This document shows positions 1 through 64,000 of a stretch of 64,000 nt of DNA, in pieces. The stretch lies in the NCBI GenBank assembly GCA_947172415.1, contig OX359189.1, positions 7,516,501 through 7,580,500 of the forward strand. Reading direction: 5' to 3'. The notes under the pieces are model-generated. The model was not told the origin of the DNA. It saw only the letters and a program-made list of their open reading frames with translations, and did no database searches. The number at the start of each line of letters is the position of its first letter. The first letter of the stretch is position 1. This stretch comes from Chondrosia reniformis (Eukaryota; Porifera; Demospongiae; Chondrillida; Chondrillidae). A program made the position numbers and the translations under genes.

Positions 1-545
1 ACAATGCTAATACATTAACTGCTGTCATGTTGGAACACTACAGCTACGCCAAAAGTATTTTCAATATTCCGTATTAAATATCGCGCAAGAAGAATCACGA
101 GATAGACACAGAGAGTGGATGAGAAACAATCTACTACCTTTAGGCTTTAGAGTGAAGCAATCCCGTGTTTGTTTCCAATGGTAGATCCACTCGGTAAACT
201 GAAACTCGGCACTTCGCCTACTGATCTGGTTAGATGACCAACTGTGTCTCTGGAATCCACCGGAATGGCCCACGCATAAAATTATAAAGCATTACGCAAT
301 AAACTGAGACAATTAATATACTAAACATTGCTATGTTATGCCGTACTAAAGATCGTAGCCAGCGGGAGGGCGAGACTGGCGTCTGGATGTCACGTGGTGT
401 TGCAGCTCCCATCTTGTAAGTTGTGAATATTTTTTAACGATTGTATCACCTAGAAAACTTCCATACACTTTCATTGCTATATAAAGATAAAATATCATGT
501 AAATTAGAGTAAATGCGTGTTTTGAAGGAGTAATCATGTACTTAC

Positions 546-690
546 CAGCAGATATTGCAATATGGGTATTAAAACTTTCTCGTGAAACGGAGCCGGATCT
601 GCGTACTCGAAGCCAAATAGATCTACTATATATCCGTTGCAAGTGATCGAATATGTATTATTAATGGCAGAAATAGCGAAAATGCAGCTG
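546..690 (-). CDS. possible internal exon of an unidentified gene
   Basis: On the minus strand an open stretch ends in a good donor (CTGCTG|GTAAGT) just left of position 546 and is preceded by a possible acceptor near 690-700. The translation contains INNTYSITCNGYIVDLFGFE and ends LIPILQYLL. I do not recognise a family. Short open segments continue to the left (about 60-460) but could not be joined with confidence. This may be the start of a gene lying mostly outside the window, or noise. Confidence 0.22.
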
Positions 691-1206
691 ATACAATAGT
701 TTTTCCTATTAACAATAGGAAACGATACACCTTTGTACAAGCATGATTGTGTATATTCATGCTAAGATAGGGAACCTGTTAGTTTTGTCATGGGGAAAAG
801 GAACTAGAGGCGTTAGAGTTGGTTAATGTAGTTTTATCGTTACTAACATATTAGTAAGTGGTTGGTGACAGATGTTTGGTGTAGAGATCAGAAAAATGAA
901 AGTGACTGCATAGCAGTCTATTGAGTAGACTATGGAAGCTCAGGCAACCACAACCCCGACACTATCCATCGGTTTAAAAAGAATTTGCTCCCATGCAGCT
1001 CCAATACAACAGATAGGAGGAATACATTGCTGAAAATCAGCAATCCATGCAGAGCTATAAACTATATAGGCATGGCCCATGGAGCACCAACCCAGTGTTA
1101 AAACTGAACATGATTACATGTACTTACTGTCCAGTCACTCATCCTGTTATGCTGTACTTACTAATATACTCAAAACCAATAACTTTCCCCTATTCATTCC
1201 TATAAA

Positions 1207-1570
1207 CACTCAATCCTCCCTTATCCGGACACCCCAGATATGGGCACGTCCCTCTACCAGGCAGTATGAAGCGGTTGCTGAGTCAGCAAGTAAACAAAAT
1301 GGCAATGACAACAGTTGTTCACGACAATTTTTGAAGGCAAACGTGTTTACTGATCTTATTGATCACCAAGAATGTGAATAATAGTTAACTAGTTCAGCTG
1401 CGAAGTGTGAAGTCGATTTTGAAATTCATTTTCCTTGCACAACCAGCATCATACCTTACACGATTTGGATATAAAACAACTATACTCTTTGAGTTTTCTG
1501 AGTTACAGGCATATCTGAGTTACGGACAGTGCCTGGTCCCAAGGTGCCTGGATAAGGGAGGATTGAGTGT
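1207..1570. mobile_element. MITE with ~27 bp terminal inverted repeats
   Basis: CACTCAATCCTCCCTTATCC at 1207 is answered near 1552-1570 by its reverse complement (GGATAAGGGAGGATTGAGTG). About 360 bp lie between and hold no conserved protein. The ends resemble the pogo/Tigger-like ends seen at 20.7 and 23.4 kb (CCTCCCTTA..GGACACC), so a non-autonomous DNA transposon is likely. The short open frames inside and next to it look random. Confidence 0.65.
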
Positions 1571-1740
1571 AACTGCCTTGCCAGGTACATGTTTTTTTCT
1601 TTTTTCACTCTTAAAAAGAGCAGAAGTCTTTTGGGTGGTTCATCTTTCAATAATTTTGAGCGTCTAAAGAGCAGAAGTATATAGCGTTTTATCACTGCTT
1701 CATTGCACTCTCTCTATGTGTATAATCTATAATCCTCTTC

Positions 1741-1800
1741 TCCACTGGGCCAGACAGCTGATTCTGGAAATTCCAACCTTCATCAGTGACCCTAGGAATC
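1741..1800 (-). ncRNA. degenerate hammerhead-ribozyme-like motif (family A)
   Basis: Read on the minus strand: GGGTCA, CTGATGA, a short hairpin, then GAATC, AGCTGTC and TGGCCCAG. This is the order stem I, core box 1, stem II, core box 2, stem III with cleavage triplet GTC, stem I. Core box 2 is GAATC instead of GAAAC, so activity is doubtful. Related copies are at 9.3, 14.6, 17.2, 37.7, 56.0 and 57.1 kb. Confidence 0.4.
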
Positions 1801-2075
1801 TTGTGTGAATCCATGTGTGTCGCATCAGCTTTCTTTTTGAATGTAGCATAAATTATCTACTATTACTACTTCAATGCAAGTGTAAAATAATAGATAATCT
1901 GTATATGATATACAATATTAATTTCATCCTGGATCAATATGGTAACCATGCATGTATTCTTCAGCATTCTTGTTTTAAAATTACATAATGTAATGTAATG
2001 TAAGGAGTACCATAACATGTTACTATATCTGTATTATCACTTCCCACTTCTTTTACTGCAGTAGAAAGGCTACTA

Positions 2076-3191
2076 ATGTCTGTTAATAGAGACATTGATA
2101 TTCTTGAAAGTACTGAGATTCTGTTGTCCAAAAGTGAAATTAATGAAGAATTAGAACCTCTCCTTTCAAACAAAGAAGTTAATCTCCAAGACAACACCAC
2201 CAGGTTACTACAACCCAAACTTGACAAGTGCAGATGTCTTTGCTGTGTGGCTACTGTTACGTTGCTTATAGTAGTCAGTGCAGCTGTGACTATACCACTG
2301 GTGTTGTCCGATGAGCTGCTTCGCCCTGTCTCAGTTTCACTGCCTTATCACAACCAGAGAACCATTATCAAGAAACCATACAAGCACTACACTCCAGTAT
2401 ACCACTGGTACACCAACATCGAACTAGCATTCAATGAAAACGTTACTCAAGAAGCAACTTTGATGTTGTATAAGGAACCTCCTCCTACATACAAGGAAAG
2501 TATATCATTTAATAAAACCACCCATGCTACCGTTAACACTCAGGATTATATTTATTTGCATTTGCGAAAAGGCTCCGAGATAAATGTAACATTTTGTGCT
2601 GTTGAATTTGAATTGCAATCTACCCTGTATTTGATCAAAGGTAGAGATGCCTTTGAGCAATGGACATCATTTGGAAGGCTCACGGGTATTGAAGTAGCTA
2701 TACCTGCTTTAATATGCTCGGGGAAAGCACATTCAAAATTATGTCATTCCATTACCACCCAAGACTATTACTTTTTCCTTCCTCTGGTTTATCCAAATTC
2801 ACAGTCGAGTGAACTGACTATAAATGCCAGTTATGAGGTAAAGTCAGTTGAATTTCAGACAAATGGTAGTGGATTGCTCTCAAATCAGACTTGTACAGCT
2901 ATTGTGAGTGAATCCAATCAACGCTCAACTTGCAGTTTGCCACTCTTGGTCGATGGTATTAGTAATCCTATTGTAATTGTTCGCACTGGAGGGGTGGAGC
3001 CATCCGACTATGAATACATCGCACTTGACTTAAACATCTATTTTACAATAAACTGGTGGCTTCTGACCATTGTATGTACAGCTGGGCTAGTTGTTGTTAC
3101 AGTGGTACTTGTCTGTTGCATCTGTTGCTGTGTGAGATATCGTAAAAGAAAACAATTATCAAAGCAGTCATCTAAAATGTCTCAACACTAG
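2076..3191 (+). CDS. two-pass membrane protein, unknown function
   Basis: Single open frame of 371 aa; no family recognised. Residues 1-50 are hydrophilic and cytosol-like, with an acidic LEPLL dileucine-type motif. Residues ~56-78 are a cysteine-rich hydrophobic segment, residues ~80-325 a hydrophilic domain with several N-glycosylation sequons (NVT, NKT, NAS, NGS, NQT), and residues ~326-352 a second TM ending in a Cys cluster followed by a basic tail. The likely topology is both termini cytosolic with a luminal/extracellular loop. TTTTACTGCAG just before the start (2049-2062) looks like a splice acceptor, so a 5'UTR exon probably lies upstream. The start is the first ATG of the frame after that acceptor. 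Confidence 0.7.
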   Translation: MSVNRDIDILESTEILLSKSEINEELEPLLSNKEVNLQDNTTRLLQPKLDKCRCLCCVATVTLLIVVSAAVTIPLVLSDELLRPVSVSLPYHNQRTIIKKPYKHYTPVYHWYTNIELAFNENVTQEATLMLYKEPPPTYKESISFNKTTHATVNTQDYIYLHLRKGSEINVTFCAVEFELQSTLYLIKGRDAFEQWTSFGRLTGIEVAIPALICSGKAHSKLCHSITTQDYYFFLPLVYPNSQSSELTINASYEVKSVEFQTNGSGLLSNQTCTAIVSESNQRSTCSLPLLVDGISNPIVIVRTGGVEPSDYEYIALDLNIYFTINWWLLTIVCTAGLVVVTVVLVCCICCCVRYRKRKQLSKQSSKMSQH

Positions 3192-3269
3192 TCGAAAATA
3201 CTACACTCTGATAAATAGCAATGCTATGAAATGATTAATTTGTTTCCTTTTATGCATACATGTTATAAA

Positions 3270-3560
3270 GATTGTATATATTTATTATTATTATTTTTAT
3301 TATTATTATTAAAGTGCCCATGCATGTACATACATTGAGGTGTAGATAAATGCCAACCAGTTCTGGCTAGGGGGCACAGGGCTATACCTGGACACGTATA
3401 AACCATCGCCACTTAAGGCTACCAGGCCGCACTTCCCAAACAGTCACATATACAAGCATCGAGTTTGGAGGTGGTGCATTATTTAGTTCAAGTGAAAAAA
3501 GGGTGAAGGGTGATTTACAGAGTGAGATGATATGGGTAATGTAGATAATGTAGGTGCATG
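3270..3560 (-). mobile_element. 3' end of a LINE/SINE-like retroelement
   Basis: On the minus strand a moderately GC-rich block (to about 3350) ends in GGGCACTTTAATAATAATAA and a long (TAA)n run at 3275-3312. A (TAA)n tail after a conserved 3' end is typical of CR1/Jockey-like LINE termini, and the plus-strand LINE fragment at 33.0 kb ends the same way. No protein frame is preserved. Confidence 0.4.
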
Positions 3561-3934
3561 TATACACAAAAGTAATAAGAAAGTAATAAAATAATAAAAT
3601 ATAAGTGAAATATACACAGGGGAGGGAGCCATGGGGTTATTATCCGAAGTAGTTTCGCCTTTTCCACATTTTTACTATTAAAAACCCGATTTTAGTACTC
3701 CTGCAAGCCTCGGTCAATGCCACATACATATACATGTATTATTCTGTATATATGTAAATTTCTTAGATAGCACTCATCATGTAACTTGCATAATTGCATT
3801 TGATTGATGGTAAGTGTCTCAAACAAATTAATGCAAAATCCTTATGATCTAGTGGATAATGTTTAATCTATGCTGCATGTGCATGTGATTATATTTGCAC
3901 GGCCCCAGTTCCTTTAATTAGGCTTTGCATTGAG

Positions 3935-4065
3935 CTATACCTTAATTCGGGAATTTTCGTTGTTAAAATATATTTTTTCGTGGTTGGCCAAACTACGAAA
4001 ATTTTTCGCACGAAATTTTCGCTCGTTAATTGGTCGTAGACCACGAAAATTACGGTGCTGGCTCG
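3935..4065. mobile_element. solo end of a TIR element in the promoter region of the ankyrin/death gene
   Basis: ATTCGGGAATTTTCGTTGTT followed by repeats of TTTTCGTGGTT and its complement ACCACGAAAAT matches one side of the complete MITE at 46731-47121. It ends ~80 bp before the ATG at 4144, so it probably supplies part of the 5'UTR or promoter. Confidence 0.5.
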
Positions 4066-4143
4066 GACCAAGAAGGAAGCCATTTTTCCTGTGACGCAAT
4101 TCGACGGCTCCAGGGGAATTACCAATCTCGGTAGAAGAACACT

Positions 4144-6372
4144 ATGGAAGAGGATAACGAGTTGCCGCACACTGATGAACAGACCTATCGTGAACAAGAT
4201 GCGATGAGACCTTTTGATACGGAGTTGGATATAGGGGTGTGTGCTGAAATTGGGGATAAAATAATTGCCATTTTTTTACAAAGAAGTGATGAATGGAAGG
4301 AGGACATTCGCAGTAAAATACTAGCATCGCAAGATCCCATATATCTAGCAGTCATGGATGGTGATTTTACAAGGACCGTAGAATTGCTCTCCCGCAAAGT
4401 CGCTTCTGGCTTCCCGGTTGACCATGATTTTCCTCAAGAAGACAACACTACCCCATCACTCTTAACGACAGCTGTGTGCTTTGGTCGAACTAATATCGCC
4501 AAAAAAATGATAGAAATGGGTTCGGCTCCTGTATATAGAAATTGGGATCCTTATTTCGATGCGTCGCCTTTGTGTCTTGCTTGTGTACTCGGCTGTCCGG
4601 AAATGATGAATGTGCTTTGCGAGGCTGGTAGCAATGTAAACTGTGAAATGTATGAAATTCCGCTCTTTCCTTTATCCGTAGTCCTAGGTAACCTTGAAAT
4701 AATTCAAATGTTAATTAATAGAGGCTGTGGTGTTAACGAGCTTTTTGAAAATTCTTCGCCATTGATGCTTGCATGTCTCTTTGGTAACGTAGGAGTAGCT
4801 AAGCTACTTCTTCAGAATGGGGCCAGCCGAAGTGTGCTAGGTTGCAGCAATTTGGATGTGGTGTTTTTGGGTGTTGCTTCAGGTGATAAAGATACCGTTT
4901 CTCTCCTGATGGAGACTGCTGTTAGCACACAAATTGGGAGCTTAGCATTGCTTTCTGCAGTTGCCTTCGGATTTACAAGTATGGTAGAATACCTGCTTGT
5001 TTGCCATGGAATCAATTTAAATGAGCAGATAGAATTGGATGATATGCTGGAATTTTTAGATGAAAAAGAGGATGTACCCCACTTAAAGGTAACCTGGGAG
5101 GAATTATTAGTTCACAAAGAGTACAAGTTTTACATTACCAGTGCAGCCTTAGCTTTACTTGGGAATAAGCCAGATCTACTTGAATTACTTCTCCAGAATG
5201 GTGCAGAGATTCATTCTTCAATTGCTGGTTGCTTTTATACATATGCCTTTTATGAGCCTGACTTGAGTACAGAGATTGCTGAATTGCTTCTTCACTATGG
5301 ATGCCCAGATAGGAAATCTCCAATGGGATTTCTACCCATTCATGAAGCAGCATTTGAAGGTTCACAAACAGCCTTCTCAAAGCTTACTGACTTAGGCTCA
5401 AATCCTGATGCCATCAGCTCCGATCTCTTCACTCCTTCAAATCTTACCTGCCTCCATCTTGCCTGCCTAGGCTGCCAACCGGCTATAGTAGCTCACCTCC
5501 TGAAAGCAAAGTGTGATCCTAATCTCGTCAGTTCAAGTGGAGTGTCTCCCATCTTCCTTGCAGTACAGAAACCGGTCCTAGTTTCTAAGGATGATGGTTG
5601 TGAAATTACCTTAGTACATCCACAGACGGACTCCTATGAGTGCAGGCAAAGGGAAACCATTGCACTTCTCATTGACGCAGGTGCTGACATCCAAGCTCTC
5701 ACACCAGATGGAAAATCTGTACTGGACTTTGCAGAAGGAGATGAAAGGCTCTGTAACGTGCTAGAAGAATTTGGTGCAAAAGATGGTAGAACTATTCTAC
5801 TTCAAAAGAATCAAGAGCAGACAGAAATCATACAACGACAAGTGTCCGATCTTTATGCCAAGTTCAACAAGCTGGAGTCCACACTTACACATACTGAGAA
5901 TCTTTTAACTAGTTTTCTCCCAAACTTCATGGGCCAATTAACAAGCCTTTGCATGAGTGGATTAAGTTCTTTAGGGGGCCAATCACAACACATGAATTTA
6001 CCAGGAAACACAGCTCAGAGCAGACATGTGTCATCTGCAAGTCTGAACAGTCCAATCTACACTCAATCTAGCTGTATTATGCAAGAAAAACCTTCACTGC
6101 ATTTGCTGAATCGCTGTGTATTGAAGAAAGTCGCTGCTAAATGGTACTTTCTTGGTCTAGAGCTACAACTACAAGTAGACACTTTAGACCAGATCAAAGT
6201 GGATTATCGTCATGCACAAGAATGCTGCTTGGAGATGATGAAGTGGTGGATTAATGGAAATGGAAAGAAGCCAATTAGTTGGTCTACTATACAAGAATGT
6301 CTGAGACACATTGATTTCAATGATCTTGCTGATCAGCTACAAGAAATAGTGATTAAAAACAGCTCTAATTGA
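4144..6372 (+). CDS. ankyrin-repeat protein with C-terminal death domain
   Basis: Intronless frame of 742 aa. Residues ~55-560 are a long series of ankyrin repeats; recognisable helices include SPLMLACLFGNVGVAKLLL, LPIHEAAFEG and TCLHLACLGCQPAIVAHLLK. Residues ~560-605 look like a coiled coil (QKNQEQTEIIQRQVSDLYAK). A Ser-rich linker follows. Residues ~652-742 are a death domain (KVAAKWYFLGLELQ...CLEMMKWW...SWSTIQECLRHI...LADQL). Death domains recruit other death domains in apoptosis and NF-kB-type signalling, so this is likely a cytosolic adaptor. Ankyrin/death combinations are common in invertebrates. The first ATG after the upstream MITE fragment is taken as start. No kinase, NACHT or TIR domain is present. 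Confidence 0.85.
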   Translation: MEEDNELPHTDEQTYREQDAMRPFDTELDIGVCAEIGDKIIAIFLQRSDEWKEDIRSKILASQDPIYLAVMDGDFTRTVELLSRKVASGFPVDHDFPQEDNTTPSLLTTAVCFGRTNIAKKMIEMGSAPVYRNWDPYFDASPLCLACVLGCPEMMNVLCEAGSNVNCEMYEIPLFPLSVVLGNLEIIQMLINRGCGVNELFENSSPLMLACLFGNVGVAKLLLQNGASRSVLGCSNLDVVFLGVASGDKDTVSLLMETAVSTQIGSLALLSAVAFGFTSMVEYLLVCHGINLNEQIELDDMLEFLDEKEDVPHLKVTWEELLVHKEYKFYITSAALALLGNKPDLLELLLQNGAEIHSSIAGCFYTYAFYEPDLSTEIAELLLHYGCPDRKSPMGFLPIHEAAFEGSQTAFSKLTDLGSNPDAISSDLFTPSNLTCLHLACLGCQPAIVAHLLKAKCDPNLVSSSGVSPIFLAVQKPVLVSKDDGCEITLVHPQTDSYECRQRETIALLIDAGADIQALTPDGKSVLDFAEGDERLCNVLEEFGAKDGRTILLQKNQEQTEIIQRQVSDLYAKFNKLESTLTHTENLLTSFLPNFMGQLTSLCMSGLSSLGGQSQHMNLPGNTAQSRHVSSASLNSPIYTQSSCIMQEKPSLHLLNRCVLKKVAAKWYFLGLELQLQVDTLDQIKVDYRHAQECCLEMMKWWINGNGKKPISWSTIQECLRHIDFNDLADQLQEIVIKNSSN

Positions 6373-7856
6373 CTTAAGACTGTGTTTTATTCTGACAGAG
6401 GAAATATTTTTTTAAACATGTAATATGTATTATATGTTATATTGACTTATTGTTTCATTGCATGTGAGAATCAGAATCAATTAACTGTAAAGAGCAAAAG
6501 GTCAAGATCCAAGTGACACAAATTTAGTACTGATCGAGGTTGATAGATGTATAGTGTGCTGGAAGGATTGAATCATGCACTATAATAATGAAATTCTCCA
6601 GAGGCTGGGTCAAGTTATAGGGTCCTAGAGATGGTATATGAGGAAGAGACAGGAGGAATGGAAAGGAAGATATAGAAAGGATGGACAATGAGAGATGTAC
6701 CATGCAAGTGAGTGTTTGAAGGTGTTGTAGAGGGAAGAAGGCTAGAGGAAGACCCTGTGATTTAGATGGCTGGACAATTTTAGATAATAGACCTATAAGC
6801 CCCTTTTTAATAGTACTCATGATATGACTAGAGCCTCAAATACAATGTCATGTACAATATATGTACATACATATATAGCTAGATCTGTAATGGTGTAATT
6901 AATGTCTATACCCTAAATCTATTTGAGTTTTTGGAATGAGCTGCAGTTTCATACGACTATAGATCTACCCTGATTTATGGCTCCGATTACTCTAGTAGAG
7001 CTGTTAATTTAAAAGTTTCTTTTGTTGTTTATACTTTAAAATTACTTGCTTGCATTCCTAACCTTCCTGTGGGTCCAATATTGAAATTTACACTCTTAAT
7101 TTGTCTTACTTATTATTTGACTAGTTTATCTCAGAAATAGCAGAAGCCCAATTTGAGGTTATTGTACATAACCAATGTATACAAATTTATATATAAGCAT
7201 TCTCCAGCTGGAAAGATATTATATGTATTTAAAAATATTATGCATTCACATTCATTAAAGGCAACTAAATACAAATATATATACTTGACATGTCATGATC
7301 ACCTTATCAAATAATAGGACTCTATTTATATGTCATAAGCACATACGTACATAAATATATGCAGAGAGATAGAGATGGCTTACATATTAGTGAATTAACA
7401 GTGTTAAAGACATAAATCCTAAAATGAAAAGTAACAGATTTATAGAAATCCAGAGTCAAATGATGAGACATCACAGCTTTAAGATGAGCCTCAGATCTTA
7501 GAGTCCCCTTTTATTTCACTTTAACTTGTAAATTCATTTGCAAACGAATTATATCTATTACAATAACGTATAACCAGCTATATCTTATAAAAGTGTTTAA
7601 TTTCCGGATGCCTAGCAACAGCTAAGTGACTGCACCATGTACCAGCTATATACCTTTTGGGCCCAGGCAACCATTATGAGACCATAGACCTGTTTATAAG
7701 GACCCAGGCAGGGCTAGTAGAGAGGAGAAATAATTTACATACACCCACTCATTTAGTCAGTCATGTGACCAAACCATGACCAATTGCAACTTTAAAGAAG
7801 GGACTTTCTACCTATTTAAACCAGGAGGGTGGTGTTCAACTCGCATATCTGACAAT
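6373..7856. other. intergenic region, nothing coding seen
   Basis: AT-rich spacer between the ankyrin/death gene and the SID-1 gene. Short open frames here do not resemble proteins. TATAAAAG occurs at about 7585, some 270 bp before the SID-1 ATG, and could be a TATA box. An in-frame ATG at 7776 would lengthen the SID-1 N-terminus by 27 residues. Confidence 0.4.
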
Positions 7857-10800
7857 ATGAAATCGGAAGCAGTTAAAGTCACTTTGCTACTCTTTATCAT
7901 ATGCGATTGCGTGTGTGGAGCTGTGATAGAACTAGATGATCAGAGGAACGGGACAGTGGATAAGATAACATCACAGTCCTACACTTTAACAATCTCCAAC
8001 TGGACTAGGCTTCCCGTAAGTGTCTAAATATTTAGATATCCGATGCTCATATGTTAGCAAAAAGAGCACGGAGGATATTATATCAGAGAGTAAGGTGTAA
8101 ATGGTAAAACTGAAGGAGTGAAATTAGGTTTGCACATCGTAACGATTGATCCGGGTTTTGTTTACCTAATCACGCCTTACGTGGAGGTAATTGTAACTAG
8201 ACAGATGATGATCGTCGCTGGACGATCCTTCACGACCGATCTTGCAGCATTCATATAAGTGGTATAGCTATATGATCGAAAGGAATCTCCACGAAAGGTA
8301 TATACTATAGTGAACATTTAACCTGATTAAATTTATTGCGCGACATATAGGTATAATACTATATATATATAATGCTATAATGCTTTGCAGATTATATAAA
8401 CAGTGTTACTCGGCGAGTGATTATTTTCTTTGGTATTAAATTCCCCGTTGACCTTTACTGACCTTTCGAATCTCCTGGGACATTAGTTGTTTTATTACAT
8501 TTTCATTTATAGTCAGTTTTCCTGATATAGGCTGACAGTGAATTTTATTCTTACAAAAATAGCAATAATAGCAACATTGCTGCATCATCATAAAACTAGC
8601 TGACTTATGTCTGTATAGTCGCACTTATATACTATATATATATATAAAGACATACTACAAGCTTTCATAAGATGTCATGACTTGTATATTAACCTTCCAC
8701 TTTCTTGCACATCAGCTAAATCATGTTAATATTAAATAGTAGTACTGAAGGCAAAAATATCTTTAGCATTATTTTAACATGTCCTATGAAACAATACCGT
8801 TATATAATTTATGTATGTATAGTGATATAGTATGTAGCAGGCATGTGAACTGTAGCTGGTTATAGGTGTTTTTAATCTTTTGAAGGTTCATTTATTATTG
8901 AGCAAGACTACTTTCCCCGCTGAACAGTTCTTTTTCTCTAAAATGTTAAGAAGTGTGTTGTTATATTGTCCAAGATTGATAGACTGATTTTCTAGCCAAA
9001 TCCCTCCTTAATTTAAGTGCTACTGTATAAAAGACATCTGATATGTATTAAGATATATGAATCATCTTAACAGATGACAAAATGCATTCCATTTGGCAGA
9101 AGAGGGAGTTTGATATGATAACATCAACTGCTCCTCTCTACTGTCTACTGTAGAAGGTGAATTAGGTCCAACCCTTTATATGTGGCTTGTGTAGTAATGT
9201 AGGTCCAATTGTTCTACATACTACATCTATTCTATACAGTTAAAGGCCTATAGGGAACTAAATCTAATGAGAGCTTTGGATGAGGATGCAATATTCTTCT
9301 CTTTATTCTTCTGATCCACTGGGCCAGAAAACTGTTAATGGGAATACCACCTTTCATCAGTGACCCTAGAAGTCTTTATGAAATTCCTTAGCACACAACC
9401 CTTGAAGCCTTTGTATAAATGGACTTGTTTACCATACACAAGTGATTAACAAACCATAAGTACTCATACATGACCACCTACCCATCACATGCATGGTGGT
9501 TGTATCTTTGAAACATTTCTTATTCATCCACACTGGTAGGACAGCTAGTCCCATGTCAGAGGACAGTCTTACATATTTCCACTGTGACAGTTTTTATAGA
9601 GAATTGTATAGTACGTATGCAATAAGGTTTATAAGAATATTCGAATACTACAATTTTCCTACATGGCTATCAAACATGAGGAAGCAGAAACAATATAATA
9701 GAGAGCATTGGATGAGGATACCTACTTCCTTTTCTCTACCTCTCTATTGTGTCATGTATTGCCGAATGATCTACATATGATATGCGAATGAATCATTGTT
9801 TCAGGATTTCTTACTGTCAAAGTCAGCTATTAAACAGTTAACATTTGTAAATAAAGTGCTTGTTGTGCAAATAGCTAAATCTAAGTTGCTAAGATATGCA
9901 TAAATTGATTATCATGTTGCTTATGTGTGCAGTAAGTAACTTGTGATGTAAAGGGGTAAAACCCCTAAATATTCCTCTTAATAGATATATATACTACCTT
10001 CTAATATTGTACATCCAATTGTGTCACATGATGTCTGTAGTCCTATTGAACTGAAGCCATACTAGTAGCTTGCATAGGTTTTGCACTCCCTCTAAAATAT
10101 TCACACACACCCACTTGAAAAGGTCAAACTGCTAATTATGATTAAGGACATCCTGGAGTATAACCCTATTATTTGTTCACACCGTTGGCAGTTGGCATAC
10201 ACTGTCTACCATTACTGGAGACTGAGTGGAAAGTTAAAACAGGAAACTAGAATGGCCTTTCAGTGCTTCAAAATTAGCATGACATGAAGGTCTGACTATT
10301 AGGCTCAATTAGGAATGAGTAAAAATCTACTAGTTGTTTGTTTTGAAATTTTCAAAATAAACAATTTAAGTCTAGTTGGTAGGAACTGGATTGTGTCTCC
10401 CCTTAATGCTCAAAAGATGCACAATTTCTCCTCAAAAGAAACAGAGAATTCAGTGTAACAATGAAAATAAAACAGAGTTTGTCTTTTTGAAACATAGCTA
10501 TTCATAATGGTGTAGTAAAAGAGTAGGAAGGTATTGTTTACATCTATTTCTTAGTAAAGCTGTTTACCAAGTATGGTACAGGGTAGTTTCCCATACGTAC
10601 ATATGTGCCATCATTGGAGCTCAACTCCTCTTTATTCCCTCTGTAGGCTGTTAGATTGACTGCAACAAGCAACGCCTCTGAGAGAATACCTCTGCTGGTC
10701 TCTGTGCTACAGAGTGATGGTGTTACAACACTTCGGCTACCAAACAGAGAAAACAGGTAATCTTGATTGAATATGCTTAGATATCTGTTAAATGTGAACT

Positions 10801-13800
10801 TACCGTGCAATTCAAAATTCTAGTCACTTGCTGTATGCACACTGCACTGTTCAATTATGTATCCCAGTGATACCATTATTGTATTTATTAACTGATTAAT
10901 CAATTAAGTGCAACACTGTTGGTGATTCTTTGGTTGGTGTGTACAATGATTTCCTTTGATTTTTACACATTTAAAATTGTGTTCTATTCTCTAAAGAGGA
11001 ATTTTTATTATTTCACTGAATTTCTATTGTTCCATATTTACCTTTTACTATTGTTATAATTAATCATCATTTCAATGTGTTTACATATGTATATATAATA
11101 TAATTAGTATTCTAGCCTCAGCATTAGCATAATGACGAAGATAGGATTACCAGTGGGTTGAAACGTTCAGTTTGTGAATATAATTGTTCCAGAGGTTCAA
11201 TATAGCTAAGACACTCATCACATGAATGCTACAAATAACGTGTATCATTCAAATTTACACTTCTGTAGTCTTCTATTTGAGTATGGAAGTACAACTCTTT
11301 GTCCATTTTTGAGTCAGAACACAAATCCAGGAACGAACATCACCATGGAGATATCAATCTCCACCTCCTCAGTGACCCCTATATCATACAGTATATACCT
11401 CACTGAGGTTAAGGACTACTACCTAAAGTGAGTATACGTACCTGTGACATGATTGTATCGCAGAATTACGTACTTACATAATGTTTTTGGTCATGGGGAT
11501 TTCTTCTAACTATGCCAAATATATCTTTCAGATGGTTCATCTTTAGTCTTCGGATCCTCAAAGACTAAAGGTGAACTGATCTGAAAGATATAATTATTTG
11601 TTTGTCATGTGCAAATGAACTTTTATAATTATGCAACATTACCTTCCCCGGACAGACTGGATGAGCCGGTCACTATAAGTGTGAATCCAAATGGACCCGC
11701 CTCCTACTACTTTTCCTTTGAAGTTGGTGTTGACGTGAGACAGGTGCTGGTGTCAGTGGAGTCGGACCCAAATTTGTGTGCCATCCTTCTTGTTGAAGAG
11801 AAAGAGAGAAACCCGGTATGGCTTTAAGTATTAAAATCTTTAAATTAAGGGCAGTCACTTGCTTATAACCCAGTAGTTTTATATTTAAGTGATGCCATGA
11901 AAAATGGTAAGTATGGCGATTAGTTATGACAAGATATGATCAAACTGTCCATTACTAGATGAGTATACCAAAATACACAAGAAATGATGTGTAATACATA
12001 ATATGCAAGAAGTATGTAACGTATATGTACATTTATTGAATTATTTGTCGGGGTTCTCTAAACAGCAAACTGCTGATACAAAAAAGACCCTCTTAATATA
12101 CAGATAAAACTCTCTACAACTTTATATACATATACAGACTTACATTAGCAGATATGTGCTAGACTAATTCCAATATGGTGATTTGGGGTAGGCAGGTTAT
12201 TATAGGATAGACCATTACAGCTGCGACAATTCTATACATGTACGTATGCATACACTCTATCTGCAGTGTCCAACTGAGTTAACCTTAAACCCTGCCTTAC
12301 AAGGAGAATATCAGACCTTTCTCAGTAGAGGAGCTACTTTGCAGGAGTGGAATCCTGACAGAGATTCATCCTTCTTTGTCAGCATCCTTGTGTTGCCTGA
12401 TATTGCTGGAGAAGAGAGTCTTTGCGAGATACCCACCAATCCCGATCTCATTACAAGCTTTAGGGGTTTTCTACAAGGCAGCAGTAAAGAGACGAATAAC
12501 ATAATACATGATCAGAATATGAACAGAAAGAATGTCACACTGAAAATTAAGCATGGCTTAACAGGTACAGAATGCACTGTCTATGAAAAATAAACTTAAA
12601 AAGTAACAGTTGGTTTAAGTAATGAAATTATTCTAAATGTTTGTTTTTCTCTTTGCAGTGCAAGACTATATAGTTGCAACCACTGCACTTGTGGAGGTAC
12701 TGTTTGTCTTCTATTTAATATCACTGCTATTCATCCTGAGGTTTCCTAAGCAACTCTGTTTGGCAATCATTCGAGGTAACTTTTGTGGTAATTTAATTGA
12801 GCACAAAGCGGAAGCAGAAGAAGATGAAGACGATGATATAGAACAAACAGACAATGTTTTATATCAGAATGAGGAGCTCAGCGATGAGGAAGGCTTTGAA
12901 GCGGAAGTTCTTCCTGATCACAAAATTGAACAAGGTGTTGAAGAAACAGATGGACCTGCAAAGACTAAGCCACCAGAAACAGTAGAGATTGAAATGACTG
13001 AAATAAAGCCACCCAAAGCAGCAGTGTCTGCTACTCTGCCAGCAAATCCATCTAAAGCATTTTTTCGTCAAAGAAGTTCATCAGGTGGTAAATTGAGTTC
13101 ATCATTGCGGTCAACTCAAAGGAATCGATTGGCTTATAGTGAGTCACATGACAATCAGAGAAGTATTGTACCTAAACCAGGCAAACAGAAGAAACGAGAG
13201 CCAACTCCCAGTGTGCTGGACATCTTATCTGGAAGGTACGAGGACTTCAAAGTTCGAGAAGAGAGTAAAAAGAGTTTAGGCAGCAATCTTGCAGAGAAGG
13301 ACAAAGTACAGTCCCTGAGGAGACAAAATGATGCCATAGCAAAAAGGGGTCACTATAAGAGATCCTCTACCTTCTCTGGCGGAATGGAAGGTGATGAAAT
13401 GCAAGCTTGGAAGAAGAAAAGGAGGATGCTTAAAAAAGGAAGCAGTTTGGCACAAGATCGTAGTCGCAGTGTCTCCGAATCCAGTGCAGAGGAGACGTCG
13501 CTTTCCTACGATGTCACTAAATCACTACCAGCACATGCCTTACAACGGCACCCTCAATCTCTGTTGCTCAATAAAGATAAATCAAGTGTTACTAGCTCAG
13601 TAACGCCAACAGATGAAGTGACCCAAAAACCTGTAAGACCAGGTACATCAAGCCAGTCTCTTCTTTTAGACCCCATCATTGAGGAATCCACTCTTCCTCG
13701 TCCAAAAAAGCCAGTGCTACAGAAATCTATAAAAATTGATGAAGAAGAACCTCCAACACCTCTTCAAACTGAAGAGAATGTACCAGTTGGCCAGGTGCCA

Positions 13801-16800
13801 GGAGATTCCTTGGAAAACAGCGAGGCTCTTGCTCATTCAGGATCCTCCACCAGCACCCACAGTGGAGAGGAACCACCTTCTGATGTAAAATCTCCTCTTA
13901 TTGAAGATAAAGGTCCAATTTCAGAGAAAACATTTCCACGGTCACTTCGGTCTGCACCTCTTGGATCAGGAAGACGGGAGAATATTCTTAGGGAGGAATC
14001 TCCAACCACAGCAGAACCGATTTCTCTTTCTTCAGCAAGTGTGCAAAGGTCAAAATCGCTCTTAGATGATGAAAATTTCCCTTTAAGCAGCTCTCCTTCA
14101 AAATCTACTGAAGCAATCACAGAGCCTAAAGACGCACGTCCTATTGATCCACTACTGATAGGAAATGGACAAAGTAAAACAATATCGGAAGAGGGTCAGT
14201 TGGAGGAAGTATCTGTTCCCTCTTCCCCAGAGAAGAAGGAGAGCGTGTCTGAAGTACCAAGTGGTACAACAAGTGTCTCCCCACTCATTCCACAGGCCAC
14301 TTCTCCTGAGACCACCTTGGAGGAAACTAAAAGTGAGGCAAGCAGTGGAATAATGGATGACGTCCTTGGTAACTTCCTTGTTAACCCGAGGATCTCAGAC
14401 CTCAAGTTCTTAGAGGGCAAGGAGGCACAGAAACACTCTAACAGGTGACCACATTGATATGCAATGAAAAATCTAAGATACCATTTTCCTACATGCTATA
14501 CCTATTCTGTAAAAGAGCCTATAGGGGAACTAAACCTGAAGAGAGCTTTGGATGAAGATACAGGAGTCTTTTCTTCCTTCTTTTCCCTTCTTTCATCTTC
14601 TTCTCCACTGGGTCAGACAGCCGTTTCTAGGAATTCCACCCTTCATCAGTGATCCTGGGAGTCTTTGTCTTTTTCTTTATCTTGATCTTCTGTGAATCCT
14701 TGGCAAATGCACATTTTTACAAGACACATGCTAGTTTTTTTCTCACCTCGTTAAATCACCTTAGTTGGGAATAAGATTATAAACACTGAACATTGATATC
14801 AGCTCAATGTTTATACAATAGTGGTAAATAATTTATTAATAAATGGATGGGTAGATAATATAGACTGGCAATACATTTGACACAGATAATACATACGTAC
14901 ATACAAGGTACAGAATATTGCATGTTCTTTCACCATGTTCACTCATTCATTTGTCCATATCTATCTAATATCTATCCAATATAATACATGTAGCCTCTTG
15001 CTATTGCTTTAGGTTTCTGTGGTACGTGATTGGACTCTCCCTCTTCTACATGCTTCCTGCATTCCAATTGGTCATTGCATACCAAAAGTTTCTGGACATC
15101 AGTGGAAACCAAGATCTCTGTTACTACAACCACCTGTGCAGTTGGCCAGTAGGCATCATAAGGTTTGTTACACTTGTCCTAGCCCCTTTTATGTAGCTGC
15201 CACAAAAGGATGAAAACTGTTTACTCTATATACTGTATCAGAAAGACATTTTGTTGAACTTCACCTAATTCAATATAATGGATTGCCATCCATAGTCCTT
15301 ATTTTTATAATTGCCTAGCAACAGGAATTCATGAATGCAATTATACATACATACATTATTCATTTTAATATTTCCACCTGCACATGTCACATGTGTACGT
15401 ACGTATGTAGGTCATTTAACAACATATGGAGTAACATTGGTTACTTGGCACTCGGCTTTCTGCTCTTCTTTGCTGTGCATCGCACAAAGTACAACTATTC
15501 TAGACACGAGAAGAAGTGGCGTAAACTGGAAGAGGAAATGGAGGAAGGTAGATCAGAAAAGAGGAAGTGCAAAGAAAAAAGGGGAGTCCCCCAATATTTT
15601 GGAATCTATTATGCATTATGTGAGTAACTAATCAAGCCAAAGCTTTTATAGCGACATTTTAAAGTGTATACAGCGAAATTATGTTGTTACATACATATAC
15701 CTCTTTGAATATACGTACGTATGTACGTATGTACACATAAATTTCTAACTGTATAACGTGAAGCGCTGATATCATGTGTATCTTTCTGTTTAATTTTGAA
15801 GGTTTTGTCATGATAGCTCAAGGATGCACTAGTGCAGCTTATCATATATGTCCCAACCAAGCCACCTTTCAGTTTGGTCAGTTGGTAGCCATTTTATCAT
15901 TTAGGATTTAAATTAAAATTCCCATACAGTTCAATGGTTACATATATATTGCCATTATACATATATATGTACTATCAAATGCTGTGCTATTTCTTATACA
16001 CACAGATACCACTTTCATGTACATCCTGGCTGGCCTGGCAACATTACAGGCATTCCAGAGCAGACATCCCGACCGTACCCCAAGTGCCAGTTATGCGTTC
16101 ATCATATTTGGCGTGATCATAGTCATTTCTGTCGTGGGGACACTCTACCCCATTTTGCCCGTGTATCTAGTCTGGTTTGTAATCTACATGGCTGCCACCA
16201 TCTTTGTGGCTGTCCAGTTCTACTATCGAGGTCGCATCACTACATTTAAAACAGCAAAGATCAAGTTACATGTATATAGGAATTGTGGAAAGCCAGATCA
16301 CGTTCCAAAATTCATCTTTGTCTGTTGTTTAGTTTTAATCAATATTGGAATGTAAGTCACCATTTTATCATCTGATCATCATGTGATAATTATGGTCATG
16401 TAATTATCATGTGATAATTGTGGTCATGTGATCATCATGTGATAATTGTGGTCATGTGACATTAGGTAATTTATGTACATATGTTTCTTCACAGTGGCAT
16501 TGCTGGAGTGGTGTATCAAGGTGACTTTGGATCACATCTTCTCTTAGTGTTCCTATGCAACTTTGCTATCTATATGATATACTACATCGGTGCCAAGGTA
16601 ACTACGTAACCCGCTAGTACATAGTATTTTAAGTACTAATATCATGAAATTTACTAACTATATCGAGCTTATCTTTTAAATGGTTCATCTTTGTTCTTCT
16701 CTTGAGCATCAAAGGACACTGGTTTGGAAGATTCTTCTGTCAATGCTGAGGGTCTTCTTAAGCAAGTAATGTTGGTCTGTAGTTGTCTTCTTTTATAGGC

Positions 16801-18096
16801 ATTAATTCCTGTCAACCAGCTATGTCCCTAGATGCTCAAGAAGTTGAAGGATGAACCATTTAAAAGATACTAATATCATGTCCAAAATCCATCTACTATT
16901 AGCCAGATGTGATTAAATGACTATATAGCTGATATATCTTTTATATCTATCCAGTGTTATAATAGGGAGAAGCTCTATCCGTGGCTTTTTGTGTACTTTG
17001 GTATAGCAGTAGCATTTTGGGCTCCAGCCATCTACTTCTTCGTCATCCCTAACACTGATTGGACAGTAAGTACATGGCTCATTGAAGTCCCTGTATGTAG
17101 GTGCAAGAATAATGTAACACACAATTTTTCTTACATACTACATATACTTTAGAGTAAAGGCCTATAGGGAACTATACCTATTGAGAACTTTGGATGAGGA
17201 TACAAGAGTTTTCTCCTTCTTCTTATCTTCTACTCCACTGAGCTAGACAGCTGTTTCTGGGAATTCCATCCTTCATCAGTGACTCTGGGAATCTTTGTAT
17301 TATTCTTGATCTTTTGTGATTCCTTGGCTCCTTGGCCTATGCATGTAATGTACACCACAGCATGTTACCATCTGTCACAGGTTTGTTTCTGTCATGTTTT
17401 TCATAATAGCTTTCTCCAGCCAAATCTAGAGAAGGCAACAGTAAATGTATAGTGGGTTTCTATGACGACCATGATCTCTGGCACTTTCTATCAGCCTTTG
17501 CTCTGTTCTTTTCAATGCTAGTGAGTTATACTCTTTGTATGTATACAATGTTTATACTATTATACTAAATGTATGTACGTAGTAATGTATCCATGGTGAA
17601 CTCATTTTAACCCTACTTCCAATTAACTATATTCAGCATAGAGTCCTTAACATTGCTATATATATTAAAATCTGCTAAGAGTCCCGGCAAATCTTGTATA
17701 TATAATGTGCCATACTTAGAGGCTTTTATAATATTGCCACCTCTCTAATAAGGTCAAGTTCAGCTGGCCCCAAGCTGACCATGCTAAACAGGTTTCACTG
17801 TACATGCTCTTCCACTTTCACAACTCTGTTGTTTGAGACTATATCTGGGACCCGTGAAAGTGATTTAGATTTGCCTATATATTACAGTTGTATATGTGAT
17901 AATACGTATGTGGACTGGAAAAAAGGCTTGTGTTTTAGAGGTTAAATTGTTATTTAATTCAGAAGTTTTCTATAAAAATTAGTTAGTGGCTGATGGTGGA
18001 TTACATAGATATTCCATACAAACTGATGTTGTTTTTTACGAACTCTTGCAGTTTGGCCTTTTGCTGATTAAGCAGGGAAAATTATACTGTAATTAG
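7857..18096 (+). CDS. SIDT1/SID1-like: SID-1 family dsRNA channel/transporter, 14 exons
   Basis: Exons: 7857-8015, 10647-10756, 11269-11427, 11656-11815, 12267-12564, 12659-14444, 15013-15162, 15411-15619, 15802-15876, 16006-16351, 16495-16597, 16955-17065, 17410-17520, 18052-18096. All use GT-AG and join in frame to 1273 aa. A signal peptide starts at the ATG at 7857 ([14 protein letters not shown]); upstream in-frame ATG 7776 fits less well. A beta-rich ectodomain (exons 1-5) precedes TM1 in exon 6, a ~570-residue acidic, Ser/Pro-rich cytoplasmic loop, and then the multi-TM core. Family signatures: [44 protein letters not shown] and [13 protein letters not shown], including the Ser/His/Asp residues shared with CREST-type membrane hydrolases. 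SID-1 proteins move dsRNA or support its uptake; SIDT proteins also act at lysosomes. Usual length is ~780-850 aa, so the loop is the oddity. The last exon ([13 protein letters not shown]) is tentative: reading through donor 13 gives a similar short hydrophobic end. AATAAA is at 18183. Confidence 0.9.
9241..9375 (-). repeat. family A interspersed repeat with decayed hammerhead-like end
   Basis: Lies in SID-1 intron 1. Contains the shared block AAAGGCCTATAGGGAACTAA (9243) and, 70 bp on, the complement of a hammerhead-like segment: GGGTCACTGATGA is intact on the minus strand but the second core box is ATTAAC rather than GAAAC. It is an inactive copy. Confidence 0.45.
11519..11602. repeat. near-perfect hairpin in SID-1 intron 3
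   Basis: ATATCTTTCAGATGGTTCAT pairs with its reverse complement ending at 11602, with AGTCTTcggatcctcAAAGACT at the centre. The outer sequence matches the TIR (ATCTTT..GGTTCATCTTT) of the MITEs at 16.7, 37.1, 41.0 and 56.5 kb, so this looks like two element ends joined head to head. Confidence 0.5.
14511..14670 (-). repeat. family A repeat with intact-core hammerhead-like motif
   Basis: In SID-1 intron 6. On the minus strand 14603-14661 gives CTGATGA, a hairpin (AGGGTGGAATTCCTA), GAAAC, GGCTGTC, then TGACCCAG pairing with upstream CAGGATCA (about 6 of 8 pairs). All conserved hammerhead core bases (CUGAUGA, GAAA, GUC before the cleavage site) are present. The companion block CCTATAGGGGAACTAAACCT follows on the same strand. 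It resembles retrozyme/SINE-like elements bearing type I hammerheads. Confidence 0.6.
16672..16868. mobile_element. MITE in SID-1 intron 11
   Basis: ATCTTTTAAATGGTTCATCT (16672) is inverted at the right end as GGATGAACCATTTAAAAGAT, with TTGAGCATC / GATGCTCAA inside. Internal ~140 bp are non-coding. The same element sits at 37088-37287 in the duplicated SID-1 segment, so it predates the duplication. Confidence 0.65.
17155..17300 (-). repeat. family A repeat with intact-core hammerhead-like motif
   Basis: In SID-1 intron 12. Minus-strand reading of 17233-17290: GAGTCA, CTGATGA, hairpin AGGATGGAATTCCCA, GAAAC, AGCTGTC, TAGCTCAG. The core is complete; stem I has one A-C mismatch and a G-U wobble. 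It is preceded on the plus strand by AAAGGCCTATAGGGAACTAT. Copied with the SID-1 segment to 37651-37709. Confidence 0.6.
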
Positions 18097-18182
18097 TTTC
18101 TATACTGTTAGCAGCGGAGTGCACTATCATCCACTTCGTATAAACAAAACTAGCTTGACGTGTGTGGTGTCTTCCATGTTTA

Positions 18183-18188
18183 AATAAA
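18183..18188 (+). promoter_or_regulatory. poly(A) signal of the SID-1 gene
   Basis: AATAAA lies 87 bp after the proposed stop codon. The same hexamer and spacing occur in the partial duplicate near 38.5 kb. It supports the choice of terminal exon. Confidence 0.45.
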
Positions 18189-19296
18189 TGAATATGGACT
18201 CTATACATCATATAGACCATCATGAATTTGGATTCTAAGCAAAGAGATTGCAAAAGAGAAGATCTGAGGGTGTTTTAAAGATGACATGTGCACATGCATG
18301 TACGTGTTTTATTTCATGTAACCACAAACATAAGCGTATACGTATGTATATGTAAACATTTTAATTCAGGCTGCCACTATTAGTGAGCATATAGAAATCT
18401 TTTATTTTTGGTTTATTTTTGTTCTGGATCTAAAGCTTGTGAAGTATATAATAAATATAAAAACAATGTTTATATCTCACATACATATAGCTGCTTTGAG
18501 ATGATCCCAAATTAAAGGCAGTCTTGAGTTCTCAAAGGTGGTGTGCAAAACATTCATATACCATATACGCTAACTTAATTATAAACTACGCATGCAGCTG
18601 GCTTACAGTATCATGCATATGATTAGCTATATATATATGCCTGGAACTTCTACGTTATATATATACACCGGTACCACCGTAAATTAATGGTATATATATA
18701 TCATAAAAGTATCTTTATAAAGGTGTATGGAACTAACCCATGGCCATGCATGGCGACCATGTTTTGGTGAATTTATTGGACAGGTCCAGCCCACCAGTTT
18801 TGGTGTTTTATATACACCCACCAATATTCATTTGCTGATTCTGTTGAATGGCTTCGATTCATGTTATGGAAAGATATATACACTGTTGCATGTTAGCTAT
18901 ATATAATTATGACACTGCCACCCCTATTTATACTTCTTATAATTATGTTATCTTGAATGTTTCAATTTTGCTTATTGTGTATATGTATCTATTACAAAAA
19001 TTAAGTAACAAAAATCAGCCAATATATATATACTCTGTGAATATACAAAGTTCAATAATCACGTAGGTAAATGCTGTATATAGTTAGAGTGTGATTGTGT
19101 AATATGCATGCAGCTGCAGGAGGTTGCTTCTAAACCAATGGATATACATTGTTTCACTTTGAAAGTAGCATCAAACTAAAAAGTCAGACAATTATCATAT
19201 TGAATGAGGATAATGTCAAAAAGTACGTATATACTGTAGCAGTATATACCAGACTTGCCAATTCACTTAAGTAAAATAAAAACATTTAAAAACAAA
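18189..19296. other. intergenic, nothing coding seen
   Basis: AT-rich DNA with TATA-rich microsatellite-like runs. The first part (to about 18545) recurs in the duplicated segment at 38.4-38.9 kb. No conserved frame, tRNA or structured motif was recognised. Confidence 0.35.
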
Positions 19297-19602
19297 GTTA
19301 GAAGTAGGGATGGCCTGTGTTACTACAATGCATCCGGAAAAAGTATCAAAACAAGACAGTGATCACGAGAGATACAGCTATAGCCATGCACATCACTTCT
19401 GTGTCTGGGTGCACCGTCCCAACTTCAGCTATCCATGGTGCACCAGTGATGTGTATATATATATATATGGATAAGTAACTTAAATTTCAGTATGCCACTT
19501 TTGTATATAGTTAGCTGTATCTTTCATGATCACTGACTTGTTTCAATACTTTTTCCAGATGTGCTATTCATTGTTGCAACACTGGCCATCCCTACTTATA
19601 AC
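19297..19602. mobile_element. foldback (long inverted-repeat) element, GTAGGGATGGCC family
   Basis: TTAGAAGTAGGGATGGCC at the left is inverted as GGCCATCCCTACTTATAA at the right. The arms continue inwards through AAAAAGTATCAAAACAAGAC and AGTGATCA with their complements, so most of the 306 bp can form one long hairpin. Relatives with the same AAAGTATCAAAACAAGAC arm lie at 25.4-25.75 kb; a short relative is at 47.3 kb and a looser one at 40.7-41.0 kb. Confidence 0.7.
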
Positions 19603-19825
19603 TTCAAGCTGAACAAGCAGAAAATGGAAAATTTACCACATCCTTTAAAGTAATACATCAAATGTTTCTTACTATAAATTAAGTCTTTTGAGTTTGCATA
19701 TGTAGTTTCATCTTCAAATCATCTATTGTTGCATTTAGATCTCGACCTATGTAATCAATAAATAATATTAAATGATTACTGATACACTCATAAAAACATA
19801 AGTGCAAGTAATAATAATATATATA

Positions 19826-22800
19826 CTAAGGTAATCTAAATAAATAATATAATATAAATATATATATAAAGTGCAAGTATAGCAGTATTAAATCCATACA
19901 TTGTTTAACATTTTCTTGAGTAAGCAGCTTGTCATTTTTTTCATTCATGGCATCAAGGTAATTCTAACATAAAACCGATGATAAAATAGTGAAACTTTCT
20001 GAATAATATTCATTTGAAAATCTGATTGTATAAGTATAGTTCCTAAAATTGGGGGACATGGTTACAGGATTTAAAACAAGTTAAACAAACTCATGGGGCT
20101 GCTGCACTGTATGCACTCAAAATACTTGGATACTTTCTTGGGTTTAATAATTCTTCTTAATAATTCTTAAAAGTCAAGCTTACTGATCGAATGCTGCCAT
20201 TTGCAAATACATATAACAATAGTGTATGAACCCATTATATATTATACATATATATCAAGTGTAGCAACCTGCAGTAAGCAATAATAAAAGGATAAAGGGC
20301 AGCCCCTAAAAGTATATATTCATGTAATGCACTTATTTGCAGAATAATTAACAGTGAATATATCTTTTACACAGAAAACATGCATGGCTCACCTCTTTCG
20401 TAACAACACTGTGAGTTGTTATAGATTTGCTGTCAATCAATTCAATTGAAGTTGTAACTAGGTATTTAGAAAAAATCTCAATATGCATGTATGTATGTAT
20501 CATAAGGCAATATTATATAACTTATTACTTACTCTTGATCAGCTGATCGAGGAGTTCTTCATACTCCCTTATGTAAATTTCCATAGAGTCACCAGCCCCT
20601 TTCTCTAAATGCAAGTTTCTCTAAATGCAAGTAAATATGTAAGGTGTATATATAGGTACAGTCTGCTATATTATATACAGTGGAACCTCCCTTAACGGAC
20701 ACCTCGCTAGTGCGGACACCTCACTAGTGCGGACACATTGTTGCGGTCCCAATTGAAAATCCATTAACCGCAATACAATGGCACCCTCCCAAATACGGAC
20801 ACCTCTCTATTCCGTATTGCGGACACGTAAATAAGTCCCAACGTATTTATTATTATACAAAATATACTCTATAATGCGGACTATATAAATAAGTGTAAGC
20901 TTCAGTCAGATGATTCTGGCAAGAGTGATCTTTCTCTGAGTCTTGATAGTATCTCTTCAAGTCGTTGAATGTACTTTGGTGGCCGTACAGACGATAAACA
21001 CACGGGACTTCAAGTCCATACCCAGCGCCGTGATTGATCCTTTTCCCAGTGATTAATATACATTTAATGGCAAACCTCTGAAATCAGGACACCTCCATAA
21101 GGGAGGTTCCACTGTAGTGTATAGTGTATAGTATCTATATATATAAATCTCAGTGGTATCATTATGAAACTATTCAATGTATGTATGTAAATTATTTATA
21201 CTAACTGGAACTTCTTTTGATATACTTCCATCAGTCTTTGAATGTGAGTCTTCATGAAGAGGACTAGTGTCTCTATCATTGTTGCTCTAATTCAATTAAC
21301 CAGAAAAATGGTTGCAGTTAGTAAATAAGGTATACATACAGTAAGGCATAGGTTTTAAGGCATAAAATACCTTTTGATAGAAATCTGATTCAAGAATGTG
21401 AAATTAAAAGTTTGGGAGGCCAGTTAAAACAATTTACCTTAATTAATTAAGGATATCAATATTAATGGGTACTAATCTCTATTCCGTATTGCGGACACGT
21501 AAATAAGTCCCAACGTATTTATTATTATACAAAATATACTCTATAATGCGGACTACATAAATAAGTGTAAGCTTCAATCAGATGATTCTGGCAAGAGTGA
21601 TCTTTCTCTGAGTCTTGATAGCATCTCTTCAAGTCGTTGAATGTACTTTTGTGGCCGTACAGACGATAAACACACGGGACTTCAAGTCCATACCCAGCGC
21701 CGCAATTGATCCTTTTCCCAGTGATTTCGACGGTACCTTAGTTGCAGTCTCTTGCAAGGAATGACGAGATAAGTGGGGCAAAATTGTATGGAATATGCCC
21801 GACTGTTGTACCGTCCGCCTTTATTATCGCAACAGCCCTCTTATCCCGACAATTTTCAGGCTCTTTCTTCAGGTTTAACACCTGTCCAGTTCTTGGCTGC
21901 CAATGTTCTTGGTAGGCGTGAGCTCCTCTTACAAAAGAATGAATCTCGCGTTTACTATATGCATATGTTTTAGCTACACTATAGCATATTAACATTACGT
22001 TGTCATTATATTGCCTATCTTTGCATATAAATGTAATTAATATACATTTAATGGCAAACCTCTGAAATCAGGACACTTCCATAATCAGGACACTTGGATC
22101 TGGTCCCGAGGGTGTCCTGATTATGGAGGTTCCACTGTATAGTGTATAGTATCTATATATATAAATCTCAGTGGTATCATTATGAAACTATTCAATGTAT
22201 GTATGTAAATTATTTATACTAACTGGAACTTCTTTTGATATACTTCCATCAGTCTTTGAATGTGAGTCTTCATGAAGAGGACTAGTGTTTCTATCATTGT
22301 TGCTCTAATTCAATTAACCAGAAAAATGGTTGCAGTTAGTAAATAAGGTATACATACAGTAAGGCATAGGTTTTAAGGCATAAAATACCTTTTGATAGAA
22401 ATCTGATTCAAGAATGTGAAATTAAAAGTTTGGGAGGCCAGTTAAAACAATTTACCTTAATTAATTAAGGATATTAATATTAATGGGTACTAATTTTATC
22501 AATTTTCCAACTGTAGGAGACACAGACAGCTCAGAGTTAGAGGGGATGGACTAAAGTACTGTATACCCATTATATCACGGCATTTGAGCAGCTCAGGATC
22601 TCAACAGCTAATGTATTCAGCAGATAATGCCCTCCATTAGCTCCTTGGCAATGGGGTATATGTTTAATTGTACGTATATATATGAAATTTCAACAAGTAT
22701 ACATATACCGTATATGTCCGTATAGAAGCCAGGCTCAAATAGAGGCCGGTTTCACCGGATCGATATGCAAGGCCTCTTGATTGACACGGTTTGTGCTCCG

Positions 22801-25800
22801 TGGGCATGAGGTGCAACAACCGCTACGCGTGAGCTTCTTGCTGCAAGCGAACTATGTCTAAGTCTTAGAGGAAGTCGTATGATGTCTCCTTCAAATTGAA
22901 AGCCGTTTTTTATATTGGAAGCAAGGCTAGGTATCAGACAAAAATTCAGGTAATTTTATAGAAGCCGGGTTTGAATAGAGGCTGAGTCAAAACTCCCTGG
23001 AAAGAAATAGAGGCCTGGGCCTCTATTTGGACATATACGGTACATACCTACGTATATATATGGTATATACAATCTTATACATACGTATTGAATAATATCA
23101 GTAAACAAACCTCATGGTTAAATTGTTCCTGTGCCGCTTGCAATAGTGTCCCAACTAGTTTACTGGTTAGTAATTCTTTATATTTGATGTAAGCATGCAT
23201 GGTTTACAAATAGAGAAATACCAAGTAACATAAATTAATATGCATGTATGTACGTATCATAAGGCAATATTATATAACTTATTACTTACTCTTCTGATCG
23301 ACAGCTTTTAGTTCTTTACACCTCGTTTTGTCAAAAGAGTCACCAGCCCCTTTACAGTTTCTCTAAATGTAAGTAAATATGTAAGGTGTATATATAGGTA
23401 CAGTCTGCTATATTATATACAGTGCAACCTCCCTTAACGGACACCTCGCTAGTGCGGACACCTCACTAGTGCGGACACATTGTTGCGGTCCCAATTGAAA
23501 ATCCATTAACCGCAATACAATGGCACCCTCCCAAATACGGACACCTCTCTATTCCGTATTGTGGACACGTAAATAGGTCCCAACGTATTTATTATTATAC
23601 AAAATATACTCTATAATGCGGACTACATAAATAAGTGTAAGCTTCAGTCAGATGATTCTGGCAAGAGTGATCTTTCTCTGAGTCTTGACAGTATCTCTTC
23701 AAGTCGTTGAATGTACTTTTGTGGCCGTACAGACGATAAACACACGGACTTCAAGTCCATACCCAGCGCCGCAATTGATCCTTTTCCCAGTGATTTCGAC
23801 GGTACCTTAGTTGCAGTCTCTTGCAAGGAATGACGAGATAAGTGGGGCAAAATTGTATGGAATATGCCCGACTGTTGTACCGTCCGCCTTTATTATCGCA
23901 ACAGCGCTCTTATCCCGACAATTTTCAGGCTCTTTCTTCAGGTTTAACACCTGTCCAGTTCTTGGCTGCCAATGTTCTTGGTAGGCGTGAGCTCCTCTTA
24001 CAAAAGAATGAATCTCGCGTTTACTATATGCATATGTTTTAGCTACACTATAGCATATTAACATTACGTTGTCATTATATTGCCTATCTTTGCATATAAA
24101 TGTAATTAATATACATTTAATGGCAAACCTCTGAAATCAGGACACCTCCATAATCAGGACACTTGGATCTGGTCCCGAGGGTGTCCTGATTATGGAGGTT
24201 CCACTGTATAGTGTATAGTATCTATATATATAAATCTCAGTGGTATCATTATGAAACTATTCAATGTATGTATGTAAATTATTTATACTAACTGGAACTT
24301 CTTTTGATATACTTCCATCAGTCTTTGAATGTGAGTCTTCATGAAGAGGACTAGTGTCTCTATCATTGTTGCTCTAGTTCAATTAACCAGAAAAATGGTT
24401 GCAGTTATTAAATAAGGTATACATACAGTAAGGCATAGGTTTTAAGGCATAAAATACCTTTTGATAGAAATCTGATTCAAGAATGTGAAATTAAAAGTTT
24501 GGGAGGCCAGTTAAAACAATTTACCTTAATTAATTAAGGATATTAATATTAATGGGTACTAATTTTATCAATTTTCCAACTGTAGGAGACACAGACAGCT
24601 CAGAGTTAGAGGCGATGGACTAAAGTATACCCATTATATCACGGCATTTGAGCAGCTCAGGATCTCAACAGCTAATGTATTCAGCAGATAATGCCCTCCA
24701 TTAGCTCCTTGGCAATGGGGTATATGTTTATTGTACGTATATATATGAAATTTCAACAAGTATACATATACATACCTAAGTATATATATGGTATATACAA
24801 TCTTATACATACGTATTGAATAATATCAGTAAACAAACCTCATGGTCAAATTGTTCCTGTTCCACTTGCAAAAGTGTCCCAACTAGTTTACTGGTTAGTA
24901 ATTCTTTATATTTGATGTAAGCATTCATGGTTTACAAATAGAGAAATACCAAGTAATATAAATTAATATGCATGTATGTACGTATCATAAGGCAATATTA
25001 AATAACTTTGTTAAAATACATATATATAATGCATACTTTGCTGATATTCAGATTTTACTGAGTGCTGCTCATAACCATCGTTACAAATGACTTTGAGTCC
25101 ATTACACCCCATTTTGTAAAAGTCAAAGGAGTCATCAGTCCCTTTACAGTTTCTCTAAATGCAAGTAAATATGTAAGGTGTATATATACGTAGGTACAGT
25201 ATGTTATAGTGTATCAGAGGGTACGGTAGTACTCTCTAAGTAGGAATGGCCGGAAAAAAAGGTCCGCCCTATTCAATGTATTAACAAGCAACACCTCATA
25301 AATCACCAACGAAGCGATTTTCGGTTATATTTGGTTATTTGCAGCCATTAATGCATGCTTTCCTAAATGCCAAAAGATGTTTCGACACTCTACACACTCT
25401 ACAGCGTTCAAAAAATGATGTTAGAAGTAGGAAGGGCAGTGTTCAGTAATACATCTGCAAAAAGTATCAAAACAAGACACTGATTATATGATAAGGCTAA
25501 TCATACAGAAGTTGCATATACACTGAAATTTAAGTAACTTAACCATACACTTCTGTGTTTGGGCGCACCATTCCTACTTCAGTTTAGTGCGCCCAAACAC
25601 AGAAGTGAATGGTTAAGTTACTTAAATTTCAGTATATATGCAACTTCTGTATGATTAGCCTTATCATATAATCAGTGTCTTGTTTCGATACTTTTTGCAG
25701 ATGTATTAGTGAATATGCACTACCATTCCTACTTCTAACATCATTTTTGTAAATGTTTTTTTATTTACTTTGTATAATATATAAATCTCAGTGATATCAT

Positions 25801-28800
25801 TATCAAACAATTCAATGTACGTATGTAAATTATTTATACTAACTCCAACTCCAATTGATACACTTCCATTGGTATCTGTCTTTGAATGTGAGTCCTCATG
25901 ATGGGGACTAGTGTGTCTTCTACCATTATTGCTCTAATTCAATTAACCAGAAAAATGGTTGCAGTTGTAATTAATTTACCTTATGGTAGTAAATCATTTT
26001 CAGTGGGGATTAATGGCCATGGGACACAGAACTAAATTGCATTTTACTCTACCAACTTTAGCATTCATGTTTACTGATTATGCTAAACTATTCAATGTAC
26101 TGTATGTATAGCATTTGTACTAACTGAAACTCCACTTGATGCACTTCCATTAGTATCTTCCTCTAAATGTACAGGTGAGCCTTCTTTATAAGGACCATCG
26201 TCTCTATCATTTTTGCTCTAATTCAATTAACCAGAAAAATGGTTGCAAATAGTAATTTTTTGACGCCTACCGTAAGTTAGTAAAGCATCATAGTAAGGAC
26301 TCACATTTTCTCTAATGTTTGTTGTGGTTTTTTTCATTCTTTTACATACAATAATTATAATAATTTTTCTTACAATAATAATTATTATTATTACAATAAT
26401 TACTGCCACTACAATTATTGCCACAATTTCGGGTGTTGCTGTGCTATCAGAAGCATCAAGATTACCTATATATATTAAGTGGTAGAAACATATATAGTAA
26501 CTTGCTACCAGAACCATTATTCATAAAATTAAAGGTACTCTTTAAGGGAATTTGCACTATAAATATTAACAATTTAAGTGTTCCAAAAAGTCAAACATTA
26601 CTAAGATGTTCACATGCATTATCACAACTCACGCTCATGGATTTCCAATCTTTTCCTCCACAGAGGTTGTCCATTAGTCCCAAAGAATATCTCTGCAACT
26701 GTGCCTGTCTCTTCTAAACTTAAGTTTTTTAAAGTAAACTGCAGTGAGCACTCAACACTGGAGTTAGTTGTGAGGCGTGGCTCCTCTTGTCGTACACTAC
26801 CCAGAAACAGATAATAGGAGCTCAAGCCAGTGGAAACATTGCAACAAATTTCCAAATTATTCCCTGCCCATAGGGGATCACTTGTACTTCTGCACCCTAA
26901 AGCGGTTTTAAAAAATACAATTAGCAATTGCAGTGTCAAGGTGAATTATGTTACCTTGAATAAAGAGTTCTTTCCTCCACAGAGGTTGTCCATTAGTACC
27001 AAAGAATATCTCTGCAACTGTGCCTGTCTCTTCTAAACTTAAGTTTTTTAAAGTAAACTGCAGTGAGCACTCAACACTGGAGTTAGTTGTGAGGCGTGGC
27101 TCCTCTTGTCGTACACTACCCAGAGACAGATAATAGGAGCTCAAGCCAGTGGAAACATTGCAACAAATTTCCAAATTATTCCCTGCCCATAGGGGTTCAC
27201 TTGTACTTCTGCACCCTAAAGCGGTTTTAAAAAATACAATTAGCAATTGCAGTGTCAAGGTGAATTATGTTACCTTGAATAAAGAGTTCTTTCCTCCACA
27301 GAGGTTGTCCATTAGTACCAAACAATATCTCTGCAACTGTGCCTGTCTCTCCTAAACTTAAGTTTCCTAAGGTAAACTGCAGTGAACAGTTATCTTCATC
27401 AATGTTAGAATTTGTTGTGAGACGTGGTTCAGATTGTCTTGTACCATTCAAAAACAAGCTAGGAATAATGTAGTTGCTTATTATGTTGCAGCAAACTACT
27501 AATTCACCACCAGCAAATAGGGAATTCCCGTTACTTTTGCACTCTAAATAATAATCAGCAGAAAACTAGCTGTAGTTTTTACATACTTTATGTGTTAATT
27601 GCACTATATAAACCTTTGCAAAGGTTATATGAAAGGTTATAAGTGACCAAAGTTATATTTTGGTTGGGGGGACCAAACTCCTATTAATTGCAACAAGTGA
27701 TGACCTCCCCCAAGATGACAGGAAATCATCAAAAGACAGGGCTGTAGGAAGCTCTTAAGAGTTGGTCAGGCCATGGCCATTTACTTATCAAAATATCGCC
27801 GTTGTTTGCAGCATTTGAACATGACAACATGGATATAACGATTGGCTACACAAGACTACCATCCGATGGCCGCGAGTCGATGATCCACTTGTTGTGGCCT
27901 TCAAGTTTACTGAATTGAAGCGCTTCGTCAATTATTTATGCTTGGAGTTGAAGAAGAGGTAATTGTAGCGCATTACAAGCTTTTCTTTTAATCTGACCCC
28001 AGCTGTCAGTGACTCTGGGCCAACCTTGACTTGTCCTTCAAGAAAGTTGGTCAGGCCACGGCCTGGGCAACCGGACCGGCCCCTACGGCCCTGAAAGAAC
28101 CACAGACAGCTGTTTTGCCCCAAGGCCTTTAGAGCTCATCAGTGTGGTATACTTCTGGTGATGAGTTTGGGTCGACTGCCTGTAAACCACACTGACGAGG
28201 CCTAAAGGGGACCAGAACCATTAATCATAAAATTAAAGGTACTCTTTAAGGGAATTTGCACTATAAATATTAACAATTTAAGTGTTCCAAAAAGTCAAAC
28301 ATTACTAAGATGTTCACATGCATTATCACTACTCACGCTCATGGATTTCCAATCTTTTCCTCCACAGAGGTTGTCCATTAGTACCAAACAATATCTCTGC
28401 AACTGTGCCTGTCTCTCCTAAACTTAAGTTTTTTAAAGTAAACTGCAGTGAACAGTTATCTTCATCAATGTTAGAATTTGTTGTGAGACGTGGTTCAGAT
28501 TGTCTTGTACCATTCAAAAACAAGCTAGGAATAATGTAGTTGCTTATTATGTTGCAGCAAACTACTAATTCACCACCAGCAAATAGGGAATTCCCGTTAC
28601 TTTTGCACTCTAAATAATAATCAGCAGAAAACTAGCTGTAGTTTTTACATACTTTATGTGTTAATTACACTATATAAACCTTTGCAAAGGCTATATGATG
28701 GAAATAAAAATCACTGGAAAATATGCCAAAAGCCAAGTGATAAAAGTTATATTTTGGCTGGGGGGACCATTCTTTGCAACAAGTGATGACCTCCCAGTCA

Positions 28801-29212
28801 ACCAAGGTGACAGGAAATCATCAAAAGAACCACAGACAGGTGTTTTGCCCCAAGGCCTTTAGAGCTCATCAGTGTGGTATACTTCTGGTAATGAGTTTGG
28901 GTTGACTGCCTGTAAACCACACTGACGAGGCCTAATGAAGGCAAAACAGCTGTCTGTGGTTCTTTTGATGAGTTTTGTCATCTTGGATGACTGGGAGGTG
29001 ATCACTGGTTGCCATACATTAAGACTTTGGTCTCCTAGCCAATAAGACTTTGATCAAATGGCTGGTTGACATAGTATTTTCCAGTTATATCTATTTTACA
29101 TATTCATACGTATATCTGATTATTCCAATTACCATTAGGTGCAATAAGTGCCAGACTGTTGCTGAAAATGAATGAAATGAAAACTAGTACCAATACAATG
29201 AGGTTTAGACAT
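19826..29212 (-). CDS. IgSF-like receptor locus with tandemly duplicated Ig and tail exons (model partial)
   Basis: Supported exons in transcription order: signal-peptide-like 29133-29212 (LNLIVLVLVFISFIF...); Ig-like 28337-28609, 27274-27543, 26955-27215, 26633-26896, all phase 1-1; juxtamembrane/TM 26305-26465 (TPEIVAIIVVAVIIVIII, then basic KRMKK); tail exons 26125-26217 and 25844-25933 (phase 0-0); further tail-exon copies to 20533; then 20393-20457 and a possible terminal exon 19826-19963 ending in TAG. Phases match from the signal exon through the tail exon at 25844, and again across the last three exons; the middle tail exons cannot all be joined in one transcript. The ATG exon upstream of 29212 was not found. 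Predicted product: type I membrane protein with up to four diverged Ig-like domains. Alternatives: two overlapping genes, or a decaying locus. Family identity is inferred from domain pattern only. Confidence 0.5.
20678..21114. mobile_element. pogo-like non-autonomous element, internally deleted
   Basis: Starts CAGTGGAACCTCCCTTAACG after TA and ends GGAGGTTCCACTG before TA, the 2-bp target duplication of Tc1/mariner/pogo elements. Compared with the copy at 23420-24206 it has lost most of the HIRAN-like coding part and keeps only its 3' portion (20.9-21.05 kb). Confidence 0.7.
21476..22137. mobile_element. 5'-truncated copy of the pogo-like element
   Basis: Begins abruptly at CTCTATTCCGTATTG inside the repeated tail-exon block, without the left TIR, and ends with the normal right end GGAGGTTCCACTG. 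The junction is the breakpoint of the local tandem duplication rather than a fresh insertion. Confidence 0.6.
21525..21995 (-). pseudogene. HIRAN-like domain ORF, broken
   Basis: Reading from the ATG at 21995: FVRGAHAYQEHWQP, then EPENCRDKRAVAIIKADG and VGHIPYNFAPLI, the pattern of HIRAN-like domains (conserved REP/D..AVAV/VGyiP). After ARDCN there is a stop, but the same frame continues with VEITGKRIN, GYGLEVPCVYRLYG, as in longer relatives of this family, until about 21525. HIRAN domains bind DNA ends; such ORFs are also spread by transposons. The in-frame stop is shared with the copy at 24.0 kb, so it was broken before duplication. Confidence 0.6.
22708..23040. mobile_element. 333-bp MITE with TA target duplication and an empty site nearby
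   Basis: Left end CCGTATATGTCC and right end GGACATATACGG are inverted, with TA on both sides. The duplicated block at 24.76 kb has the same flanks without the element, giving a precise empty site. Internal sequence repeats AATAGAGGC(C) in both orientations and is non-coding. Confidence 0.8.
23420..24206. mobile_element. longest copy of the pogo-like element
   Basis: 787 bp from CAGTGCAACCTCCCTTAACG to GGAGGTTCCACTG, flanked by TA. It carries the HIRAN-like pseudogene on the minus strand and no transposase, so it is non-autonomous. The right end also holds GGACACCTCCATAATCAGG with its inverse GTGTCCTGATTATGGAGG. Confidence 0.7.
23595..24064 (-). pseudogene. HIRAN-like domain ORF, second copy, broken twice
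   Basis: Near-identical to 21525-21995 and carries the same in-frame stop after ARDCN. In addition one G is missing at ~23745 (ACACGGACTT versus ACACGGGACTT), shifting the frame of the downstream half. Non-functional. Confidence 0.6.
25411..25750. mobile_element. foldback element with ~160-bp arms
   Basis: AATGATGTTAGAAGTAGGAA at the left is matched by its inverse at the right (TTCCTACTTCTAACATCATT). The arms stay complementary almost to the centre near 25575 (GTGTTTGGGCGCACC / GTGCGCCCAAACAC). Same family as 19297-19602. It lies between tail exons of the minus-strand receptor locus. Confidence 0.75.
26633..28609 (-). repeat. tandem array of four Ig-like exons
   Basis: Exons A (28337-28609), B (27274-27543), C (26955-27215) and D (26633-26896) each start with a codon split after base 1 and end the same way, so any can be skipped or added without frameshift. 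Shared core: LEICCNVS or LVVCCNII, then PRLTTNS, CSLQFTL, NLSL(E/G)ETGTVAEI(F/L)FGTNG. The last part resembles the E-F turn of an Ig fold, but the usual F-strand Cys and C-strand Trp are missing, so the Ig call is tentative. A and B share the N-terminal half type, C and D the other; A and D share one 3' end, B and C another. The pattern is mosaic. Confidence 0.6.
27655..28215. mobile_element. family B inverted-repeat element, larger copy
   Basis: Shares the left end (GGGGGACCA...CAAGTGATGACCTCCC) and the inner hammerhead-like block with the element at 28757-29040, but ~400 bp of other sequence (with its own TTGGTCAGGCCA repeats) separate them and the right end is truncated at GGCCTAAAGGGG. 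28097-28152 on the minus strand reads ACCACA, CTGATGA, a hairpin, AAAACAGCTGTC, TGTGGT. It sits in the intron between Ig-like exons A and B. Confidence 0.5.
28757..29040. mobile_element. family B inverted-repeat element with two head-to-head hammerhead-like motifs
   Basis: Arms: AGTGATGACCTCCCAGTCA (28783) and TGACTGGGAGGTGATCACT (~29005). Both arms carry a hammerhead-like segment: minus strand 28827-28882 (ACCACA, CTGATGA, hairpin, AAAACACCTGTC, TGTGGT) and plus strand 28913-28965 (ACCACA, CTGACGA, hairpin, AAAACAGCTGTC, TGTGGT). Stem I is a perfect 6 bp in each. The invariant G of GAAA is A in all family B copies, so self-cleavage is unlikely unless the fold is shifted. Confidence 0.55.
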
Positions 29213-29219
29213 CTATAGA

Positions 29220-31500
29220 GAAACAAAACACACCTATATATAAACTCAATTTTTTGCACACACACAAATAGAAAGGCATATATACATAGAATTAACGAAA
29301 AGGGTAATGTTTTTATACTAATTCATAAAATGAAAATTTTGCAATGTAGCAGTCAGAACCAGTATTATGAACTCCAATTTATTGATGCATTTTGGGCAGT
29401 AATAGTATAATACAAATGTGCACTCTTAGATTTGATTCTACCATGGATGCTTTTCATAAGAGAAAAACATGCAGGCATATGTTTTCAAAGAAAATATTAT
29501 CTAATAAGGATTTCTTCTGTGTCAAATTTATTTTAGATGGGCCTTTTGACTTTTTAGAGTGTCTAAAAATGCAGTTGGTACATTAGCGGTATTGGCATTT
29601 CAGTATGCACTTTGCATTAATTTTTGTATGCACTGTGATTATAGTCAACCTGCTGTCAAGAAACTTAAGGCTCATGAAGGTATGTAGCTCCTATATGTGA
29701 GGTGTTATCATGCCTATAATAGTAGTCAGGTTTCCTTTCTAAGGAGTATAGTGCAGATTTTATGTGAGCCTGAACCAGCAAGCCATCATGTTTGATTTGA
29801 TCATTATCAATCATGTTCCCTACAAAGTAATCTTTCTATACGGCTCATGAATCAACTAGATCCATAAAATTCCACAAACCAAGCATGCAAGTGGTCTATT
29901 TGATGCATGCTTCCTTTAGATAGCTGTTGTGACATGAACAGTGATTGCAATAGGGCAAAAGTATAATCTCTGAAAATTCCAGCTTTCCTCATGTATGGAC
30001 AGCCTAGTGTGGAATACTCCCTTGCACATTTTGGGCTTCCAGTATAAGTAATATCTATTAATGTCATTATCTATTTTCTCAAACTGAACAATTGATTGTA
30101 GTCCTTGACACTCCCTTGCTTTGTACCTTCTTCTTTCTAGTCTACCACAACCCATGTGCTACAGCAAGATCAGCAGAAATTGAAAGAAAGCATAGCCCTT
30201 TCCCAGAGTAGCTGTGAGCATATCATCCATTTTGGCAGCTGTCTGAATTTTATAATCCTTGACATAAGTACTATTCTTTGATGGACCTGGCCTAGGATGA
30301 CTATGCAAATTAAGAGTCCTCACACCTTTTGCCTTTATAATAATTCCTTAAATGCCAGCAATCCAATGTTGATGGTTTGTACTTGGTTTAACTTATTCAA
30401 TTTGACCCCTTTACATGGACAATCTTTATTTTTGTCACCTAGCTATGGTAAATGTAACCAAACAATCTTTACCGATACTCTCCCTTATTCCAATTGTATG
30501 TCCTCCCTATAGGAAATGGGGATTGCTTGGTGTACACTGGGGCAGTGTGGTTGCAATAAAATATAACCTATTGCGTTCCTGGGTAGTGATATTGTTCCTA
30601 TATATTCAGTGATGGGCACCCAGTTCTCTGAATTATTAAGGAGTTGACGTATGGTGTATAGTATATGTGCATGAGCCTTTAACCTAGTGGTACATTCCTT
30701 TTCTTTTTTCTGCATGTGGATCTGGGGACTGAAATTATGTACTATTCCTTCTGATTGTCACTAAAGGTTTTACGATGTATGGATATCTTCAGTATACCCA
30801 TTAGCACTGTGAAAAATTATATGTATATAAACTGCATGTTAATGGCTACTAACAGTTATATATATACATAATACTGCCACCCCCTAGTTCCCCTATTTTT
30901 TTCCAGATTAGTGGTCAGCCTCACTTTTGTCTGCACCCCTTATCTGTTGATAAGGAAACCACAAGCTTTTTTGCATTTGGGAGTACTTATTAGCAGACTA
31001 GCCACTCAAACTTTTATCATATGCCATACTGATGAGTCCTAACAAGGACAAAACAACCATTTTGAGTGGCTAGAGGGAGACTCTAGTTCCCATCAAGCAA
31101 AAAATATGTTTCCACCCATTAGGTCATTGCGCTCCTCAGGAGACATGAGTGGGCAGGGGTAATATCCAGAGTTCAATGATGATGATATTGATGCTTTAGG
31201 AGCAGCTTTAGATCTTAAAGTTCTCCTATTTTCCAAACCAACTGTTTTTGTTAATTTTACCAATTTTACCAATTAACAAGACGTTGGCATTCTAGCACTT
31301 TGTGCTTTGTGGCCAGGAGAACGAGTCTCTTGTTGTCTACCACGAGCAAAATGAGGTCACGTTAATTTCCATTTCCTAGGTAACAAAGGAACAGGCGAGA
31401 GGTGTGTAATATGTAGATTATTTGCTCCACGTGTACAAGAGTAAAAACACGAGTTCCTCACAAACTTATCCCTCAGATACTGGGGGGCCCTGCCAATTAA
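29220..31500. other. no recognisable gene; decayed sequence
   Basis: Minus-strand open pieces (29852-30155, 30485-30715) can be read in a broken frame and may be a dead transposon ORF, but I recognise no domain. 31005-31075 holds CTGATGA, GTCC-loop-GGAC, AAAAC flanked by AGCCACTCAAA/TTTGAGTGGCT, a decayed hammerhead-like hairpin related to family B. Confidence 0.3.
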
Positions 31501-31530
31501 ACATTGATGTACCTGACTCAGCATATGATT

Positions 31531-31983
31531 TTAGCGCCTCTGAGCCAGGGCAGTCCAATTTAACTGCTTCCTCAGGAAAGCACTTGGTGTACATGGGGGT
31601 TGGTTTAGGATAACCCTCATAGAATAGTTTTGTACTCTCTCTAATCTCAAAGAAAGTGCCTCGCTACATGGGTGCCAAACAGTCGAACAATATTGGAGAT
31701 GTGGAAGAACCAAAGTGTTGTACAGTAGCTTTCCAGTATCTACCAAAAGATATCTACTAACTTGTCGCATAGTGCTGATAGTAGCAAAAGCTTTCTTTCG
31801 GATGGCAAGTATGTGACTCTTCCAACTAAGATCATCATCAATGAGAAGACTAAGATATTTCACAAAGCTAACTGATGGCACTATTTCATGAGACAGCCTC
31901 AAGTGAACATCTTGCCCTGACCTCATTGTCTTACTCCCTAACACCATATACTGAGTTTTACTAAATTTTGCAGCACTATACAA
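31531..31983 (-). pseudogene. non-LTR reverse transcriptase, C-terminal fragment
   Basis: 150 aa frame with YLSLLIDDDLSWKSHI, LLYNTLVLPHLQYCSTVW and RLERVQNYSMRVIL, the order seen just after the RT catalytic domain in CR1/Jockey-like LINEs. The FADD-type catalytic core and endonuclease are absent, so it is a 5'-truncated dead copy. Confidence 0.75.
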
Positions 31984-32228
31984 TAAACATTGACACCATA
32001 TAACTAATCAATCCCATTCGTGAAAATAAAAACGCGAAATTTTAGTTTAATTAGCAATTTCGTCTCGACAACATTCACTTTATTCACTTGTCTTATTTAT
32101 ACTGGGTGACCCATTAGCCAAGGAAGGCTACTTTTCATGGGGCCTAGTTAATACAGAAATTACAAATAGACATCTACACATACACAATGTCATACAATTA
32201 ATCAATTAACAATAGCTTTCTAATCTGA

Positions 32229-33092
32229 GTGAGGCTGCCACATCAATGGGAAGTTCTATGGATATCCCCATCCATGCAGACTCTTTTGAATTTGAGGTGT
32301 GGTACTAAAGACGGTTCTGAAGAAGTAAAGTACTTAGGAGTAACTGTTGATCGGCAGCTGACTTGGAAGGAACATATTGACAGAGTGAGAAAGAAGTGTA
32401 TCTCTGGTTTATCCCTATTATATAAGGTAAAGAGTGCACTGCCTTTGAAGATGAAAAAGCAGCTGTTTGAATCATTCATTCAACCCCATTTGGACTACTG
32501 TGCTGTTGTATGGGCAGAGTATTCCAAGGAGAGTGCCACCAAGTTAGAGAGAATTCAGAAAGCAGGAATGAGGATGATTCTAAACATCCATCGGAGGGAC
32601 TTCCCGTCAGCAGTTATGAGGTGCAAGCTTGGTTGGATGTCCCTGAGTTGTCGGAGGAGCATGTTTAGGGCCAAGTGCACAAGAAAGTACATAGTTCACA
32701 AAGTGCCCAGTTATATGGTAAATTCAAAACACATGAAGAGTTAGGTTTGTGATTTACTAGGAGAGCAAGTGACATTTACTTGCCAACTCCAAAGTCTAAT
32801 TGGCTAGCTAAGTCCTACTTCTACAAAGCTGGACAGGAATGGATTTCTTTACCTCTAGAAATAAGGACAGCTGGTGATCAAGTCTTCAGGAGAAGAATAA
32901 TGACTTATTTTATGGAGTTAAATTAATTCCTATTCTGAATTTTTATATTTATTCAAATGTTAGAAAATATATTTACTCATTTATTTCTTTGTATATAAGG
33001 TCCCCTACCAGTATTTTGCTGATGGGGCTGTACTTTTAATAATAATAATAATAATAATAAATAATAATAATAATAATAAATAATAATAATAA
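32229..33092 (+). mobile_element. 3' end of a LINE with (AAT)n tail
   Basis: The frame contains KYLGVTVDRQLTWKEHI, FIQPHLDYCAVVW and KLERIQKAGMRMIL; after a stop near 32744 the C-terminus continues in another frame (WLAKSYFYKAGQEW) to about 32925. GGTCCCCTACCAGTATTTTG then precedes an (AAT)n run (33039-33092). It is a 5'-truncated insertion, in opposite orientation to the fragment at 31531-31983. Confidence 0.75.
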
Positions 33093-34102
33093 TATTTCCG
33101 CCTATGCATTTACCCCTGGTTGGCAAGAGTCAAGTTTTTGTATACGGAATACCGTACAGACCGTGTAGTTTGACGGTAGTTTGCACGTCTACTTTAACAA
33201 CCTTTCGGAAGAAGCCAAACAAGTAGTTCAAGTTTAAAAAACTCGTGGGGCGCCAGGCGCCCCTAAGTAAACTCAAACTACTTGGCTGGTTCTTATAGAT
33301 ATCCGGTTAACCGATTTCCGATCGACTCTTGTTGGCCGTCTATTTTTCAAGGCCATATCTCGTAGAAAACGTTTTTGCGCAAGCTTTACGTTACATAGTA
33401 TTAGTAAGGGTGGTTTTTAAGTCCATTTCGTTCGTTCAATGTTCTACGCTAAGGAAGAGAAAGCTAATTTTCCTGGAATTAACGCGCCATCGCAGGATTG
33501 CATGCCAAAGTAAGGATTCCTGCTTACAATAGTAACAATACTGTGTGGTTCAATCTCATTTACCTCGAAATGTCCTGTTTGCGGGCTCCATACATTATAA
33601 TCCGTACTTAGAGGAGAGAGTAGAGTAGAGTAGACAGCAGAGACTGAAATGAATGTGACACACCCTGTGTTTGAAATTATATTCATTGTTTATGTGCATA
33701 TTAATAGTCCCTCGTGGATTCCTAATATAGACCTAGGGTTCAAGCGATCTTTTGGATTTGAGAAGGTAACCAAGTAATTGAACATTTAACTGTGTATAGA
33801 AGTTCAATGAATAGCATAGCCTATGAATTTATTAGTTACCTACGTAGTAGTGTCGCGAGCATATATAGACGATACTGCTACGACTGCTATTTATGTGGAA
33901 GTTTCTTTAGGCAAAACTAAATAGTAGCATAGGGTAGGACAGCTCCATACAACAGTTACTGTGTAGTCGATTAATTACAATGATAGCTAGAGATAAAGCA
34001 TTTTAGCTGTGAACAAAGCTATTTATTTTCTTTGTGTGTTTCTGTATGTTTATACCCCTTATGCATAATTCACAGAACTGTATTGAAACTTATTGTTTCT
34101 TT
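33093..34102. other. upstream region of the Ig receptor gene
   Basis: No conserved frame seen. AAACTCGTGGGGCGCCAGGC (33240) is a small GC-rich patch; TAGAGTAGAGTAG at 33615 is a short repeat. It probably contains the promoter and 5'UTR of the gene starting at 34103. Confidence 0.3.
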
Positions 34103-36305
34103 ATGGCTGAGTCGAGTCTTATGAAAAACTACCTCCAGTTATCGTTACTGTGTGGCATTTTCCTGGTAATTATCGAAGTTGGTAAAGGTACAATTGATAA
34201 ATTATTGACAAGTATTTTTCCTGTAACCTGATTTTAATTCCAAAATTGTTGTCTTAATTATAGGTCAAATGCAGTGTACTCTTTCTGCTGGAGTAGCTCC
34301 ACAGTTGGTGTATGTTGGACATCAGGTTACAGTTACTTGCAACTTTACTTTGGAGAAACAGTTAGGATACTCTTGTAATGTGTTTGGGGTTTTCTGGAAA
34401 TTTCAAAATATCATGGAGCCTTACTTCAACGATATTGCTAGTTCTGAAGCTATATATATGGAAAGAACATGTATGAGTAATAGTAAGTTTTCCTACGTTA
34501 TCTAAACCTAATTTTATGATCAATGTGAAATTGTTTATGTACTGTACATCTGTAGCCAGCCTTTACTTATGTACCAGTGCAGTAATGATTAATGTCAGTT
34601 TGAACATGAAAGGAAATTTTAAATGTGGCTTGAATACTCGTAATGGAATTGTATATAGCAACCCGGTGGACATTATTATTCTGAATAGTAAGTGAATATA
34701 TATATACATAGAACTATTTTTAAATTTTGAATGACTATTTACACTAATATAGTTTCGTTTTTCTAGCAGAATTTGTTATTGAAATACGTAACATAGGGAA
34801 TGGCTAAGCATCACTGATTCATGTGAATATTGATTCTCTGGCCTATACCTTACTACTTCATCACTTCCTTGTTCTGATTTTGTTATGAGTTATTTGTACC
34901 AGCTTTACTCTTTCCAAGATTATTTTATCAACTTATATATACACAGATACAAAAAGTGGGTGGGTCCCTGGCTATATAGCACTGTGTATGCATCTATAAT
35001 TAGACATTTATCACTTAATGAATGCTTTTGAAATGATTACACATATTCATCACAATGTACTACTGAATTTTACATATAATAATGCTATTTATTTTGTTTT
35101 AAGATGAACAGGGATCACTATCTCTAGCAATGATGTCATCCATAGTTGCCAGGAACACAACTTCTTCAGTTTTTGTTCAAAGTAGCTTATCATCTGTCAA
35201 GGTATATGTAGGATAGACTTCTGGAGTTTTAATTTTTACTACATTGAAACCCCCTAAACTGACCACCCTTGGACCAGCTATGAATTTTGATTTAGAGGCT
35301 GTTCAGATGGAGTAAGGTTTCACTTGCAGCAGCCTATATTGCTTTGAATTCACTGTGGTTTTATGGTTTCTGGCTACAGAATGACAGACACAGTCCAGTT
35401 CACTAGCTTAGCCCAAATTTATGGTTAAGTATCTTTGTTCCAGCCAAAATACCCACAGTATTTAATGCATATACTACATGTAGCTTCATACATTTACAAT
35501 TGGTGCTGTTATAGCCTTGTTTGCTCCTATATCGGCTGTTTTTTGATACTCTGATTTTCAGTGTGTTTGATTTTTATTTAGCAAACTTCTGTAATGGATT
35601 CAGAATCATTTCCAGAATTTGAAAATGGTGTGGAATCATGTAATACATCAATTGCATATAGTTGACTTTTATATAATGTACATACGTACAACCTGTTAGA
35701 GTCTCATTGACACTATGCTTTATTGTAACATATAGGTCTGGAATCAAATGTGATTTTTGTATCAGCACTTTCAACTGCTGTTATTGTGCTATTAGTGTCG
35801 CTAGTCTTGTCTTGGCTAATATTCAGTCTGCTTTACTACAGAAAGAAAGGTATGTATGTTCTCAGAGTGAACTACTTATATAATATTCTCAAACTTTAAC
35901 ACAGGTTGTGATTTAGTTACATGCTGTGAAGTTCTATAGCTTTTGTCTGATGAAAATTTTGAGCTGTTTAGATTTCACTTTTGTCTCCATGTCATTAATT
36001 AATTGATACCAATTTGATACATGTATATTTTCATGTATGTAGGTTGTCAATCCTACAAGGCTAATGAGGGTCAAAATAATGAAACATATGACATTGTATC
36101 TGTGAAAATAAATGAAAATCCTTCTTATGGAGTACTTCTGCATAAAGTTGATTCGGAATGTGTTGAGAATGTTGAAAATTCATTCACCTGCCAGCCAAAT
36201 ACAACTTTATGTGATTCAAAATCTCTTACCAGCCATAAACTTGGCAGTAAAACCTTTGATTTACGAAATGAAACTGCTGTACCACTTCCACCTAGATCAC
36301 TTTGA
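34103..36305 (+). CDS. single-Ig type I receptor with tyrosine-motif tail, 7 exons
   Basis: Exons 34103-34181, 34264-34482, 34556-34687, 35104-35201, 35582-35639, 35736-35849, 36043-36305 join in frame to 320 aa. Exon 1: signal peptide (LSLLCGIFLVIIEVG). Exons 2-3: one Ig-like domain with Cys in VTVTCNF, Trp in VFWKF and the F-strand Cys in GNFKCGL. Exons 4-5: Ser-rich stalk. Exon 6: TM (VIVLLVSLVLSWLIFSLLYY) and RKK stop-transfer. Exon 7: tail with ETYDIV, nine residues, then YGVL within NPSYGVL, i.e. an ITAM-like spacing overlapping an NPxY motif, and a final PLPPR that could bind SH3. The function is likely cell-surface signalling; the ligand is unknown. AATAAA follows at ~36375. The start at 34103 gives the best signal peptide. 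Confidence 0.7.
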
Positions 36306-36496
36306 TCTATGAGTAATTACTTTGTAATGAATATTTAAGCTTTTCATTTAGTAAGTGTAAAAATTGATTTTTAATAAATTAAATTGCATAATATGTGCCA
36401 TTTTCACAAAATTTACTAAGTTGATTTATATATACATTGCCTATTTTTAAATATTCTGCTTTACACAGCAGGACTTTAGCTTGAATCTTTAGGAAC

Positions 36497-38862
36497 CCTT
36501 CCAGAGCAGACATCCCAACTATGCGTTCATCATATTTGGCGTGATCATAGTCATTTCTGTCGTGGGGACACTCTACCCCATTTTGCCCGTGTATCTAGTC
36601 TGGTTTGTAATCTACATGGCTGCCACCATTTTTGTGGCTGTCCAGTTCTACTATCGAGGTCGCATCACTTCATTTAAAACAGCAAACATCAAGTTATATA
36701 GGAATTTTGGAAAGCCAGATCACGTTCCAAATTCATCTTTGTTGTTTAGTTTTAATCAATATTGGAATGTAAGTCACCATTTTATCATCTGACCATCATG
36801 TGATAATTGTGGTCATGTGATTATCATGTGATAATTGTGGTCATGTGATCATCATGTGATAACTGTGGTCATGTGACATTAGGTAATTTATGTACATATG
36901 TTTCTTCACAGTGGCATTGCTGGAGTGGTGTATCAAGGTGACTTTGGATCACATCTTCTCTTAGTGTTCCTATGCAACTTTGCTATCTATATGATATACT
37001 ACATCGGTGCCAAGGTAACTACGTAACCCGCTAGTACATAGTACTTTAAAGTACTAATATCATGAAATTTACTAACTATATCGAGCTTATCTTTTAAATG
37101 GTTCATCTTTGTTCTTCTCTTGAGCATCAAAGGACACTGGTTTGGAAGATTCTTCTGTCAATGCTGAGGGTCTTCTTAAGCAAGTAATGTTGGTCTGTAG
37201 GTGTCTTCTTTTATAGGCATTAATTCCTGTCAACCAGCTATGTCCCTAGATGCTCAAGAAGTTGAAGGATGAACCATTTAAAAGATACTAATATCACGTC
37301 CAAACTCCATCTACTATTAGCCAGATGTGATTAAATGACTATATAGCTGATATATCTTTTATATCTATCCAGTGTTATAATAGGGAGAAACTCTATCCGT
37401 GGCTTTTTGTGTACTTTGGTATAGCAGTAGCATTTTGGGTTCCAGCCATCTACTTCTTCATCATCCCTAACACTGATTGGACAGTAAGTACATGGCTCAT
37501 TGAAGTCCCTATATGTAGGTGCATGAATAATGTAACATACAATTTTTATTACATGCTACATCTACTTTAGAGTAAAGGCCTATAGGGAACTATACCTATT
37601 GAGAACTTTGGATGAGGATACAAGAGTTTTCTCCTTCTTCTTATCTTCTACTCCACTGAGCTAGACAGCTGTTTCTGGGAATTCCATCCTTCATCAGTGA
37701 CTCTGGGAATCTTTGTATTATTCTTGATCTTTTGTGATTCCTTGGCTCCTTGGCCTATGCATGTAATGTACACCACAGCATGTTACCATCTGTCACAGGT
37801 TTGTTTCTGTCATGTTTTTCATAATAGCTTTCTCCAGCCAAATCTAGAGAAGGCAACAGTAAATGTATAGTGGGTTTCTATGACGACCATGATCTCTGGC
37901 ACTTTCTATCAGCCTTTGCTCTGTTCTTTTCAATGCTAGTGAGTTATACTCTTTGTATGTATACAATGTTTATACTATTATACTAAATGTATGTACGTAG
38001 TAATGTATCCATGGTGAACTCATTTTAACCCTACTTCCAATTAACTATATTCAGCATAGAGTCCTTAACATTGCTATATATATTAAAATCTGCTAAGAGT
38101 CCCGGCAAATCTTGTATATATAATGTGCCATACTTAGAGGCTTCTATAATATTGCCACCTCTCTAATAAGGTCAAGTTCAGCTGGCCCCAAGCCGACCAC
38201 ATTAGACAGGTTTCATTGTATATGCTCTTCCACTTTCACAACTCTGTTGTTTGAGACTACGTATATCTGGGACCAGTGAAAGTGGTTTATATATTACAGC
38301 TGTATATGTGATAATACATATGTGGATGGGGAAAAAGGCTTGTGTTTTAGAGGTTAAATTGTTATTTAATTACGAACTCTTGCAGTTTGGCCTTTTGCTG
38401 ATTAAGCAGGGAAAATTATACTGTAATTAGTTTCTATACTGTTAGCAGCGGAGTGCACTATCATCCACTTCGTATAAACAGTTTTTAGCTTGAAGTGTGT
38501 AGCATCTTCCATGTTTAAATAAATGAATATGGACTCTATACATCATATAGACCATCATGAATTTGGATTCTAAGCAAAGAGATTGCAAAAGAGAAGATCT
38601 GAGGGTGTTTTAAAGATGACATTGTGCACATGCATGTACGTGTTTACTGTAACCACAAACATAGGCGTATACGTATATGTAAACATTTTAATTCAGGCTG
38701 CCACTATTAGTGAGCATATAGAAATCTTTTATTTTTGTATAATAATTATAAAGGCAATGAGTTTATGGTTAGTGCAATACATATATGTTTACATCAGACA
38801 CCTATAGTTTGTTTGAGATGGTCCTATATTAAAGGCAACCTTGAGTTCTCAAAGGTGGCACT
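36497..38862 (+). pseudogene. partial duplicate of the SID-1 gene (exons 10-14)
   Basis: Near-identical, introns included, to ~16052-18545. Exon 10 copy: starts inside the exon (CAGAGCAGACATCCC), lacks 18 bp after CATCCC, and loses 1 and 4 bases near 36730, shifting the frame. Exons 11-14 are intact at 36912-37014, 37373-37483, 37828-37938 and 38386-38430 with good splice sites. It has copied the intron MITE and the hammerhead-like repeat (37651-37709). No 5' exons or promoter, so it is probably a pseudogene, though it could be transcribed. Confidence 0.85.
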
Positions 38863-39070
38863 GCTGAAAGTATATATAGCATTTCATGCAGTGGCTGTTA
38901 ATGAGAATAACTAAAGCCATAGTGGTATATTGGTCCAACTAGTATTTTATCGTAATTAGCCAAAAATTAAACTTGTAATCCATGTACATATATATATAGA
39001 GCCAAAAAGAAATAAAATGTGCATGTAAATCAGTACAACATGCATGTTCATCGTTTGATACATACTTAGT

Positions 39071-40036
39071 TCAGTTATTCAAGCGCAGTGCATCAATTTT
39101 CTGAGTTAAAGTACTTAAGCAATTTTCAGTAACATGGATATTATTATCTATTTTTTTCCAGTCTGAATAAGCTTTCTTTAGTTGAGCAAATGATATTCTA
39201 ATTATGTTTATACCATTATCTTGCTTAGAAGCCTCAGAATACTTATAAGATGGATCTCTTATCCACTTTAGACTCAAACGTAATTGGCATATCCCCATTT
39301 CTATCTCCTTATTAATTCCAGAAAGTTCATCAAATAAATAATAAAGCTTTTGAAACTTCTCCTCAGCTTTTTCAAAATGTCTTGCAAGAGCATAGGTACT
39401 TGCGGCCCCAGCAGTTCCAGTTACACCTGAAGCAGTTGCGCCTAAAGCTAAGGAAAGTGGTATACCCACTGCAGTAGCAATTCCACCTGTAAATATACCA
39501 AGTACGAAGGAAACACCAATTCCTCCACTAACACCACCTACTATTGCAGCTGCTGTTACTGTCCCGCCAACTATTTTGGTAACTTTTTTTCTACTTTTGG
39601 AATGTTTGGCCTTAGTACCACAAACTTTTACAGCATTGTAGCATTGTTGTTTAACTATTCCACACTCATCATTCAGCTCCTTGTAACTAATCTCAGCTGC
39701 TTCTATAGACGATGACAATATTCGCAAAAGGCTTAATAGGTCTTCGTAGATAGGGGTCTGACGCCTTAGGTCCTGTTCTATGTCTTTAACTGTTTCTTGA
39801 TTGCTATCTAGAAACTCGTAAATACATTCTATCTCCCTTACAAATGAGAGATTTTTCACAAAAAGTTTACGAACATCTTGCAATAAATCCTTGACGTCGC
39901 AGATTCTGCTTACTTCTTCTTCGTTCAAGTCCTCAACAATCTTTAAAATTGACTTGAATACATTTCCCAATTTCTCAACAAATAGATCCCAATTTTCAAG
40001 GCTAAAATCAATCTGAATCACAGGATTCTTTCCCAT
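39071..40036 (-). CDS. helical protein with Gly-rich hydrophobic hairpin, APOL-like
   Basis: Intronless, 321 aa. Residues 1-155 are amphipathic helix/coiled coil (DVRKLFVKNLSFVREIECIY). Residues ~158-222 are Gly/Ala-rich and hydrophobic (VGGVSGGIGVSFVLGIFTGG, IPLSLALGATASGVTG) in two stretches around a GIP turn. Residues ~225-321 are helical again. This helix / membrane hairpin / helix layout is seen in apolipoprotein L and in some alpha-helical pore formers. No signal peptide, so cytosolic or membrane-inserting. Function not established; a role in membrane damage or innate defence is only a guess from the layout. Confidence 0.6.
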   Translation of the reverse strand: MGKNPVIQIDFSLENWDLFVEKLGNVFKSILKIVEDLNEEEVSRICDVKDLLQDVRKLFVKNLSFVREIECIYEFLDSNQETVKDIEQDLRRQTPIYEDLLSLLRILSSSIEAAEISYKELNDECGIVKQQCYNAVKVCGTKAKHSKSRKKVTKIVGGTVTAAAIVGGVSGGIGVSFVLGIFTGGIATAVGIPLSLALGATASGVTGTAGAASTYALARHFEKAEEKFQKLYYLFDELSGINKEIEMGICQLRLSLKWIRDPSYKYSEASKQDNGINIIRISFAQLKKAYSDWKKIDNNIHVTENCLSTLTQKIDALRLNN

Positions 40037-40229
40037 CTTTTCAGTCTGTTCCTATCAGACGTATAGGTGTTTCCCAGGAATATTTCCCTGTTTTGTATTA
40101 TGCGCACAACATACCTACGAAACATGATATGAGGTGCTTCCCCTCAAATATTCCCTTAAGTTTCTGTCCCTGCCTATAACAACCACCAATAAAATTCATT
40201 AGTTATCACGAATACCGATGTCACCATTA

Positions 40230-40976
40230 TCAGGGAGTACGGTAGTACTCCCTATGTAGGGATGACGCGGTTTTTTTCGTTTTCCCCATACATCGGTATA
40301 GGAGCAAAATCCCGAAATAGGCCGAAAATCGACAAAACAAGGCTATGTATAGCTAAATATACAATATACATACTCTAAATAGACCTTAAAGGCAAGCGAA
40401 TATGTCCCGCTGGCGAAATAATAAACTTTAAAAATCCCCATTTTCGTCTTCATATTCTTATTCTTCTTCGCCAGCCATAACTAAAAAACTATATAAGCTT
40501 TTGGATTAATTGTTAAACGAAACTATTGCAAATTTTCCGAGCTGTATTCTTTTGTAGAAGCAAGAGCGATAACGCTATTGTTGAGTATGACGGTTTTCAT
40601 GGCCCCAGAGTCAAGGCCTCAATAAATTCGCCATTTTAATGACGTCATTTTCATCGTTTGCCAAACCAAAATGGGTTTAAATACAATCGAATTCCTAGCT
40701 TATGTTCCATAAAAAGTACAGAAACTAGAGAACAATAAAAATTTTCTACAAAAATACTGAAGATGTAGGGATGGCACAAAAAGCACAGAAACAAGAAAGA
40801 GATGTTACACAGTGAAGCATTAGCTATGCATGAATCCTACAAGCAAGGGTGTTGTATGATTCATGCATATATAGCTAATGCTTCACTGTGTAACATCTCT
40901 TTCTTGTTTCTGTGCTTTTTGTGCCATCCCTACATCTTCAGTATTTTTGTAGAAAATTTTTATTGTTCTTTAACAT
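40230..40976. mobile_element. palindromic element(s): GGAGTACGGTAGTACTCC block and foldback
   Basis: 40232-40262 (GGGAGTACGGTAGTACTCCC..GTAGGGATG) resembles 25215-25245. 40730-40972 is a near-perfect hairpin with ~115-bp arms: AAAATACTGAAGATGTAGGG and its inverse, centred near 40852. TGACGTCA, a full CRE palindrome, is at 40640-40647. The block lies upstream of the minus-strand gene at 39071-40036 and may include its promoter. Confidence 0.6.
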
Positions 40977-41088
40977 AATAGAGTAAGGATATTCCTTCTG
41001 CGTCGAACTTATCTTTTGAAAGGATCATCTTTCGACTTTAGAGCGTTGGCTGTCAGTCTCTTGTTAACATACCTGTCCTAATTAATTT

Positions 41089-41525
41089 AGGTGATAGCAG
41101 TAAAGTTTGTGTGTACAGGCAAGTTCTTGCTGAGCAGGAGTCATGACACAAGGATAGGGTATGTTATTGGAATTTCTCTCTCCTTTATGTTCTCCACATT
41201 CCAGTTGGTCATTCCATATCAGATCGACGTTTCTGGACATCAGTGGTTATCAAGACCTCTAGATCTCTGCTGCTACAACCATGCACCTCTGCATGTAGTT
41301 GACCAGTAGGCATCATAAGGTTTGTTTTATATAGCAGCTGCAAATATATAGATGCTTCACTTTAGTTATAAACAGCAAATATCAAGTTATATAGGAATTT
41401 TGGAAAGCCAGATCATATTCCAAAATCATCTTTGTCTGCTGTTTAGTTTTAATCAATATTGGAATGTAAGTCACCATTTTATCACATGATTATCATGTGA
41501 TAATTGTGGTCATGTGACATTTAGG
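41089..41525 (+). pseudogene. older, scrambled SID-1 fragment
   Basis: 41160-41330 aligns with SID-1 exon 7 (FQLVIPYQ..VSGHQ, CCYNHAPL, GCATCATAAGGTTTGTT at the donor) but with many changes. 41370-41525 then matches the end of exon 10 plus intron 10 (AAGCCAGATCA, GGAATGTAAGTCACCATTTT). Exons 8 and 9 are missing, so it is a rearranged remnant, more diverged than the copy at 36.5 kb. Confidence 0.7.
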
Positions 41526-44500
41526 TAAATATGTTACTTTTGATTGTGTACACTGCATGGTGGGAAAAAGCAAGAATTTTGATCATCCTCTTAAATAACC
41601 AGAAACTTTCATTAATTTTCATAATTTAACTTATAATGCAATCATATCAGTATACTGTATACATTTTGAGTTCAAGACACCATTCACAAGCCCTATAAAT
41701 TGAAAAGTGAATTTTAAATACATTATTATCAATAGTGTATATAATGAGTGATAATACATAGAGGAATACATATTTACGTATGTACATTTTTAGTTGGAAT
41801 GTGAAGGTATTTTAAGCATATGAACATGTGAACAGGATTTGTATTTATTTATAGACCGTATATCTAAGTAAATATATGTAAATTTCATACCTTACAAGCT
41901 TGGGCATACATCTACAGAAATATGTATGACTTGCCTAATACTCTTAGAGCTTCAGTTGTTAACCTGAGAGACATGTTTGCATGTGATTACAGCTTTGTAT
42001 TATATATATATATATATAGGAGTATAGGAGCTGAGATTTTGCTCTATTATATCTCTCAAGTCACATGACCCTTCACCTAGTTATAATTGACACTTAAAAC
42101 ACAACGAATGATCACATATTATGTTTTTTTAACTTGAAAAAATTCTACAGTTGCCACATACAACATGAATCTTAGTGATGGGCACTTGATGTACATTTTG
42201 TGTCATAACTTGTAATTGATCTTAAGAGCATGAAAATCAATTTATGATCATGAAGTAGAACAAGGTCTTTTACAGAATGATCTTTTTTTCTAATATGTTC
42301 TCTCCTTATCACAGGCAGGTAGGCTACTCAGCTTTGCTGACAGCATTCACAGACATATAATTGCTCTATATATATCTCACCGTGCATTAAGTAAGTTTAA
42401 TTTAGAGCTGCAACACTTGAATATGCAAGTTGGTTTGAGATGAACTTCAGTGAGTTGTAAGTTGATCGGCTCGAATTACCTTCAAAACAAGAAGCAGCAA
42501 TATCCTTGAGAGAAATCACGGAGTGTAGTTGAAGCTTATACGAGCATCTTTTAGTGGCAAACATCCCGGTCGAATCAATATAGTGTACGGTCATGTGAAG
42601 GGACTTTCCCTTTAGCTGCATGATTTGCATATTACTTTTATGACTCCATGCATATCTATGGTAGTTCATGGACTAGTAGACCTACCATTGCATTTTTGTA
42701 ATTATTATAATAATTATGATCAGTCTTCTTAATATTCTTCCATTCTTAATAAATCAAATTACTTTTCATGTACAAACAATCATGATAAAATGTACAAGTT
42801 CCATTGTAAAATAATCAAAAATATACAAGAGATTACGAGTCCAGTATTAGCAAATGTTCTTTAGAACTTTTCTTTTGAAATTCTTTTGAGTCCATTCAGA
42901 TATTTGCTGTACTTCTTTTTGCATCATCTGATAGATGACCCCAGGGCACACCACGAGGAGGTAGAAGTACTTCGTACCCCAAAAGGCCTCCGGGTTCTCA
43001 ACTCTGTTTGACACTTCCACTACTTGCGTCGTAAGAGAAGTTGCTCGGGAACGGTCCGGCGTACCTGACCGACCTGTGACCAGTTACTAGTCTTGCACTG
43101 CCTCACGCTACGGACAGAACAAGCCCGACCCTGGCGGACCACAAACTCCCACCAATGAGAATCATCATGTGCACACAACGCAGCTTGAGAGTACTGTACA
43201 CAGACTTTAGCTCATTGGGATCGGCCAGGCGCTTTAGAGTAGGGACCCATCAGTTCACTGAACTGCAAGAAAAGAATTGAAAATACATAATATAAAATAC
43301 AAAGAAATACTGCTTTGAATACAAATTAAATGCAAATTCCTTCCAAACCAACCTGAAGCTGCAGCCTACAACAGGGGTTCCTGACCGACTACGTAGTGGC
43401 ACTGGACCACACCAACCTCCAGGTACGGGTCGTATAGCAAGAATCCGCAAGTGCCAATTTAAACACACAAGCAGGATTAATAGTGAGATACATCTCCAGG
43501 CACTAACCCATAGGTAGAGAGACCACCCCACTATACGAACACCGATGACCCTTCGGATAGGCATGTACCATTGCTCGTACTCCAAGAATGGTTTTCGCAT
43601 CGATCCACACCAAAGTAGACCTCCAGAGTTGATAGCCCGGAGGCCAAAGACTGAAAATTTCCTTGCCTATTTATTAGAAATGGTCGGCGGGAAACATCGT
43701 GAACTTGGCGGAAAATCGTGGAACCAAATTGTTTTGGAGATCATGTTCGAGAACAATAGACAACATGTAGTACATGCACCGACCTATTCAGCAAGTTGTT
43801 ATTGCTATTGAGTTTGGACTCGAAAACATGCATGGCTAACCAACAAAGCAAATCGTAGCATGTCCAGTAGCTCGCATGAATAGCTTGATTAATAAACAAT
43901 TAAAGTTATCAATATTTCAATTTATTGTTTCATTTATCTTAAATTTAAACATAAATGCACAAACTCTTGCGAGCACATTAATTGACATGTCAAGCGTGCA
44001 CAACACAGGACATTGAGAATCAAGGATACAGATGCAGTTTAACAAGAAATCATGGGCACATATCTATAAACGAAGATTGGTTTTGAATATTTGTATGTAG
44101 TTCGTGCGCATGGAGTCTACTTATTGCTCAATCAATTTATGAATCCAAAATGGCCGATGCTGTTCTTTTTTGAGGAACTTTGGCGTTGTAAATGCCCTAA
44201 ACGACGCTGATTGGTAGGTCATCTTGTTTAGAGAATCACACAAACTATATACGTTTGAAGTGAAGTTTTAAAATTACAATGTTATGATTAGCATATTATA
44301 CCAGCAATCTATACCTCCTGTAAGAATACTTACTTGTGAGACTCTTTAAAAAGTAATTGTACAATTTATACAAATTAACATAATTATTATTATTATAATT
44401 ACGCCAGTACCTACATGGCACTTTATTTGCTGTATATTCATCTATTTACAGAAGAATTGTCATGGAAATCAATTGTCAGTTACCTAGCAACATGTCCAAT

Positions 44501-46730
44501 TAAGAAAGAAGAAGGACTGAGTGATAGAAGATCATTAAAATTATTGGCTTAACTCATTTAGGTGGAAAGAAAGAAAGTATTGGATCCAGGTAAATTTGCA
44601 AGGAATCAGCAGTGAGTATAACAACTGTGAAGGACCTGGACTACACTTCTCCAATGGGACTACCAGATTTAGTATATCTACAAGTCCCTACTAATTAATA
44701 ACTCCTAGCTGCCATAGTTGAGTTTGTAGTACATGCAGGTTCTCTGTATCCTATAGAGTAGTTTGCCTTATTATTTGGTTATATACAATCCCTTTGAGCA
44801 AGATTATTAAAGTTTATTAACTTTGACATTAGTTAGTAGGTAAAACTGTTCAAAAAGTTTCTTTTCTGTAGCTACTTAGATAATCTATTCTTCTTGAGTA
44901 TCCATGGTAACTAGATAGAGGAATGACCTGGATTACATTTTGTCTAACCGGTATACCTAATTTAGGGTAATGTTCCTAGTAGCTATGACTACACTCATTT
45001 GGGGGAGTGGTTACAGTGCTGGCCCATATGAGGTGTAAATAAAGCAATCTAAATGTGCTTACATTGTTATCTTGTTTGCTTCTGTATAACCTACCTTTAT
45101 TTATTTTATATAGAAACATCTCCATAGCACAGTTTCCTGGCAATCATTCAATTGGAAATAGAATAATCAGTTGTTAATGTGGCTCTCGCTGGTAGAACAA
45201 ACTTCACACATGCAAGTCAAATGGTATCTTCAGTTAGTCAGCTGATCCCAATTAAGATCAGGCAGTTACTCCAAAGTCATTTATTAATGGATGTACATGA
45301 AGAAACAAACATTAATTGTTGTATATAAAGGTGATGTAATGTGTATACTTTATGCACATGTCCTTTTAACAGGACCTATCTGTGACTGCTATAGGTAGAG
45401 AATTACTTTGTAGATTATCATGAACAATTTTCTGTCCAACTGTTTCACTGTAACAGCACATGACAGTGGTTGATATAATAACATGTTTTGGAAGGATTTG
45501 TGCACTAATTGAATAATAATAAAACTTTTTTGGGATTACAATGTCTTCTTGTTAAAACTTCAGTGAAGCATATTGCATACATCCTGAAAACACCATTTAG
45601 TTATACGTATAGACATGTTGATATTAATATGGGGAAATACAAATAGACTGGAAAAGCTATAGTAGAATATCGCATTCTTGTTTCATTGTCTAACTTCTTA
45701 TAAAAATAAACTTCTTAGTTTCCTATAACAAACATCCCATTGACAGTGTATAAATGCAAAATTGTTATTTTTAAAGTGTGTGTGTGTTAACTGTATGTGC
45801 ATCTATAATTAGACAGTCACATCAGATCCTGAATGAGCTCTTATCTATATTGTGATTTGTCAATATACAATTTAACTGTATCAATGCATGACATATACGG
45901 AAGTTTCTTGGGAAATCATTATTTTGTGATTCTTATATGAAGTACTGTACGTATTAACCAAGCTAGGTTTTTATGACAACCAGGGGGAAGTTCCTGGGAA
46001 TTAGCCTCTCTATTAAGGACAAATATAATCAACTGTTCGTGTACATGCCTGTCACTCAATAAAGTTGACTTCACACATGTGCACTTACAGTAGACAAGCA
46101 GTATCTTCACCTAAATAGTCAACTGACAATTTTCAAATGTATATAGGTACATGTACATTAAAGTTGTGCCTAAAGGTGCTGTTATAATATATGTGTGCTA
46201 CGTATAATATATACACATGTATTATTCAGCTATTAACAGGAACTGTACATGTACGTATATCTGTGACTGCTATGTAGAGAATACTATAATTATGGATTCT
46301 TATATTAAGCATTGAGACTTTTTTCTGTACATACATATATCTGTTTCTGCACGGTAATAGTACATGACAGTGATTGACTCATTAACATGTTTTGGAAGAA
46401 TTTGTGCAGTTTCTCATGATCATAATAGTCATCATATAGTACTGTTTTTCAAGATTATATGTAGACAGTCTTGCAAAAGAACACATTATAATTAACCAAA
46501 TGCAAACAACAGTTTCATGGGTAAGACCACCAGTTAATATTATAGTACAGCTAGTCACAAATATTTGCTTTATAAGTATGTGGTTATTTCTTAAAGCTAT
46601 GAATGTGAGAATGTCAACTGTCATGTAGGCTTATAGTTTTGATAAATAAATATTCTTAGGGATACGTGTGTTAATGTTATACCAGTATTTTACAGCTATT
46701 AGGTTTACGAGTGCATGTGTGCTACGCTAT
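41526..46730. other. gene-poor stretch; nothing firmly coding
   Basis: 42940-43250 and 43340-43800 are unusually GC/CpG-rich for the window (TCGGGAACGGTCCGGCGTAC; TTTCCCGCC E2F-like site on the minus strand at ~43687) and may be a promoter or small gene. Exon-like open pieces on both strands there match no family I know. 45170-45480 and 46010-46400 are a diverged tandem duplication (shared AACATGTTTTGGAAG, CTTCACACATG). 42000-42018 is a (TA)n run. Confidence 0.3.
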
Positions 46731-47121
46731 ACCGTCGTTCGGGAAATTTTCGTTGTTAAAATATTTTCGTGGTTGGCTCAAACCACGAAAATTTATCACA
46801 CGTAACAACGAATAATAACACGTTGTACAATCTACGTATATGTAAACGTAACACAGCTGAGCGCGGCCAAAATGGCTCTACTGCGATACCTGCAGCGCAA
46901 GGACGGTTTACCGGACCCAAAGGGCTCACTTTCGTCCGTAGTACCAGCAGCAACAATCGCTCGTGCGAATCAGGAAGTGCAGGCAGCGTAATCCTCCATT
47001 TTCTCAACGTAATTACGTAACGTGTATAAATTTTCGTGGTAATATATTTTCGTGGTAACCAGACCACGAAAATATTTTAATACGAAAATTTTCGAACACG
47101 AAAATTTCCCGAACTACGGTA
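46731..47121. mobile_element. complete TTCGTGGT-type MITE
   Basis: Left ATACCGTCGTTCGGGAAATT and right AATTTCCCGAACTACGGTAT are inverted. Inside the ends, copies of TTTTCGTGG and CCACGAAAAT make a second hairpin layer. The centre (~46850-46990) is GC-richer and non-coding. The fragment before the ankyrin/death gene (3935) belongs to the same family. Confidence 0.75.
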
Positions 47122-47493
47122 TTTGGTGAATCAGTGCAGTGATCTCTGCAGAATTACCTGGACCACCTTGAAGTAGTTGTTTTGGATTAACTCTATACAC
47201 CTATATACTTGTAGGCCCCATATTTGGGAGCTGTATTCAATGATGCTCATAATTAGGGATTTGTAAAAATGAAAAAAAAACAGGATATGAAAATTTCCTG
47301 AAGCCCTAGTTCTATCTCTCTAAGGTCACTGTCTTGTTTCGGTACTTTTTCTCTTAATTCATTGAAGAGAAAAAGTACTGAAACAAGACAACCAACCATT
47401 CAACCAACTACATTCAAGTCACCTGACTTGAATGTGTTGGTTGAGTGAATTATAATATATAGTTAATAATTATCTGTAAATAATACTTCTTAG

Positions 47494-47752
47494 CTCTTCC
47501 AACTGTTCCAAGACAACTGATGGTAGTCAATGGTCCATTCCGTGTCACTCTTAGTTGGGAGGTACCATCTGATGATGGAGGAACTAGTCAACCTCTCTCC
47601 TACACTGTCAGAGTGATAAATGACACTGTCAACCTGTCCTTCAACTCATTTAACCTTAACTATGGATAATGGAGTATGGTGTAATGGTAATATATAGCTG
47701 CGAATGAATATGGAGTGAGTCCTCCAGCAGCCAGTACCTTTACTACACCTTC
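47494..47752 (+). pseudogene. fibronectin type III domain remnant
   Basis: After a possible acceptor (CTTCTTAG): VPRQLMVVNG, VTLSWEVPSDDGG, YTVRVIND, then a stop near 47666; the final FN3 strand ANEYGVSPPAAS continues in another frame at 47697-47752. Pro, Trp and Tyr positions fit FN3. No neighbouring exon could be joined, so it is a stray or broken exon. Confidence 0.6.
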
Positions 47753-50700
47753 CATCAGAAATGTTTCTTTAATTAATAAAGATATTAGAAAAGTACGTAG
47801 GTACGTATATGTACATTTTCTTGAACCTTTCCCTTCATGGGATCACAATTATATCTCTCATGAAAAATCTATTATACATATGAACCGTACACATATTAAT
47901 GTTTATATAGTATATATTTAAATGTATAATATATATATGAGACACTTTTTATATACGTATATATATAATAAGCATTAATTTGATTATTACATAGTTCATT
48001 TGAAGCATGACATGCACTTTATAGGCATTTTGATATACTTGGACTGGCTTAGATAGAAGTTTATATAATATATAATATTCATATCATCTAAAATTAGCAA
48101 TGAGTGAACTTGTTCATGCATGTTTAATACACTGATTTAATAATAGTCAATAATTGATCTGTCTATATATTATGACTTGCACTTTTGGCATTGTGTTCAT
48201 ATAAATATGATTATTTTAGTGAACTCTGTATACTCTATTTATCTCAATTTATTAATTAGTGCTCTTGTTTATGCTTAATGAGGTTAGGGTTAATTATATA
48301 TAATATGAATATATAGCTCTGTCTATATATCAGGTGATGTACTTAAACTCAATACTGGACAATTAACTAAATTATTGAACATCTATTGTGTAGGTGGTGA
48401 ATTGAAACATATAAACTGATTTTAAACTATAAACATTAAATTGTGTGAATTCTGATGTATTTCCACTGACATAATTCAATTGCAGACGTGTTAAACCACC
48501 ACTGAATTCTTTCCAATGTAGCAAATTGTTCTGCTACACTGAGGAAAACCCTGACATCATGTTAACACTTAACCTTTCTATAGGAATTACGTACAAGAGA
48601 TTTAATTGTATATATTTTCAATCCCACTGCATTGATGCATGTAAAACATGTATATGACATGTACATGCTTGTGATGCACTTTATGAGTTGCAATTGATAA
48701 AATTGTGCACATAGAAATAATAGTCTTAATAGTGTAATAACGTATGCTACAAAAGCATTACACTTTTTGTGTATATATATAGTAAACTGAAAGTACATCC
48801 AAAATTATTTCACCATGAACTATTTGTTCAATGCCAATTCGTACAATATATATACATACAGTAAATGTGGTGACATATCTTTAATTTGCAGACACTAGAT
48901 ATAGCTATATATATATATAGCTGCAAAAATAGATAGGATTGTGTGAGAAATGAATTACATGGATATGCACACTTTTTAGCTTTATTCTAACTCGATCCAG
49001 TGCTGTAATAAGCCACAAGCTTAAGTTGAGATGAGGAGGGAGGATTATATAGAGAGATAATATGATGGAGAATGATGGTATATATATATATACCTCTTTA
49101 AACAGAGTAATGAATGGACAAGTTGCATGTAGGAAAGAGACCCAGAGGGAGGCACAGATCTATATATAGAATTGAAGAGATGCATGGAGTGATGTATGTA
49201 TATAGTCAGGATTGCTATGTACAGTATATATATTCTTTAAAGTATATATATACTGAATATATATAAACGTTAACTGTATATATGTATTACTTTTAAATTA
49301 TCATTGTATTGATTTTAAAGTATCAGTTTTTAGATACTGAAATGCATCTCATATACGTATATTATGTGTGTATATATATAATGAACTGTATATATATATA
49401 GTACAATATATTGATAATGCATATATATATTAATTAGGTTATATAAGTGCATGGTAACCATATGAGGTGATGGATGGCTTTTCTTTAGAGTGTACATGTG
49501 GAAGCCTTTTATAAGTAGTTGAAAGTGAAAGGTATTTTAAACCGGTGCATGGTGCATTTGTGTAATCGGCATGAGGATTGCACGTCATGATCAGCACACA
49601 GGTCTTCAGATGCACTCATAGAAGATCGTTGGTGTCACATATATATTGTCACATGTTGTAAGAACAAGCTGTTTGGGGAATGTTCATTAATTGATTGATT
49701 GATTGATTGATTGATCATGATTGAATGAGTGATTGATAATTTATTAAAGTCTGAAAATTGTTTTGCTTGGTAAAAATAATTTGTGGTTATGCAACTAGTT
49801 CAATAAATTTGGTGAAAACAAGATAGTAACTATTGTATATGGTGTTATCAATAAGTGTTGGTTAATGATGTAAAATTGCAGTTATATTATCTATTTACAA
49901 TCAGCAAAAATTGTTTATTATATGATCAATAGCTCCAAAATATTTGTGGTAATTATATGGGAGATGATGAAATGTGACTTCAGATATGCCAGCTGTCTAG
50001 CTGAAAATTCTATTATGTTTCCCCGATATACTTAAATAATATCCTTCACATAAAGTGCAATATAATGATAACATTACTTTGTGTCTATCTTATCAAAGTT
50101 TAGTTTACTGAAATCACCTCAAATAGTTTACAATTAACTTATGGCTATAATTTCCCATTGTATTATTATCAAATATACCTATGGCTTACAGGCAATTGTG
50201 GGAGATCTAGACTTAATTATATCACTCTAAAAATCTCTGAGTGGCTAGGTATGATCATATAACTAGATAAACTTGGGAACTTCACTAGCCCGGAATTGAA
50301 AGAAAGATGTCACTGGGTTGGGTAGAAATATCTGCATGGTGATTGTTTTTGACAAGTGACATCTGTATTACGTTCCAATTGAGGTTATATAAGTTCCCAA
50401 TACAATATTCAAACAAATTACCAGTTATATCTACATCTCCGTACCTGTCATAAAAAGTTTAGGACAGGCAATGATTCTTGCAATTTTGGTATAGTGTATA
50501 GGTCATAGCATTTCAAACTTATAATAGGCTATAGGTATAGTTAATTCGATTATGTACACTTGGAACCCATACGTATACATTAAGTATATTGATAAAAAGG
50601 ATTCTCTATAATTAAAATAGGTATAGGTGATTTTGGCCCATGTATATATGCATATTGCATCATTGTTTTAATATATGATCATGAAACCACGTAACATTAA

Positions 50701-52300
50701 GTCACAGGAAGTAGGGAAAAAGAAAATCATTACATCGTTCACATATCATACCAAAATAATCCCTTAAATTCTAATATTATAACTTATAGTCTAAGAGAAA
50801 ATGATTTCATGAATATGCATGTTAGCAAGCAATTTTGGAAAAAATACTATATGCACTACATTCCTATGCATATTATATTTAAGATATAATGTGTTATACG
50901 TATAAGCTCGAATTTCAATTGACACTTATTGCAAACAATTTATTTTTATACTAGAAAACACTAATTCAATAAAGTAGGCTATACGAATGAATATAAATAT
51001 CAATTATTCTATATAGCTACGTATATTACTATATGGTAGGATGTAACTTGCACTGAATATAGTAGCTTATAAGGAGGAGGTTGTTGATGAATTCTCAAAT
51101 AAAATTTTAATAGAAATCAGTAATTCAGCAATATCATATGAATACTGAATTACTGTATGATTTTCTATTAAAATTTATTTGAGAATTCATTAACAAGCTC
51201 CTCATTAGCTGTTATATACAGTGCAAGTTACATCCTATCATAGTAATATATATGAATGCCTAATTATAATATAATAAAAGGAATTCATTTGCAATTGGGT
51301 TATGGGACTATAGGTAAAAATGAACTTTTTATATACCAATTCTTTAAAATACAGATTCTGAATTTACATATACCAATCGGTACATATTCTACCAACATCT
51401 ATTTAAATTATTATTACAGCTGATGAAGACCTTAGGGTCGAAAAGTTCAATTGTATATAAGCTCATTAGTAGCTCAATAATCATCAACTAATTGCAACAA
51501 CTATTTCATATCATTTCATATACCAATTGTTACACCATTCCTCAAGAGTATGCATATATATATGTATATATGTATAGCAACAGTTACTACAAATCATATA
51601 TAATTATTTTGCATAAAATGGCAGGAGGCAAAAGTATACAATATCTATACATGTTCCCAAGACAACGCGTTAACTTCTATCCCTTAATATTTCCCTTATC
51701 AGAATCATATAATGTAATTAAATGGAGTCCATGCATGCACACTTTTATTGTAACCTATTGGCTAATTACACCAATAACAGACAGAAATGCTTGATAAGAA
51801 AATTTGCTTTCTCTATATATAGCTATCAATGGAGTTATATAATTACTGCTTTGGATTATGCTGACTGTCCGTTAATGGAATGTTACTATTAGCTTTCTGA
51901 CATATATTTATTGATAAATGTATAATGTTTGAATTCCTCTCATAATTTCTTCACATGATTGAGCTAGGATTTAAACAATCCATAAATTAGAATCACATGA
52001 TACAGTAGTTAGATTAAGCATAAATGACTACATGGACTATAGCTATATAGGTTGTCACCACTCAATTAATAGTTTAGATTTACAGTATAATAGAAGCAGT
52101 GATTAAAGTAAAAGTTCATAGTTGATTCCTTTATATGTATGAATAAAAATTAATTGGAGAAAAGACAGAAGATAAAGGTGTAGCTTGGAAGATGGAGAGA
52201 AAAGCGAATGAGGCGCATTTGAAATTCCAAGAAATCTAAACTTATATTATACAATACATGTGCATGTGGCTGATTTTATTTACACAATTCAACAAATCTG
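47753..52300. other. AT-rich gene desert with small repeats
   Basis: No conserved coding frame found. 49690-49715 is a (GATT)n microsatellite and there are many TATATA runs. 51025-51248 is a foldback element (TAGGATGTAACTTGCACTG and its inverse, ~100-bp arms). 51415-51460 holds an isolated hammerhead-like core on the plus strand: CTGATGA-A-GACC-TTAG-GGTC-GAAA. Confidence 0.4.
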
Positions 52301-52395
52301 TAGTAGTAGTAGTATATTTATTGACTCATATATATGGGCCCCAACTTGGCCTTGTGATTTTTGCATGTGTGTCACTTTAATAAATATATATGTAT
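52301..52395 (-). mobile_element. LINE 3' tail
   Basis: On the minus strand: CACAAGGCCAAGTTGGGGCC, then AATAAATATACTACTACTAC, a 3' end followed by a (TAC)n tail. No coding part remains. Confidence 0.4.
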
Positions 52396-52565
52396 ATTAT
52401 TATTACAATTAGAATAAAAAGTAGTTTTTAATATACATGGTTATAATAATATATAAATAATTACTAAGTTCAAAATTAATGATTATAAAGAATTGAAAAT
52501 CTGGCTGAGGCAGACAGTATATAATGTCCCAGTAAAACTGCTAGCTTGAGCTAGTAGATCATTGT

Positions 52566-52913
52566 CTACTGGCATCGCTTGCATTGACATACAGGTTTCA
52601 GCAAGGTTTCATTTTCACGGTAGGTATCGTTTCCACATTTAATGGTTTTAGGTACGGTTATTTCAGTTAACTTTATGATTTCGCAGCATTGACAATCCAA
52701 ATTATACTTTATGTCACGTCCATCAAGCTTTACTTTGCTTTCGCTTCTACAATAACCTGCACAAAAAAGAATCATGGACTCCTGTATGCACTCTCTTCCG
52801 TTATAAATTATCTCTGTTCTATTCGTTCTCGCTTTAAAAGAACACGTAGCTCCTGCTGATGAACATAAACAGCACAGCAGCAAAAGAGATAACGCTATTC
52901 TTCTGGTGGACAT
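52566..52913 (-). CDS. small secreted cystine-knot protein, glycoprotein-hormone-alpha-like
   Basis: Intronless, 115 aa. Signal peptide at residues 1-22 (SLLLLCCLCSSAGA). The mature part has 11 Cys in the order of C-terminal cystine-knot proteins: CIQ, FCAGYCRSES, DCQCCEI, TVPKTIKC, CQCKRC. The C-x-G-x-C in strand 2, the internal CC and the closing CxCxxC match glycoprotein hormone alpha / bursicon / DAN-type knots. Sequons NRT, NDT and NET suggest glycosylation. Likely an extracellular ligand or inhibitor. Its stop is ~620 bp beyond the 3' end of INTS10, same strand. Which knot subfamily is uncertain. Confidence 0.7.
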   Translation of the reverse strand: MSTRRIALSLLLLCCLCSSAGATCSFKARTNRTEIIYNGRECIQESMILFCAGYCRSESKVKLDGRDIKYNLDCQCCEIIKLTEITVPKTIKCGNDTYRENETLLKPVCQCKRCQ

Positions 52914-53188
52914 TATTGAGTGGAATGCTCTGGAGCTGTCGATACTTTAAGAGACACTAAGTGCTTTTTCTACCTATATTACAGGCAACGTCTTTTATAG
53001 AAAATCACATTTCCGGTTTGATTGATTATATGGCTTCGTCGACGTAGTCAGGAAGTTTGGTAGACAATAGTGTCGCTGTTCGATGTCCATAAATAAAGGT
53101 TAAAATTTTCAGTATAAAATTCCATTAGGTTAAATGTAAATATGCCACACATTTTTCTTTCATGAAAACAATGGTCATTTATAATTTG

Positions 53189-56100
53189 CTAATTATCAGG
53201 AATAAAACACAACATCTCAGTCTGTAAGAAGTTTGATATAGCAACTTCCACTGGTTCTTTCCACTTCTTTATTTGTCTCTGAATTGTTATCATTAATTCA
53301 TCATGTTTTTCCTTGTTTACGCCCCTCGTTACAGTCTTTCTCCTCTGGGTTTCACTCTCAACCTCTGGGATCACAATCACTTTATCAACACTCTCCGAGT
53401 GAACCAAACCAGCTATTTCTTCCAAAATCTGCACCTCTAATTATTTACATCAAGGACGTAAACAGAGAATGTTAAAATATTAAACCTGGTACTTATTATA
53501 CTTTCAATAGCAAAACCTTCTAATATATATATCATAGCTACAATATGTACATATACAATTCCTATGTCTATTTTCACAGTCCCAGCCAATATTACAGAAT
53601 TCTTCTAACGAACTTCTAGAATGAGAACTTAGATGGTACAGAGTGTGTATGGTTTCTGATATTCATAATATAGTGCACACATATGAGGCTTTGCGGCATA
53701 TTAACGTAATTGATAATATAATAGGATCCAATTTATCCGGCCACATTAGAAGGTTGACTTGATTATCAATATATAAAAATGAAGTACTTAGTGTAAATTT
53801 TGGGATTGATAATATAATAGGATCCAATTTATCCGGCCACATTAGAAAGTTGACTTGATTATTAATATATAAAAACGAAGTACTTAGTGTAAATTTTGGG
53901 ATTGATAATATAATAGGATCCAATTTATCAAGCCACATTAGAAAGTTGACTTGATTATTAATATATAAAAACGAAGTACTTAGTGAAAATTTTGGGATTT
54001 GGTTGCAGTGGCAACTTTAGTAACAAATGATGAATGTGTTTTATGTATATAAGTAAAGTACACATTCAAAAGACACTAACATCCATGTACAATACATGCA
54101 TAATATATACGTAAGTATCATCATAAAAGGATAAAGAAGACATGATCACTGATTAAGGTGGAATTTCCAGAAAAAGATGCTTAGTTACAAAAGGAACAAC
54201 AGATAACATGAAACTACATCCTCACCTCGATATAGGCCTTTCCAAAGTAATACGTCTAGAAACACAGTCTATTGTATTTATGTATTCCTTAGCTTCATAT
54301 GCATGTCAAACAATGTCTATATACGGTAAAATGATATTCATAGAAGTAACCCGTAGAGCTAAACCCAATGCAATAGAAAGGGTGGATAGGTCCCAAAGGA
54401 TACGTGTAATGTACTTTAGAAGAGGTGGATAGATGAAGCTGCCCTCTTTGATTTTAGCTTGAAAGAGCCTCCTAATGTAGGTTTCTTCTTTAAGTAGGTC
54501 CAACTGCAGTAGAATGATGAGCTGTCCCACAGCTGTATCATTTTGTGGGTTTTGGGTATGAAAGTCCTTCAGCGCCCTGACTGCATATCTCCCTATGAAT
54601 CTGATTATATGAACTGGTTGGCATGGCAACAAGATCAAGTGATGCGCTGTGTAAAGAATCATTTAACTTGTAAAATACTATATTTATGTATTTACATTAT
54701 TAATTTTATTCCACTCCGCCCCCTCAACAAGGTAAACATGCATAATCAATATATACATGTATTGTAGTTTAATCTTAATACATCCCATATAAGGAAGTGT
54801 GGATGTGTGGTCATGAAGTACTCGTACCATGTTTACTCTTGGCTCCACTAATGCTAGCTTTTCTTCCACCACTGGTTCCTAATAAGGACATTAAGTCTTC
54901 TGGAAAAATGGCCACCAGTTCCTTTATGAGATTGGCCGCTTTTGCAAGGTCCTTGGTAACCAGGCAACAGCTCAACAATTGAATCATCACTTGAACTAGC
55001 CACTCATCATACTATATTTAAGTATAATTAGGTGAATCAGGTTATCATGGGTCATCAATAAAACTGTTTTAATATTCCAAAATCAGAACAATAAGAAATG
55101 TGTGTATCTCACTGTGCTACGTATTTACTATGTAAATGTAAATAGTGCTGCTAAACCATCCTTACACTTTCCTGCCTCTGGGCACTTGTTCAAGGATGGT
55201 CTAGCAAGCCAGACTAGTCCTTAAACGTACAATACATTAGTGTAAGTGGTCACCCTACAAATGTTTCCTTATCAGCTGGTAAAGAAGGCCAAACTGTGGC
55301 TGACCACAATATATAGAATCATTTGTCAGACATTTTGACTAAAAAGATAAAACAACCAAGTTCATACAATAGAAATGAATTCTGTACCTTATTCTTCTTT
55401 TCCACATCTGGCAGGTCATTACTGTTTGTATCTTTTCCGTAATCTTCCTTCCATTTTTGTAACCTTTCAATAATAGTGAAATATTCTCTGTTGTACAGAG
55501 CCATATCTATCTCAAAACTCTTCAACCACAACCATTCTTCTGTACCCCAAACTTTACTCAGACGATTAAATTCTACAGGAATCAATGAAGCCTTCTTTAA
55601 CTGCTTGGAATGGCTTGTGTACATACACTATATATTGGAAAGGCTTAGTTCAAATTGCATAGATCCTCATCAGTAATATTACTGATAAAGATCTACCGGT
55701 TGAAACACCACATCATTTAATTTGTCGCTGATTGCCGTATAAGTCATAAGGGTTCTCTGTACATACTAATATGACATCAAAAGGTATATTCCCTCAAGTA
55801 TCACCTCCCAACACATTGCACTCCTCAGGAGAGCTTAAAGGATAAGGCAAATGTAATGCCATACAAGTATTTCACACTCTGGCTCTGTGGGATGGTGTAT
55901 TAGATTAGGGATTAGGCTAGCCCATATATCATTATGACATCATAGTTAGAGATCCAATAATAACATTCGAGGTTACTGTTTGGCCTAACTTCCAGGGTCA
56001 CTATATGACAGTGGACTTCCAAGAAACAGCTGTCTGACCCAATAAACTTTTGGAATGAGGAATACAGTGCCTCAAAGGTTATTTTAGCAATCTTTTTTCT

Positions 56101-59100
56101 TTTTTATGATGCTCTGTTATATTCATATATAACTGCTATTACATCATAGCCTTTGCACTTGCTCAATACAATTAACTCTCTCTTCACTGATACCATATGC
56201 ACAAAGTTACCATCTCTGTAAGTAATGTCCGAGTTTAGGAAATTCTTGCAATTCAGTGCTATCTTGAAGCATTCTATTGCATATTGATCCACTTGAATAT
56301 TTCCTATATGAACATAGACAGAATAGTATTTCCTTAGTATACATATGTACCATATTGCTGATGAAGACCTCCGGGTCAAAACGTCTTAAAATAGTAAATC
56401 CATGTTGCTGATGCTCATCTTCCCCAGGGTCGAAACGTTTGATCAAGAAACGAAACAGAACTGCGTTTCTAAACATTCAAAAAGTTGAAGGATGTACCAT
56501 CCCAAAGATAAGTTCGACATAGTTAGAAGGAATCCTTATTCTATTATTGCTGGTGCTCAATAAGGCTTTATTCTCATTACGCATCATGTATACAGTACAT
56601 GTAGTAAAATTAACATATCCATTGCTGCCTTTTCTTACCAGTATGAAAATCCAGTATCACTTCATTGTCCACTTTTCTTTTCTTTGCAACTGGTTCATCT
56701 TTTGATTGTGAAAGGGAGGGCCCTTGGGTTTGGCCACTCCCACTTTCTCCTACTGCCACGCCTTCAGTAGGTGTAGTGGTAGTAAACTGTGTTCCAGTAC
56801 TACAGTCTTCCACAAGAACCCAGCAAGTGTTGTCACTAACATCACCTCCCTCTGGAGCTCCCTCACCTAAAAGGGTCAAAGTGACAATCTAACCACATTT
56901 AATCATCATTAATCATTATTAATCATTATTAAAAGGTAAAAGAAGCAATTGCTGGGAATCAAAACCAGGACAACTGGTTATGACCACCAGTGCTCTACCA
57001 CCGAGTAACAAGTGTTACAGCAATGCTTCCCCCTACATATACATATATATTTATATTATTATAAGGGATTACCTTATTAGGTAAGGTATTCTCTGTATAC
57101 ATATACATAGCTGATAACCTATGAAGGGTGGAATTCCCAGAAACAGCTGTCTGGCCCAGTGGAGTAATCCTCATCCAAAGCTCTCACTAGGTTTAGTTCC
57201 CTATAGGCCTTTTACTCTAGATTAGATGTAGCTTGTAAGAAAAATGGTGTGCTAATTACGCATACATTACTTGTGCTTGTATTCATTTGAAGGGACTTAC
57301 CCAGCTGTTGCTTTGAATAATACAGTCCCTTTATTGTACTGTAGTATTCCCATGCCATTTGAAAGTATAGTAAAACTGCCACATAGAAAGGACCGATTGC
57401 TATGTCTGAGCCCCGGGGGAGTTTCTCTAAAAATCCCCATCTTTGTTTGGGCGTTGATTTTGGTCCAATCACTTTGCTCCTAGAGATTTCTCTCCAGCCA
57501 CATTTTCCAGCTATTGTATACATGAGCTCATTGATGGCATCCCAACCAGTTCGCCCATCAAACAAAACTGGAGCTGTAAGGAGAGATACCTACTGTACAA
57601 GGAAATCACAATACAGAGAATATCTTACCTTATATGGTAATCCCCTATAATAATATAAACATATATATTCCCACTGTCCTACATACATACTTAACATTCT
57701 ATGAGCCTCTGAAATTCTAAACCTTAACTGTTGGAAAACATTATATATATGGAATTGAATGTGTGTGTCTAAAGAATGCAAATACACAATCTTTAGAGGT
57801 GCATTGATTTGACACCTCAGTAATACCATATCCTAGTCTGTCACCTCCATCTACGGTATGCATATCTACAAGATACCACTGATTTACCTAACGAGTGTAT
57901 TTAATTCTCTACCTCAACAATTCTACCACCTCCCCACCTCACAACCTCCATCTCCCCACCTCACAACCTCCAACCTCCACCTCACAACCTCCAACCTCCA
58001 CCTCCCCACCTCCCCACCTCACAACCTCCATCTCCCCACCTCACAACCTCTGCCACAGCACTTACTCCTATCTCCTTGTAGGGCCGATCCAGCAATGGCT
58101 GCCGTGTAGTAATTGCCAGTGATCTCAAGCCACTGGCAAAAGTACCCCATCTTGAGGAGGACCTGATGAGGTTCGGGTCTGGCAGCAAATCCTTCTGCCA
58201 ACACATCTCTTGATCCTGTCACAAGGGGGATCACATCCACCACGAGCAGCTTGTGAAGAGGCGTGCACTCCATGGGAGAGGGAGGAGATTCATAAAAACT
58301 TTTACACAGCGTTTCCAAGGCATCAAGCTAAAGAGAAAAGAGATAGAGAAATTAACATTCCTCGTCCTACATTATACTCTGTTTATATAATACACTATAC
58401 ACATACAAGTATAACTACGTATATGCAAACTATATCATGCCAGGAAAGAGAATTCCATTATGCCAAATGGAAAGTCTCAGACAAATAGATGCGTCTATCA
58501 TGATCAAGAGCAATACATCTAATTAGTAAAATGAACTCTAGCTTAATCATATTCATAGACAAGGAACAGAATTTAGACAGAAAATCAACTCTTACGCCTA
58601 TCTTTGGGGCAGTGTGAGGAAACCGTTTGATAATTTCCACCATGGCTTTAGACTTTTTGTAGCTGTCTTTAAACTTGGCAGCACATTGTTGGAGAACCAT
58701 TTTCTGAACCTCCGGAGAGAAATTCTGAAATATATCCATTTTAATCTTCTCCTCGCTACCAATATCTTCAACCAATCCACACACACAGGAAGTCATGTCC
58801 AGGATATATGCATCCAACTTTGGGTGATCCGTAAACTTAGTGCATCTGAGAAGTGAAACAAAATAACGCTGTAAAAGTGACTCATTAACAGACCTTGCAG
58901 CATAAAATCAGGAGGATTAACAGAGAAATTCTTTTTCTCGGATCCAGGGGAAATCACATAAATTATTGGTCTGGTGTTCTTGTAGGAGCAGTGCTACATC
59001 CTCACATGGGATATGCATGATGATGAGGTGTGATGGTGTAGTGTGATGGTGAGGTATGACGGTGAGGTATGATGATGAGGTATGATGGTGAGGAATGACG

Positions 59101-60186
59101 GTGAGGTGTGATGGTGAGGTATGATGGTGAGGTATGATGGTGAGGTATGATGGTGAGGTATGATGGTGAGGTATGATGGTGAGGTATGATGGTGAGGTAT
59201 GATGGTGAGGTATGACAGTGAGGTGTGGAATGTACTAAATGCATGCTGTACTCACAATTCTGCTAATGTTTCTGAAGCATCTTGCAACTCCCGACAGTTA
59301 ATGTGCAACATAAACATGTCCCACTGTAGCAGACACACAAAGATAAACATGTCCCACTGTAGCAGACACACAAAGATAAACATGTCCCACTGTAGCAGAC
59401 ACACAAAGGTAAACATGTCCCACTGTAGCAGACACACAAAGATAAACATGTCCCACTGTAGCAGACACACAAAGGTAAACATGTCCCACTGTAGCAGACA
59501 CACAAAGGTAAACATGTCCCACTGTAGCAGACACACAAAGGTAAACATGTCCCACTGTAGCAGACACACAAAGATAAACATGTCCCACTGTAGCAGACAC
59601 ACAAAGATAAACATGTCCCACTGTAGCAGACACACAAAGATAAACATGTCTCACTGTAGCAGACATACAAAGATAAACATGTCCCACTGTAGCAGACACA
59701 CAAAGGTAAACATGTCCCACTGTAGCAGACACACAAAGATAAACATGTCCCACTGTAGCAGACACACAAAGATAAACATGTCCCACTGTAGCAGACACAC
59801 AAAGATAAACATGTCTCACTGTAGCAGATATACAAAGATAAACATGTCCCACTGTAGCAGACACACAAAGATAAACATGTCCCACTGTAGCAGACACACA
59901 AAGATAAACATGTCCCACTGTAGCAGACACACAAAGATAAACATGTCCCACTGTAGCAGACACACAAAGATAAACATGTCCCACTGTAGTAGACACACAA
60001 TTTAATAAACAACAATATTAGAGAAAAGTGCCCTAGTTGACTATTTACCTGGACATCAAAGTTTTGAGGGTATAGCGACCTTGCTGTAATGATCCAAGCC
60101 TTAGCACCAAATTTATTCTGCGCGCGTAACCTAGCCTTGCATTCTTTAACAACCCAAACACAATCTTCGGTGGAAGCGGAGGCCAT
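53189..60186 (-). CDS. INTS10: Integrator complex subunit 10, 11 exons
   Basis: Exons in order: 60049-60186, 59256-59323, 58596-58845, 58066-58327, 57301-57573, 56639-56866, 56211-56303, 55388-55572, 54837-55011, 54404-54646, 53189-53436; all GT-AG and in frame, 720 aa (human INTS10 is ~710). Matching landmarks: N-terminal AKAWIITARSLYPQNFDVQ, RFPHTAPKIG, GKCGWREI, VAKKRKVDNE, EEWLWLKSFEIDM, TAVGQLIILLQL and TVTRGV near the C-terminus. INTS10 is a helical scaffold subunit of the nuclear Integrator complex that processes snRNAs and attenuates RNA polymerase II; it pairs with INTS13/INTS14. Oddities: minisatellites fill introns 1, 2 and 4, and intron 1 repeats are copies of the exon 2 acceptor. 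Promoter shared with the gene at 60297. Confidence 0.92.
53710..53997. repeat. three tandem 96-bp repeats in INTS10 intron 10
   Basis: TTGATAATATAATAGGATCC starts at 53710, 53806 and 53902. The unit length is a multiple of three and one minus-strand frame stays open through all copies (KLDPIILSI...), but it has no resemblance to a known domain. Regarded as a simple tandem duplication. Confidence 0.8.
55991..56044 (+). ncRNA. hammerhead-like motif, family A, damaged core
   Basis: CAGGGTCA ... AAGAAACAGCTGTCTGACCC keeps a perfect 6-bp stem I (GGGTCA/TGACCC), GAAAC and the GTC site, but the first box is CTATATGA instead of CTGATGA. In INTS10 intron 7. Probably inactive. Confidence 0.4.
56342..56600. 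mobile_element. family C repeat with hammerhead-like cores
   Basis: Plus strand 56350-56395: TTGCTGATGA-A-GACC-TCCG-GGTC-AAAACGTC, followed by AGTAAATCCATGTTGCTGATG and a second decayed core ending GGGTCGAAACGTTT. The right part (TTGAAGGATGTACCATCCCAAAGATAAGTTCGAC, spaced) matches the inverted TIR at 40.98-41.03 kb. The closing block GCTCAATAAGGCTTTATT recurs at 63.6 kb. Confidence 0.5.
56895..57022 (-). mobile_element. tRNA-derived SINE fragment or tRNA pseudogene
   Basis: Minus strand: ACTCGGTGGTAGAGCA (A-box-like), ACTGGTGGTCATAACCAGT (arm/loop), GGTTTTGATTCCC (B-box-like), then an AT-rich tail of AATAATGATT repeats. The anticodon loop lacks U33, so it is not a working tRNA. In INTS10 intron 5. 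Confidence 0.5.
57111..57222 (+). repeat. family A repeat, plus orientation
   Basis: GGGTGGAATTCCCAGAAACA followed by GCTGTCTGGCCCAGTGG and, downstream, TTTAGTTCCCTATAGGCC. This is the inverse of the copies at 9.2, 14.5 and 17.2 kb. The first core box is disrupted (CTGATAACCTATGA), so it is dead as a ribozyme. Confidence 0.5.
57930..58058. repeat. CCACCT/CACAACCTCC minisatellite next to INTS10 exon 4
   Basis: Imperfect repeats of CCACCTCACAACCTCCA abut the donor of exon 4 (58061-58065). On the transcribed strand they are G/A-rich. Confidence 0.7.
59020..59225. repeat. GGTGAGGTATGAT minisatellite in INTS10 intron 2
   Basis: About 15 copies of a 13-bp unit GATGGTGAGGTAT with small variants. 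On the INTS10 strand it is a CATACCTCACCAT pyrimidine-rich run just after the exon 2 donor (59251-59255). Confidence 0.8.
59311..60003. repeat. 21 x 33-bp minisatellite made of INTS10 exon 2 acceptor copies
   Basis: Unit on the minus strand: TTTGTGTGTCTGCTACAG followed by TGGGACATGTTTATC, i.e. polypyrimidine tract, AG and the first ~15 nt of exon 2. 33 bp is 11 codons, and in the exon frame the unit reads WDMFIFVCLLQ without a stop until a variant copy near 59650 turns TGG into TGA. It begins at the true exon 2 acceptor (59324-59326). Frames on the other strand also stay open, as expected for a 33-mer, and are not genes. Confidence 0.85.
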
Positions 60187-60296
60187 TTTATTTACATGAC
60201 GTCATTGGGACGTTCCCTTCGTTTTGTATACTGTATATATACGTATATAAAATCAGGTGTATATATTCAATGTAAACAAAGATTTACCGTCGAGAC
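60187..60296. promoter_or_regulatory. bidirectional promoter INTS10 / F-box-GTPase
   Basis: Only 110 bp separate the two divergent start codons. A full CRE palindrome TGACGTCA lies at 60197-60204 with ATTGG (inverted CCAAT) next to it, and GGCCATTTT (YY1-like on the INTS10 strand) overlaps the INTS10 ATG. A TATATATACGTATATAA tract follows at 60233. Confidence 0.6.
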
Positions 60297-62943
60297 GTGG
60301 ACAGGTGGCTGATGTACACTTGTCAGGCCAGCATTACCTCCATTAGGAGGTCATCACAATCCTCGTGTGGCCAGGAAGTACGCGTCTTTAGCCCGACTAT
60401 ACGTGAAGAGGTTGAAACTCGCTCAGTGTGTGCTGAAGTGAGATTTGATGGCGACCAGGATCACGCGAAAGAAATTTACTATCGTTGCACCACGTCTTGG
60501 TCTAGCAAGGTCGTGTATCCGATGCACTCGCTGACCTGTGAAAGTGTTATTTCAGAGGAGCTCGAGGAGGCGACAGCGCCAGACGCCGAATTGGCTACAT
60601 CCTTGTCAGATCTACCAGTAGAGGTAGGCAAAGTTATCGTAAATGTAATAAAGTGGACCCTTCTCCCAAGGCCCACCCCTCTAGTGGACCCTTCTCCCAA
60701 GCCCCACCCCTCTAGTGGACCCTTCTCCCAAGCCCCACCCCTCTAGTGGACCCTTCTCCCAAGGCCCACCCCTCTAGTGAACCCTTCTCCCAAGCCCCAC
60801 CCCTCTAGTGGACCCTTCTCCCAAGGCCCACCCCTCTAGTGGACCCTTCTCCCTAGGCCCACCCCTCTAGTGGACCCTTCTCCCAAGCCCCACCCCTCTA
60901 GTGGACCCTTCTCCCAAGGCCCACCCCTCTAGTGAACCCTTCTCCCAAGGCCTACCCCTCTAGTGGACCCTTCTCCCAAGCCCCACCCCTCTAGTGGACC
61001 CTTCTCCCAAGCCCCACCCCTCTAGTGGACCCTTCTCCCAAGGCCCACCCCTCTAGTGGACCCTTCTCCCAAGCCCCACCCCTCTAGTGGACCCTTCTCC
61101 CAAGCCCCACCCCTCTAGTGGACCCTTTTCCCAAGGCCCATCCCTCTAGTGGGATCCATCCGCCTCTGTATACTTGTAGCAACCGACAGCTACAAGCGCA
61201 TCCTACTAGTAACATTGTGAAAGGAAAATGAATTGAGTACACTATACAAAAAACAGTTTATAGGCTATTCAAAAGCAATTACCGTACAAAATATGTTATT
61301 TCCTTAGTTCTTCTGAATCAACATATATAGACTATTATATACTACATACGTGTGTGAATACAAATTGAAAATCAAACCACAAGTAATTAGTCAAACATCA
61401 TTATATCACCTACACAATTTTCACCGTAAAACTGTACATAGAGCCCGGTTAACTTATGTTCAGCATTTCTACCAATTGCAGGCATTACCAGTTACATATC
61501 TGGAATATTAGTCAGTATATGGTTGTACTTACAGCTTACCCTGTAATTATAAACTGCATTTGTACTGTAATAGCCATTTAAATTGTTATATTTGGGCTCT
61601 GATTGGTAATTTAATATCTTTGTGGATGGATGCACCCCTTAATGAGCAGGTATAGCGTATGTATGTTTCCCACAATAGAGTGTGGTCATGGGACTGTACT
61701 CCTCTTTCAATTGTTTCAATTCTCCTAAAGTTACTCCCCTATATTATACTATTGAAGAATATACCTTCCTCCCCTTAATGTCCCAATTCTGATTTGCACC
61801 AAAGTAAATTGGAATGGATTTCAAATCTAAACCTGTGTTTACATTTCATTCATAAATAACCTATTATCAATATATTGTTATTAATATATTATATTACTGG
61901 AGGTTTAGCATTGAATTACTTAAAGGTATGCCTTAAATGTGGTTCAATATATTTCTGTCATAGAAGGTAATGTTTTGAAGGATTATTGATTATTTATTGT
62001 GTTCATAATGGTAAATGGTAGAGCATCAGTAACACAAGTATATTAGTGTTTTGTGAATGTGTTGGAAGGAATACAACTCTGTACATTTCTACAGGTGCTG
62101 TCAACTATACTGATGGATGTTTCACTGCAAGATCTTCAAGGCTGCCTCCGGGTCTGTAAGCTTTGGAACTACATCATTACGTCCCAGCAATTTTGGAGGA
62201 GCAAATGTGTCAAACAGTATTGGGTGGAGTGTTGCTATGGCAATGATGGCTCTGTACAGCTGCCATGTGTTTTTCCAACATGGTACGATTACTTCTTCAA
62301 GTTGTCTGATGTAGATTTGAGATCAAAGATGACACAAGTGAAGGTGGTAACAAAACTCAAATCTTGGTATAAAAATGAAACAAATCCTTCCATTGATGTT
62401 TTTCTAGTAGGCGATTCAGGAGTAGGAAAGACAGCTCTCTTTACTCGGCTGCTTGGATTGGTTGACCAGCATTTCTGCTATAAAACAACAAATGCTAAGC
62501 TTCATCCGACCTCTGGAGTGGCCTTTTACACTTACGGAGCTCAAGAGCCCTCAAAGAGAACAGATGAAACATTACCAAACATCCGTTGCACAGTTTGGGA
62601 TAATAGTGGTTCTTCGTCAGCAAGGGGTATCCTCTCTAGTTACAGAAGGGGACACTGTTTTGCAGTCTTCTACGATATCACATCTTATCGATCCTTCCTG
62701 AATGTGCCCAACTGGTTGAACCACATTAGAAACACGTGTTCTTCTACAGTTCCCATTCTGATTGTGGGCACAAAGATGGACCTGTTTGAGCAGAGACAGG
62801 TCACTTGGATGGAAGGCGCCTCCTTTGCAGAGTCCCAAGGGTTGTCCTTCATAGAATGTACTGCAAAGGATATGCTGAATGTTGATGTAATAGCATCTTA
62901 CCTTGCTACAAGTGGGTATGACTTTCAAAGGAATATTGTGTAA
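60297..62943 (+). CDS. F-box plus Rab/Ras-like GTPase fusion protein
   Basis: Exons 60297-60623 and 62095-62943 join in phase 0 to 391 aa. Residues 1-~104 have no recognised domain. The F-box spans the splice junction: LPVE|VLSTILMDVSLQDLQGC, then VCKLWNYIITSQQFW. The GTPase domain (~residues 215-385) has the P-loop GDSGVGKTAL, switch I PTSGVAF, DxxG as WDNSGS, GTKMD in place of NKxD, and ECTAKD (SAK-like). The catalytic Gln after DxxG is Ser, and there is no C-terminal prenylation Cys. F-boxes bind Skp1 in SCF ubiquitin ligases, so it may be a substrate adaptor controlled by, or targeting, a GTPase, analogous to SOCS-box Rab40. Start: first ATG downstream of the divergent promoter; the N-terminal part is less certain. 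Confidence 0.82.
60651..61155. repeat. 31-bp minisatellite at the 5' end of the F-box/GTPase intron
   Basis: About 16 copies of a unit starting AGTGGACCCTTCTCCCAAG and ending CCACCCCTCT. It begins 27 bp after the exon 1 donor (60624). Being 31 bp it shifts frame each copy, so intron retention would end translation soon. Confidence 0.85.
61156..62094. other. rest of the F-box/GTPase intron
   Basis: AT-rich, nothing coding or repeated recognised apart from ATTA-rich tracts; ends in TACATTTCTACAG acceptor. Confidence 0.4.
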
Positions 62944-63420
62944 CTTTTTCATCCATATTTGAAATCTTGTGGATTATAATCACTTTACGTAATTAACACT
63001 TTATTATTTAACTATGTATGTATATTGCTTCAATTTAATAAGGATATCTGTTTGATTTAAATTTAAATCCCATATGCAACTAGGCTATATCTTAATTATA
63101 TATGTGTTATGTGTTAAATCATGGCCTGTCTGTATAAGTATTCAACATCAGCCTTCTTGACCATTAGCCTGTTCCTTGCTCTAAAGAATAGTAAACCGCT
63201 ACACTTCTCAACTGTTTCTATATCCCTGAGATACAGTACCAAACGCTGCTCAGACTTGATACTCTTGTTGGGCAATATGTAGGACTAATATATAGAAAGT
63301 GAAACAATAATTGTATCAAAGTGAAATACATAATAGGTTTTATAGTTTACTAACATATAAAATGTATATGTACTTGGTAAGACATGGAGGAATAAGGAGT
63401 GCTTGTTGCGATCATTATGA
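62944..63420. other. 3' flank of the F-box/GTPase gene
   Basis: No feature recognised; AT-rich, no clear AATAAA close to the stop. Confidence 0.3.
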
Positions 63421-63423
63421 GAA

Positions 63424-63600
63424 TAAAAGCCTTATTGAGCATCAGCAACATGAATTTACTATATAATTCTGGACGTTTCGACCCGGAGATCTTCATCAGC
63501 AATATACGTATCATCATATATTGCTGATGAAGACCTCCAGGTTGAAACATACAGAATTAGTAAATTCATGTTGCTGACGCTCAATAAGACTTTATTATTG
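63424..63600. mobile_element. palindromic family C element with two opposed hammerhead-like cores
   Basis: Left arm TAAAAGCCTTATTGAGCATC ... and right arm GCTGACGCTCAATAAGACTT are inverted around ~63508. Minus strand 63465-63502: TTGCTGATGA-A-GATC-TCCG-GGTC-GAAACGTCC, with complete CUGAUGA, GAAA and GUC. Plus strand 63521-63560: TTGCTGATGA-A-GACC-TCCA-GGTT-GAAACATAC. Stem III would be only the ACGT palindrome, as in dimer-active hammerheads of Penelope-like elements and retrozymes. Confidence 0.6.
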
Positions 63601-64000
63601 GTAAGATATATATACGTACATTTAGTTGTGTTTATTGATCTAGTTTATTCTATATATATACGTATACTAATTGAGCTTAGCTATTAGCGACAAAGTCCAA
63701 TGATTTAGAGATCATTCAACGAATTAACCATTATACAAAATTCACAACTTGACATTTTCAATAAATCAGGGCATTGCAATGACATGAATAATCTATATAC
63801 TACACCACTTTTCTATATATACACGGTTGACACCAACTCTTAAATGAACAACAAAATGAAAGAAAGGAATTTAAGTCTCTTGCAGTTAAATTCCAAGCCT
63901 ACATATTTGAGTAACTATCAGGTCAATCACATTACCCTACACCAGCCATACAGTCCTAAGACAAGAAGCTCAAAATACTGAAGAAACTGTCAAAATGTGC

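Follow-up and report, generated by a model that had tools for sequence, protein, structure and literature searches.

A gene of the sponge Chondrosia reniformis is predicted to join, across two exons, an F-box to a Rab-like G domain, as suggested by Pfam domains, GTPase motifs and a test of the splice junction, and the pairing in one two-exon gene put forward in a preliminary description of this DNA is in this respect borne out. All told it has the look of a genuine if uncommon gene fusion, and not of a system new in kind. The reading that we favour, with somewhat less than even confidence, is a lineage-restricted fusion gene encoding an F-box protein, whose Rab-like G domain would serve as a GTP-loaded, cytosolic target-binding half; the pairing resembles FBXO4 and the Rab40 family and may have a separate origin. 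The gene lies in the window analysed here, a stretch of 64,000 nucleotides (7516501-7580500 of contig C1), and the genome scanned around it comprised 117,379,552 bases in 15 contigs; the assembly odChoReni1.1 is described in the available part of its report as 14 chromosomes plus the mitochondrial genome (PMC12181767).

Gene structure and the split F-box

60312..60623, + strand: exon 1 of the fusion gene, 104 codons counted from the first in-frame ATG
60624..62094, + strand: intron, GT-AG, phase 0
60652-61152: minisatellite in the intron, 31 bp x 16.2
62095..62943, + strand: exon 2, with the rest of the F-box, the linker, the Rab-like G domain and the stop codon
60606..62214, + strand: F-box, residues about 98-144, interrupted by the intron

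Spliced together, the two exons give a product of 386 aa, and exon 2 lies within an open frame of 298 codons. The two exons, the GT after 60623, the AG before 62095 and the length of 386 aa stand as first described, while the start moves from 60297 to 60312, the first in-frame ATG past an upstream stop; by eye, its start-codon context looks weak. Exon 1 contributes about 97 residues free of any Pfam domain and then the beginning of the F-box (SDLPVE). Just 3' of the gene, an imperfect inverted repeat resembling a foldback element (63420-63590) was noticed by eye.

The F-box expected from the preliminary description was recovered in the spliced product above the curated cut-offs of both PF12937 (2.3e-10, residues 98-143, 40.5 bits; cut-off 24.3) and PF00646 (2.8e-08, 33.8 bits; cut-off 20.5), which places the product among the F-box proteins. 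Exon 2 alone matched PF12937 at 1.7e-5 with 24.9 bits, and no Pfam family matched the isolated exon 1 open frame (60276-60746); the weaker match of exon 2 suggests that the missing start of the F-box comes from exon 1. By these scores the intron interrupts the F-box, which becomes whole only on splicing, and the 15.6 bits that splicing adds are the strongest sequence evidence for the 60623/62095 junction and the best short of a transcript. A second look at the junction used an F-box profile of vertebrate FBXO4, for which 25 of the 26 rows of A1 were taken, all but P0029, whose F-box is divergent. When exon 1 was shuffled 500 times, a single shuffle equalled the score of the real sequence, and of the 1819 GT donors tested on the + strand of the window the one at 60623 came third, at absolute scores that are low (2.0 spliced, -0.5 for exon 2 alone).

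Motifs of the G domain

62389..62940, + strand: Rab-like G domain, residues 203-386, by PF00071, Rab11A PDB match and predicted fold
62410..62433, + strand: G1 P-loop, GDSGVGKT
62506..62526, + strand: G2 in switch I, PTSGVAF, with its Thr aligned to the switch I Thr of Rab11A
62596..62613, + strand: G3, WDNSGS, Asp and Gly retained, Ser in place of the catalytic Gln
62767..62784, + strand: G4, GTKMDL, of the TKxD type
62854..62868, + strand: G5, ECTAK

The Ras domain predicted earlier was found over its curated cut-off in the spliced protein (PF00071, 1.2e-29, residues 206-370, 103.4 bits; cut-off 21.6) and, with motifs G1 to G5 and Ser instead of the catalytic Gln, the domain is a Ras-type G domain of the Ras superfamily. 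Two of the losses first proposed are real: Ser occupies the Gln position of G3, and the last 10 residues hold no Cys, so that the C-terminal prenylation Cys of the Rab family is absent. To call the domain 'degenerate' was too strong, because G1, the G2 Thr, the G3 Asp and Gly, G4 and G5 are all present. G4 does read TKMD, as first stated, but we rejected it as a mark of decay or of an impaired GTPase, since four further GTPases of this genome that look ordinary in other respects (L003, L012, L013 and L014) share TKxD, all with the standard WDTAGQE; with G4 sought as N or T followed by K or Q, TKxD was found in five of the nine distinct genome GTPases printed, the fifth being L017. This last small GTPase (G000:C6:5307400-5308300) combines TKxD with its own Gln to Ser change (WDTVGSEE).

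Rnd proteins also carry Ser at the catalytic Gln position. Their lack of cycling is put down, in the accessible part of PMC13236570, to the Gly12 position. GTP hydrolysis by the sponge G domain is likely slow or absent. We take the names RabF1-RabF5 to apply to stretches of this domain, of which those like RabF3 to RabF5 are present and those of RabF1 and RabF2 are altered; because of these alterations and of extra residues in the switch I region and the linker, the Rab effector surface may not be conserved.

Relatives of the fusion protein

The best PDB matches of the protein were Rab11A chains (2.2e-22), and the best 60 of the 688 matched PDB chains were all named Rab. The predicted G domain fold matched Rab and Ras chains, with structural matches mixing Rab, Ral and Ras, and the best 50 of 1917 rows and the best 50 entries in the fold searches were small GTPases; FBXO4 was absent from these same best rows, which excludes nothing. 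Both structure predictions modelled exon 2 and omitted exon 1 (mean pLDDT 61.7 and 63.6), and their F-box part is of low confidence: in the first model residues 1-95 of exon 2 fall under pLDDT 50, and in the second the block means for residues 1-40 lie between 42 and 53. In a tree of 14 G domains the query was not placed among the Rabs; it sat on a long branch (2.89) that meets the long branch of RABL3. The closest paralogue found in the genome was L003, which is Rab39-like by its best PDB match.

No homologue with both F-box and GTPase was found in 5.8 billion proteins by searches that need shared five-residue words, cover lengths of 0.55 to 1.75 times the query and could, by our estimate, overlook relatives whose identity is under about 40 to 50%. 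The full-length search returned two proteins at E <= 0.001 among 2002 candidates and the search with residues 96-380 three at E <= 10 among 638 candidates. One match, P0001, is the window's own exon 2 product. Another, P0002 (34% identity to the query), is an EukProt protein of 528 aa in which an aspartyl/asparaginyl hydroxylase-type domain is fused to a Rab-like GTPase. P0123 (E 0.083 to the query) has a RABL3 PDB match of 3.2e-70 and Ser at the Gln position. A Pfam scan found no F-box in either P0002 or P0123.

The genome holds at least 25 PF12937 matches (the one F-box family counted) and at least 150 Ras matches (150 listed of 152, with 150 of 331 candidates scored). Among these listed matches, the fusion gene alone of the 25 has one of the 150 less than 13 kb away; in the next nearest pair, on opposite strands, the distance is 13,952 bases. 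The genome also has matches to the Skp1 and cullin families. Two Skp1-family loci lie about 300 kb apart on C2 (G000:C2:3736218-3736814 and C2:4035494-4036092), and in both the match comes as two pieces with identical profile positions. No Rab/F-box fusion was recognised in the literature from titles and abstract openings, a scope that has most subscription journals outside it and leaves absence unproven.

The putative promoter region and the INTS10 neighbour

60187..60311, strand not assigned: CpG-rich stretch between the two start codons, putative bidirectional promoter
60197-60204: TGACGTCA palindrome between the INTS10 and fusion gene start codons

On the minus strand, head-to-head with the fusion gene, lies Integrator subunit 10 (INTS10), whose exon 1 matches PF21045 (2.9e-07, 29.5 bits; cut-off 26) and whose start codon at 60186 is 126 bp from the fusion gene ATG. 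The observed/expected CpG ratio falls from 1.79 in this gap (7 CpGs in 126 bp) to 0.95 in exon 1 and 0.33 in exon 2, against 0.42 for the whole window. The TGACGTCA palindrome, presumably CRE/ATF-like, has one further copy in the window (40640-40647). From its composition and position the CpG-rich gap would be a bidirectional promoter for INTS10 and the fusion gene, and expression of the fusion gene is accordingly likely, a further exon upstream less so. A further minus-strand open stretch (58458-58907) may, by eye, be more of INTS10; a Pfam scan of it gave no family over cut-off. The interval from there to 60186 contains two arrays, one of 33 bp x 20.9 (59310-60000) and one of 13 bp x 16 (59017-59224).

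Comparison with FBXO4

The nearest counterpart in architecture is FBXO4 (Fbx4) of vertebrates, which like the sponge protein has an F-box and then a small-GTPase-like domain, the latter described in the accessible text of PMC7086354 as an 'atypical small GTPase domain', by way of which FBXO4 acts on TRF1. Both proteins, as far as FBXO4 is described in accessible text, run from F-box through linker to a C-terminal domain, which in FBXO4 binds the substrate, and the lengths are alike (387 aa in FBXO4, 386 aa in the sponge). The sponge product thus shows the F-box followed by a small-GTPase fold that characterises FBXO4, for which structures have been solved (PDB 3l2o, 3l82 and 9jkb).

The G-like domains differ. 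FBXO4 lacks a P-loop motif at the aligned place, where MAFFT sets FGPGLEELNTSL or similar in the vertebrate rows, whereas the sponge domain is Rab-like with G1, G4 and G5 intact. None of the three FBXO4 rows scanned matched the Pfam Ras family, one having a weak Arf match (0.035), and the C-terminal half of human FBXO4 gave weak PDB matches to Arl3 (0.00022) and Arl2, with no Rab chain among the 31 PDB matches of human FBXO4 at E <= 1.

Such sequence similarity as was detected lay in the F-box. BLASTP aligned it with 19 of 65 residues identical (E 0.001), and hhalign, run between A1 (26 rows) and the complete sponge protein, returned the F-box only, at a probability of 13%; with two shorter sponge pieces it gave nothing useful. 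MAFFT pairs the stretch before the first strand (sponge VVTKLKSW with FBXO4 AVTSFLHS or like). Profiles from 25 of the 26 rows were matched as well or better by 567 of 1000 shuffles for the linker and 467 of 1000 for the helix plus first strand, and the G-like domain profile, which misses the last part of FBXO4 because of a short reference row, returned no query score, leaving its shuffle count uninformative; the test is low-powered, as none of seven control GTPases (Rab, Rho, Ras) exceeded 0.8 bits with the three profiles. Outside the F-box, neither hhalign nor these vertebrate-only profile tests, all of little power, picked up any similarity to FBXO4. Against the genome, human FBXO4 gave no candidates and shark FBXO4 one F-box match (E 0.6) in a gene whose sequence is not FBXO4-like, both in searches that are insensitive because genes match exon by exon. 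We favour, on these comparisons, a fusion of F-box and GTPase independent of FBXO4.

Proposed function and rival explanations

In the favoured reading, the F-box would dock on Skp1-Cul1, both families being present in the genome. The G domain would bind nucleotide and, if hydrolysis is impaired, stay largely GTP-loaded, so that its switch surface could hold proteins normally recognising active Rabs, which would then be ubiquitinated. Without a lipid anchor the protein would act in the cytosol, in a mode like Rab40-Cul5 or RhoBTB-Cul3 but via an SCF route. That an SCF receptor is here itself a Rab-type GTP-binding protein, with its GTP state or permanent loading setting the targets and with an independent origin in the sponge lineage, is possible but on the whole rather unlikely. 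The sponge protein keeps nucleotide-binding motifs where FBXO4 is without them, and, if expressed, it would permit a direct test of GTP gating an F-box substrate receptor.

The main rival is an FBXO4-like scaffold, in which the G domain would be a mere substrate-binding fold with nucleotide irrelevant. To our knowledge FBXO4 binds no nucleotide, and its matching pair of domain types in matching order, its similar length of 387 aa and the loss of the catalytic Gln in the sponge all speak for this reading; we nevertheless think it unlikely, because P-loop, G4 and G5 are intact in the sponge protein against FGPGLEELNTSL or like in vertebrate FBXO4, and the three FBXO4 rows scanned had no Pfam Ras match and at most the weak Arf match. 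FBXO4 is also invoked if the gene is the sponge FBXO4 orthologue with an ancestral GTPase kept, vertebrate FBXO4 having decayed from such a protein. Domain order, similar length, the MAFFT pairing before the first strand and the lack of an FBXO4 match outside the F-box in the (insensitively searched) genome agree with this, but the profile comparison weakly recovers the F-box alone, the linker profiles do no better than shuffles (with controls equally low and little power), and human FBXO4 leans weakly to Arl3 and Arl2 with no Rab among its 31 PDB matches; this orthology seems to us a slim prospect, slimmer than a self-limiting GTPase.

In that last case, itself improbable, the F-box in cis would get a constitutively GTP-bound G domain degraded, and turnover rather than hydrolysis would set output. 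F-box proteins usually target other proteins, which counts against it, while the Gln to Ser change in G3 fits. So does the fast turnover that the accessible part of PMC13236570 reports for atypical, constitutively active small GTPases, in which degradation limits the signal. Least probable of all we hold that this is not one working gene but two neighbouring stretches or a decaying copy without a spliced mRNA. The failure to find a homologue with both domains in 5.8 billion proteins and the weak-looking start-codon context would suit such an artefact or relic, but the split F-box completes across the junction, exon 2 lies in its 298-codon open frame, and the gene shares CpG-rich DNA with INTS10.

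Comparison with other known systems

Rab40 had been regarded as the only close analogue, a view that has to be given up, as FBXO4, with its F-box and atypical small-GTPase domain, and ARF/F-box fusions also exist. Like the sponge protein as proposed here, Rab40 is a Rab-type GTPase within a cullin ligase. Its SOCS box, however, stands after the G domain, whereas the sponge F-box stands ahead of it, and the sponge protein gave no Pfam match to a SOCS box at E <= 1, so that this feature of Rab40 is lacking. FBXO8 combines an F-box with Sec7 and is likewise tied to small-GTPase biology, but through an exchange-factor domain instead of a GTPase. RABL3 (PDB 6vih) has no F-box; the RABL3-like P0123 has Ser for the catalytic Gln, as in the sponge protein, but matched the query at only E 0.083, where Rab11A reached 2.2e-22 in a PDB search of far smaller size. 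RhoBTB is Rho-type, with a BTB adaptor and a domain order unlike that of an F-box-GTPase.

ARF-family/F-box fusions are listed, in the available text of PMC8358228, among multidomain forms that are generally lineage-specific; they pair a small GTPase with an F-box as the sponge protein does, but the GTPase is ARF rather than Rab, and the likeness is by description only. The accessible part of PMC13236570 reports that Rab40b-Cul5 ubiquitinates Rap2a and that RhoBTB is an atypical GTPase in a Cul3 ligase, both being precedents for the sponge protein as proposed here. If the sponge gene is expressed, it would be a further case of a small GTPase drawn into a cullin ligase, here a Rab-like one and via Skp1-Cul1, and a Rab-type SCF receptor of this kind would be a further route, beside Rab40-Cul5 and RhoBTB-Cul3, for building a small GTPase into such a ligase.
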